Origin: Comamonadaceae bacterium
GTDB lineage: Bacteria; Pseudomonadota; Gammaproteobacteria; Burkholderiales; Burkholderiaceae_C
Reading direction: 5' to 3'
DNA: 43,914 bases
Assembly: GCA_947503685.1 (NCBI GenBank)
Contig: CANNEW010000002.1
Span: 1-43,914 of the forward strand
Shown: piece by piece, positions 1-43,914 of the stretch
How the letters are laid out: the number at the start of each line of letters is the position of its first letter
Position numbering within the stretch: the first letter of the stretch is position 1
Translations under genes and position numbers: made by a program
Notes under the pieces: model-generated
Databases searched by the model: none
What the model was told of the DNA's origin: nothing
The model's input: the letters and a program-made list of their open reading frames with translations, nothing else

Positions 1-197
1 ATAAACAATCCGTCAGATTGGGGGGCCGCTAGAGGCAGCCTTAGACCGCGAAATGCGGCGGGGCGTGGTGCAGCGCCAAAACGCATAAAACACCAGCAAA
101 GCCCGCCATTTTATCGCCAATCCGTGGTTCGACCCATTGGCGTCCTGCATTGGCGTCCTGCATTGCGCCGGGTAAGTGCTTTGGCGCGGTGGCCGTT

Positions 198-1421
198 TTA
201 GGCGCGCTGGGCGGTCGGATGTGCTGCGCGCAGCACGGCCCAATCGATCAATTGGCTGCACAAATCGGTGTTTTGCGCCATTCGGGCGGCCACGTTAGCG
301 GCATGGCGCGGCCAAGCGGAGTCGGGCTCCCAGGGCCATGCCAGCGTAGGCGGCGCCGGGCTGGCGGCTGGTGTACCGTTCCAAAAAGCATGCCAGGCGC
401 ATAAAGGTGCATCGGCGGCTAGGGTTTCCAAATAGGCTCGCAGTTTGGGCTGGTGCGCGCAGTCGTTCTGCGGGTAAATTTGCCAGACGCAGGGTTTGCC
501 CGTTTGCACGGCTTGGGCCAGCGAGTCCTCCCCGCGCACGAGATTGAGGTCGCACAGAGCCAGCAACTGGTCAAACACGGGTTGCGGCAGATTGGGCAGA
601 AAGCGCAGGCGCAGCTGGGCCCAGCGCCCATCTGGCAGGGCAGTCAGCGCGTCCCGCACGGCTTGTGCGCTTTGGCCAGCGGCGACCAGCAATTGCACCG
701 CTTGCCCAGTGCCGGTCAGCGCCTGCAGCAAGTCGACAATGGGCGCACTGGCGTAAGAAAACAGCAGCACCGTGCGTTCCCCGGACGCCTCGGGTGCAAA
801 TGCGGCTAATTCTGGGTTGGCCCAGGTAGGTGGTTGCGTAGCCTGTGCGTCAGAGCGACGCAATAAACCACCGCTGGCGGGGCTGAAACCAGGATAGAAA
901 AAATACTTGGTCCAGCCCTTGGCCGGCCCCTGCAATACCGGCGATGGCAGGCCATGGCTGCGCAGCGCAAAGGGCTCGGCGCTGAGGTACTCTAAATTGA
1001 TCCAGGCCGGGCGTCGGCCCTGCGTGTCAGCGGCATCCACCTGGCTTTGCAGCCATGCAGGTGGAATATCGCAGCCAAAGGCCTCTACCCAAACGTCCGC
1101 CAAGGGGGTTTCTGGGACTGGCGCCGCGTGTTGGGCCGATGACCAGTCGCGCACGCTAATGCCCGGCCAGCCGCCTTGCGCAGCGCCCGGCGCCATCCAT
1201 TGCAGTGGCCGCTTATCGTCCAGCCACAGGCGCACGCTATGGCCACGCAGCGCTAGCTGAGCGGCCAGGCGCCAGCAAACGCCGACATCACCATAGTTAT
1301 CTATTACTTTGCAAAAAATGTCCCAAAGCAAAACCTTTTCGCTGGCTGGTGGACTTTGCGTGTGCGCTGGCGCTGGGGCGGTGGCAGAGGCTTGGAGCGA
1401 GGATGGGGTGCGGGACGGCAT
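198..1421 (-). CDS. earP: EF-P arginine rhamnosyltransferase EarP
   Basis: ORF with [22 protein letters not shown]-terminus and [27 protein letters not shown] motif typical of EarP; start chosen at MPSRTP (ATG 1421). Confidence 0.9.
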
Positions 1422-1498
1422 GGCGCAATTGTCCCAGTTGGCAGATGGACAGGGCGGGAGGCAGATCAGCCGCCCTCGAAAACTCTGACAATACGCGC

Positions 1499-3481
1499 AT
1501 GACAGCGCCTCCAACTCCACTCCATAGCGAAGCGCTGCTGCGCGAGGTGGCTGCCTTGCCGACTTTGCCCGGCGTTTACCGCTACTTTGATGCGCAGGAC
1601 CAGGTGCTGTATGTGGGCAAAGCCATCAGCCTGAAAAAGCGGGTGGCCAGTTACTTCCAGAAAAACCATGGCGGCACGCGCATCGGCCATATGGTGAGCA
1701 AGATTGTGCGCATGGAAACCACGGTGGTGCGCTCCGAGGCCGAGGCCTTGCTGCTGGAAAACAACCTCATCAAGACGCTCAATCCCAAGTACAACATCTT
1801 GTTTCGGGACGATAAGAGCTACCCCTACCTGAAGATGACCGCTGCCAACCCCGAGGCCGTGCCGGACACGGGCGCACGCAAAAGCGGCAAACCGGGCACG
1901 GACCCGCAGCAGTTTTCCCGCGTCGCTTATTACCGGGGCGGGGTGGAGAAAAAGCACCACTACTTTGGTCCCTATCCCAGCGCCTGGGCGGTGAAAGAGG
2001 CGATTTTGTTAATGCAAAAAGTGTTTCGCCTGCGCACCTGCGAGGACTCGGTGTTCAGCAACCGCACGCGCCCCTGCTTGCTCTACCAAATCAAACGCTG
2101 CTCGGGGCCGTGCGTGGGTCACGTCAGCGCCCCAGACTATGCCCAGGATGTACGCGACGGCCAGCGCTTTTTGCAGGGCGATGCGCAAGAGGTGCTGAAG
2201 TCCTTGGAACAGCGCATGATGGCGCACGCCGAGCGCCTGGAGTTTGAGCAGGCGGCCGAATTGCGCAACCAGGTGGCAGCGCTTTCTAATGTGCTGCACC
2301 AGCAATCGGTGGACAATGTGTCGGACCGTGATGTGGATATCCTGGCCGTCAAAGTGCAGGGCGGCAAGGCGTGCGTGAACTTGGCCATGGTGCGCGGCGG
2401 TAGGCATTTGGGTGACCGGCCTTACTTTCCAGTGCACGTGGAAGAGTCCGCCGTGCTGCTGGACGACGAGGGCGCTTCGGACGTACCGCAAAGCGCTGAG
2501 TCGCAGGTGCTGGAGGCCTTTTTGGCGCAGCATTATCTGGGTGTACCGATGCCCGCCGTTTTGGTAGTGAGCGAACCAGTGGGTAAGGGTCTCCTGGCGG
2601 GGCTGTCCGAGCAGCATGGTTTTAAGGTGAGTGCGGTGCACCAGCCGCGCGAGCAGCGCCGCGCCTGGTTGGACATGGCGCAAACCAATGCGGCTTTGCA
2701 ATTGGCCCGCCTTTTGGCCGAAGAAGGCTCGCAGCAGGCTCGCACCCGCGCCTTGGCGGAGGCACTGGACCTGGCCATGGAAGATCTGACGGCCCTGCGC
2801 ATCGAATGCTTTGACATTTCGCATACCGCAGGCGAGGCGACCCAAGCCTCCTGCGTGGTATTTGGGCAGCATGCCATGCAAAACACCCAATACCGGCGCT
2901 ACCGCGTTGAGGATATTACCCCTGGCGACGACTATGCCGCCATGCGCCAGGTGCTGACGCGGCGCTACGGCAAAGTGGCCGAAGCGCTGGCCCTGGCCAA
3001 GCACGAGGGGCGCCTGCCTTCGGCCCAGGAGCGCATGCCCGACCTGGTGCTGGTGGACGGCGGCAAAGGCCAGGTGTCCATGGCGCGCGAAGTCTTTGTG
3101 GCCCTGGGCTTGGACCTGGCGCTGATCGTCGGCGTGGAAAAAGGCGAGGGGCGCAAAGTCGGGCTGGAAGAACTGGTTTTTGCCGACGGGCGTGATAAGG
3201 TCTATCTGGGCGCTGACTCGGCGGCACTGATGCTGGTGGCCCAGATCCGCGACGAGGCGCACCGCTTTGCGATTACCGGCATGCGCGCCCAGCGGGCGCG
3301 TGTCCGGGTCGATGGCGGCAAGCTGGAAGAAATCCCCGGCGTAGGCCCCAAGCGCCGGGCCAAACTCTTACAGCGCTTTGGCGGTGTGCGCGGCGTAGCC
3401 CAGGCCAGCGCCAAAGACTTGGCCTCGGTGGATGGCATCTCCCCGGATTTGGCCGAAGAAATTTACCGCGCCCTGCACTGA
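1499..3481 (+). CDS. uvrC: Excinuclease ABC subunit C
   Basis: GIY-YIG-type N-terminus ([31 protein letters not shown]), UvrB-binding region, C-terminal HhH ([18 protein letters not shown]). ATG at 1499 preferred over the ORF start at 1205. Confidence 0.96.
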
Positions 3482-3522
3482 GCGGCACGGCCTGTCATAT
3501 TCCCCGTGCCACAATCGCTCGT

Positions 3523-4098
3523 ATGTTTCTGACCATCCCCACGATACTGACCTGGACGCGCATATTTGCGATTCCGCTCATCGTCGGGGTGTTTTATGCG
3601 CCCGAGGCCTTTGCTACGCTGCCCGAGAAAAACCTGATCGCCACGGTGATGTTTGTGTTATTTGCGCTGACCGATTGGCTGGATGGTTATTTGGCGCGCA
3701 AACTTAACCAAACCTCCGCCTTCGGGGCTTTTTTGGACCCGGTGGCTGACAAATTCTTGGTATGTGCCTGCGTGCTGGTGCTGGTGCATTTGCAGCGGGC
3801 CGATGTGTTTGTGGCGCTGATCATCATCGGGCGCGAGATTGCGATCTCGGCTTTGCGCGAATGGATGGCGCGCATTGGCGCCACCAAAAGCGTGGCGGTC
3901 CATGTGATCGGCAAGCTTAAGACGGTCGTGCAAATGGTCGCCATCCCGTTCTTGCTGTTTGATGGTGTGGCGTTTGGCGTGCTCGATACTCATTGGTGCG
4001 GCACCTGGTTGATCTGGGTGGCAGCGGTGCTGACTGTCTGGTCCATGGTCTATTACCTGCAAAAAGCACTTCCCGAAATACGCGCCCGCAGCCACTAG
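3523..4098 (+). CDS. pgsA: CDP-diacylglycerol--glycerol-3-phosphate 3-phosphatidyltransferase
   Basis: CDP-alcohol phosphotransferase signature DWLDGYLARKLNQTSAFGAFLDPVADK. Confidence 0.95.
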   Translation: MFLTIPTILTWTRIFAIPLIVGVFYAPEAFATLPEKNLIATVMFVLFALTDWLDGYLARKLNQTSAFGAFLDPVADKFLVCACVLVLVHLQRADVFVALIIIGREIAISALREWMARIGATKSVAVHVIGKLKTVVQMVAIPFLLFDGVAFGVLDTHWCGTWLIWVAAVLTVWSMVYYLQKALPEIRARSH

Positions 4099-4279
4099 GT
4101 GCTTGGCGCTGGTCGCAGGCCGTTTGCGCATAGAATCCGCGGCGCGCCCGCGCGGGCTTGCCGGGTACCCCCAAGGCAAGTGCGTCCGGGGTGCGGCAAT
4201 AAAATCGCCGCCGCAGTCAGTAGGCTTGGTGCAGCAACAAGGCGCACAGCCCGCTGGCATCAGATTGGTAGTTCAGGTG

Positions 4280-4355
4280 GGGTGATTAGCTCAGTTGGTA
4301 GAGCGGCGCCTTTACACGGCGTAGGTCGGCGGTTCGAGCCCGTCATCACCCACCA
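4280..4355 (+). tRNA. tRNA-Val(TAC)
   Basis: Acceptor GGGTGAT/ATCACCC, D-arm, anticodon loop TTTACAC, T-loop GGTTCGAGCC, encoded CCA. Confidence 0.96.
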
Positions 4356-4370
4356 CCCAAACCGGCACAA

Positions 4371-4395
4371 GGCGAACCGCAGGTTCGCCTTTTTT
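4371..4395 (+). terminator. Rho-independent terminator after tRNA-Val
   Basis: GGCGAACC-gca-GGTTCGCC followed by a T run. Confidence 0.75.
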
Positions 4396-4416
4396 GTGAG
4401 TCCCTGGAGATAGCGC

Positions 4417-6354
4417 ATGTTTGAATTCGTCCGCAAGCACAACAAGATCATGATGTTTGTCATGTTCTTGCTGATCGTTCCCGCTTTTGTGCTGGTGGGT
4501 GTGGACGGATACAGCCGAAGCAATGAGTCCGGAGCCACAGTAGCCAAGATCGCTAGTTACAGCATCACCCAATCCGAGTGGGATGCCGCCCACAAAAATG
4601 AGGTGGATCGCCTGCGTGCCTCGCGCCCGGAACTGGACGCCAAGATGATGGACTCGCCAGAGGCTCGCTATGTCACCTTGGAGCGTCTGGTGCGCGAGCG
4701 CGTCATGACCGAGGCGGCGGACGCTTCTTTGCTACCCATTACCGATGCGCGATTGGCCCGTGAGTTGCAGCAGATTCCAGCGATCGCCTCGATGAAAAAG
4801 CCCGATGGCAGTTTTGATAAAGAGCGCTATGAACAAATTGCGGCCAGCCAGGGCTTGACCACCGCCGGTTTGGAAGCGCGTATCCGCCAGGATTTGTCGC
4901 TGCGGCAGTTGGAGTCGGGTGTGAGCAGTACCGCGTTCGCGCCCAAGGCCGTGGCCGACATGGCCTTAAATGCGTTTTTTGAGCGGCGCGAGGTGCAGGT
5001 GGCGCGCTTTAGTTCCGCCGAATTTGCAGCCAAAGTGCAAACCAGTGATGCCGACATCGAGGCCTTCTACAAGGCCAATAGCGCACTTTTCCAGGCGCCC
5101 GAGACCGCTGATGTGCAGTATTTGGTTTTCGATTTGGAGGCTGTGAAAAAGTCGATCAGCGTGCCCCAAGCCGATGTGCGTACCTATTACGAGCAAAACA
5201 TTGCGCGCCTGCAGTCCAAAGAAGAGCGCCGCGCCAGCCATATTCTGATCAGTGCATCCAAAGAACTGCCTGCCGCAGAGCGTGAAAAAGCCAAAGCGCA
5301 GGCGCAAGATTTGCTGGACAAAATCAAGGCCAAACCGGACAGCTTTGCCCAGTTGGCGGCCAAATTTTCGCAAGACCCTGGCTCTGCTGCCAATGGTGGC
5401 GACCTGAATTTTTTTGCGCGCGGAGCGATGGTCAAGCCCTTTGAAGACAGTGCTTTTGCGCTAACAAAAGGCCAAACCAGTGGATTGGTGGAAAGCGATT
5501 TCGGCTACCACATCATCCGCTTGACCGACATCAAAACGCCAGTGGCGCCAAGTTTTGACAGCATGCGCGAGAAGTTGGAAGCGGAACTCAAAACCCAGCA
5601 GGCCCAGAAAAAATTTGCCGAACAGGCCGAAGTGTTTACCAATGCGGTGTATGAACAGGCAGACAGCTTACAAGCCGCCGCCGATCGCCTCAAACTCAGC
5701 ATTCAAAGCGCTAATGGCCTGCCGAAAACGCCCACCCAAGGCGCAAGCGGCCCCTTTGCCAATGCCAAATTGCTGGCCGCTTTGTTCAGCGCGGATGCGA
5801 TCGAGAAAAAGCACAATACCGAGGCCATAGAAACCGGCCCCAGCCAGATGGTTGCGGCGCGCATCAGCCAGCACTACCCGGCGCGCACCAAACCGCTAGA
5901 CGAAGTCAAAGCTGAAGTGAAAGCGCGCCTGGTGCAATCGCGCGCCCAAGACATGGCCAAAAAAGAGGGCGAGGCCAAGCTCGCCGATTGGAAAAAGCAA
6001 GCGGATGAAGGCAAGCTTGGTGCCGCCAACGTGCTGGGGCGCGACCAGCCCATACCCGGCATGAGCCAGGCGCTGATGGATGCCATCCTGCGCGCAGATA
6101 CTTCTGCACTGCCGGCCTGGCTGGGTGTGGACCTGGGAGCACAAGGCTATGCGGTGGCCCGCGTGAACAAGGTCTTGCCCCGCAACGCGCCGCCAGCCGC
6201 CGTGGCTGAGCAGGAGCGCGGTCAGATGGCGCGTTGGCTGGCCGGGGCTGAGTGGGACGCGTATTACGAAGTGTTGAAAAAGCGCTTTAAGGTGCAGATC
6301 AAAGTAGCGAAGCCCCAAGCCGATGCCAGTGCGGCGCTTGCGGCTGCAGAGTAA
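4417..6354 (+). CDS. ppiD: Periplasmic PpiD/SurA-type peptidylprolyl isomerase
   Basis: N-terminal TM anchor, SurA_N-like region, parvulin domain RASHILISASKELPAAE...DLNFFARGAMVKPFEDSAFAL...FGYHIIRL. Confidence 0.9.
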   Translation: MFEFVRKHNKIMMFVMFLLIVPAFVLVGVDGYSRSNESGATVAKIASYSITQSEWDAAHKNEVDRLRASRPELDAKMMDSPEARYVTLERLVRERVMTEAADASLLPITDARLARELQQIPAIASMKKPDGSFDKERYEQIAASQGLTTAGLEARIRQDLSLRQLESGVSSTAFAPKAVADMALNAFFERREVQVARFSSAEFAAKVQTSDADIEAFYKANSALFQAPETADVQYLVFDLEAVKKSISVPQADVRTYYEQNIARLQSKEERRASHILISASKELPAAEREKAKAQAQDLLDKIKAKPDSFAQLAAKFSQDPGSAANGGDLNFFARGAMVKPFEDSAFALTKGQTSGLVESDFGYHIIRLTDIKTPVAPSFDSMREKLEAELKTQQAQKKFAEQAEVFTNAVYEQADSLQAAADRLKLSIQSANGLPKTPTQGASGPFANAKLLAALFSADAIEKKHNTEAIETGPSQMVAARISQHYPARTKPLDEVKAEVKARLVQSRAQDMAKKEGEAKLADWKKQADEGKLGAANVLGRDQPIPGMSQALMDAILRADTSALPAWLGVDLGAQGYAVARVNKVLPRNAPPAAVAEQERGQMARWLAGAEWDAYYEVLKKRFKVQIKVAKPQADASAALAAAE

Positions 6355-6406
6355 GGACCGCTTTCAAAGCCTTGCCAGAGCGAGGCCAGTTTATAATTTG
6401 AATTAC

Positions 6407-6483
6407 GGTGGCTGTAGCTCAGTTGGTAGAGTCCAGGATTGTGATTCCTGTTGTCGTGGGTTCGAGCCCCATCAGCCACCCCA
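6407..6483 (+). tRNA. tRNA-His(GTG)
   Basis: Acceptor GTGGCTG/CAGCCAC with G-1:C73, anticodon loop TTGTGAT, encoded CCA. Confidence 0.95.
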
Positions 6484-6499
6484 TATAAATCATCGACTT

Positions 6500-6529
6500 A
6501 GCCCCGCTTCACAAGAGCGGGGCTTTTTG
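6500..6529 (+). terminator. Rho-independent terminator after tRNA-His
   Basis: AGCCCCGCT...AGCGGGGCT followed by TTTTT. Confidence 0.85.
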
Positions 6530-6755
6530 TTTACCGTTCATACCGCCGCTATACCGACGCCAGTGCAAATTTCTGTACCTTGTGTGTTGACGCTGATGAC
6601 GATTCGATCAGGAGAGCCGATTTCAGTTTGACCATTGCGTGCACAATGAACGGGCTGGTCACAGCACGATCGGCACTACCCTCACCAGGTGGTCAAATCG
6701 TGGTCGGCGGAAACAGCATGATTTCAGATGTCTTTAAGTGGCACCACATGAGCCT

Positions 6756-7091
6756 CTAAGATTGGACCGAAAGCTGAACGTGCTTACCAGTGCGCAAAAC
6801 CATGTCAACCAATGAGTCGACAGTGAACTTGGGTGTTTTCTGATTCACAACATCGGACACTCGAGGACGAGTGACACCCAGAATTTCTGCAGCCTGTGCT
6901 TGCTTGAGATTGTGTGTATCGATCCAGTTCACAATTTCAGTCATCAACGTTTGTTTGAGGGCTCGCTTTTCATCTATGGCCATGTCAGCTCCAGCCAGTA
7001 GCCTCTGAGCCTCTTCTGGCGCGAAGCCAAGGTCAGCAAAGATGTTGCCATCAGCAGGGGTGCGGTGGGTAATGATTTGTTGGGTGCTCAT
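6756..7091 (-). CDS. XRE-family antitoxin (HigA-like, COG5606 type)
   Basis: HTH region LKQAQAAEILGVTRPRVSDVVNQKTPKFTVDSLVDMVLRTGKHVQL; SD AGGAG 5' of ATG. Confidence 0.85.
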   Translation of the reverse strand: MSTQQIITHRTPADGNIFADLGFAPEEAQRLLAGADMAIDEKRALKQTLMTEIVNWIDTHNLKQAQAAEILGVTRPRVSDVVNQKTPKFTVDSLVDMVLRTGKHVQLSVQS

Positions 7092-7244
7092 TTTTACTCC
7101 TAGTCAGCAACATGTCTTTGTAACGTTGGGTAGACAAATCCTTGTCCTTTTGACTGGTCTTTTGTGTTTTCTTTTTGAAGCAATGCAGCACGTAAATGGC
7201 ATCTTCGAACTTGGCCACGTACATGACTCGAGACTGCCCAGCCA
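7092..7244 (-). pseudogene. C-terminal remnant of RelE/HigB (Gp49-like) toxin
   Basis: Frame encodes SRVMYVAKFEDAIYVLHCFKKKTQKTSQKDKDLSTQRYKDML, a Gp49-like toxin C-terminus; no N-terminal half; abuts the nrsF stop codon. Confidence 0.7.
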
Positions 7245-7880
7245 TTACCAGCGCAAAAACCGGGTGCCCAAACCCGCGCCCAATATCGCGCTCAAGCCCA
7301 TGCCGGCCGAGTACCACAGGGCGAAGAAGGTAAAGCTGTTCTCGGTACAGTGCAGCGAGTACAGCATCGCGGCCAGGGCGCCGGCACATAAACCGGACAT
7401 GGCACCCGTCAGTGCAGGCCGGGTCGGCGCCATGTCGCGCAGCGTCCACATCAATGCAGCCAATACGGGTAGAGCGACGAAAGCGATGCTCAAGGCACAC
7501 ACTTGCCAACTCGTCCCCAAGGCCAAGGCGCTGCGCTGCGCCACCGGAGCTTGCAGCAGTTGACTCATGCCTTGCCCGCCCATGGCCAGCAGTGCCAAAC
7601 CAATGGCCCAAGGCGCGTTGCCCATCTGCCGACCTGGATGCGCGAGGCTATAAATCAATGCTGCACTGAAAACGAGTAGCGCAAACAGCCACACCATCTT
7701 CAAGCCAAAGACCGAGGTGCTTGCGAATTCACTCAGCTTTGGATTCAGACCCATGTAAAGCACCATCACGCCACACACGGCCAGGGCCAGCGCCAAACGC
7801 CCACCGACTTGCCCGGGGGCGGGGCGCCGCGCCGGGCCGGCATCGTGCGCTAACAAAGCAATCAATTCATCGGTGTTCAT
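7245..7880 (-). CDS. nrsF: NrsF-family (DUF1109) membrane anti-sigma factor
   Basis: Six-TM-like protein MNTDELIALLAHDAGP...HCTENSFTFFALWYSAGMGLSAILGAGLGTRFLRW; ATGA overlap with the upstream sigma gene. Confidence 0.88.
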   Translation of the reverse strand: MNTDELIALLAHDAGPARRPAPGQVGGRLALALAVCGVMVLYMGLNPKLSEFASTSVFGLKMVWLFALLVFSAALIYSLAHPGRQMGNAPWAIGLALLAMGGQGMSQLLQAPVAQRSALALGTSWQVCALSIAFVALPVLAALMWTLRDMAPTRPALTGAMSGLCAGALAAMLYSLHCTENSFTFFALWYSAGMGLSAILGAGLGTRFLRW

Positions 7881-8437
7881 GGTTTCTCTCTCCATTGGGT
7901 GGCCAAGGCCTTTAAGCCGCGGTGCACATTCACTTTTACGGCCGCTTCGCTTTGTCCGGTCAAGGTCGCGGTCTCGGTGATCGACAGGCCTTGCAGCTTG
8001 GTGTGTTCAATCGCCAGGCGCTGTTTGTCGGGCAACAGCGTCAGCATATGGCTCAGGTCCCGGCGCGAGTCTGCAACTTCGGTCTCGCTGCTGGCGGCCA
8101 AGACTTCTGACCAGTCGTCGATGTCATCGTGCAAAGCCTCACGCCGGCCATGCGCGCGCAAATGGTCAATCCATTTGTAGCGCGCAATCGCGTACATCCA
8201 CGCCGTGAAAGGTTGCTCACTTTGGTAGGTGTGGCGTTTTTGATGAATGGCCAACAGAGTTTCTTGCACAAGGTCCTCCACATCACTCGGTTACGACTGC
8301 ATACGTCGATTCAGATAGCGCCGCAGGTAGCCACTGATCACCTTCAAAGCGCGCGCATAACAGGCGGCGTCACCCTCTAGGGCTTGCAGCCATAGCGCAT
8401 GCAATTCGAGTTCAATGGTTTGCAGGCTTTCGCTCAT
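7877..8437 (-). pseudogene. RNA polymerase sigma factor (ECF/SigF-like) interrupted by an in-frame TAA
   Basis: Manual reading from ATG 8437: MSESLQTIELELHALWLQALEGDAACYARALKVISGYLRRYLNRRMQS*PSDVEDLVQETLLAIHQKRHTYQ...; stop at 8291-8293, same frame continues with full sigma region 2/4. The supplied ORF track starts at GTG 8281. Confidence 0.8.
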
Positions 8438-8443
8438 CAAGTC

Positions 8444-8471
8444 AGTTCGCTGGTGGGTTTGAAAAAGTTAC
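8444..8471 (-). promoter_or_regulatory. Putative ECF-type promoter of the sigma/nrsF operon (GTAACT-N16-CGAACT)
   Basis: -35 GTAACT 8471-8466, 16-nt spacer, -10 CGAACT 8449-8444 on the minus strand. Confidence 0.65.
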
Positions 8472-8504
8472 AGATATATAAATAAAAAATAAATTCAATT
8501 TATC

Positions 8505-8532
8505 GTAACTTTTCGGTGTTGTGCAGCGGATT
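8505..8532 (+). promoter_or_regulatory. Putative ECF-type promoter of the hvfA operon (GTAACT-N16-CGGATT)
   Basis: -35 GTAACT 8505-8510, 16-nt spacer, -10 CGGATT 8527-8532, divergent from the sigma promoter. Confidence 0.65.
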
Positions 8533-8616
8533 ACACCATGACAGCGCTTGACAAGTGCCAAGACGGCATCAGTCAAAGGGGTCATTTTCAACCTTCATTT
8601 CTTCAGGAGATTTTTC

Positions 8617-8958
8617 ATGAACAAGCAACAACTTCTCGCCATCGCTTTGGGCTCTGCTTTTGCCGCCGTGGCCATTCTGCCCGCCCATGCTGCGGGCAAT
8701 CCTTTCGCGGCCAAAACCTTGGACGCAGGCTACCAAGTCGCCCAAGCCGACATGAAAGCCGACATGAAAGCGGACATGAAAGGCGAGACCAAAGCCAAAG
8801 ACGCTAGCTGTGGGGCCGATAAAGACATGACCAAATCCATGGATAAAAAGAAAGACGGAAGCTGTGGCGCTGACACAAAAGTCGATATGAAGATGGATAG
8901 CAAAGCCAAAGACGGCAAGTGCGGTGAAGCCAAGTGCGGTGCGGAAAAAAAGAAATAA
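8617..8958 (+). CDS. hvfA: HvfA-like RiPP metallophore precursor (signal peptide plus repeated Cys-Gly motifs)
   Basis: MNKQQLLAIALGSAFAAVAILPAHAA signal peptide; four CG motifs (DASCG, DGSCG, DGKCG, EAKCG); SD CAGGAGA; followed by MNIO gene. Confidence 0.85.
   Translation: MNKQQLLAIALGSAFAAVAILPAHAAGNPFAAKTLDAGYQVAQADMKADMKADMKGETKAKDASCGADKDMTKSMDKKKDGSCGADTKVDMKMDSKAKDGKCGEAKCGAEKKK
8746..8781 (+). repeat. 3 x 12-bp in-frame tandem repeat in hvfA
   Basis: GCCGACATGAAA / GCCGACATGAAA / GCGGACATGAAA encoding (ADMK)3. Confidence 0.9.
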
Positions 8959-9001
8959 GCCTTGCCTCCAGCAGATTGATTTTCAAAGCTGAGCTTTTCG
9001 C

Positions 9002-9907
9002 ATGGGCACCATTGCGCTTCACTCTGCAGGCTTGGGTTTGCGCCGCGAGCTGATCCCGGCGCTGCAGCAAGAGGTGCCCTCAGCCGTCCAGTTTTTCGAG
9101 GTCGCCCCCGAAAACTGGGCGGGCATGGGGGGCCGCGCTGGCCGCGCTTTGCGGGCCTTTACCGAGCGCTTCCCTTTTGTTTGCCACGGCTTGTCGCTGT
9201 CTCTGGGTGGCCCTGGGCCGCTGGACGAAATCTTGTTACGCCGTACCAAGGGCTTTATGCGCGAACACGGCATCAGTCTGTTTACCGAACACTTGTCTTG
9301 GTGCGCGGACGACAGCCATCTGTACGAACTGTTGCCGATTCCTCTGACCGAAGAGGCGGTGCGCTACACCGCCGAGCGCATTGCAAGGGCGCAAGATATT
9401 TTGGGCATGCGCATCGGCGTGGAAAACGCCTCCACCTACATCGCGCCACCCGGCGCCGAAATGACCGAACCCGAATTTGTGCGCGCCGTGATCGAGCAGG
9501 CCGATTGCCTGCTGCACTTGGATGTGAACAATATCTATGTCAATAGCCAAAACTTTGGCTTTGACCCCCATGCTTATTTAGAGCAACTGCCACTGGAACG
9601 CACCTGCTATGTGCATGTGGCCGGTCACTATGTGGAAGACGATGGCCTGCTGATCGACACCCACGGCAGTGAGGTGATCGACCCGGTGTGGCAACTGCTG
9701 CAAGCCGCTTACCAGCGTATCGGCCATTCGGTTCCCACCTGCTTGGAGCGCGACTTCAACATCCCCGACTTGCCTACCTTGGCGCAAGAGGTGACCCACA
9801 TTGCACGCTTGCAAAAAGCCGCCTGGCGTCGCGTTTCAGAGCAGCCTTTATTGCCCGAAGTGCACCCAGCTTTGTTTCATGTAGCCTCACCTTGGCAGGT
9901 GGCCTGA
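9002..9907 (+). CDS. hvfB: MNIO-family (DUF692) iron-dependent RiPP-modifying oxidase, HvfB
   Basis: HGLSLSLGGPGPLD, EHLSW, IGVENASTYI, LLHLDVNNIYVNSQNFGFD, HVAGHY, ERDFNIP motifs of DUF692. Confidence 0.93.
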   Translation: MGTIALHSAGLGLRRELIPALQQEVPSAVQFFEVAPENWAGMGGRAGRALRAFTERFPFVCHGLSLSLGGPGPLDEILLRRTKGFMREHGISLFTEHLSWCADDSHLYELLPIPLTEEAVRYTAERIARAQDILGMRIGVENASTYIAPPGAEMTEPEFVRAVIEQADCLLHLDVNNIYVNSQNFGFDPHAYLEQLPLERTCYVHVAGHYVEDDGLLIDTHGSEVIDPVWQLLQAAYQRIGHSVPTCLERDFNIPDLPTLAQEVTHIARLQKAAWRRVSEQPLLPEVHPALFHVASPWQVA

Positions 9908-10641
9908 TGCTGGCCTTTCAATACTTTCAGCACGCGCTGGCGCAGCATCTGCGCGACCCACACCATACCCGACGTCCTGCAGGGGTACCACAACGCCGCA
10001 TGGCGGTTTACAACGAGCTGGTGTTCACCAATAGCTGCGGTTTTGTGGACAGCTGTTTTCCGGTCTGCCGCCAGTTGCTGGGCGAGGCGCGCTGGCGCAG
10101 GCTATGCCGCACCTTTGTCCGCGACTGGCCACTGCACACTCCCTGGTTTCGCGAGATCCCGCGTGAGTTTGTGCGCTACCTGAGCGAACACACCATTGCA
10201 CAAGCCCTGCCGCGCTGGTTGGCAGAGCTGGCCCATTACGAATGGGCCGAGCTGGCGGTGGACGTGATGGAGCCCGCGGTCCCTGAACACGACCCCCAAG
10301 GCGACATGATGCAAGCGCGCGTGCTGCTCAACCCCGCTCGGGTGGATGTGGCCAGTCAATGGCCGGTGCACCGCATCGGCCCGACCTGGCGGCCGCGAAA
10401 AACAGAACCTACTTTTCTGGTGGTGTTTCGCGATGCAGAGCTCGCAGTGCAATTTACCGAAATCAACGCGGTGACGGCGCATGTACTGGCGCTCTTGGAC
10501 AGCGGCCTGAGCGGCCAGCAGGCCTTTGCGCAACTGGCGCGTGAAATGGCGCATCCCGACCCAGTGGCCTTACAAGGCTTTGGCCAAGAACTTCTCATCG
10601 GCTTGCGTGCGCAAGGCGTCATTTTGGGCACCCTGACATGA
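9907..10641 (+). CDS. hvfC: HvfC (DUF2063) partner protein of the MNIO enzyme
   Basis: RMAVYNELVFTNSCGFVDSCFPVCRQLLGEARWRRLCRTFVRDWPLHTPWFREIPREFVRYL; TGATG overlap with hvfB. Confidence 0.92.
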   Translation: MLAFQYFQHALAQHLRDPHHTRRPAGVPQRRMAVYNELVFTNSCGFVDSCFPVCRQLLGEARWRRLCRTFVRDWPLHTPWFREIPREFVRYLSEHTIAQALPRWLAELAHYEWAELAVDVMEPAVPEHDPQGDMMQARVLLNPARVDVASQWPVHRIGPTWRPRKTEPTFLVVFRDAELAVQFTEINAVTAHVLALLDSGLSGQQAFAQLAREMAHPDPVALQGFGQELLIGLRAQGVILGTLT

Positions 10642-11144
10642 ACTCTGTACATATCTTTTTCCGCCATGGTCTGAACGCACTGGACACGGCAGGCCTGTGG
10701 CTTGGCATGCTTAGCCTGCGCCTGCTGCTGTCTTGGGAGTTTGGCGAGGCCGGTTTTGAAAAACTGCAGGGCAGTAACTGGTTTGCCGACATTCAAGACC
10801 AGTTTCCCTGGCCCTTCAAGCTGATTTCCGCCGATCTGAACTGGGCCATGGCCACGGGTTTTGAAATCGTGGGCGCCGTCGCCTTGGTCATCGGTCTGGG
10901 TACACGCTTCTTTTCGGCCTCGTTGATCGTGCTGACCGTTGTCGCCATATTCAGTGTGCATTGGCCGCAGGCCTGGGTCACTTACAGCGAACTGCTGCAG
11001 GGCTATGCCTTGACCGACAAAGGCCACGGCAACTTCAAGCTGCCCTTGATCTATATCGCCATGCTCCTGCCGCTGGTGTTCATGGGGCCAGGGCGCTTGT
11101 CGCTGGATGCGGCGCTGCGAGAGCGCCTGCGAGTGAAAACTTGA
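10638..11144 (+). CDS. hvfX: DoxX-family membrane protein (HvfX)
   Basis: LLLSWEFGEAGFEKLQGSNWF DoxX motif, 4 TM; ATGA overlap with hvfC. Confidence 0.88.
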   Translation: MNSVHIFFRHGLNALDTAGLWLGMLSLRLLLSWEFGEAGFEKLQGSNWFADIQDQFPWPFKLISADLNWAMATGFEIVGAVALVIGLGTRFFSASLIVLTVVAIFSVHWPQAWVTYSELLQGYALTDKGHGNFKLPLIYIAMLLPLVFMGPGRLSLDAALRERLRVKT

Positions 11145-11236
11145 AAGTGGAAGCTCACTTTCGGTGAAGAGGGAGGGCCTAAAGCCCGAAAGAGAAGCAA
11201 GGCCTCTCATTGCCTTGATATCAAAAGGAGATCAAT

Positions 11237-12103
11237 ATGAAATTCAATCAATGGGCTGTTTCCATCGGTGTGGCAGTTGCGCTAACAGCCTGTGGCGGGA
11301 GCAGCGACGGGCCATCGCTCAATGTGCAGTTAACCGGGTTGGAAAATCTCGGTGCAAGCTCCGTTTATGAGGGTTGGCTGATTGTCAATGGTGCGCCTAA
11401 AAGTGCGGGACGATTCACAGTCAACGACCAAGGCGTGATGAGCCACAACAGTTTTGCGGTTGCCAGTGCGGATATCGCATCGGCGACGGCCTATGTTCTG
11501 ACCATCGAGCCGCAAAATGACACCGATCCCGCACCCACCAAGACGCATTTGCTGGCAGGTGATTTTGATGCGGCTCGCACGCTAGCGACTTTGAGTGTGG
11601 GGCATGCCGCAGCTTTAGGGACTGACTTTACGAGAGCCGCAGGCAAATTCTTTTTGGCCACCCCCACCAATCCGGGCACCGATGACCAAGGCATCTGGTG
11701 GATCGATCCCAGTTCGGGAAGCATGCAAGCGGGTTTAAGCTTGCCCACTTTACCTGCGGGTTGGGTGTATGAGGGCTGGGTGGTGGTGGACGGCAAACCC
11801 ACCACGACAGGCAGGTTTACCAGTGTGACGGAGGCAGACAGTGATGGTGCGGGACCCACCAAAGGTACTGGCCCAGCGCCGCCTTTTCCGGGGCAAGACT
11901 TCATCAATCCTGCCAAAAAGCTGCCCGGTGGGATGGCTGTGATTTCGATTGAGCCAGAGCCTGACAACAGCGCCGCGCCATTTTTGCTGAAACCCTTGTT
12001 GACCAATCCGATCAGCAATGCCACAGGCCCGAGCAATTTGCAGACCATGGTCAATCAGGCCAGCAAGGTCAACCCCAAAGGAACAGTGACGATTGTTCGA
12101 TGA
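11237..12103 (+). CDS. Lipoprotein resembling anti-sigma (RskA-type) domain, with two YEGW(L/V)(I/V)V(N/D)G repeats
   Basis: Lipobox ALTAC; SD AAGGAG; repeats YEGWLIVNGAPKSAGRF and YEGWVVVDGKPTTTGRF. Confidence 0.65.
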   Translation: MKFNQWAVSIGVAVALTACGGSSDGPSLNVQLTGLENLGASSVYEGWLIVNGAPKSAGRFTVNDQGVMSHNSFAVASADIASATAYVLTIEPQNDTDPAPTKTHLLAGDFDAARTLATLSVGHAAALGTDFTRAAGKFFLATPTNPGTDDQGIWWIDPSSGSMQAGLSLPTLPAGWVYEGWVVVDGKPTTTGRFTSVTEADSDGAGPTKGTGPAPPFPGQDFINPAKKLPGGMAVISIEPEPDNSAAPFLLKPLLTNPISNATGPSNLQTMVNQASKVNPKGTVTIVR

Positions 12104-12132
12104 TTGTGCGGCCGATTTAAACCATGCATTCG

Positions 12133-12156
12133 GGAGGTGATTTTCGGATCACCTCC
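12133..12156 (+). terminator. Strong hairpin between the lipoprotein gene and the thioredoxin gene (terminator or attenuator)
   Basis: GGAGGTGAT-tttcgg-ATCACCTCC perfect 9-bp stem; only a weak T tract follows. Confidence 0.5.
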
Positions 12157-12193
12157 TGCTTTGCGCAATCCGCACCCTCAAGACGCAGCCTTT

Positions 12194-12221
12194 GTAACTT
12201 ATGACGGCGTCCAAACGAATT
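12194..12221 (+). promoter_or_regulatory. Putative ECF-type promoter of the thioredoxin-ccdA operon (GTAACT-N16-CGAATT)
   Basis: GTAACT 12194-12199, 16-nt spacer, CGAATT 12216-12221; same architecture as the two elements at 8.44-8.53 kb. Confidence 0.65.
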
Positions 12222-12296
12222 CATCAAAGCCGGACCTTGAGGGCATGCTTGCCCTTGAGCCACAGCCCCCGTGACATTACTCAATAGGAAACGACC

Positions 12297-12677
12297 ATGA
12301 AAAAAACCCTGACCTTGCTGGCCCTGTCTTTGACCGCCTGGCTGGCCCCAGCCCATGCGCTGGAAATAATGCCTTACACCTCCCAAGCTCTGATGGGCAA
12401 GCAACAAGCGGGCGAAGTGGTGGGTTTGCATTTCCATGCGGCATGGTGCCCGACTTGCCGAGCACAGGAAAAAGTGTTTAACAGTTTCAAAGGGGACGCC
12501 TCGGTGCCGGGCACCTTGCTGGTGGTGGACTACGACCAAGAGCGCGAACTCAAGCGTGAACTCGGCGTGCGCTCGCAATCGACCCTGATTGTCTACAAGG
12601 GCAAAGAGCAAAAACACCGATCGGGCGGTGTGACCGATGCGCAGGCTTTGCGTGCCGCATGGCTGACCGCTCCCTAA
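12297..12677 (+). CDS. Periplasmic thioredoxin-fold protein (CPTC active site)
   Basis: Signal peptide then HFHAAWCPTCRAQEKVFNSF. Confidence 0.85.
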   Translation: MKKTLTLLALSLTAWLAPAHALEIMPYTSQALMGKQQAGEVVGLHFHAAWCPTCRAQEKVFNSFKGDASVPGTLLVVDYDQERELKRELGVRSQSTLIVYKGKEQKHRSGGVTDAQALRAAWLTAP

Positions 12678-12704
12678 TCCAAACCACAGCAAGAGGCGTA
12701 TCAC

Positions 12705-13433
12705 ATGGATCTGGCCATCAGTCACCTTGGTTTGAGCTTGCTCGCCGGCAGTTTGACCACCCTCTCACCTTGTGTGTTCCCCATCTTGCCAATGGTCTTG
12801 GGCGGGGCCGCGCAGGGTAATCGCCTGGCACCCTTGGCCATGGGGCTGGGCATGGCCTTGTCTTTTGCCGGCATTGGCGTGCTGATCGGCTCCTTGGGGC
12901 CCGTCATTGGTCTGGATGCAGACCATGTGCGCTTGTTTGGTGCAGCATTGTTGATGGCCCTGGGCTTGACGATGTGGGTGCCGACACTGAATGAACGTTT
13001 TGCCCAATGGATGATGCCACTGGCCAGTGGCGCTAACAATGTGTCTTCGCGCATGCAGGGCGACACCCTGGGCGGGGCCTTGATGTTGGGTGCCGTGTTG
13101 GGTTTGGTCTGGAGTCCCTGCTCCGGCCCCTTGCTGGCTTCGGCCTTGACCCTGGTGGCCAGTGAAGGCGGGGCCGTGCGTGGGGGTATTGTGTTGGGGC
13201 TGTTTGGTGTGGGTGCGGCCACGCCTTTGGTGGCGGTGGCTTACGCATCGCGCAGGGGCTTCCAGTCAGTGCGTGACAAAGTGTTGATGCACGGCGATCG
13301 GGTCAAAAAAGTATTCGGCGGATTGATTTTTCTGGCGGGCATCGCGATTGCCACCGGTGCCGACAAATGGCTTGAAGCGCAAGTGGTGGATCGCCTGCCT
13401 GACGCGTGGTTACGCTGGACTACCTTGTTTTGA
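12705..13433 (+). CDS. CcdA/DsbD-like transmembrane thiol-disulfide transporter
   Basis: LTTLSPCVFPILPMVLGGAAQG and VWSPCSGPLLASALTL Cys motifs in a multi-TM protein. Confidence 0.88.
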   Translation: MDLAISHLGLSLLAGSLTTLSPCVFPILPMVLGGAAQGNRLAPLAMGLGMALSFAGIGVLIGSLGPVIGLDADHVRLFGAALLMALGLTMWVPTLNERFAQWMMPLASGANNVSSRMQGDTLGGALMLGAVLGLVWSPCSGPLLASALTLVASEGGAVRGGIVLGLFGVGAATPLVAVAYASRRGFQSVRDKVLMHGDRVKKVFGGLIFLAGIAIATGADKWLEAQVVDRLPDAWLRWTTLF

Positions 13434-13555
13434 AAGCGCGCTATGTTGAGACTTCATCGCCTGACTTTCGACCAATTGCGTGGCAATTTAAGCAAGGGCA
13501 CCCTGAGTTCTAGCGAAGTGCCGCTGTTAGGGACAAGGCAGCCAGCACCGACAGA

Positions 13556-14794
13556 CTAGTACTGGTAACCCAAACGCAAGCCCAGTGCATCGCCACTGCT
13601 GGATCGGCGCAGGCCCTCATAGCCGTTGGTTTGCGTGGCTTGGGTCCATTGAAGGGTGCTGTACAAGCCTTTGCCCCACTGACGTCGCCAAGACATCATC
13701 ACGACCGAGGTGTTCGCGTAGAAGTAGTCATCGGCTTTGAAATTCGCGAACGCGACATCATCAACGGCGGCATTGATTTTGAATCTGGACCACCCCACTG
13801 AAAAAATATCAGTCGGCTTCCATTCATAAATCAGTTCTAGGGTTTCCGATTTATTCTGATCCGTGACGACCTGCACGCCGTCATAAAAGTCACGCGATGC
13901 AAATAGCGATAGGCTGTACCGCGCACGCACAGAAGGGCGCAAGTAGGTGTCAATACCCAGGTAGTAATTGTCTAGCAAATTACGCCTGTCTCTGTCTTCG
14001 CGGATCAATTTGGGGCTGTAAAAGCCCGCTTGGTCCGAACGCATCATGCCAAGTCGTACTTGCGTTCCGGTCTTCAGGTGCAAAAAATTGAGCGCCGCGC
14101 TGATCTTCTGGTTGGAGTCATAGTTGAAATCAGGCCTGAGCGCGGTCCCATTGAAACCGAATTCTTCAGTTGCATACGCCAATAGGATCGGGTTGTAAGC
14201 ACCCAAAATCGCCTGCATTTGGTAGTCGCCTAGCGCTGTATTTGTGTACACCTGTAGCCCTGGCGCTGCATTGTTTATCGGCATAAATACTCCGCTGCGA
14301 CAGAACGCATCGGGCTCCGTGATCCATGGCGAATCGACATCATAGGTTCTGCACCAATTGGTGTTAAAGCTCACCACCCCGGCGCGCAAGCCTAAATAGG
14401 GTGAAGGCGTCCATTCGATATTGGCTGCATCTAACCTGACGCCCATCAACTGGTCGGCTCGCAGTTTGAGGCTAGCTTCACTGTTTGCACTGAAGCGGAC
14501 GCTACTTGTCAACCGTATCCAAGGGGAAACGGACCGGTAATCCCATTTGGTGTTGGCGTCCGGTAAGAGCAAAAAATTGTGATCGTCGAAGGCGCTACCA
14601 TCCCGGAAATTTGGCTGATTTGTAGGCTTATACGGTTGCTTCGGTTCGATCGCCCATGCATCTAGCCCGCCGTCAAACGTAAAATTTATGTCAATATCTC
14701 CGGCTTGCGCCATAGACACGCTAGCCCCAAGGAGCCAAACCCCACAGCGCAGAAAAAAAACACGCGTCCAGCCGCGGCCTAGCGTCAAAAGCAT
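13556..14794 (-). CDS. Outer-membrane beta-barrel (porin-like) protein, family unassigned
   Basis: Signal peptide, alternating amphipathic strands, C-terminal GYQY with terminal aromatic. Confidence 0.65.
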   Translation of the reverse strand: MLLTLGRGWTRVFFLRCGVWLLGASVSMAQAGDIDINFTFDGGLDAWAIEPKQPYKPTNQPNFRDGSAFDDHNFLLLPDANTKWDYRSVSPWIRLTSSVRFSANSEASLKLRADQLMGVRLDAANIEWTPSPYLGLRAGVVSFNTNWCRTYDVDSPWITEPDAFCRSGVFMPINNAAPGLQVYTNTALGDYQMQAILGAYNPILLAYATEEFGFNGTALRPDFNYDSNQKISAALNFLHLKTGTQVRLGMMRSDQAGFYSPKLIREDRDRRNLLDNYYLGIDTYLRPSVRARYSLSLFASRDFYDGVQVVTDQNKSETLELIYEWKPTDIFSVGWSRFKINAAVDDVAFANFKADDYFYANTSVVMMSWRRQWGKGLYSTLQWTQATQTNGYEGLRRSSSGDALGLRLGYQY

Positions 14795-15276
14795 GGGGCC
14801 AACTGCTCGGTGACTTGCGCCCGATTTAAATAACCTACCGCCGGATGGTGGCGCTTGATGCAGGCTTTCATTTCTTCTTCGTCTGTGATGCGGTAGAGGT
14901 TGTTCCTCGCTATGGCGCTTTTGCGTGCCAAAGCGGAGGACACACCTGCACTTAGACCCAAATCGCGCATGGCTTTGACCGTTGTGGGATCGTTCACCGG
15001 CATAAAGCAGGCGGACAAAGGTAGGCCACTGAGCCGCACACTCACACCCGAGTAAACGTCGATCAGGTCAGTCACCGAGATTTGAATTACGTATTCGGCA
15101 CCGTCTTGCTGCGCAAGGGCAAACAAGTCGCCAGAATCGGGGCGGCTGCCCGCCACCTGCTCTGCCGTGGGTGTGCGCGAGCAGTGCCAAACCGTGTCAG
15201 CCCAGGCGGGCAATGCCGGCATGAGCAGTAGCAAAAGACCTACACGCGTCAGGCCACGCAAGCAAAATTGGTTCAT
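14785..15276 (-). CDS. Small secreted Cys-containing protein of unknown function
   Basis: Signal peptide LLLLLMPALPAWA; overlaps both neighbours on the same strand. Confidence 0.65.
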   Translation of the reverse strand: MNQFCLRGLTRVGLLLLLMPALPAWADTVWHCSRTPTAEQVAGSRPDSGDLFALAQQDGAEYVIQISVTDLIDVYSGVSVRLSGLPLSACFMPVNDPTTVKAMRDLGLSAGVSSALARKSAIARNNLYRITDEEEMKACIKRHHPAVGYLNRAQVTEQLAPCF

Positions 15277-16385
15277 GGTGTCCCCATTCGGTCAGCGTTG
15301 AACAAGCCCAAAGGAATGCATTGGGTGCACTTTTCAATAGGCAAGGCTGGCCGCACAAACTTGGCCTTGTTGCTTAAAAAGTCTTCTAAGGTTTTGTCTG
15401 GGTTGTGCGAAAGCCAAAGCGAAATAAAGCCGGCCACCACGGGCGCTGCAAAACTGGTCCCCACACCACTAAAACGGGCTGAGGAACGTTCTTTACCAAA
15501 AAAATCCAGCTCATAGGTGGCAACTTTCAATTTATTCACCCCCCAAGGCGTGTTAGCCGGCAGGGCGGCTCCGCCACCAGGTGCATACACAAGGGTACGT
15601 GGATCAAGCGCAGAGTACACCTCGATTTGATTCTCTGCATTTAGCGCCCCGACGGAAATTACCCCGCTGCAATTGGCCGGTTCGGGCAAAGGCTTCTGGA
15701 AGTTATTACCCGCTGCCGCGACGATTATTCTTTGGTCCTGCACCAGTCGGTCGATCAAGGCTTGTAGCTCTGGGTTGCACACGGACGAGCCGCCGCCCAT
15801 GCTGAGATTGATGATTTTGGCGGGATTGGCGTTTTCGGGAACGCCTGGCACTGGGATGCCTGCGGCCCAAGAGATGGCATCGAGCAAATCTTTGCGTGAC
15901 ATGGCGCAAGCGCCAAAGACGCGGATCGGTACGACTTTGGCCGAGGGGTTTACGCCGAACACACCGTCGACACCATTGCCAGCCACCAAACTGGCTACTT
16001 CGGTGCCATGGGTTCGGAAGGAGTCCGCCATCAAGCGCGACCCGCACTTGGCGCCCCGCTCGTCGGGCTTGAAGTCAGGAGAGCGCTTTTTGCGTAAATT
16101 TTGCGACGCAGAGACCATGTCATACCCGGGCAGCAATTGACCCTCCAAGCTGGGGTGCCCCGCGATGACGCCGCTGTCAATGACCGCAACCACGATGCGG
16201 TACGGGCCGGGCTTTTCATCGACTGTGTTGATGGCAGCAGGCGCGGGAACTTGGCCGCCCGTCGCCCCAAGGTGCCAAGGTGACTCTTGCGCCATGGCTA
16301 GCCCGACGCAAAGCATGGCGCCGCATAAGCGCAGCGAGATGGGGAAGAGTTTGCGCATCATAAAAACAAGAGTGATACTATTCAT
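15273..16385 (-). CDS. Secreted S8 (subtilisin-like) serine peptidase
   Basis: Asp (VVAVIDSGV), His (THGTEVASLVAGN), oxyanion Asn (AAAGNN), Ser (GVGTSFAAPVVAGF). Real start may be M at 16361/16358. Confidence 0.93.
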   Translation of the reverse strand: MNSITLVFMMRKLFPISLRLCGAMLCVGLAMAQESPWHLGATGGQVPAPAAINTVDEKPGPYRIVVAVIDSGVIAGHPSLEGQLLPGYDMVSASQNLRKKRSPDFKPDERGAKCGSRLMADSFRTHGTEVASLVAGNGVDGVFGVNPSAKVVPIRVFGACAMSRKDLLDAISWAAGIPVPGVPENANPAKIINLSMGGGSSVCNPELQALIDRLVQDQRIIVAAAGNNFQKPLPEPANCSGVISVGALNAENQIEVYSALDPRTLVYAPGGGAALPANTPWGVNKLKVATYELDFFGKERSSARFSGVGTSFAAPVVAGFISLWLSHNPDKTLEDFLSNKAKFVRPALPIEKCTQCIPLGLFNADRMGTP

Positions 16386-16515
16386 TTAAAAATTTTAATC
16401 TATATTTTTTTCAATATCAATTGCAAAAGGCGCGTGCTCGTCCTGACGCAGTGTCAAACTTTATGTTTTGCAATTGAAGCTATTTTTCACTTATTGCGTT
16501 GCTTTAGGGGTACAA

Positions 16516-17001
16516 ATGAACAGGTGGCAATTCCATAGGTGCTTTTTTCCCTGCCTTGGCCGGGCGATCTCCTTGATCGCCTTGACCGGGTCATTGACAG
16601 CCTGCTTGGCTCCCCAAGCTGCGGTGCTTCCAGCGACCGAGCAGTTGCCTGCGCCAGAGCAAGTACGTTGCGCCGCCAGTGGCGGCACCTGGGACGCGAG
16701 TAATGCTATTTTGACTAAGGGCTATTGCACCAAGGGGTCGCCAGGCCAATGCCTGGCCGTCGGCGGAACCTGGCAGCGCGTGTGCATGATGGGGACGCTG
16801 GCATGTGTGCAAGGCTATCCCGATGCCCAAAAAACCTGCCGTAGTGGTTCTGACTGCCAAGGCCAGCGATGCCTGCAAGTACCCGAGGCGCGCGCCAATA
16901 AGCAGCCCCAAAGCGGGCGTTGCATTGTCAATAACAACCCCTGTTACGGCGGCATCAACCTGGAAAATGGACTGCCCGTGCCCACGGCGCAGGCCGATTG
17001 A
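16516..17001 (+). CDS. Cys-rich lipoprotein of unknown function
   Basis: Lipobox SLTAC; paired C..SGGTW / C..VGGTW motifs. Confidence 0.6.
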   Translation: MNRWQFHRCFFPCLGRAISLIALTGSLTACLAPQAAVLPATEQLPAPEQVRCAASGGTWDASNAILTKGYCTKGSPGQCLAVGGTWQRVCMMGTLACVQGYPDAQKTCRSGSDCQGQRCLQVPEARANKQPQSGRCIVNNNPCYGGINLENGLPVPTAQAD

Positions 17002-17078
17002 TGCTGGCCGCACGCTGGATCAGTACTTGCAAGCGAACAGGAAAAATTTGTGTTTTTGACATTCAAAAAGGAGTTTCT

Positions 17079-17834
17079 ATGCGCGCGCGCAATCATCTCG
17101 GTATCCTCGCACTTTTCCTGTCCTTGGCTTGTCCCATCGTGCAAGCCCAATCCGCCCCGCTGAACCCAGTGCGACCCGTCAGCACAGGACCGAGCGCGCA
17201 CTTGAGTGCGTCGGCCACGGCGCAGGTCCAGCAAGACTGGTTGGTGATTCACTTGACGGTGCAAAAGGAAGGCGCTAGCGCATCGCTGGTGCAAACACAG
17301 CTCAAAAATGTGATGGCTTCGGCATTAAGCCAAGCACAGGTCCCAGAGCGGGTGCAAAACGAAAACCCGAGTCAGGCCCTACAGATCAGCACCGGTCAGC
17401 TGCAGGTGTCGCCGCGCTACAGCAATGAGGGCAAAATGAGCGGTTGGATCGGCGTGGCCGAGTTGATGGTGCAAGGACGCGACTTCGAGCGCATCACCGC
17501 CCTGGCCGGCCGCCTTAGCGGCCTTAGCGTGAGCCAAGTGGAATGGAAAATCAGCCCCGAACTGCTGGCGCAAACCGAGACAAAAGTGCAGGGCCAAGCG
17601 GTGGCGCAGTGGCGCGCCAAGGCCGATGCACTGACCCAACAACTGGGTTTTAGCCGCTACACCGTTGGCGAAGTGACCCTGGGTTCCCCCGGCAGCGGCC
17701 AAAGCTTCGGACCGCGTGCGATGCCCATGGCGATGATGGACGCGAGCCCTGACGCACGCGGCGCACCCATCCCGGTGCAGGCAGGTCTGGCGCAGGTCAC
17801 CGTGGTGGTCTCGGGACATGTCTTGTTACAGTAA
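17079..17834 (+). CDS. SIMPL-domain (DUF541) periplasmic protein
   Basis: Signal peptide; SASATAQVQQDWLVIHLTV and A.AKADALTQQLGFSRYTVGEVTLG typical of SIMPL proteins; SD AAGGAG. Confidence 0.85.
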   Translation: MRARNHLGILALFLSLACPIVQAQSAPLNPVRPVSTGPSAHLSASATAQVQQDWLVIHLTVQKEGASASLVQTQLKNVMASALSQAQVPERVQNENPSQALQISTGQLQVSPRYSNEGKMSGWIGVAELMVQGRDFERITALAGRLSGLSVSQVEWKISPELLAQTETKVQGQAVAQWRAKADALTQQLGFSRYTVGEVTLGSPGSGQSFGPRAMPMAMMDASPDARGAPIPVQAGLAQVTVVVSGHVLLQ

Positions 17835-17860
17835 ATTTTCGGAATGTTCCAACACACCCG

Positions 17861-18472
17861 TTGCTGTTTCGTCATCAGCGGGTAGCACAGCCAGGATCAC
17901 AATGGGGAGTGACCACCCCATCCATTGATTCCTTGCATATCGACTTTGCGCCCTCGCTCTGGCTGGGGCGGGTTGGCATGTCAGCCTGTCCTGGTGCCGG
18001 TGCGGGTGGCGCCATGGCAAGCGGCCAATCGACGGGGCAACTTGCCCAGGACGTGGCGCATATGGTGAGGCAGGGTGTCAAAACTGTGGTCAGCCTTCTC
18101 GATAGCGCCGAATTGCAGCGCCTGGGCGCCACAGAGCTTTCGCTCCTTCTTGCGCAACACGGCATTGCCTGGCACCAGTTACCGGTGGTGGACTATGGCG
18201 TGCCCTCGCCAGCGGTGACCTCGCAATGGAGACGCTTGCTGCCGCAACTGACCCAGGTGCTGCAAACCAGCAACATCTTGATTCATTGCGCCCATGGCAA
18301 GGGGCGCACCGGAACGATGGCTGCCACGCTGTTCAAGTCTTGGGGCTGGAGCAGTGGGGCAGCCATGTCCTACGTTCGCCGGTACCGCCCAGGGACCATA
18401 GAGACGCATAAGCAAGAGGCCTATGTGGAGGCCTTTACTGCGGGCATGGGTACGCGCTTGGCCACCAGCTAG
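17861..18472 (+). CDS. Cys-based dual-specificity/tyrosine phosphatase
   Basis: HCAHGKGRTGT (HCX5R) signature; IDFAPSLWLGRVGMSACPGAG N-terminal region. Confidence 0.88.
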   Translation: MLFRHQRVAQPGSQWGVTTPSIDSLHIDFAPSLWLGRVGMSACPGAGAGGAMASGQSTGQLAQDVAHMVRQGVKTVVSLLDSAELQRLGATELSLLLAQHGIAWHQLPVVDYGVPSPAVTSQWRRLLPQLTQVLQTSNILIHCAHGKGRTGTMAATLFKSWGWSSGAAMSYVRRYRPGTIETHKQEAYVEAFTAGMGTRLATS

Positions 18473-18490
18473 TGGCCAGCGTGGCGGCGC

Positions 18491-19051
18491 TTAGGCGATG
18501 GCTACCTGCTCCATCAGGCTGGCGTAATGGGCGAGCGCTGGCGTCACCTGATCAGGTACTTTAGCCATATCGTCGTAGCGCCGTAGGCGCACTGCTTGCG
18601 CGTAATAAGTCAGCTCCTCGAATGCGCGTACCTGCGCATCGTCGAATCGGCCGCCCTGTAATTCCAGACTGTGTTTGGAGGCCGGCGACAAGGAATCCCA
18701 GTACAGCGCATCGGTCGCACACAAATAGCGTTTAGCGTCGACGTGCAGTTTGATGGGCTCTAGCACTGCGTCTGAAAAGCACTTGCGCAAAAAGGGCAGG
18801 GCCACAAACTGGTGCAAGTCGTCTTTGGCGGGCGCTGCGTCATGGTCGGCCACCGGTGTGCGCGCAGCGCTTAGCATGTGTCCCAGATCGTGCAGCAGTG
18901 CGGCCACAACCGTTTCGGGGGTCTCATGGGCTTGTTCTGCGAGGTGGGCGCATTGCAGTGCGTGGTGCAGTTGACTCACCGCCTCTTGGCCATACCAGGT
19001 GGTGGCGCGGCTCTCCAAGAGTTGGACAATTTCAGGTATGGAAAGGGACAT
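18491..19051 (-). CDS. Phosphonate-operon HD-domain protein (PhnZ-like, MIOX-type HD oxygenase family)
   Basis: YGQEAVSQLHHALQ, ALLHDLGHML, LHVDAKRYL motifs; adjacent to phnE. Confidence 0.85.
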   Translation of the reverse strand: MSLSIPEIVQLLESRATTWYGQEAVSQLHHALQCAHLAEQAHETPETVVAALLHDLGHMLSAARTPVADHDAAPAKDDLHQFVALPFLRKCFSDAVLEPIKLHVDAKRYLCATDALYWDSLSPASKHSLELQGGRFDDAQVRAFEELTYYAQAVRLRRYDDMAKVPDQVTPALAHYASLMEQVAIA

Positions 19052-19093
19052 GAAGTTCTCCAGTGTAAACGCGTAGCGCTGGTGGCAGGGTGT

Positions 19094-19981
19094 CTAGCGC
19101 GCGCGCACGCCGATGATGGAAAAGCGAATACGCGCGCAGCAATAATCGATCAGCGACACGGTGGCCAGGATGAGCAAAATCACAAACGCCATTTGCTGCA
19201 GTTCTAGTGTCCGGATTTGCTCTGACAAAATCAAACCAATGCCGCCCGCCCCCACGATGCCGATGATGGAGGCGCTGCGGGTGTTGGACTCAAAGGCATA
19301 CAGCACTTGGCTTAGCAAGACCGGCATCAGTTGGGGCAAGATGCCAAAGCGAACCGCCGACAAGGAGGAGCCGCCAGTGGAGAGCACGCCTTCGACTGGC
19401 TTGTCATCAGCGGCCTCTATCGCCTCAGAAAATAGCTTGCCGAAGATGCCCAGATCGGACATGAACAAGGCTAACACGCCTGCAAACGGACCCAAGCCGA
19501 CCACGTTGATCCAGATCAGCGCCCAGATCAAGATGTCCACGCCGCGCAAGGTGTCAAAGCTGCGCCTTGCAATAAACTTGACTACCTGGTTGATGGTAGT
19601 GTTGCGTGCAGCGAGAAAGCCCAGCGGAAATGCGGCGATGGCGGCCATCAGCGTTCCCAGCAAAGCGATGGCCAGCGTCTCCAGCATTGCATAAGCGTAA
19701 ATGCCAGCACGGTGCCAGCTGCCTGGGTCCGGTGGAATCATGCGTAATACCATGGAGCCTAACTCGCCTAGACCGCCAGCAATACGTGCGTAGGACATGT
19801 CCAGGGTATACACACCATAAACCAACAGACCAAGGGCCAAGCCAGCCAGCAGTAGCGCGGGAATATGCCCACGGTGGATGGCTTGGAAATGCACCGGGTA
19901 GCGCGCGCGCAATGCTGCCCGTGCTTTGGCATCGTCCTGTGTGGCAGCGGCACCTTGGATTGTTGGATGTAGGACACTCAT
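19094..19981 (-). CDS. phnE: Phosphonate ABC transporter permease
   Basis: Multi-TM with DKPVEGVLSTGGSSLSAVRFGILPQLMPVLLSQVLYAFESNTRSASIIGIVGAGGIG. Confidence 0.93.
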   Translation of the reverse strand: MSVLHPTIQGAAATQDDAKARAALRARYPVHFQAIHRGHIPALLLAGLALGLLVYGVYTLDMSYARIAGGLGELGSMVLRMIPPDPGSWHRAGIYAYAMLETLAIALLGTLMAAIAAFPLGFLAARNTTINQVVKFIARRSFDTLRGVDILIWALIWINVVGLGPFAGVLALFMSDLGIFGKLFSEAIEAADDKPVEGVLSTGGSSLSAVRFGILPQLMPVLLSQVLYAFESNTRSASIIGIVGAGGIGLILSEQIRTLELQQMAFVILLILATVSLIDYCCARIRFSIIGVRAR

Positions 19982-20835
19982 GCCTCTCGCTCCTGGCCCA
20001 ACAGGCGGTGGCGTACGCGCTCGGTCAACGCGTCAATCACCATCACCGTGCTGATGATCAAAACCAGCAAAGCGCTCACATCGGCGTAGTAAAACTTGCG
20101 TATCACTTCGAGCAAGGTCTGCCCGATGCCGCCGGCGCCGACAAAGCCCAGCACGGCGGCACCGCGCACATTGATCTCAAAACGCAACAAGGCGTAGCTG
20201 GCGAAGTTGGACGCCACTTGCGGCAGCACCGCAAAGCGCACTTTGTGCAGCCAATTACCCCCCGTGGCCAGTACGCCGTCCACCGGCTTCATGTCCACGT
20301 TCTCGACCACCTCGGCAAACAACTTGCCCAAAGCGCCCGTGGTGTGAATGGCCAGCGCCAATATGCCGGGCAGCGGCCCGAGACTGAAGGCCACGACAAA
20401 AATCAGCGCAAATACGATCTCGGGAACGGTACGCGAAAACTCCAGCAAGCGCCGTGTCGCAAACACCACCCAGGTGTTGTGCGTCATGTTTTTGCTGGCC
20501 AGAAAGCACAGCACCAGCGCGGCACAGGCACCCAGCAACGTGCCCACATAAGCCATCAGCAAGGTCTCGCCCATGAGAGCCAACCATTTTTTCCAACCCC
20601 AAAACCACTCTACCGGGTCGCTGATCACCCATTGCCCGTTTTCTAGGTGAGCGATGCGGTAGAAGTAGCTGGTAAAACTACCGATGTTGTCCAGAAACTT
20701 GGAGGCCGATATCTCAGCGATATGGCCTGCGAACAGGACGGAGACGCCAAGCACCAGCAAACCCAGCCAGATCTGGCGGCGCTTGGCCGCCACTGCGTGC
20801 GCGTAGGCTTGGGTTCTGGTGCTTGGCGAGTTCAC
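19978..20835 (-). CDS. phnE: Phosphonate ABC transporter permease (second copy)
   Basis: MKPVDGVLATGGNWLHKVRFAVLPQVASNFASYALLRFEINVRGAAVLGFVGAGGIG; ATGA overlap with the next gene. Confidence 0.93.
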   Translation of the reverse strand: MNSPSTRTQAYAHAVAAKRRQIWLGLLVLGVSVLFAGHIAEISASKFLDNIGSFTSYFYRIAHLENGQWVISDPVEWFWGWKKWLALMGETLLMAYVGTLLGACAALVLCFLASKNMTHNTWVVFATRRLLEFSRTVPEIVFALIFVVAFSLGPLPGILALAIHTTGALGKLFAEVVENVDMKPVDGVLATGGNWLHKVRFAVLPQVASNFASYALLRFEINVRGAAVLGFVGAGGIGQTLLEVIRKFYYADVSALLVLIISTVMVIDALTERVRHRLLGQEREA

Positions 20836-20841
20836 GCTCGC

Positions 20842-21741
20842 TTACTTCTTGCGCAGTGCGTCAACAAAAGTGTTGAGTGCGACTACGGGCAGGTAAGCCT
20901 CATGGGTGACGGTCTGGAAGGGCTCGTTTTTGCCGCCGGACAATTTTTCAAAAGCAGCTTTGTCTTTCTTGGGTGCATCAAAGAAGGCTTGTTCGATTTT
21001 CTTCTTCAGGTCAGCTGGGAGGCTGTCCAGGTAAGCGATAGGCGAGTTCACGATCTGGTCCGACTTGTAAATGATACGGAAGTCTTCTTTTTTGACCATG
21101 CCCTTGTCAGCCATGCGGATCAGCTCGGAGTCGTTTTCATTGTTCCACCAGTTAGCCGCCACGTCGACCGTGCCTTGGTTGAGCGCCATCACTGCGTTGA
21201 CATGGCTGCCGCTGTAAACCACTTTGCCAAAGAACTCCTCGGGCTTGATACCCATTTTGTCCATGGCGTAGCGCGGTACGTTGTTGCCGGAGGTGGAGTT
21301 GGGGTCGACCAAGGCGATGCTCTTGCCTTTGAGGTCTTCAACTTTTTGGTAAGGCGAGTTGGCCTTCACGTAGAACACCGAGTGATAGCCTTTGACGCCG
21401 CCCTTGTTCACCTCGATGGCAAAGGGCGTGGTCTTCACACCAATCATGCGGGCTCGGGCATAGGCCGCCGGGCCGTAGTAGGCAACATGGATTTGTTCAG
21501 CGCGCTGGCCTTCGATCACGGCGGCGTAGTCACCGGCAATACGCAGTTTGACCGGAATGCCGATCTCGCGCGACAGGTAAGCCACGAAGTCCGTGTAGCG
21601 CTCGGTCACCATGGCGGCGTTTTCGTCTGGGATGCTGGCAAATACCAACTCGGGGTATTTAGCTTTCCAGTCTTGGGCTTGGGCAGAGGCCACCAGGGCG
21701 CTGGAGGCGGCTAGGGCGAGGAGAACGCGGCGATTGAACAT
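20842..21741 (-). CDS. phnD: Phosphonate ABC transporter substrate-binding protein
   Basis: Signal peptide; VAYYGPAAYARARMIGVKTTPFAIEVNKGGVKGYHSVFYVKANSPYQKVEDLKGKSIALVDPNSTSG. Confidence 0.95.
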   Translation of the reverse strand: MFNRRVLLALAASSALVASAQAQDWKAKYPELVFASIPDENAAMVTERYTDFVAYLSREIGIPVKLRIAGDYAAVIEGQRAEQIHVAYYGPAAYARARMIGVKTTPFAIEVNKGGVKGYHSVFYVKANSPYQKVEDLKGKSIALVDPNSTSGNNVPRYAMDKMGIKPEEFFGKVVYSGSHVNAVMALNQGTVDVAANWWNNENDSELIRMADKGMVKKEDFRIIYKSDQIVNSPIAYLDSLPADLKKKIEQAFFDAPKKDKAAFEKLSGGKNEPFQTVTHEAYLPVVALNTFVDALRKK

Positions 21742-21791
21742 GAAAATTCCTTAAAAATAAATGAAGGGGAGGGGGAATACGAAATAAAGCG

Positions 21792-22613
21792 TCAGGCGTG
21801 TCGCGCGAAGGGCAGCACCACGCCAGGCGCGCCGCTTTGCGCCACCGCGCCGGTGTGTACCTCGGCGGCCTCGATGCCATAAAGGGCGTGCACCAAATCC
21901 TCGGTCAGCGCATGGGGCGCGCCATCAAAGACCACGCGTCCAGCCGACATGCCAACCAAGCGGTCACAGTAGTTGCGCGCCACGTCCAGTGAGTGAAGAT
22001 TGCACAGGACGGTAATGCCCAGGTCTTTATTGATGCCGCGCAGCGCGTCCATCACTAACTGGGTGTTGCGTGGGTCCAGTGAGGCAATCGGTTCGTCGGC
22101 CAAAATGATTTTGGGTTCTTGGACCAGTGCGCGGCAAATGGCCACGCGCTGCTGCTGGCCGCCAGAGAGTTGGTCGCAGCGTTGAGCGGCAAAGTCGGCC
22201 ATGCCAAAGCGATCTAGAGCTTCTAGGGCGGCGAGTTTGTCGGCATCGCTCCACAAGGTCAGCAGCGCGCGCCAAGTTGGCACACTGGTCAGTCGCCCCA
22301 TCAGCACATTGGTGAGTACATCCAAACGGCCAATCAGGTTAAATTGCTGAAACACCATGGCGCAGTTACGCCGCCATTCGCGCAAAGCCGGGCCTTGCAA
22401 ATCAGTGACCACTGTCCCATCGTAGCTAACGCTGCCCGAGGAGGGTTCGTTCAGGCGGTTGATCATTCTTAGCAGCGTGGACTTGCCCGCACCGGAGCGG
22501 CCGATCACCCCAACAAAGCTGCCCGCATCGACGCTCAGTGTGACGCTATCGACGGCAGTGGTACTGCCAAAGCGTTTGCTAAGTTGGTGTAGAGAAAGTT
22601 GCGCCTGCGTCAT
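21792..22613 (-). CDS. phnC: Phosphonate ABC transporter ATP-binding protein
   Basis: Walker [21 protein letters not shown] signature, Walker [12 protein letters not shown]. Confidence 0.94.
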
Positions 22614-22674
22614 ACGGGCGCAGCATAGTTTTTGGATGTGTCAGAAAAATTACGAAATTCGCGATAAGCCGTAT

Positions 22675-23844
22675 TTAGACCACCCGCACTCCGCCGCGCC
22701 AGACCGCCCGTACCACGGGTTGTTGCCGGCCATCGCCCAGTGGCGTCATGCGCACTTGCACCAGATCGGCGCGCAGGCCTATGGCAATAGAGCCGCGGTC
22801 GTGCAAACCTATGGACTGCGCTGGGTTGCGGCTCACCATCGCCACCGCCGCAGGCAAGCTCAGGCCCGCCGTCTCGGTCAGGCGCACCGTGGCCGAAAGC
22901 AGGCTGCCGGGCACATAGTCAGAGGAGACTATGTCCACCAGGCCCAAGCGCGCAAGTTCAATGGCGGACACATTGCCCGAGTGCGAACCGCCGCGCACCA
23001 CATTAGGCCCGCCCATGATGGTGGCCATAGCGCGCTCGCGCGCCGCTTGCGCAGCGGCAACAGTGGTCGGAAATTCGCACACCGTAGCGCCCTCGGCAAA
23101 TGCTTGTTCCACATGCGCTACGGTGGTGTCGTCGTGGCTGGCCAGGGCAACGCCGTGTTGTTTGCAATAGTCGGTAAAGTAGCTGCGGTGGGGCTGTGCA
23201 TAGCGGGCCTGGTGTTCTTTGGACAGGGCGACGCGCTCTTCAAACTTGGCCTGACTCCAGCCTTTTTTGCCGGTGAAGTAAATCCACGCGTGCTCAATAT
23301 TTTCCCACTGCCTTTGACCCGGGGTGTGGTCCATCAAAGAAATCATGCGCACCATCGGGTTGCCGATGAAGGGCGCAAACAAGTCCAAGGTGTTGGGCGC
23401 TGGAAGTTCGCAGCGCACATGCAGCAAATGCTCAGCGCGCAGCACACCGCGCCCAGAAAATTCTGCCAGACATTCCAGCACCGAAGTCCATTCACTGCCG
23501 CGTACGCTATCGGGGTCGGACTCGCCTACACCCAGGGCATCGAGCACGGTGGTGATGCCCGCAGCCGCAATCTCGGCGTCGTGCGCCAGCAGGGCTGGCG
23601 CGTCGTCCCAACGCACTTTGGGGCGCGGCATCAGGTGGCGTTCAAAATTGTCGGTATGCACCTCCACCATCCCTGGCAAAAGGTAATCGCCCTCCAAGTC
23701 AATGGCGCCGGGCAGGGCGCTATGGCCTAAGTCCACCGAGGCGATGGTGCCGCTTTGGCACAGCAGGCTGCCATGCACGACTTCGTCCGCCAGTACCAGG
23801 CGGGCGTTGCTAAAAAGAGTGGGGTGTGTACTTGGGCTGTTCAT
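22675..23844 (-). CDS. phnM: Alpha-D-ribose 1-methylphosphonate 5-triphosphate diphosphatase
   Basis: PGMVEVHTDNFERHLMPRPKVRWDD; SHDDTT; start at MNSPSTHP, overlapping phnL stop. Confidence 0.94.
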   Translation of the reverse strand: MNSPSTHPTLFSNARLVLADEVVHGSLLCQSGTIASVDLGHSALPGAIDLEGDYLLPGMVEVHTDNFERHLMPRPKVRWDDAPALLAHDAEIAAAGITTVLDALGVGESDPDSVRGSEWTSVLECLAEFSGRGVLRAEHLLHVRCELPAPNTLDLFAPFIGNPMVRMISLMDHTPGQRQWENIEHAWIYFTGKKGWSQAKFEERVALSKEHQARYAQPHRSYFTDYCKQHGVALASHDDTTVAHVEQAFAEGATVCEFPTTVAAAQAARERAMATIMGGPNVVRGGSHSGNVSAIELARLGLVDIVSSDYVPGSLLSATVRLTETAGLSLPAAVAMVSRNPAQSIGLHDRGSIAIGLRADLVQVRMTPLGDGRQQPVVRAVWRGGVRVV

Positions 23845-24569
23845 GGTGCGCTGGAAATAGGTTGCATGGTCACGGTGCGGCTGGCCACGGCTTGGGCCAC
23901 CAGACTGTCGTGAAATATTCCGAGAATCCCCACCCCTTGGGCGCGTGCCTCGCAGATCAGGTCGATCACGGTTTGGGTGTTCTCGGGGTCGAGCGAGGCG
24001 GTGGGTTCGTCTAGCAGCAGTAGCGGGCGAGGTTTGATAAAGCTGCGCGCGATGTTGATGCGCTGCTGCTCGCCACCCGAAAAAGTGGCCGGTGGGAGCT
24101 GCCATAGCGAAGGCGCAATGCGAAGGCGCGTAAGCCACTGCGCCGCCACTTCGCGCGCCTGCTCGGCGCTGTAGAGGCTCGCGCCACCTTCGAGCAAGGG
24201 TTCTGCCACGATATCAATCGCCGCGACACGCGGAATCACCCGCAAGAACTGGCTCACATAGCCCATGGCCTGGCTGCGCAGGTGCAGCACGGTGCGGGCG
24301 TTGGCCTGGGTGATGTCAATCGCAGGGCCTTGGGTATCGCGCACCAAAATACTCCCGGTACTTGCGCGGTAATTGCCAAAAGCGAGTTTGAGCACTGTGC
24401 TCTTACCCATGCCAGAGGGGCCACTGAGGCGCACGCATTCCCCCGGCATCAGCTGCAGGTCAAAGTCCTTGAGCACCGCCAGCACGGTGTTGCTTTGCAG
24501 GTGCAATACAAACTGCTTGCTGACTGCCTGCATGTGCAGCAGCGGCGTGGGAGAGGTGCTTGCGTTCAT
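23841..24569 (-). CDS. phnL: C-P lyase subunit PhnL (ABC-type)
   Basis: Walker A GPSGMGKST, FSGGEQQRINIARSFI, LLLLDEPTASLDPEN; position in phn operon. Confidence 0.94.
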   Translation of the reverse strand: MNASTSPTPLLHMQAVSKQFVLHLQSNTVLAVLKDFDLQLMPGECVRLSGPSGMGKSTVLKLAFGNYRASTGSILVRDTQGPAIDITQANARTVLHLRSQAMGYVSQFLRVIPRVAAIDIVAEPLLEGGASLYSAEQAREVAAQWLTRLRIAPSLWQLPPATFSGGEQQRINIARSFIKPRPLLLLDEPTASLDPENTQTVIDLICEARAQGVGILGIFHDSLVAQAVASRTVTMQPISSAP

Positions 24570-25354
24570 GGTTGCAGTACGGATGACACCAAGAGCTGGG
24601 TGTAGGGGTGCTGCGGGTCGTCCAGCACCTGGTCGGTCAGGCCGGTTTCTACTGCCATGCCGCCTTGCATGACCAGCATGCGCTGCGCCAGCAGACGCGC
24701 TACTGCCAGGTCATGGGTGACGATGATGGCCGCCAGCCCCATTTGGCGTGTGAGCATACGCAGCATGTCTAATAAGCGCGCTTGCACCGACACGTCCAGA
24801 CCAGAGGTCGGTTCATCCATAAAAACCAGGCGCGGCTGGGTGATCAAATTGCGCGCAATTTGCAGGCGCTGGCGCATGCCACCGGAAAAGGTATCTGGCC
24901 GGTCGTCAATGCGACTGGGGCTAATTTCAACCCGTTCCAGCCAGTCGGTAGCCTGGGCCCGCAATTGGCCATAGTGGCGCTGCCCCAGTGCCATCAGGCG
25001 CTCGGCTACGTTGGCGCCGGCCGAGACGTTCATGCGCAGGCCGTCAGCCGCGTTTTGGTGCACAAAACCCCAGTCGGTGCGGGTTAGCATGCGCCGCTGG
25101 GCTTCCGTCATGGCGTAAATATCTTGCAGATCGCTGTCTTTGAGCGCAAATGCAACCTGGCCCGAAAGCGGTGTGTGGCGCGCGGCCACGGCATTGAGCA
25201 AGGTGCTTTTGCCCGAGCCTGACTCCCCCACGATGGCCAGCACTTCGCCCGGCCAAAGGTCAAAGGAAATGTCGCGCACGACGGTGCGTGCACCGTAAGC
25301 GCAACTCAGATGCCGCACTTGCATCAAGGGTGACAGTGCGTCTAGGTGCTTCAT
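24566..25354 (-). CDS. phnK: C-P lyase subunit PhnK (ABC-type)
   Basis: Walker A GESGSGKST, FSGGMRQRLQIARNLI, VFMDEPTSGLDVSVQARLLD. Confidence 0.94.
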   Translation of the reverse strand: MKHLDALSPLMQVRHLSCAYGARTVVRDISFDLWPGEVLAIVGESGSGKSTLLNAVAARHTPLSGQVAFALKDSDLQDIYAMTEAQRRMLTRTDWGFVHQNAADGLRMNVSAGANVAERLMALGQRHYGQLRAQATDWLERVEISPSRIDDRPDTFSGGMRQRLQIARNLITQPRLVFMDEPTSGLDVSVQARLLDMLRMLTRQMGLAAIIVTHDLAVARLLAQRMLVMQGGMAVETGLTDQVLDDPQHPYTQLLVSSVLQP

Positions 25355-26271
25355 GCGCTTGCCACCCCATTGCCCGAATCGCTGGGCGCTGCCAAGGAGG
25401 CCGCCTGCCGTTTGCCGCAGTAGTCGCTGTCCGAACAGGCAAACATCCGTCCCCCTTGGTCGTCCATCAGCACTTCGTCCAGGAAGCTTTCACGCGATCC
25501 GCACAGTTCGCAGGCCTGGCCCCAACGCTGTACCTCAAACGGGTGGTCTTCAAAGCCAAGACTTTCTACCGGCGTGTAGGGCGGCACCGCGTAAATGCGT
25601 TTTTCCCGACCGGCGCCAAATAGCTGCAAGGCGGGGTTGAGATGCATCTTGGGGTTGTCAAACTTGGGGATCGGCGAGGGCGACATGATGTAGCGGCCAT
25701 TGACCAAGACCGGGTAGTCATAGGTGGTGGCAATATGGCCATAGTGCGCCAGGTCTTCAAACAGGTTCACATGCATCAAGCCGTACTCTTGCAAGGCGTG
25801 CAGCTTGCGGGTTTCGAACTCGCGCGGCTCCAGGTGTTGCATAGGCTCTGGCACTGGCACCTGGTAGACCAATATTTGGCCTTCGCGCAAGGGAGTCTCC
25901 GGAATGCGGTGGCGGGTCTGGATAATGCTGGCGGCCAGGGTGTCTGTGCTCACTTGCACGCCGGTGGTGCGCTGAAAAAACCGCCGGATGTTGACCGCAT
26001 TGACCGTATCGTCCGAGCCCTGGTCTATCACTTTGAGCACATCCTGGGGCCCGATCACCGAGGCCGTCACCTGGATACCACCGGTGCCCCAACCGTAGGG
26101 CAATGGCATTTCGCGCGAGCCAAAGGGCACTTGGTAGCCCGGAATAGCCACCGCTTTGAGAATGGCGCGGCGGATCATGCGCTTGGTGCGCTCGTCCAGG
26201 TAGGCAAAATTGATGTGCGGGTCGCGCATCACGCCCACGGGCTGGGCCTGGACTTCAGTCGGCTGCATCGC
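25351..26271 (-). CDS. phnJ: Alpha-D-ribose 1-methylphosphonate 5-phosphate C-P lyase
   Basis: NFAYLDERTKRMIRRAILKAVAIPGYQVPFGSREMPLPYGWGTGG; CELCGSR...FACSDSDYC Fe-S cysteines. Confidence 0.96.
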   Translation of the reverse strand, partial: AMQPTEVQAQPVGVMRDPHINFAYLDERTKRMIRRAILKAVAIPGYQVPFGSREMPLPYGWGTGGIQVTASVIGPQDVLKVIDQGSDDTVNAVNIRRFFQRTTGVQVSTDTLAASIIQTRHRIPETPLREGQILVYQVPVPEPMQHLEPREFETRKLHALQEYGLMHVNLFEDLAHYGHIATTYDYPVLVNGRYIMSPSPIPKFDNPKMHLNPALQLFGAGREKRIYAVPPYTPVESLGFEDHPFEVQRWGQACELCGSRESFLDEVLMDDQGGRMFACSDSDYCGKRQAASLAAPSDSGNGVASA

Positions 26272-27349
26272 TAGGTTCCTGGTTGGCAAAGGCCTGGCGC
26301 ATCTTGCGCACCAGATCGAGCTCGGACTGGAAGTCCACGTAGTGCGGCAGCTTTAAGTGCTGTACAAAGCCCGAGCTCTCCAGGCTGTCACTGTGCGACA
26401 AGACAAACTCTTGCATCTGCGCCGGCGATGTCACCGCCTCGCCCAAATCTTCTGCCCGTAATGCGCGGTCTACCAAGCTCATGGCCATGGCCTTGCGTTC
26501 GCTGTGGCCAAAGGCCAGGCCGTAGCCGCGCGTGAACTGTGGCGGCTGCGTTTGGCTGCCTTGAAACTGGTTGATCATCTGGCACTCGGTCAGTGGCAGG
26601 TCGCCGATGGAAATGCTAAAGCCCAGTTCCTCGGGGGTAATGCACAGCTCTACCGTGCCAAAGCGGATCTCGCCCACAAAGGGGTGGGTTTCTGAGTAGC
26701 CGCGCTGGGTGGAGTAGGCCATCGCCAGCAAAAAGCCTTCGTCGGCGCGCGCCAAATTTTGCAAGCGTGCCGAGCGGTCTGCCGGAAAGCGCAATGGCTG
26801 GCGCGTCAGGTCAAACGGATCGGGGTCGCCGGCCGGTGGTTCCTGGGTTTCCAGCAGACTTTCGTGGTGCAGCAAGTCCACCACGCGTGGCATAGCTTCG
26901 GTGCTGGGGGTTTCGAGCCGCGCCGAGGCCAGGGTGTTGCCGCTTGCCAATAGGCTGAAATCGAGCAGGCGCTGGGTGTAATCGTAGGTCGGGCCAAGCA
27001 CCTGGCCGCCAGGCAGGTCTTTGAAAGCAGCGGATATGCGCCGCGCAATCTGCATTTTTCCGGTATCTACGGGCTCGGTGTAACCCAGGCGCGGCAAGGT
27101 GGCGCGGTAGGCGCGCAGCAAAAATATGGCTTCGACCAAATCACCCGCGCTTTGCTTGATGGCCAGCGCAGCCAGTTGCGGGTCGTAGACCGAGCCCTCG
27201 GTCATCACCCGATCCACACCCAGTCTCAATTGCTGGCAAATTTGCGCAACGCTCAGTTCCGCAACGGCTGGGTCGCCCCGGCGTTCCTGGGCCAGCAAGT
27301 CATAGCTGGCCAAAATAGCAGATTCGCCCCCTTTGACTGCAACATACAT
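26255..27349 (-). CDS. phnI: C-P lyase subunit PhnI
   Basis: MYVAVKGGESAILASYDLLAQERRGDP start; YSTQRGYSETHPFVGEIRFG. Confidence 0.95.
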   Translation of the reverse strand: MYVAVKGGESAILASYDLLAQERRGDPAVAELSVAQICQQLRLGVDRVMTEGSVYDPQLAALAIKQSAGDLVEAIFLLRAYRATLPRLGYTEPVDTGKMQIARRISAAFKDLPGGQVLGPTYDYTQRLLDFSLLASGNTLASARLETPSTEAMPRVVDLLHHESLLETQEPPAGDPDPFDLTRQPLRFPADRSARLQNLARADEGFLLAMAYSTQRGYSETHPFVGEIRFGTVELCITPEELGFSISIGDLPLTECQMINQFQGSQTQPPQFTRGYGLAFGHSERKAMAMSLVDRALRAEDLGEAVTSPAQMQEFVLSHSDSLESSGFVQHLKLPHYVDFQSELDLVRKMRQAFANQEPSDAAD

Positions 27350-27354
27350 GGCGT

Positions 27355-27972
27355 TTATGTCTCCAATAAGGTGGTGCGTGGCAGGCCCACCAAGGACAGG
27401 CCATGGGTGAACAAGAAGTCCACGCCGCAAGGAAAGTGCGCTTGCTCGGCCTGCCGCTGGGAACAAAAATCCTGGGCGAGACCGCCTATGTGCAATTGCG
27501 TCCTGCCCGCAATGCCCGGCCCGCGCAGGCTCCAGCCAGAACCTTGGGTTTGCAAACTGTCTACTTGTACGACACAGGTGGCGGACAGGTCGGGGTATTC
27601 GGCGCTGCCTTGGGCGAAGCTGGCTAAGGGCGGTAATTCGGCGGCTTGTGCCACCCACGCAAAGTCGGCCTGCGCCGGGTCTTGCACAATCGAGCAGCCA
27701 GTGTGAAAGCGCAGCCAGGCCGCGGCGTCACTGTGGGTAAAACCGTCGGAGAGCCAGAGTTTGCAGTCTTGGTCGAGCAGGGCCAACAGCAAGGCCGCTG
27801 CCGCTGGGTGCGCACCGCAGGGCGCTTGCATCCCCTTTAGCGGCCCCGACGCATCCATCACCGCAATGCGCCCAGGCAAGGAGAGCGCGTCCAGCGCATG
27901 GCGAAACACGCTTTGGCTGCACAGCGCGGGATCGGCAAAGCCGCGTCCTAGGTCATTGAGTTGCGCTTGCAT
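27355..27972 (-). CDS. phnH: C-P lyase subunit PhnH
   Basis: FRHALDALSLPGRI; FLFTHGLSLVGLPRTT C-terminal region. Confidence 0.93.
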   Translation of the reverse strand: MQAQLNDLGRGFADPALCSQSVFRHALDALSLPGRIAVMDASGPLKGMQAPCGAHPAAAALLLALLDQDCKLWLSDGFTHSDAAAWLRFHTGCSIVQDPAQADFAWVAQAAELPPLASFAQGSAEYPDLSATCVVQVDSLQTQGSGWSLRGPGIAGRTQLHIGGLAQDFCSQRQAEQAHFPCGVDFLFTHGLSLVGLPRTTLLET

Positions 27973-28496
27973 CAGAAGGTACTTTCTTGGCCCTGGCCAT
28001 CGCCGGCTTCGCGCGCCACGGTAAAAAACTCTACCCGCGTGGCCTGGGCTTGGGCGTTTTTTTGCTGGGCTTGGGCGCTTAGCATTTGGTGCAAGGGTTG
28101 CACCAGCAGACGGTCCCACTGCGCATGCAGTAAGGGATCTTGCAACAGGGCGTCGCCCAGCGCGGCCAATTGTGCGTGCCGGTGCGAGCTACCCATCACA
28201 TAGGCGACGCCCACTTGCTGGCAGCCAGTGCGGACCGGATCGGGCTTGAGCACGCAGCGGGTCACGCTGACTTCCCCCAGGTTAAAGCGCTGCCCGCTAC
28301 CGCCGGCGCGCCCTTGAACCATCATCAGGCCAGTCTCCGTGGGCCGCAGCCATTGCAGCTCGCCTTCGCATTGGGGGGCTAAATGGGTTTCTAGCCAAGG
28401 CAGCGGGGCACGTGCCAACAATGCCATCCAGATCGATCGGGCCGCCGAGCCCGAGGGCTGAGCATCGGTGGCGGGGGCGTAATGGGTGTGCAACAT
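27972..28496 (-). CDS. phnG: C-P lyase subunit PhnG
   Basis: VQGRAGGSGQRFNLGEVSVTRCVL; GVAYVMGSSHRHAQLAALGDALLQD. Confidence 0.93.
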   Translation of the reverse strand: MLHTHYAPATDAQPSGSAARSIWMALLARAPLPWLETHLAPQCEGELQWLRPTETGLMMVQGRAGGSGQRFNLGEVSVTRCVLKPDPVRTGCQQVGVAYVMGSSHRHAQLAALGDALLQDPLLHAQWDRLLVQPLHQMLSAQAQQKNAQAQATRVEFFTVAREAGDGQGQESTF

Positions 28497-28573
28497 GGAT
28501 GGGTTAGCCTTCGAGGCCGAGACTTTAAGACTTTCTTGTTTCTTTTTTGTGACTCTACGCGCCGCCACTTAGC

Positions 28574-29287
28574 ATGAATGATATTGCCGCCTACCGCCAT
28601 GCCGCCTATTTTTCCCCGGCACCCGACAGTGCTGCTTGGCTTTTGGGCGCCCAATGGCTGGGCCGTTGCCCCCGCAGCGGAAAAAATTTAGCCCAGCCCG
28701 TGCCTGATTATTGGAAACCCTCATTTTTTGCGCAGATTACGCGCGAACCCAGGCGCTACGGCTGGCACGCCACCTTAAAAGCGCCTTTTGTGCTGGAGAG
28801 CGGCTACGCCCAGGCGGACTTGCAAGCGCGTTTTGTGGCCTTAGCTACAAGTTTCAATCAGGCATTCACGCTGCAGATGGAAGTGGCCCAGGTGGGCAAT
28901 TTCCTGGCCTTGGTGCTCAGGCAGCCTTGCCAGCCTTTGCAAGATGTGGCGCGGGCATGCGTGGAGCAGCTCCACGCTTGCGCTGCGGCTTTGCTGCCTA
29001 GCGAGGTGGCGCGCAGAAGCCGTGGTGGTTTGAGCCCACGCCAGCAAGCGATGTTGGCGCAATGGGGCTACCCCTACGTATTGGAAGACTTTGTTTTTCA
29101 CATGACGCTGACCGGCCCTTTGGACAGCCTATCGGCCGTACAAACGGAGCAATTGGCTGGGCATGCGAGAAACTGGTTTGCGCCCTTGTTGGCGCAAGGC
29201 CTGTGTGTGGATGCCGTGTCTTGGTTCTGCGAAGCGCACGCGGGCGGGGATTTTCACTTTGTAGAGCGCTTTGGGTTTGCGTCATGA
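28574..29287 (+). CDS. DUF1045 phosphonate-operon protein, 2H phosphoesterase superfamily
   Basis: Two HxTL motifs: YGWHATLKAPF and FVFHMTLTGPL; divergent from phnG and overlapping phnN. Confidence 0.9.
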   Translation: MNDIAAYRHAAYFSPAPDSAAWLLGAQWLGRCPRSGKNLAQPVPDYWKPSFFAQITREPRRYGWHATLKAPFVLESGYAQADLQARFVALATSFNQAFTLQMEVAQVGNFLALVLRQPCQPLQDVARACVEQLHACAAALLPSEVARRSRGGLSPRQQAMLAQWGYPYVLEDFVFHMTLTGPLDSLSAVQTEQLAGHARNWFAPLLAQGLCVDAVSWFCEAHAGGDFHFVERFGFAS

Positions 29288-29877
29288 CGGTTGGCGTCAT
29301 CTATGTCATGGGCCCCTCTGGCGTGGGCAAAGATAGCTTGCTTAATTGGCTGCGCGCCCATGTTCGGGCTATGCCCAGCCCGCCTGCGCTGCGTTTTGCC
29401 CGACGCACTATTACGCGGGCTGCAGGTATCTCCAATGAAGACCACGAGCCCATTGAGGTCGATGCATTCTTGCAACTGGCTCAGGCCGGGGCTTTTGCGC
29501 TGCATTGGGAAGCCCATGGCCTGCACTATGGTTTGCGCCACGCAGAGATGCAGGGCGCTGGCTGGCTGATGGTCAATGGTTCACGCGCTTATGCCCCGCA
29601 GGCGCGTACACGCTTGCCGGGACTTACGGTGCTGCATGTGAGCGCACCCGATGCACTGGTGGGCCAGCGCCTGGCCGCGCGCCAGCGCGAAACGCCAGAT
29701 CAGGTACAAGCCCGCTTGCACAGGGCAAAGGCGCAAAGCGTCGACATGGAACCGGGCGATTTACACATTGTGAATGCCGGCAGCTTGCAGGACACCGCAT
29801 TGGCGCTGTGCCAGCTGTTGCAAGCCAGAACCGGCTTGGCTTTGCTCGCGGCAGATGCATCACCATCGGCTGGCTGA
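29284..29877 (+). CDS. phnN: Ribose 1,5-bisphosphate phosphokinase
   Basis: VIYVMGPSGVGKDSLL P-loop; RFARRTITR; ATGA overlap with upstream gene. Confidence 0.92.
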   Translation: MTVGVIYVMGPSGVGKDSLLNWLRAHVRAMPSPPALRFARRTITRAAGISNEDHEPIEVDAFLQLAQAGAFALHWEAHGLHYGLRHAEMQGAGWLMVNGSRAYAPQARTRLPGLTVLHVSAPDALVGQRLAARQRETPDQVQARLHRAKAQSVDMEPGDLHIVNAGSLQDTALALCQLLQARTGLALLAADASPSAG

Positions 29878-29916
29878 AATCGGGCCGGACGCATCCATCG
29901 CCCCGCCAAGCCGACC

Positions 29917-32223
29917 TTAAATCACGGTAACCGCAATGGCAGACTGGACAAACACTTCCAGCCCCAAGGCCTGGTTGAAATACGCGTTGTAGTTCTGCCC
30001 GTCCAAGGTCAGCTGGCCATGGGCCAACCAGCTTTGGTCGTTTGAACTGCCCCATTGCTTGCTCAGTGTGAGTTTGTCCGCACTGTCACCATCAATGCGC
30101 ATTTGTAGGTGGTCTTTAAAGGTGTCGGCAAAGGAAAAACTGTTTTCGACCCCCAACGCCAACACGTCTGCGATGGACACCTTGAGTGTTTGCGCTCCAT
30201 TGTCTCGCATATCCAGGTGGTTGATTGCACCCTGCCCGTCGCGTGCAGGCGTGAGGGTATAAAGCGACGACAGATCCAGAGTCTGTTCGCTCGCCAAAGC
30301 ATATTTACCGACAGACCCCACCAATTTCCCGGGCTCAAAGGCGCCGGAATCAATGGACGACGTGGTCAATAAAGAAATACTTCCCGTCAAATGTCTAAAG
30401 TCCCAAGCCTGTGCATTGGTTTTAAGCCATTCGTTACCCGCCTTGTCTACGAAACGGATGCTGAACTCACCAGATTCAAAGTGGTTTTGACCGTTCAGGT
30501 TCAAACTGCCCGTGGTCTGGGTAATTCCGTTGAAGGAATAAACCCCTTGTTCGTCGGCGTTAAAACTCATTCGGAGGTAGTCGAATGTGCCGGCCTGCGA
30601 GCTCTCAGCCGGATTATCAACCCTTGGCGTGCGCAAATCGATGGTGAATGCCTGGCTGCTGGCGCCCATCTGGTTTCCGGCCGTATCCACAATGTAGGAC
30701 TTGAGTACATAGCTAGTGGCGACCCCCTGGGTTCCCAATGGGACCGAGCTGCTGTCAAAGGCCCAGTCGCCGGCGCCAGAGGGTGTCAGGTATTGATACG
30801 TTACGATTTTGCCCCTGCTGTCCAGGACCTCGGTTAGCACACGGCCGGTGCTAGCGTCAAAGGCACCCGTTCCCGCGCTGCGCGTGACGGCGCCTGTAAA
30901 TGTCAGCAGTCGGTCGTTGCTAAGAAAGTCCGCTGCGCTAGTGCCCGTATCGGTCTGTAACAGGCCAATGTTCGGAACAAAAGCGGTGTTGGGATCGACT
31001 TGCCCATCCCATTTTTTTTGTGGCTGCGTATCGACGGTGACTTGACGCGTCGATGGCGCAGCAGTCAAACTATTGCCGGCTGTATCTGTCAATTGCGCTT
31101 TCAGGGTGTATTGCCCGTCAGCCAGCGGCAGCGCAGCACCTGACCAGGCCCAAGTCCAAATACCTGCGGTTTGAACCGGTTTAATGTATTGACTGGCCAC
31201 TACGAGCGCCTGTGCATCAAGCAGTTGTACTTGTAGCCAGTCATCGGGATTGAAGGCGGCACTGCTTGTATTGAGTGTGCCAGCCCAAGTCAGGGTGTTA
31301 TCACCCGTCAGGAAGTCCGCAGCGTCAAACCCCGTGTCCTGGCTGATCGTATCGATAGGCAGGCCCACGTTCTGGCTGGAACTGCTTGTGCTGGTGTCCA
31401 GAGTGAACGGGGTTCCGTCTGCGCTCGCGCTATTGCCTGCAGCGTCCGTTACGGTCACTTTGTAGTTCTGCACATTACCAACCAGTGCCTCGGTGATGGG
31501 GATCAGGAATTGGCCTTGCGGGTCGGCCCTGCCTTCATAGACCTTGCCGCCAATGGCAATTTTGACGATCGCATTGGCTTCGGTTGTGCCCGAAATGCGA
31601 GGTTTGTCATTGCTGGTGATATGGTCTGAATTACTCTGTCCAGTGTCATCGGCGCCGTAGAGTTGTGACTGCTTGATCGTAGGCAGCCTGACTTCGGAGG
31701 CGGTTTTACCGCCGCCGGCGGCCAGTGCACCAACTAACAACACAGGCGCTGCCAATAAGGGGTTGAGGCCAGCAGCAGCCACTAAGCCACCAAGGGCGGC
31801 AGGCTCTATAAATTCTTCTACGAGGATCTGCCCTGAACCCAAGGCCATGCCAGTGGTGGGGGTGCCATCGCCCATCTGCCCTAGGCTGCGTGACCATTCA
31901 CCGGATTCGGGAATGTAGGCGTGATAAACCCCGAATTGTAGTTCGCCAATTAAATCACTTTGCGATGCGCCGCTTGGGTTGTAGAAGTCAGTGATGATGA
32001 GATCGGCCTGCTCTCGGCCATCGAAGCCGATCCGCAGGTCCCGACCCTTTCGAATGACGCGAATAGTGTCCGGCGCCAGGCCGGTACTGCTGTCTACGAG
32101 TTGAAAGCGCGTACCGGGCAGGCCATTGACCGTCGTAGCGCCCAAGGATGTCGATGTATTGATCTCGACGAGGGTGGCAGCACCTTGGTCAGGGAGTATT
32201 TTGACTTTGTATGACTTTTTCAT
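29917..32223 (-). CDS. Bap-like surface protein with Ig-like repeats
   Basis: Bap-prefix-like N-terminus, repeated DTAGNSLTAAPSTRQVTVDT / VTDAAGNSASADG / DKAGNEW modules. Confidence 0.7.
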   Translation of the reverse strand: MKKSYKVKILPDQGAATLVEINTSTSLGATTVNGLPGTRFQLVDSSTGLAPDTIRVIRKGRDLRIGFDGREQADLIITDFYNPSGASQSDLIGELQFGVYHAYIPESGEWSRSLGQMGDGTPTTGMALGSGQILVEEFIEPAALGGLVAAAGLNPLLAAPVLLVGALAAGGGKTASEVRLPTIKQSQLYGADDTGQSNSDHITSNDKPRISGTTEANAIVKIAIGGKVYEGRADPQGQFLIPITEALVGNVQNYKVTVTDAAGNSASADGTPFTLDTSTSSSSQNVGLPIDTISQDTGFDAADFLTGDNTLTWAGTLNTSSAAFNPDDWLQVQLLDAQALVVASQYIKPVQTAGIWTWAWSGAALPLADGQYTLKAQLTDTAGNSLTAAPSTRQVTVDTQPQKKWDGQVDPNTAFVPNIGLLQTDTGTSAADFLSNDRLLTFTGAVTRSAGTGAFDASTGRVLTEVLDSRGKIVTYQYLTPSGAGDWAFDSSSVPLGTQGVATSYVLKSYIVDTAGNQMGASSQAFTIDLRTPRVDNPAESSQAGTFDYLRMSFNADEQGVYSFNGITQTTGSLNLNGQNHFESGEFSIRFVDKAGNEWLKTNAQAWDFRHLTGSISLLTTSSIDSGAFEPGKLVGSVGKYALASEQTLDLSSLYTLTPARDGQGAINHLDMRDNGAQTLKVSIADVLALGVENSFSFADTFKDHLQMRIDGDSADKLTLSKQWGSSNDQSWLAHGQLTLDGQNYNAYFNQALGLEVFVQSAIAVTVI

Positions 32224-32244
32224 GGTGGGGGGTGTGCGAGTTGG

Positions 32245-33342
32245 TCAATTTCTGGCGCCGTACACTATGATTTCAACGCGCCGATTAGGTGCGTGACACA
32301 ATTTACTGGCGGGTGTCAGATTCTTCGGACAATTGGTTTTGAGCAGGGAATCCTCACCTTGCCCTTCCACTTGAAAGCCCTTGAGCGCTTTGACTCCGCG
32401 GTCTCGCAGTTGGCGGGCCACTACCTCCGCTCGGGCTAATGACAAAGTACGGTTGGATTTGGGTTTTCCTATGGAGTCACTGTGGCCCACCACCCGGATC
32501 CGTTCCACCTGCTGGAAGTCGCTGATGAGTTGCTGGGCCATCACTTCGATGCTGTTGTAGCCCGAAGTTTTCAATTCGGTTTTGCCAAATTCAAAGAGCG
32601 CGTCACTCTGGAGTGCATAGGCGCGCGGCGCAGCGCTCTTGCGCATCGCTGCCGGGGTGAGGCTCACCGGGTCCGCAGGAACTAGCAGCTTTGCGGTCAG
32701 CCCGGGTGTCACCGGTGCGGACAGCACTGGCGCTGCGGTTTGAACGGGGGCACACCATTGGGCCGCAGGCGCGCGTGAAAGCACATGGGTTTGTTGGGCG
32801 GTGCGCGCGAGTTCTTGTTGCGCCGGGTCCGCTGCGACTTCAACGAGTTTCATGTCGGCAGGGTTGGCCTCGTTGACGCGCAAATAAAGCGTCTGACCTG
32901 CTTGCAGTGCCCAAGATTGTCCAGGCGATTCTTTGGCCTGGTGCATTTTTTTCGCATCGTCGTAGCCGGTTTGAATGGCGATAGCACCCGGTGCAGCGCA
33001 AAACTCGGAATAGCCCCCACCGAGCAATGCGGTGTGAAGACGGCTGTCAAGGTAAATATTGACCGGGTTCGTGTAGGCGCTTGCCGATTGGCGGTAAACA
33101 AAAATTCGGGCTTGCCGCTCCGGGGCAGCCATTGCCGTTTGGAACTTATTGCCGAATTTGGAGATAGGTACAGGCCCAGCGTTGCTTGCTGGCAACGCTG
33201 GCGCTGCGCTGGTCTGGGCCTGTAAGCCAGCCCCAGTTCCCAAGGTGCCAGTTACAAAAACAGTCCAAAAGACCGCACGCCGCAATGTCCAAAAAAGGGA
33301 TGTATTCAGGCTAAGTGCTTGCAAGTAAATTTTTTGGATCAT
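32245..33342 (-). CDS. OmpA-family peptidoglycan-binding protein
   Basis: IRVVGHSDSIGKPKSNRTLSLARAEVVARQL...NRRVEI OmpA C-terminal domain. Confidence 0.88.
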   Translation of the reverse strand: MIQKIYLQALSLNTSLFWTLRRAVFWTVFVTGTLGTGAGLQAQTSAAPALPASNAGPVPISKFGNKFQTAMAAPERQARIFVYRQSASAYTNPVNIYLDSRLHTALLGGGYSEFCAAPGAIAIQTGYDDAKKMHQAKESPGQSWALQAGQTLYLRVNEANPADMKLVEVAADPAQQELARTAQQTHVLSRAPAAQWCAPVQTAAPVLSAPVTPGLTAKLLVPADPVSLTPAAMRKSAAPRAYALQSDALFEFGKTELKTSGYNSIEVMAQQLISDFQQVERIRVVGHSDSIGKPKSNRTLSLARAEVVARQLRDRGVKALKGFQVEGQGEDSLLKTNCPKNLTPASKLCHAPNRRVEIIVYGARN

Positions 33343-33478
33343 TGCTGGTTATAAATTTAAATAATACATATTATTACCATAATTGTATATATAAATGTAT
33401 GTCGTATCTGTGGCAATGCCAGCCTAGCGCGAGGTCGCCGACAATGCGACCTTCATCAACCTCCCGTAATCAAGGCTT

Positions 33479-35272
33479 GTGATGCGGCAAACAATTCCCC
33501 GATGGCGTGCGCTAGTGTTGCTTCTAGGCGTATGCGTGTGCTTGGCGCCCGGTACTTGGGCCGCTGACAAGGCCCGTCCCAACATCGTCATTCTGGTCGC
33601 CGATGATTGGGGCTTTAGCGATGTCGGTGCGTTTGGCGGGGAAATCGCCACGCCGCATCTAGATAGCCTGGCCGCAAAGGGTAGCCGTTTTTCTAACTTT
33701 CACGTGGCCGCTACCTGTTCGCCGACCCGCTCCATGTTGCTGACCGGGGTGGACCACCACCGCAACGGCGTGGGCAATATGCCCGAGACCACTCCGCCCG
33801 AGCAGGAAGGCAAGCCGGGCTATGCCGGCGTGCTGGCACCCGATACCGTCACCCTGGCCACCATGCTGCGTGATGTGGGTTACCACACCTATATCGCGGG
33901 CAAGTGGCATGTTGGCAAAGCGCCCGCAAACCTTCCCGGCCGGCGTGGTTTCGAGCGCTCCTTTATCCAGGCTGATAGCGGCACCGACAACTGGGAAAAC
34001 CGGCCTTATATGATGCTCTACGACAAAACTTATTGGTTTGAGCAAGACCGCGCGGCGCAATTGCCTAAGGACTTTTATTCCTCACGCTTTTTTGTCGATA
34101 AGACCATCGGTTATATCCGCGAGCAGGCTGCCGATGGCAAGCCATTTATGGCCTACATCGGCTTTCAGGCCAACCATATTCCGATCCAGGCTCCAGCGGA
34201 GTTTGTTGCCAAATACCGTGGCCGTTACGACCAGGGTTGGACCGCTTTGCGCCAGGCCCGCCGCGATGGTGCGGTACGGGCAGGCGTGATGCCCGCGGGC
34301 ATGCCGATGAGCACCCTGCCCAGCACCGTGGCCTGGGACAGCCTGACGCCGGATAAGCAGCGCCAGCAGGCGCGCCGTATGGAGGTCTACGCCGGTATGG
34401 CCGAGGCCATGGATGCCGAAGTGGGCCGCCTCGTACAGCACCTTAAATCGAGCGGCCAGTATGACAACACCGTATTCGTGTTTTTGTCCGACAACGGGTC
34501 TGACCCAGCCGATCCTTTCAATATACCCAGCGCCAATGCTTGGGTACGGATGAACTACCAGGTGGACGCAGACCCGCTGGGCGGCAAGGGCACGTTTTCG
34601 GCCAACGGACCGAGTTGGGCCAGCGCCGCGGTAGGGCCATTACAAGGCTATAAATACTTTGCCAGCGAGGGTGGATTGCGGGTGCCGCTGATCGTCTCGG
34701 GCTTGCCAGGCGTGACCTCTGGGCGGGTGGTTTCAGCGCTGACGCATGTCAACGATATTGTGCCCACCTTGCTCGAGGCCGCTGGTATTGCAGCGCACCA
34801 GGGGCAGTATGCGGGGCAGACGGTACAGACCTTGAGCGGTCGCAGCCTCTTGCCTTTGTTACAAGGCAAAGCCGATTACGCCTACCGCCCTGACGAAGCC
34901 CTGGGCTATGAGCTAGCTGGCAGCGCAGCGCTGTTTTTGGGCGACTACAAGCTGGTGAAAAACATAGCGCCGCTGGGCGATGGCCAGTGGCGCCTGTTTA
35001 ACCTGCACCAGGATCCCGGCGAGACCTTGGATTTGCAGTCCGCCCAACCGGTGGTGTTTGCCTCTATGCGGGCCGCCTATGACAAATACGCGCAAGACTA
35101 CGGCGTGCTGCCGGTGCCCGAGGGCTTTGACCTGCAAAAAGCCGCTATGTATTACGCGATCCACCACTATTTCCTGCCTAAATTGCGCGCGGCCTGGCCT
35201 ATGTACTTGGCGCTGGCCGGTGCCGTACTGGGCTGGGCGTACTGGCGCAGGCGCCGCAAGGCTATTTCTTGA
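33479..35272 (+). CDS. Arylsulfatase-like sulfatase with C-terminal TM anchor
   Basis: PNIVILVADDWGFSDVGAFGGEIATPHLD; CSPTRSMLLTG formylglycine motif; GKWHVG; C-terminal TM plus RRRRK. Confidence 0.93.
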   Translation: MMRQTIPRWRALVLLLGVCVCLAPGTWAADKARPNIVILVADDWGFSDVGAFGGEIATPHLDSLAAKGSRFSNFHVAATCSPTRSMLLTGVDHHRNGVGNMPETTPPEQEGKPGYAGVLAPDTVTLATMLRDVGYHTYIAGKWHVGKAPANLPGRRGFERSFIQADSGTDNWENRPYMMLYDKTYWFEQDRAAQLPKDFYSSRFFVDKTIGYIREQAADGKPFMAYIGFQANHIPIQAPAEFVAKYRGRYDQGWTALRQARRDGAVRAGVMPAGMPMSTLPSTVAWDSLTPDKQRQQARRMEVYAGMAEAMDAEVGRLVQHLKSSGQYDNTVFVFLSDNGSDPADPFNIPSANAWVRMNYQVDADPLGGKGTFSANGPSWASAAVGPLQGYKYFASEGGLRVPLIVSGLPGVTSGRVVSALTHVNDIVPTLLEAAGIAAHQGQYAGQTVQTLSGRSLLPLLQGKADYAYRPDEALGYELAGSAALFLGDYKLVKNIAPLGDGQWRLFNLHQDPGETLDLQSAQPVVFASMRAAYDKYAQDYGVLPVPEGFDLQKAAMYYAIHHYFLPKLRAAWPMYLALAGAVLGWAYWRRRRKAIS

Positions 35273-35687
35273 TGCGATCGGCCAGCATTTTGTAGCCGTT
35301 GTCGTTGGGTGTCATCCCATCCTCTTCGGTGCGGCTAATGGGCAGCACGATGTCCTCGTATTCTTCTGCGATACGCCGGATGATTTTTTGCGTCTTGCTG
35401 ATGTCCACCTGAAACTTCGGATCATTACCAGCGGGCAATACCCAGTAAACCTTGTCCGCTTCGGTCAGCTTACGCAGCACCCGCAGTTCGGTTTCGGTAA
35501 AGACATAAAAATGGTCGTAGGTGCCCAGACTGATGATGACGCGCTTGGCGACCAGCGGCGTCTTTTTCATGAACTCCTTGTTCCACTTTTGCGAACTCAG
35601 GCCTTCTTTGCTATAGGTTTTGCATTCAGGGCGCATCTCGGCCAAGGCCGCTGCAATGCCATCTCCAACAATCAAACACTCCAACAT
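35262..35687 (-). CDS. Small SGNH/GDSL-hydrolase-like protein
   Basis: GDGIAAAL at N-terminus, GNDPKF, C-terminal MTPNDNGYKMLADRI; fold assignment tentative. Confidence 0.5.
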   Translation of the reverse strand: MLECLIVGDGIAAALAEMRPECKTYSKEGLSSQKWNKEFMKKTPLVAKRVIISLGTYDHFYVFTETELRVLRKLTEADKVYWVLPAGNDPKFQVDISKTQKIIRRIAEEYEDIVLPISRTEEDGMTPNDNGYKMLADRIKK

Positions 35688-35763
35688 AGCTTTTCCTTAT
35701 AGGTGGCGCAATTGCGGCCTGGGCTTCCATCCAGCGGACGCTTGGCGGCAAGCTTGGTTTCAC

Positions 35764-36558
35764 TCACCAAAAAACCCGCTGCGACGAGCACGCAAGTATG
35801 GCCGGAAATGTGACCAGCCAAGCCCAAAAAAAGCGATTCAGGCCGAAAAACCAGAAAACCAGGAAATGAAACACCATCGCGAAAGCGCAATAAACCAAAG
35901 CCACCAGCGGATGCAGCAGTGCCAGCGGCGCGGCACATTCCCATCCAATGAAGGCCCAGGCGCCTAGGCGGGCCACCCAAGGCTTGCGCAAAACGCTGGC
36001 CGGCGGCAGCGGGCCGTAAATGGCGGCGTTGAGAAAAATAGTCATAGCCTGGCCGCTGCGCCATTCGGGCTGCATTAGCTTGACCCAGCCCGACATAAAG
36101 TAAGAGCTAATCGATTGCAAACAGATGTACCACAGGCCCGCGCGCCAAGCCAAGTGGGAGTCGCCACCGAGCTGAACCAACTCTGCCAAGAGGAGCCCAG
36201 TCAGCGCCACCAGTGTCATGAAATCGCTGCCGCCGTTAAACGCACCGCGCCAGCGGATGAGCATCAACACGTGGCTGGCGAATAAAAATAGCGCCAGTGC
36301 CAGGTTGCTACCCTGCCAGGCCAGCAAAAGCAAGACGGGCAGGCGCAGCAGCAAATGCCACTGCATGGCGCGGTCTGCAAACAGCAAGTCCAGCAGCTTT
36401 TGCACGGGGCCCGGCGGAATGTCGGTGCGCTGCACCGGCCAGGCCCATAAGCCCTGCACCGTTAAGGCCTGGCGCATGCGCAAATACTCCAGGGTTTGCA
36501 GCAGCAGGCTCAAGGCCAGCAAGACCTCCAGCGCACGGGCGGCGCTGCTTACCGGCAT
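35764..36558 (-). CDS. Multi-TM HTTM-like membrane protein
   Basis: Hydrophobic segments with SSYFMSGWVKLMQPEWRSGQAM, HTTM-like; overlaps upstream ORF. Confidence 0.55.
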   Translation of the reverse strand: MPVSSAARALEVLLALSLLLQTLEYLRMRQALTVQGLWAWPVQRTDIPPGPVQKLLDLLFADRAMQWHLLLRLPVLLLLAWQGSNLALALFLFASHVLMLIRWRGAFNGGSDFMTLVALTGLLLAELVQLGGDSHLAWRAGLWYICLQSISSYFMSGWVKLMQPEWRSGQAMTIFLNAAIYGPLPPASVLRKPWVARLGAWAFIGWECAAPLALLHPLVALVYCAFAMVFHFLVFWFFGLNRFFWAWLVTFPAILACSSQRVFW

Positions 36559-37085
36559 GGCAGCACCGGCGAGCGCATCATGGTGTCTTCTTCTATCAAG
36601 CCTGAGGTCCCATCCAGCAGCATGCGTACTTCAAACTGGCCGTGGGCACAGCCTGGCTGCTGGGCTAGCAAACTTTGGCAGACCAGGCGCGAAACCAATT
36701 GGTAGCTGACCAGGGCACGCGCGTCTGCGTCTGCCGCCATGTGGTTGAGGTCGGCGGCCAGATGCTCCACCAGGTTTTGCTGTACCAGGGCCAAATTGGT
36801 ATCCGCGTTATGGAACAAATGCAGCACCCGGCGCGGGCGCCGTGGGAAGATGGGGTTCCAGTCCGACCATTGCACGGCGTCTGAGGGCCCGGTGTGGGAC
36901 AGCGCCCAGCGCGCATAAAGATGCGGCACATTGCCGGTGGCGTGAAAAAACTTCCAATTGGGGAAAAAAGCCCGTAGCAAAAATAGCCAAGGCCCCGTCA
37001 CGATGCGGCTTTTAAACACCAGGGTCGCCAGCAGCACCAAAAAGTACAGCAAAAAAAGTGCTTCAAGCATGGCGCCCCATTTCAC
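36549..37085 (-). CDS. Membrane-anchored protein of unknown function, coupled to the HTTM-like gene
   Basis: N-terminal TM, soluble remainder; 10-nt overlap with the downstream gene. Confidence 0.55.
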   Translation of the reverse strand: MKWGAMLEALFLLYFLVLLATLVFKSRIVTGPWLFLLRAFFPNWKFFHATGNVPHLYARWALSHTGPSDAVQWSDWNPIFPRRPRRVLHLFHNADTNLALVQQNLVEHLAADLNHMAADADARALVSYQLVSRLVCQSLLAQQPGCAHGQFEVRMLLDGTSGLIEEDTMMRSPVLPCR

Positions 37086-37325
37086 TTGGACAAAGGTGTG
37101 AGAAGTTCCTCACGGCTGGCGGTTCGCTCTGCTCCATGGCACATCGTTCCAACAATAGCAGTGCAAAGATTGTAGTGAGCGCCTGCCCGACTCAGCCCCA
37201 AGACCCGGTCTTGGGATAAGGGCAGGGGTAAGAGGGCTTGCGCTTGGGGGCCGGTTTTTTGCGCTAGACCAAGGCAGCGGTTAATATCCGACGCTTCGCT
37301 AAATCATTTTTTTGGAGTTTTGCTC

Positions 37326-37919
37326 ATGAGCCAAATATTGCAATCCCTGCACAAAACACTGCTGGCCGGTCTGGTCCTGCTGATCGCTATCGTCCTGATC
37401 GCCGGTGCGGTGTCGGGCAGTCCGCTAGAACTGACCCCTGTGTGGTGGAGCTTCTTCTTCCGCTGGCTGCACGTTTCCTGCGGCGTGATGTGGATTGGCC
37501 TCTTGTGGTACTTCAACTTCGTTCAAATCCCCAGCATGCCCAAGATCCCCGATGAGCAAAAGCCCGCGATCAGCAAGGTGATTGCACCGACCGCACTGTT
37601 TTGGTTCCGTTGGGCGGCACTGGCTACCGTGGTCACCGGTCTGGTCGTAGCCAGCCTCCAAGGCTATCTGCACGCAGCCCTGCGCCTACAAGTGGGCTTT
37701 GCCGCCATTGGTATTGGCATGTGGCTGGCCCTGATCATGGCCTTTAACGTCTGGTTCATCATCTGGCCTAACCAGAAGAAGGCCCTTGGCATTGTCCAAG
37801 TGGAGCCGGCTGAAAAAGCTGCCGCGGCCCGCCTGGCTATGCTGGTGTCACGCACCAATACGCTGCTTTCTATCCCCATGCTGTACATGATGTCTGCCCA
37901 ATCCCACGGGGGGCTGTAA
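37326..37919 (+). CDS. Urate hydroxylase PuuD-like (DUF989) membrane protein
   Basis: WWSFFFRWLHVSCGVMWIGLLWYFNFVQ; four-TM pattern; FNVWFIIWPNQKK. Confidence 0.65.
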   Translation: MSQILQSLHKTLLAGLVLLIAIVLIAGAVSGSPLELTPVWWSFFFRWLHVSCGVMWIGLLWYFNFVQIPSMPKIPDEQKPAISKVIAPTALFWFRWAALATVVTGLVVASLQGYLHAALRLQVGFAAIGIGMWLALIMAFNVWFIIWPNQKKALGIVQVEPAEKAAAARLAMLVSRTNTLLSIPMLYMMSAQSHGGL

Positions 37920-37944
37920 GTAATTACCCGTAAGCCGATTCCGG

Positions 37945-37976
37945 CCGCGCCCTTGTATTTGCAAGGCGCGGCGTTT
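37945..37976 (+). terminator. Probable terminator after the PuuD-like gene
   Basis: CCGCGCCCTTG...CAAGGCGCGG (one bulge) followed by GTTTT. Confidence 0.45.
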
Positions 37977-38089
37977 TGCGACTGAAATATGCGCTACCCT
38001 CAGGGCAGCGAAGCATTAGAATTTGCGCCGCTGTCCAGCCCTCGGGCCTTAAGCAAATTTTCTCAATAATTAAATGGAGTTTGACTGTC

Positions 38090-39229
38090 ATGAAACTTAA
38101 AACCCTCGCAGCCGCCGTACTGGCACTGTCCTCCGGATTGGCCATGGCACAAAGCGTTGTGACCATTGCTCACGTCGGCCCCACCAGCGGTGCTATTGCC
38201 CACCTGGGCAAAGACAACGAAAACGGCGCCATCATGGCCGTGCAAGAACTTAATGCAGCCGGCGTCACTATCGGCGGCAAAAAAGTCACCCTCAAGCTGA
38301 TGACCGAAGACGACGGCGCTGATCCCAAGCAAGGTACCGCAGTGGCGCAAAAGCTGGCCGATGCCAAAGTGGTCGGCGTGATTGGTCACCTGAACTCTGG
38401 CACTTCCATCCCTGCTTCCAAAATCTACAGCGATGCGGGCATCCCCCAAATCTCTCCCTCCGCGACCAACCCCAAGTACACACGCCAAGGTTTCAAAACC
38501 ACCTTCCGCGTGGTGGCTGATGACACCCAACTGGGTGGCACTTTGGGCAAGTACGCCGTCAACACGCTCAAAGGCAAAGCCATTGCAGTGATCGACGACC
38601 GCACCGCTTACGGCCAAGGCGTTGCTGAGGAGTTCAGCAAGGCAGTGGTGGCAGCCGGCGGCAGTGTTGTTGCCAAGGAGTTCACCACCGATAAAGCAAC
38701 TGACTTCAACGCCATCTTGACCACCATCAAAGGCAAAAAGCCTGATGTGGTGTTCTTTGGCGGTATGGATGCGGTTGCAGGCCCGATGCTGCGCCAGATG
38801 AAATCCTTGGGCATCAATGCCAAGTTCATGGGTGGTGACGGCATCTGCTCGGCAGAGTTGGTCAAGCTCGGCGGTGACGCGATTGCGGACAACCAAGTTT
38901 ATTGCGCGGAAGCTGGCGGCGTAGAGAAAGGCAGCAAATACGAAAAATCCAAAAACGAATTTGAGGCCAAGTTCAAGGCCAAGTTCAATGCGGATGTCCA
39001 AGTCTATGCACCCTACGTGTATGACAGCGTGAAGTTGATGGTCGCCGCAATGGTCAAGGCTGGTTCTTCCGATCCGGCGAAATACCTGCCGGTTTTGGCC
39101 GCAACTCAGAACTTCGAGGGCGTTACGGGCGCAATTTCCTTTGATGCCAAAGGCGACATTTTGAATGGCGCATTGACCATGAAGACAGTGCGCGGTGGCA
39201 AGCTAGACACCATTGCAGTTATCCGTTAA
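38090..39229 (+). CDS. Branched-chain amino acid ABC transporter substrate-binding protein (LivJ-like)
   Basis: Signal peptide; AHVGPTSGAIAHLGKDNENGAIMAVQELNAAG; periplasmic binding protein fold motifs. Confidence 0.92.
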   Translation: MKLKTLAAAVLALSSGLAMAQSVVTIAHVGPTSGAIAHLGKDNENGAIMAVQELNAAGVTIGGKKVTLKLMTEDDGADPKQGTAVAQKLADAKVVGVIGHLNSGTSIPASKIYSDAGIPQISPSATNPKYTRQGFKTTFRVVADDTQLGGTLGKYAVNTLKGKAIAVIDDRTAYGQGVAEEFSKAVVAAGGSVVAKEFTTDKATDFNAILTTIKGKKPDVVFFGGMDAVAGPMLRQMKSLGINAKFMGGDGICSAELVKLGGDAIADNQVYCAEAGGVEKGSKYEKSKNEFEAKFKAKFNADVQVYAPYVYDSVKLMVAAMVKAGSSDPAKYLPVLAATQNFEGVTGAISFDAKGDILNGALTMKTVRGGKLDTIAVIR

Positions 39230-39250
39230 TCACCGACTGCCCCAACAAAA

Positions 39251-39275
39251 AACCGGCCTTCGGGCCGGTTTTTTT
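39251..39275 (+). terminator. Rho-independent terminator (can serve both flanking convergent genes)
   Basis: AACCGGCC-TTCG-GGCCGGTT with T run on + and A run on 5' side. Confidence 0.9.
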
Positions 39276-39290
39276 ACGCATGCCAATTTC

Positions 39291-41450
39291 CTACTTGCGC
39301 TGCAACAAGCGGTAGGGCGGCAGGCCTTGCAGCATGCGCCGGCCGTAGGCCTGTTCGCTCAGGCGTTTGTCGTAGCAAATGACTTGGGCGCGGTCTTCTT
39401 CGGTGCGGATTGCGCGGCCCGTCCATTGCAGCAGCTTGATGCCGGTGGCGGGGATAACCAGTTCATTGAATGGGTCGCGCCCCATGCGGCGCAGCCACTC
39501 GGCGCGCGCCTCGTCCACCGGCTCGGAGGGTGGTGCAAATGGCAGTTTGGTGATGAACACGGTTTCGCACAAACGGCCCGGCAAATCCAGGCCCTCGCCA
39601 AAGGACTGCAAGCCAAAAATAATAGATGGCAAACCCGCCTCTACCCGCGCCATGTGCGCGGCTAGCAAGCGTGTGCGTGAGGTGCTGCCCTGTACCACAA
39701 CGCTTTCCAGTAGCCGCGCGGGAATCGCGTCGGTGGCGGCGCGCATTTGCGCCCGCGAGGTGTATAAGACCAAAGCGCCATGCTGCACTTGCGCCAAGTC
39801 TTGCATCAGGTATTCCACCACTTCGCCGGTATAGGCCTGCACGTTTTTCGCGTCGGCCATGGTGTGCACCACGGTGAGCGTGCCTTGCGTGGCGTAGTCA
39901 AAAGGGCTGGAGACTTCCAGCGCCTGTACCTCCGGCTTGCCCGAGAGTCCGCATTCCTGCAAAAAATAGTCAAAGCTGCCGCAACTGGTCAGCGATGCCG
40001 AGGTCAGTATGGCCGCGCGGGCCTGGCTCCAGACAAACTGGCGCAGCAAGTCGCCCGGCACCATGGGGGAGGCATGGGCGCTGATGAGCAAAAAGCTGCC
40101 CTCACTTTTGCATTGCAGCCATTTGGCCAGCGGCTGCTCGCCATGTTCGAGCAAGAGGCTGGCAGTCGATGTGAGAGCGCCTAGTCGCGGTGCCAGCGGC
40201 CCCAGCTTGGCGTATTGCTGGCTGCATTGCAGCGCTTGCATCGGGTCGTCCTTGGCGATCTGCTTGATTTGGGTACCCAAGGCGTCCAGCGCCTGCGCCA
40301 ATCCTGTGGCCTGCGCGAGCACCAGTGCAACCGGCTCGCCCAGGGCCTCGGGTAGCTGCCCGTGGGCAAAGCGCAGCGTGCCGTCCTGGCCCTGGGTGCT
40401 GGCGTGCACCAGGTCCAGCACCAGGCGCGCCAATTGGTTCAGCGTGGCTTTGAGTTGGCTGCTGACGGTGCTCACGTCCGGGTCCAAATCCAGCATCAAA
40501 GCCTTACTGACGTCTTGCAAGACTTTAGGCAAGCGGTCCAGCCAGCGCAGGCTAGCCAGTTCCATGGCGCTGCTGAACTGGTCCAGTGCAACCGCCGGCA
40601 GGTGGTGGGCCTCGTCAAACACCAGCAGGCAGTTGTCCAACTCAGGCAGGGTTTTCATACCCAGCGAAGCGAGCACCAGGTCGTGGTTGGCCACGATCAC
40701 CTGCGCCTCAGCCAGGCGGTTGCGCGCCTGGTAGTAGCTGCAGTCGCGAAAGCGTGGGCAGTGCCGCACGGTGCAGCTATGCCGTTCGGCGGCCACGGTG
40801 GCCCAGTCCTGTGCGTCGGGCGCTTCGTTCAGGCTGTCGCGGTCGCCATCCCAGCGGCCCGTGGCCAGCGTGGCGGCCATGTGTTCGTACAGCCTGAAGC
40901 GCCGCTCTTCCAGGGCTTCCTGCGAGGCCGTACCCAGCGCCACCGCTGGGAAATCCTCTTCAAAAAAATCATCCTCCGCGCCGCCGCTGCCCACCAGACG
41001 CTCCAGCTTGAGCTTGCACACATAGCGCCCGCGTCCCTTGGCCAAGGCAAAAGCAAACGGCTGCTCCATGCTGGCCGCCAGCGCCGGCAGGTCTTTTTGC
41101 ATCAATTGCTCTTGCAGCGCCACCGTCGCGGTGGAAATCAATACCCGGGTTTTGCGCTGCAAGGCCATGGCAATTGCGGTGCTGGCATAGGCCGCCGATT
41201 TACCCACGCCGGTTCCCGCCTGGATAACGGCAATCGCGCGTTGTGGGTCCTCGCAGTCGCCCAGGTCGGCGCGGCTCAGCGTCTCGGCCACGCATTGCGC
41301 CATGGCGATCTGGCCTTCGCGCTGGCGAAAGCCCGGCGTGGCTTGCAGCACATGGCTAAATGCCGCAAAAGCATCTTTCGCCCAGGTGTGCGGGTTGCTG
41401 GGGGCGGCCTCGTGGGCTTGGGTTTCAGGGGACAAGGAGATGGGTCTCAA
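39291..41450 (-). CDS. dinG: ATP-dependent DNA helicase DinG-like
   Basis: QAGTGVGKSAAY Walker A, DEAHH box, Fe-S cysteines (CKLKLERL...CTVRHCPRFRDC), GRAIRTEEDRAQV motif VI. Confidence 0.9.
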   Translation of the reverse strand: MRPISLSPETQAHEAAPSNPHTWAKDAFAAFSHVLQATPGFRQREGQIAMAQCVAETLSRADLGDCEDPQRAIAVIQAGTGVGKSAAYASTAIAMALQRKTRVLISTATVALQEQLMQKDLPALAASMEQPFAFALAKGRGRYVCKLKLERLVGSGGAEDDFFEEDFPAVALGTASQEALEERRFRLYEHMAATLATGRWDGDRDSLNEAPDAQDWATVAAERHSCTVRHCPRFRDCSYYQARNRLAEAQVIVANHDLVLASLGMKTLPELDNCLLVFDEAHHLPAVALDQFSSAMELASLRWLDRLPKVLQDVSKALMLDLDPDVSTVSSQLKATLNQLARLVLDLVHASTQGQDGTLRFAHGQLPEALGEPVALVLAQATGLAQALDALGTQIKQIAKDDPMQALQCSQQYAKLGPLAPRLGALTSTASLLLEHGEQPLAKWLQCKSEGSFLLISAHASPMVPGDLLRQFVWSQARAAILTSASLTSCGSFDYFLQECGLSGKPEVQALEVSSPFDYATQGTLTVVHTMADAKNVQAYTGEVVEYLMQDLAQVQHGALVLYTSRAQMRAATDAIPARLLESVVVQGSTSRTRLLAAHMARVEAGLPSIIFGLQSFGEGLDLPGRLCETVFITKLPFAPPSEPVDEARAEWLRRMGRDPFNELVIPATGIKLLQWTGRAIRTEEDRAQVICYDKRLSEQAYGRRMLQGLPPYRLLQRK

Positions 41451-41619
41451 TGGGGTCGGGCAGGCATGGCCGGCGCGTGATGCGCCGCACGAAGCGGTGC
41501 ACCGGCAAGGCAGGCCCGCAATATACCTGTTGCAGCAGTGCTAATCCGCCCGCCGCTGACCCGCTGCAAGCGATTACAGACGAGTCGCTGGTTTTCGCGC
41601 TATCCGAGGAAATTCCCAC

Positions 41620-42537
41620 TTAAACCGCGGGCAGTGGCAGCAGGCGCAACTGGCTTTCAAACGCCATGCGTCGCCCGCTAAGCGGGTCCTCAAAGACCAG
41701 ACTTTTAGCCAGTAATTGCAGTGGTTTGGAAGTGTCGCTGCTACCCTCGGGAGTGAGCTGCGGATACATGCCGTCGTTCAAAATGGGCAGTCCCAGCGCC
41801 AGCATGTGCACACGCAACTGGTGGCGCTGACCGCTTAAAGGTCGCAAGCGGTAGCGCGCCCAGGGCCCACAGACTTCCAGCACATCGATGTCGGTAATCG
41901 CATTAACCGGCCCCGGTACTTCGGCCTGCTGCATAAAGTGCGCGCCTACCCGAATACGGCTTTCGCGTCGCTGCGGCATAGCGAGCGCGGCATCGAAAGG
42001 CGCAATGGCTTCATAGGTTTTCTCCACCCGCCGTTCTCTGAATAATGCGCTATAGGCGTCGCGACTCGCCGCTTGCAGCGAAAACAACACCAGCCCGGCC
42101 GTGTCGCGGTCGATACGGTGGATGGGCACCAGGTCGGGCACGTCTAAGCTCTGTTTTAAGCGCAACAACAAGGTGTGCTGCAAATACTTGCCTGAGGGGA
42201 TAACGGGTAAAAAATGTGGCTTGTCCACCACCAATAAGTGCGCATCGCGGTACAGCACCTGGTGCCTAAAAGGGATCGCCGTTTCGCTTTCGACAGCCCG
42301 GTAGTAATACAGCCAGCCGCCGTCTATGGTCGGCGTGTCGGCTTGCAATGGCTGCCCCTCGTCGCCCAGCACCAGACCTTGGGCCAAGCGTTGTTGCCAA
42401 TCCTCTGCGCTGATATGCGGGAAGCGGGCTACCAAAAAGTCCATCACGCACGCCCACTGACCGGGTGGGATGACAACCCTGCTGGCCCCTACGCCATCAC
42501 GTGCGGGCAAGTCGCGCAGCGCAATGGCTAATCGCAT
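41620..42537 (-). CDS. RluA-family pseudouridine synthase
   Basis: HRIDRDTAGLVLFSLQ catalytic motif; RPLSGQRHQLRVHMLALGLPILND. Confidence 0.92.
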   Translation of the reverse strand: MRLAIALRDLPARDGVGASRVVIPPGQWACVMDFLVARFPHISAEDWQQRLAQGLVLGDEGQPLQADTPTIDGGWLYYYRAVESETAIPFRHQVLYRDAHLLVVDKPHFLPVIPSGKYLQHTLLLRLKQSLDVPDLVPIHRIDRDTAGLVLFSLQAASRDAYSALFRERRVEKTYEAIAPFDAALAMPQRRESRIRVGAHFMQQAEVPGPVNAITDIDVLEVCGPWARYRLRPLSGQRHQLRVHMLALGLPILNDGMYPQLTPEGSSDTSKPLQLLAKSLVFEDPLSGRRMAFESQLRLLPLPAV

Positions 42538-42540
42538 ACC

Positions 42541-43287
42541 TTAGCGCCGCAGGCAGACCACATCCCACACACCATGGCCGAGCTTGAGCCCCCGGTTTTC
42601 AAACTTGGTCAATGGCCGGTAGTCCGGCTTGGGTGCGTAGCCTTGCAAACTGGGGTGCACGCTGCGCGCCGAGTTGTGCAGCAGGGGCTGGGCTTCTAGT
42701 ACTTCCAAAATTTGTTCAGCATAGGGCTGCCAGTCGGTGGCGCAATGCAAATAGCCGCCGGGCTGCAGGCGTAGCGCTAATTTATCGACGAGTGGCGCTT
42801 GAATCAGGCGGCGTTTGTTGTGCTTGGTTTTGTGCCAAGGGTCTGGAAAGAAAATATGGATGCCGTCCAGACTGGCCAGTGGCAACATCTGGTCAATCAC
42901 TTGTACCGCGTCATGCGCGCAAATACGGATATTGCCCAGGCCGTTTTCCCCAATGCGCTTGAGCAAGGCGCCCACGCCGGCTTGGTGTACCTCGCAGCAT
43001 AAAAAATCGGTGCCAGGCAAGGTGGCGGCAATCTGGGCCGTAGCCTCGCCCATGCCAAAGCCGATTTCCAGCACCACGGGCCGGATGCTGCCCGGTGCCT
43101 GGCTGCTGCCAAATGCCTCGGGCCAAGAAACATGCGCGGGGCGGTAGGGCAACAAGAACTGCGGCCCCAGCGTCTCAACCGCTTTGGCCTGGCCGTGGGT
43201 TACTCGGCCTGTGCGCAAAACATAGCTTTTGACGGTACGCATAAACACCGGTGGGGCGTCAGGCTCGGGAGAATGATGGTTGTGCAT
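42541..43287 (-). CDS. trmB: tRNA (guanine-N7-)-methyltransferase
   Basis: [37 protein letters not shown]. Confidence 0.95.
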
Positions 43288-43344
43288 GGTTGGGTGATGC
43301 GCGGGGCACACTGGGGGCCGCTTGCTGGCCTGAAGCGCGCAATT

Positions 43345-43914
43345 TTAGGTGGCCTGGACTTGGCGCTGGGGCCGCATCCAAGCGTACGCCCAAGCCGCCG
43401 TCCAAACAGCCAAAGCTTGGTCCACTTTGCCCGATTGCACGGGCAGGCCCAGGGTGGTGGCGGCCTGGTTCAAAGCGTGCAGCGGCTCGCTGGTGTCGAT
43501 GGCTTGCGCGCCGTTTTGCTTAGAAAGTTTTTCGCCGTTTGCGCCCAGCACCAATGGGGTATGCAGGTAGTGGGGTATGGGCTGTTGCAGGCATTGTTGC
43601 AGCCAGATTTGGCGGGCGGTGTTGTCCAAAAGATCCGCGCCGCGTACCACATGGCTAATGCCTTGGTCTGCGTCATCGACCACCACCGCCAGCTGGTAGG
43701 CAAAGCAGTCATCGGCGCGCAAGAGTACGAAGTCGCCCACTACAGCCCCCACATCTTGTTCTTGCGGGCCCCTTGCGCGGTCGTGCCAGCCTATGGCCGC
43801 GCCTGCGGTGCGCAAGCGCCAGGCCCGAGCGGCTTTGCCATGGAGGCCGGTGCGGCAGGTGCCGGGGTAGCGCAGTTCGGCGTGGCGCGGGCGCGGCACA
43901 TCGGCGGTGGTGGC
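43345..43914 (-). CDS. gluQ: Glutamyl-Q tRNA(Asp) synthetase, C-terminal part (5' end beyond window)
   Basis: [56 protein letters not shown] (KMSKS-like). ORF open to the window edge. Confidence 0.88.

Follow-up and report, generated by a model that had tools for sequence, protein, structure and literature searches.

Results

Organization of the locus

The window, a stretch of 43,914 nucleotides that was analysed as a whole, carries a sigma factor locus facing a gene cluster for a putative copper-binding peptide. On the minus strand, an ECF sigma factor gene of the ECF16 type (7877-8437) adjoins a gene for a DUF1109/NrsF anti-sigma factor (7245-7895; PF06532, E=2.2e-51), the gene pair that characterizes SigF-NrsF systems. 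The encoded NrsF also has the two cysteines typical of such proteins, C133 and C183, and both alignment columns are invariant in 11 NrsF sequences. Because the NCBIfam NrsF equivalog model scores only 123/300 bits, we treat the protein as a member of the family and not as an equivalog. The edge of the locus on the nrsF side looks rearranged, since the distance from the PPIase gene to nrsF is 8.3 kb in the sister genome (G129) versus 0.9 kb here. Immediately past the 3' end of nrsF, the sequence resembles the C-terminal part of a RelE/HigB-like toxin (7051-7245), and an XRE antitoxin-like gene (6756-7091) adjoins it; both were assigned to families by eye.

On the plus strand, four genes make up the complement of an HvfA-type RiPP cluster: hvfA (8617-8958), encoding an HvfA-family metallophore precursor with a signal peptide and CG repeats; hvfB (9002-9907; NF003818, 392 bits), encoding the MNIO maturase; hvfC (9907-10641; NF050145, 271 bits), encoding its maturation partner; and hvfX (10638-11144; NF050144, PF07681), of the DoxX family. 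All pass their NCBIfam cutoffs, hvfA marginally (NF050137, a weak 20.3 bits against a cutoff of 19.5). For hvfC, dS relative to the sister genome is 0.08, compared with 0.16-0.38 for its neighbours, perhaps a result of recombination.

Between the hvf genes and the next unit lies a plus-strand gene for a lipoprotein-like protein (11237-12103; PF10099, E=1.3e-14). Its two RskA_C-like stretches probably do not make it an anti-sigma factor; the gene is present in the related loci L065 and L070 and was not seen in L066 and L068. It is followed by a hairpin with a 12 bp stem (12131-12158, plus strand; -22.5 kcal/mol, z -4.66), which has a weak T tail, is not called by a terminator scan, and could possibly mark the end of transcription ahead of the next promoter. 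Downstream, also on the plus strand, are genes for a periplasmic thioredoxin with a CPTC active site (12297-12677; PF00085, E=1.1e-8) and for a CcdA/DsbD-type membrane thiol reductase (12705-13433; PF02683, E=3.3e-19).

Three predicted promoters of one type

Each of these three units is preceded by a bipartite element of the form GTAACT-N16-CG(A/G)A. Re-reading the sequence confirmed the positions, strands and exact 16-nt gap that a previous sequence-only reading had given for all three. The predicted sigma promoter (8444-8471) lies on the minus strand, with its -35 hexamer GTAACT at 8471-8466 and its -10 hexamer CGAACT at 8449-8444. The other two are on the plus strand, the hvfA promoter at 8505-8532 (GTAACT at 8505-8510, CGGATT at 8527-8532) and the thioredoxin-ccdA promoter at 12194-12221 (GTAACT at 12194-12199, CGAATT at 12216-12221). 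A promoter scan of positions 8200-13500 found no sigma-70-like promoters.

The pattern GTAACY-N16-CGRA occurs three times in the window, at these elements and nowhere else. In 100 dinucleotide shuffles the mean was 0.16 and none contained at least three matches, an expectation that is optimistic since the pattern was derived from those same sites. The genome-wide scan that had been proposed as a check, here a pattern search of the 2.64 Mb draft genome (81% complete), bore the pattern out as rare: it returned seven matches, three of them the window elements, which are also the only matches of the GTAACT form in the whole draft. Of the remaining four, three are intragenic or directed away from any gene start; the last, in L007, lies partly within the end of a cytochrome c gene, immediately ahead of an rluA-like start; it probably arose by chance, an assignment less certain than for the other three. 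A position weight matrix built from loci of other clades than the window's placed the CGGA site fourth in the window and gave the other two elements the top two ranks. Single-site scores were unexceptional compared with Markov sequences, and the case therefore rests on placement and comparative evidence and not on any individual site.

The comparative evidence comes from 80 loci with orthologous sigma genes, collected from GTDB genomes. In these loci, GTAAC and CGAA occur 157 times at the hexamer spacing of 16, and each of the other spacings in the range 9-24 accounts for 0-9 occurrences. Sites are concentrated ahead of the sigma genes: the 300-bp upstream stretches, 24 kb in all, hold 119, and the remaining 1.44 Mb hold 51. 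A site reads into the sigma gene in 69 of the 80 loci, and in 44 loci sites face both ways. In the sister genome, whose sigma factor is 95% identical, the locus is complete and none of the three sites is missing. A T at the sixth base of the -35 element is typical of the window's clade, C being found in most other loci; the CGGA variant at the -10 of the hvfA-side site recurs in four relatives (L065, L068, L069 and L071), while L066 has CGAA and the corresponding sites of L070 and L073 deviate from the full pattern. That the elements are chance matches in AT-rich intergenic DNA might be suspected from the unexceptional single-site scores and from a pattern chosen after the sites had been seen, but the low expectation in the window, the conservation in the sister genome and the clade, and the confinement of 157 matches to one spacing leave this next to no credence, and we regard it as already refuted by these comparative sequence data.

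Paired matches also speak for the specificity of the pattern. Two contigs from a genus-wide pattern search, G114:C7 and G116:C210, each from a further genome, were chosen solely for holding two matches within 1 kb, and both proved to carry sigF-nrsF genes next to those matches. Genus-wide counts gave mostly single background matches, and genomes with and without the sigma gene were not separated by count alone; only clustered matches are informative in such a search. Matches at spacing 17 (GTAAC...TACGAA) inside the more distant sigma genes of L061 (1105), L062 (9322), L063 (8897) and L064 (9661) were set aside as a conserved coding stretch that is probably codon-driven.

The likeness to SigF-NrsF promoters that the sequence-only reading had pointed out proved correct. 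The sigF promoter of Caulobacter crescentus, mapped by 5'RACE and lacZ deletions, is GTAACC-N16-CGAA (PMC3511200), and an ECF16 consensus of (T/C)GTAAC-N17-CGAA is quoted in a Brucella study (PMC8315932). The window elements have the same layout, a -35 GTAAC and a -10 CGAA separated by 17 nt, or by 16 nt when counted from the sixth base, exactly so at the sigma and thioredoxin-ccdA sites; the hvfA site deviates, with CGGA for CGAA. As relatives also carry this consensus ahead of their sigma and target genes, the three elements are predicted ECF16 (SigF-NrsF) promoters. Promoters of this kind are known to serve a metal/oxidant-stress sigma factor, and the type of system is itself already known. 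It is very improbable that they are instead sites of a different regulator, such as a two-part operator or the promoters of another ECF group. The variable sixth base (T/C/A/G) and -10 (CGAA/CGGA) would fit that explanation, but the spacing is fixed at 16, the elements are oriented towards the downstream gene, and they match mapped ECF16 promoters beside an ECF16-type sigma gene and nrsF.

An in-frame stop in the sigma gene

What the sequence-only reading had overlooked is a TAA at codon 49 of the sigma gene (8291-8293, minus strand), identified by reading the frame and by alignment. The codon is CAA in the sister genome and in the six other close relatives aligned, and all 80 orthologues read through without a stop. 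The sigma gene is thus not intact in this assembly, and control by this sigma factor in this genome cannot be assumed. The Pfam matches, Sigma70_r2 and r4_2, fall on the part after the stop, where a GTG-initiated fragment would start too late to include the beginning of region 2 and is unlikely to be a functional sigma factor. The sigma gene has a dN/dS of 0.14 with no excess of amino-acid change, from which it follows that the TAA represents either a loss that happened very recently or an error in the assembly.

These data bear on the possibility that the promoters are real ECF16 sites that have been orphaned, the sigma gene being a recent pseudogene and the operons silent or under another sigma factor. 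The stop at a codon read as CAA in the closest relatives, its absence from all 80 orthologues, and the failure to find a second close sigma homologue in the 81% complete genome all favour such a state. On the other side, there is no further decay: the dN/dS of sigma is in line with that of its neighbours (0.09-0.36), nrsF, the hvf genes and trx-ccdA are intact and constrained, the promoters are unchanged, and a draft metagenome-like assembly may hold a base error at codon 49. We consider orphaned promoters doubtful, though a possibility to be taken seriously.

Only 6 nt separate the -10 hexamer from the sigma ATG (8437-8449), and in the closest relatives the start codon (ATG or TTG) likewise falls a few nucleotides past the hexamer. 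Since this gap leaves no room for a ribosome-binding site, the sigma message is likely to be leaderless or nearly so, in contrast to the leaders of about 75-85 nt predicted for hvfA and trx.

A proposed thioredoxin-CcdA arm

The third element raises the question of whether thioredoxin-ccdA belongs to the regulon at all, or whether the sigma factor controls only itself and the hvf genes and this element is incidental. The latter could be argued from the lipoprotein gene and hairpin that intervene between hvf and thioredoxin, and from an order-wide search in which 22 of 26 Trx-CcdA pairs lacked the motif within 250 bp upstream. Against it, the element agrees with its sister-genome counterpart at each of its 28 nt even though the flanks have diverged, and own sites precede Trx-CcdA elsewhere. 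Four of the 26 order-wide loci carry the element 76-109 nt upstream (L149, L158, L160 and L162; two of them adjoin sigma), compared with a chance expectation of about 0.1 estimated from the 80-locus background rate. The thioredoxin gene of L097 and the pair in L070 have their own motifs, and in L067 Trx-ccdA is itself the divergent neighbour of sigma, again with its own motif. An incidental element is therefore unlikely.

The position of the pair varies among relatives. It stands apart from hvfX with its own site in the window, L065 and L070, directly follows hvfX in L066 and L068, where no separate motif was seen, and in L051 and L175 accompanies hvf genes at loci lacking sigma. We think it reasonably probable that a periplasmic Trx-CcdA arm is a dedicated part of ECF16 SigF-NrsF circuits in Burkholderiales. 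It would be transcribed within the hvf operon or from a GTAAC-N16-CGAA promoter of its own, and in some loci would be the one target next to sigma, so that thiol repair and a copper-binding RiPP would form one programme. A limited literature search found no description of such an arm.

Discussion

The sequence, consensus, exact spacing, placement and conservation of the three elements make it very likely that they are the promoters of an ECF16 SigF-NrsF circuit driving sigma-nrsF, hvfA-hvfB-hvfC-hvfX and thioredoxin-CcdA. In such a circuit, membrane NrsF would hold the sigma factor until metal or oxidant damage, sensed via its two cysteines, released it for transcription from GTAACT-N16-CG(A/G)A; the release step and the metal/oxidant response are taken from studied relatives, and that the circuit operates in this organism, as well as the part played by the thiol pair, are our inferences. 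Released sigma would amplify its own near-leaderless sigma-nrsF message, turn on the divergent hvf operon, and with it a periplasmic copper-binding RiPP, and turn on the separate thioredoxin-CcdA unit, which would return reducing power to periplasmic thiols. Given the stop at codon 49, the circuit has either been disrupted very recently in this genome or its sequence has been misread.

If this circuit is correct, a well-studied sigma/anti-sigma pair would be linked to HvfA-type copper-binding peptides; the literature searched says little about how environmental bacteria regulate these peptides. Trx-CcdA, as a proposed shared thiol-reductase partner, may hold the cysteines of the precursor or of targets in the reduced state. 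In the Scs and DsbD/CcdA periplasmic thiol reductases, the membrane reductase hands electrons to a periplasmic thioredoxin-fold protein. The pair described here, for which the same function is predicted, has both components, but it consists of a short CcdA and a small thioredoxin behind a predicted ECF16 promoter.

In gene content (hvfA-hvfB-hvfC-hvfX), the cluster resembles the HvfA/oxazolin (Buf_EGKCG) clusters. The text of the survey describing them assigns sigma/NrsF genes to Buf1 clusters but not to Buf2 clusters, and mentions none for EGKCG clusters; thioredoxin and DsbD go unmentioned in its main text (PMC12452194). The gigPABT-rpoQ-rsqA locus of Cupriavidus metallidurans likewise has a divergent sigma/anti-sigma pair and a copper- and gold-induced operon in the same order, with no trx-ccdA arm noted in the accessible part of that study; there, deletion of rpoQ did not lower gig expression, giving no evidence that RpoQ drives gig (PMC10304878). 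The regulon proposed in the sequence-only reading (sigma, RiPP cluster and thioredoxin-ccdA) is strengthened by conservation and recurrence and weakened by this result and by the sigma stop.

The promoter class is shared by two other ECF16 systems, Sinorhizobium meliloti RpoE7 and Brucella BcrS-AbcS (PMC6180224, PMC8315932). Two listed RpoE7 promoters, one before the DUF692-DUF2063 operon that RpoE7 drives and one before rpoE7 itself, have the spacing of the window elements (PMC6180224). The target of BcrS-AbcS, unlike that proposed here, is a methionine-rich/redox operon (PMC8315932); neither system is described with thioredoxin-CcdA in the sections of these reports consulted. A further close parallel is the SigF-NrsF regulon of C. 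crescentus (CC3252-CC3257, CC2907-2905 and CC2748). Its listed targets do not include thioredoxin-CcdA, its precursor is Buf1 (DUF2282) and not of the HvfA type, and its sixth -35 base is C where the window has T, but it shares with the window the GTAACC-N16-CGAA type of promoter, the sigma-NrsF pair, the NrsF cysteine pair and MNIO-DUF2063-DoxX targets (PMC3511200).

Follow-up and report, generated by a model that had tools for sequence, protein, structure and literature searches.

The window, a 43,914-nucleotide stretch of DNA from a Comamonadaceae bacterium, probably carries an hvfABCX (captophorin/oxazolin) RiPP cluster under the control of a sigmaF/NrsF-type envelope-stress switch (Table 1). 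The most likely reading is that of an ordinary captophorin/oxazolin cluster serving against periplasmic copper or oxidative stress. A first-pass annotation had described a secreted precursor of 113 aa that carries four Cys-Gly motifs, followed by overlapping genes for an MNIO, its DUF2063 partner and a DoxX protein. Translation of 8617-8958 agrees with the first part of this description, and the gene junctions bear out the second: hvfB starts 43 nt behind the precursor gene, hvfB and hvfC overlap by 1 nt (TGATG), and hvfC and hvfX by 4 nt. The extent given for the locus (8617-11144) covers these genes but is incomplete, as a sigma/NrsF gene pair, the promoters and a thioredoxin-DsbD gene pair had been missed. 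On one side the locus reaches to 7245, on the other probably to 13433.

Table 1. Features of the cluster and its flanks, with positions in the window.
Feature	Position	Strand	Details
NrsF anti-sigma factor gene, downstream of sigma gene	7245..7895	-	PF06532 175 bits; NrsF equivalog NF042994 123 bits, below cut-off (300)
ECF sigma factor gene, divergent from precursor gene	7877..8437	-	Sigma70_r2/r4_2 after stop; read-through frame
SigmaF-type promoter of sigma/nrsF operon, GTAACTTTTTCAAACCCACCAGCGAA	8446..8471	-	22/24 loci
SigmaF-type promoter of hvfABCX, GTAACTTTTCGGTGTTGTGCAGCGGA	8505..8530	+	22/24 loci
HvfA-type precursor	8617..8958	+	113 aa: signal peptide, leader NPFAAKTLDAGYQVAQAD, four Cys-Gly sites
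Isolated site 1, DASCG (Cys65)	8800..8814	+	
Isolated site 2, DGSCG (Cys83)	8854..8868	+	
Tandem sites 3 and 4, DGKCGEAKCG (Cys102, Cys107)	8911..8940	+	
HvfB, MNIO (DUF692) maturase	9002..9907	+	PF05114 329 bits; NF003818 392.5 vs 360 bits; 3BWW homologue
HvfC, DUF2063/RRE partner (PME1)	9907..10641	+	PF09836, PF22106; NF050145 271 vs 142 bits; 3DEE homologue
HvfX, DoxX-family membrane protein	10638..11144	+	PF07681; NF050144 144 vs 80 bits
Third sigmaF-type promoter, GTAACTTATGACGGCGTCCAAACGAA	12194..12219	+	GTAACT-N16-CGAA, 103 nt before thioredoxin gene
Thioredoxin-like protein with signal peptide (AWCPTC), probable redox accessory	12297..12677	+	PF00085
DsbD/CcdA-type membrane thiol-electron carrier, probable redox accessory	12705..13433	+	PF02683

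The three genes behind the precursor support the family placement. HvfB, HvfC and HvfX all score above their NCBIfam equivalog cut-offs, and their Pfam and NCBIfam E-values (1e-21 to 1e-118) lie far beyond chance, which upholds the earlier assignment to an HvfA/MNIO locus. The maturase stays below the cut-off of the BufB equivalog NF050167 (254.5 vs 310 bits). The precursor has a Sec-like signal peptide, MNKQQLLAIALGSAFAAVAILPAHA, as judged by eye, and its core motifs read KDASCGADK, KDGSCGADT and KDGKCGEAKCGAE. Its dN/dS of 0.06-0.12 against three relatives indicates purifying selection and hence a real gene. The profile search that the first-pass annotation had proposed for the precursor places it only in part. 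The HvfA-family domain NF050137 (KCGExKCG) passes marginally (20.3 bits vs a cut-off of 19.5), and the HvfA equivalog NF050188 (oxazolin precursor) fails clearly (19.1 vs 95). As six of the seven related precursors tested also miss NF050188, this failure reflects a narrow model more than the window locus. A Pfam search returned neither DUF2282 nor any other match to the precursor, which therefore lacks the mark of bufferin 1. The window precursor is thus a member of the HvfA family and not an HvfA equivalog.

The cluster closely resembles the captophorins of the Lys-Cys group, namely hvfABCX/oxazolin of Haemophilus influenzae, gonophorin and fontiphorin (Buf_EGKCG of Antoine et al. 2025), whose products carry 5-thiooxazoles and bind copper according to the available text of PMC13097082. 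Shared with these systems are the order precursor-MNIO-DUF2063-DoxX, a precursor with a signal peptide and a KCGExKCG tandem. Unlike them, the window has a sigma/NrsF gene pair lying divergent to the precursor gene, and a thioredoxin-DsbD pair there carries the same type of promoter; moreover, oxazolin has three AEGKCGEGKCG pairs, whereas in the window precursor a single tandem pair is joined by two isolated SCG sites. MNIO, DUF2063 and DoxX genes together with adjoining sigma and anti-sigma genes are also found in the bufferin-1 cluster of Caulobacter (CC3254-3257, sigmaF/NrsF) and in gig of Cupriavidus metallidurans. The Caulobacter precursor is, however, a DUF2282 protein, unlike that of the window.

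A single HvfB search across genome contigs gave 80 loci, mostly from Comamonadaceae/Limnohabitans, then from Rhodocyclaceae and others; the nearest HvfB relatives are 94% and 91% identical. In most of these loci a precursor gene stands in the same place, and almost all of them encode an upstream precursor that has the leader NPFxxxxLxxGYxxA and repeated Cys-Gly motifs. The clusters of Limnohabitans and other Comamonadaceae (L003-L019, L022, L031, L035, L036; HvfB 73-94% identical) have the same locus order, leader, motif types and promoters as the window, but in most of their precursors the CG sites number five or six and there are fewer Met residues. Counts of 5-mers in the Comamonadaceae-like group (DGKCG 44, EAKCG 29, EGKCG 16, DASCG 11, EASCG 9, DGSCG 7, EGSCG 6) show that all four window motifs are common, and DASCG, DGSCG, DGKCG and EAKCG all keep the EGKCG pattern of an acidic residue, a small residue, Lys or Ser, Cys and Gly. 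The core had been called divergent, and it does depart from EGKCG; it is not unique, since the same motifs occur throughout the related Comamonadaceae precursors. The ADMK triplet, listed as a further deviation, turned out to be a spacer of variable copy number, present three times in the window and twice in the nearest relative (L003).

From these departures the first-pass annotation had derived a different modification pattern or metal preference for the whole product. The motifs do differ from the EGKCG consensus and include only one tandem Lys pair, but the features of the enzyme argue against this. FonB residues Arg15, Arg16, Asp249 and Phe250, which touch the substrate or serve as base, are matched by R14, R15, D251 and F252 of the window HvfB and are near-invariant across 81 sequences. 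Loss of D242 or H244 abolishes HvfB activity (PMC13419390), and the conserved DxH pair D219 and H221 of the window HvfB probably corresponds to these residues, as judged by motif via the 3BWW homologue. FonBC fully modifies DGKCG, tolerates exchange of Lys for Ala, Arg or Thr and requires Gly or Ala after Cys (available text of PMC13097082, also for the FonB residues). All four window sites lie within these rules; Ser before Cys is not among the variants reported in that text. With motifs common in the Comamonadaceae group and specificity and catalytic residues unchanged, we rejected a different metal or chemistry as the leading reading and regard it as very improbable.

Two further candidates did not hold up. 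Replacement of lost Cys by Met as Cu(I) ligands showed a weak negative correlation within Comamonadaceae (Spearman -0.40, p 0.047, among related species) that was gone over all 77 precursors (-0.08, p 0.49). Several HvfB columns associate, without phylogenetic correction, with the split between Ser-containing and Lys-only systems, and no known contact residue is among them. We also considered recent horizontal transfer as a possibility. HvfB is rare nearby, with a best other match of 44% identity in 60 sampled genomes of the genus and scores above cut-off in three of 151 family genomes, window genome included, but the GC content is not distinctive (57.5% vs 58.7%). Separately, the precursors of eight loci (L052, L055, L056, L057, L060, L064, L067 and L082) fuse Cys-Gly repeats to EF-hand-like segments (DANKDGKVSKEEW), which corresponds to the second EGKCG precursor type in the accessible part of PMC12452194.

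The Cys-Gly sites follow a spacing pattern. Ser/Thr sites were isolated in all 23 main-set precursors that have such sites as well as a tandem pair, and Lys sites include pairs five residues apart. Across the main set, 50 Ser/Thr sites were isolated and none was in tandem; of the 378 Lys sites, 310 were in tandem and 68 isolated. The corresponding Fisher p of 1e-32 is not to be taken at face value because the sites are not independent, given block duplication of repeats and related species. Moraxella (L059) and Lautropia (L063) show the same pattern. In a second sample, drawn from other Gammaproteobacteria, Ser/Thr sites were few, and there was one exception, L172, with a Ser site in tandem (EGSCGEGKCG). 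We found no mention of the pattern in the cited literature, and it is a modest new point.

Such spacing might mean that HvfA-type precursors hold two functional classes of Cys-Gly site: tandem Lys sites would become Cu(I)-chelating thiooxazole pairs, whereas the isolated Ser sites would meet a different fate. Applied to the window, only the KCG-EAKCG tandem would be converted to 5-thiooxazoles, and the isolated SCG Cys would stay thiols or be modified differently, serving as ligands or redox sites of their own; the co-regulated thioredoxin-DsbD pair might keep them reduced, or they might act in redox sensing. The ordinary reading has against it that just two of the four precursor Cys (Cys102 and Cys107) have the tandem Lys surroundings for which modification was shown. 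In favour of two classes, the available text of PMC13097082 reports that a FonA fragment with one repeat was unmodified in vitro and one with two repeats was modified. The promoter type common to the thioredoxin-DsbD pair points the same way. On the other hand, the tolerance of FonBC for substitutions of Lys speaks against such classes, isolated Lys sites are common elsewhere, so that isolation alone need not block modification, and, as repeats copy in blocks, the pattern may be ancestry; L172 breaks it as well. We therefore hold two classes of site to be a tentative idea, unlikely compared with an ordinary captophorin/oxazolin cluster.

The region upstream of the precursor gene bears on regulation. 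Of two sites there, GTAACT-N16-CGGA is oriented towards the precursor and GTAACT-N16-CGAA towards the sigma gene; 22 of the 24 aligned loci have each of them with exact spacing, and both resemble the Caulobacter sigmaF consensus GTAACC-N16-CGAA (PMC3511200). The promoter pattern has only 15 sites in the 2.64-Mb genome, and the only three with GTAACT all lie in this cluster. An NrsF-domain gene beside an ECF sigma gene, together with these GTAACC-N16-CGAA-like promoters, identifies a sigmaF/NrsF module, with the sigma frame interrupted here. A sigmaF/NrsF divergon has been described for the DUF2282 (bufferin-1) cluster of Caulobacter (PMC3511200), gig of Cupriavidus has a similar layout (PMC10304878), and hvf-type clusters of H. 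influenzae and Neisseria share control by ECF sigma factors (PMC7907618). Sigma/NrsF genes were reported for Buf1 and not Buf2 clusters in the available part of the landscape paper PMC12452194, and we found no mention of them for EGKCG clusters in its main text.

The interruption is an in-frame TAA at 8291-8293 (- strand), codon 49 of the sigma gene in this assembly, a position with a sense codon in the relatives compared; sigma genes of the Limnohabitans and other Comamonadaceae relatives lack an internal stop. Taken at face value, and with NrsF intact, this could mean that the strain has lost its sigma factor and that the cluster, silent or expressed at a constitutively low level, is itself being lost. 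However, all other genes have open frames and evolve under purifying selection (dN/dS 0.06-0.36), the promoters are intact, and the sigma gene itself has no excess of amino-acid changes (two non-synonymous, stop included, vs six synonymous in the window lineage). The genome is a draft in 312 contigs, 81% complete, in which single-base errors occur. The TAA either arose very recently or is an error of the assembly, and we consider decay of the locus unlikely.

Downstream, the third promoter of the same type precedes the thioredoxin gene. A thioredoxin gene adjoins the hvf genes in 14 related loci, and the DsbD-type gene comes after it in related loci too. The promoter is kept where hvfX and the thioredoxin gene are set apart by a lipoprotein gene or by a longer gap (L003, L008, L009, L011, L017, with a spacer one base shorter, and L036), and is absent where the thioredoxin gene lies directly behind hvfX (L005, L007, L012), as expected if the latter is co-transcribed with hvfX. 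We found no mention of thioredoxin or DsbD in the main text of PMC12452194 or PMC13097082, and the co-regulated pair is a second modest new point. In the window, a putative lipoprotein (LTACGGSS) is encoded at 11237-12103 between hvfX and the thioredoxin gene; it has two matches to RskA_C, the anti-sigma-K C-terminal domain, lacks the cytoplasmic anti-sigma part and occurs in six related loci. In L020, L023 and L046, the thioredoxin-DsbD pair stands directly behind hvfC and there is no HvfX match, as if the pair replaced the DoxX gene. Further along the window, the - strand holds phosphonate uptake and use genes at 19097-27658 (a phosphonate-binding protein, two permeases, an amidohydrolase, an ABC ATPase and PhnI), probably a C-P lyase cluster, and at 29917-32223 the gene for a 768-aa protein with bacterial Ig-like (Big_13) domains.

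By analogy with the characterised homologues, we propose the following course for the preferred captophorin/oxazolin cluster. Periplasmic metal or oxidant stress would relieve the hold of the membrane anti-sigma factor NrsF, and the ECF sigma factor would then read GTAAC-N17-CGRA promoters, namely its own, that of hvfABCX and that of the thioredoxin-DsbD pair. HvfC would recruit the precursor to HvfB, which, with iron and O2, is predicted to convert the Cys in (D/E)(G/A)(K/S)CG to 5-thiooxazoles. The signal peptide would export the product, which may bind Cu(I) in the periplasm, and HvfX and the thioredoxin-DsbD pair would probably serve redox upkeep.

If this reading holds, the sigmaF/NrsF switch known from bufferin clusters also governs the HvfA-type clusters for thiooxazole peptides of freshwater Comamonadaceae. 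Their precursors, which combine Lys-type with Ser-type sites in a single peptide, are natural substrates that would allow a clean test of what an MNIO reads around Cys. The thioredoxin-DsbD pair with the same promoter type is a hint that an exported, thiol-bearing product may need redox upkeep in the periplasm.
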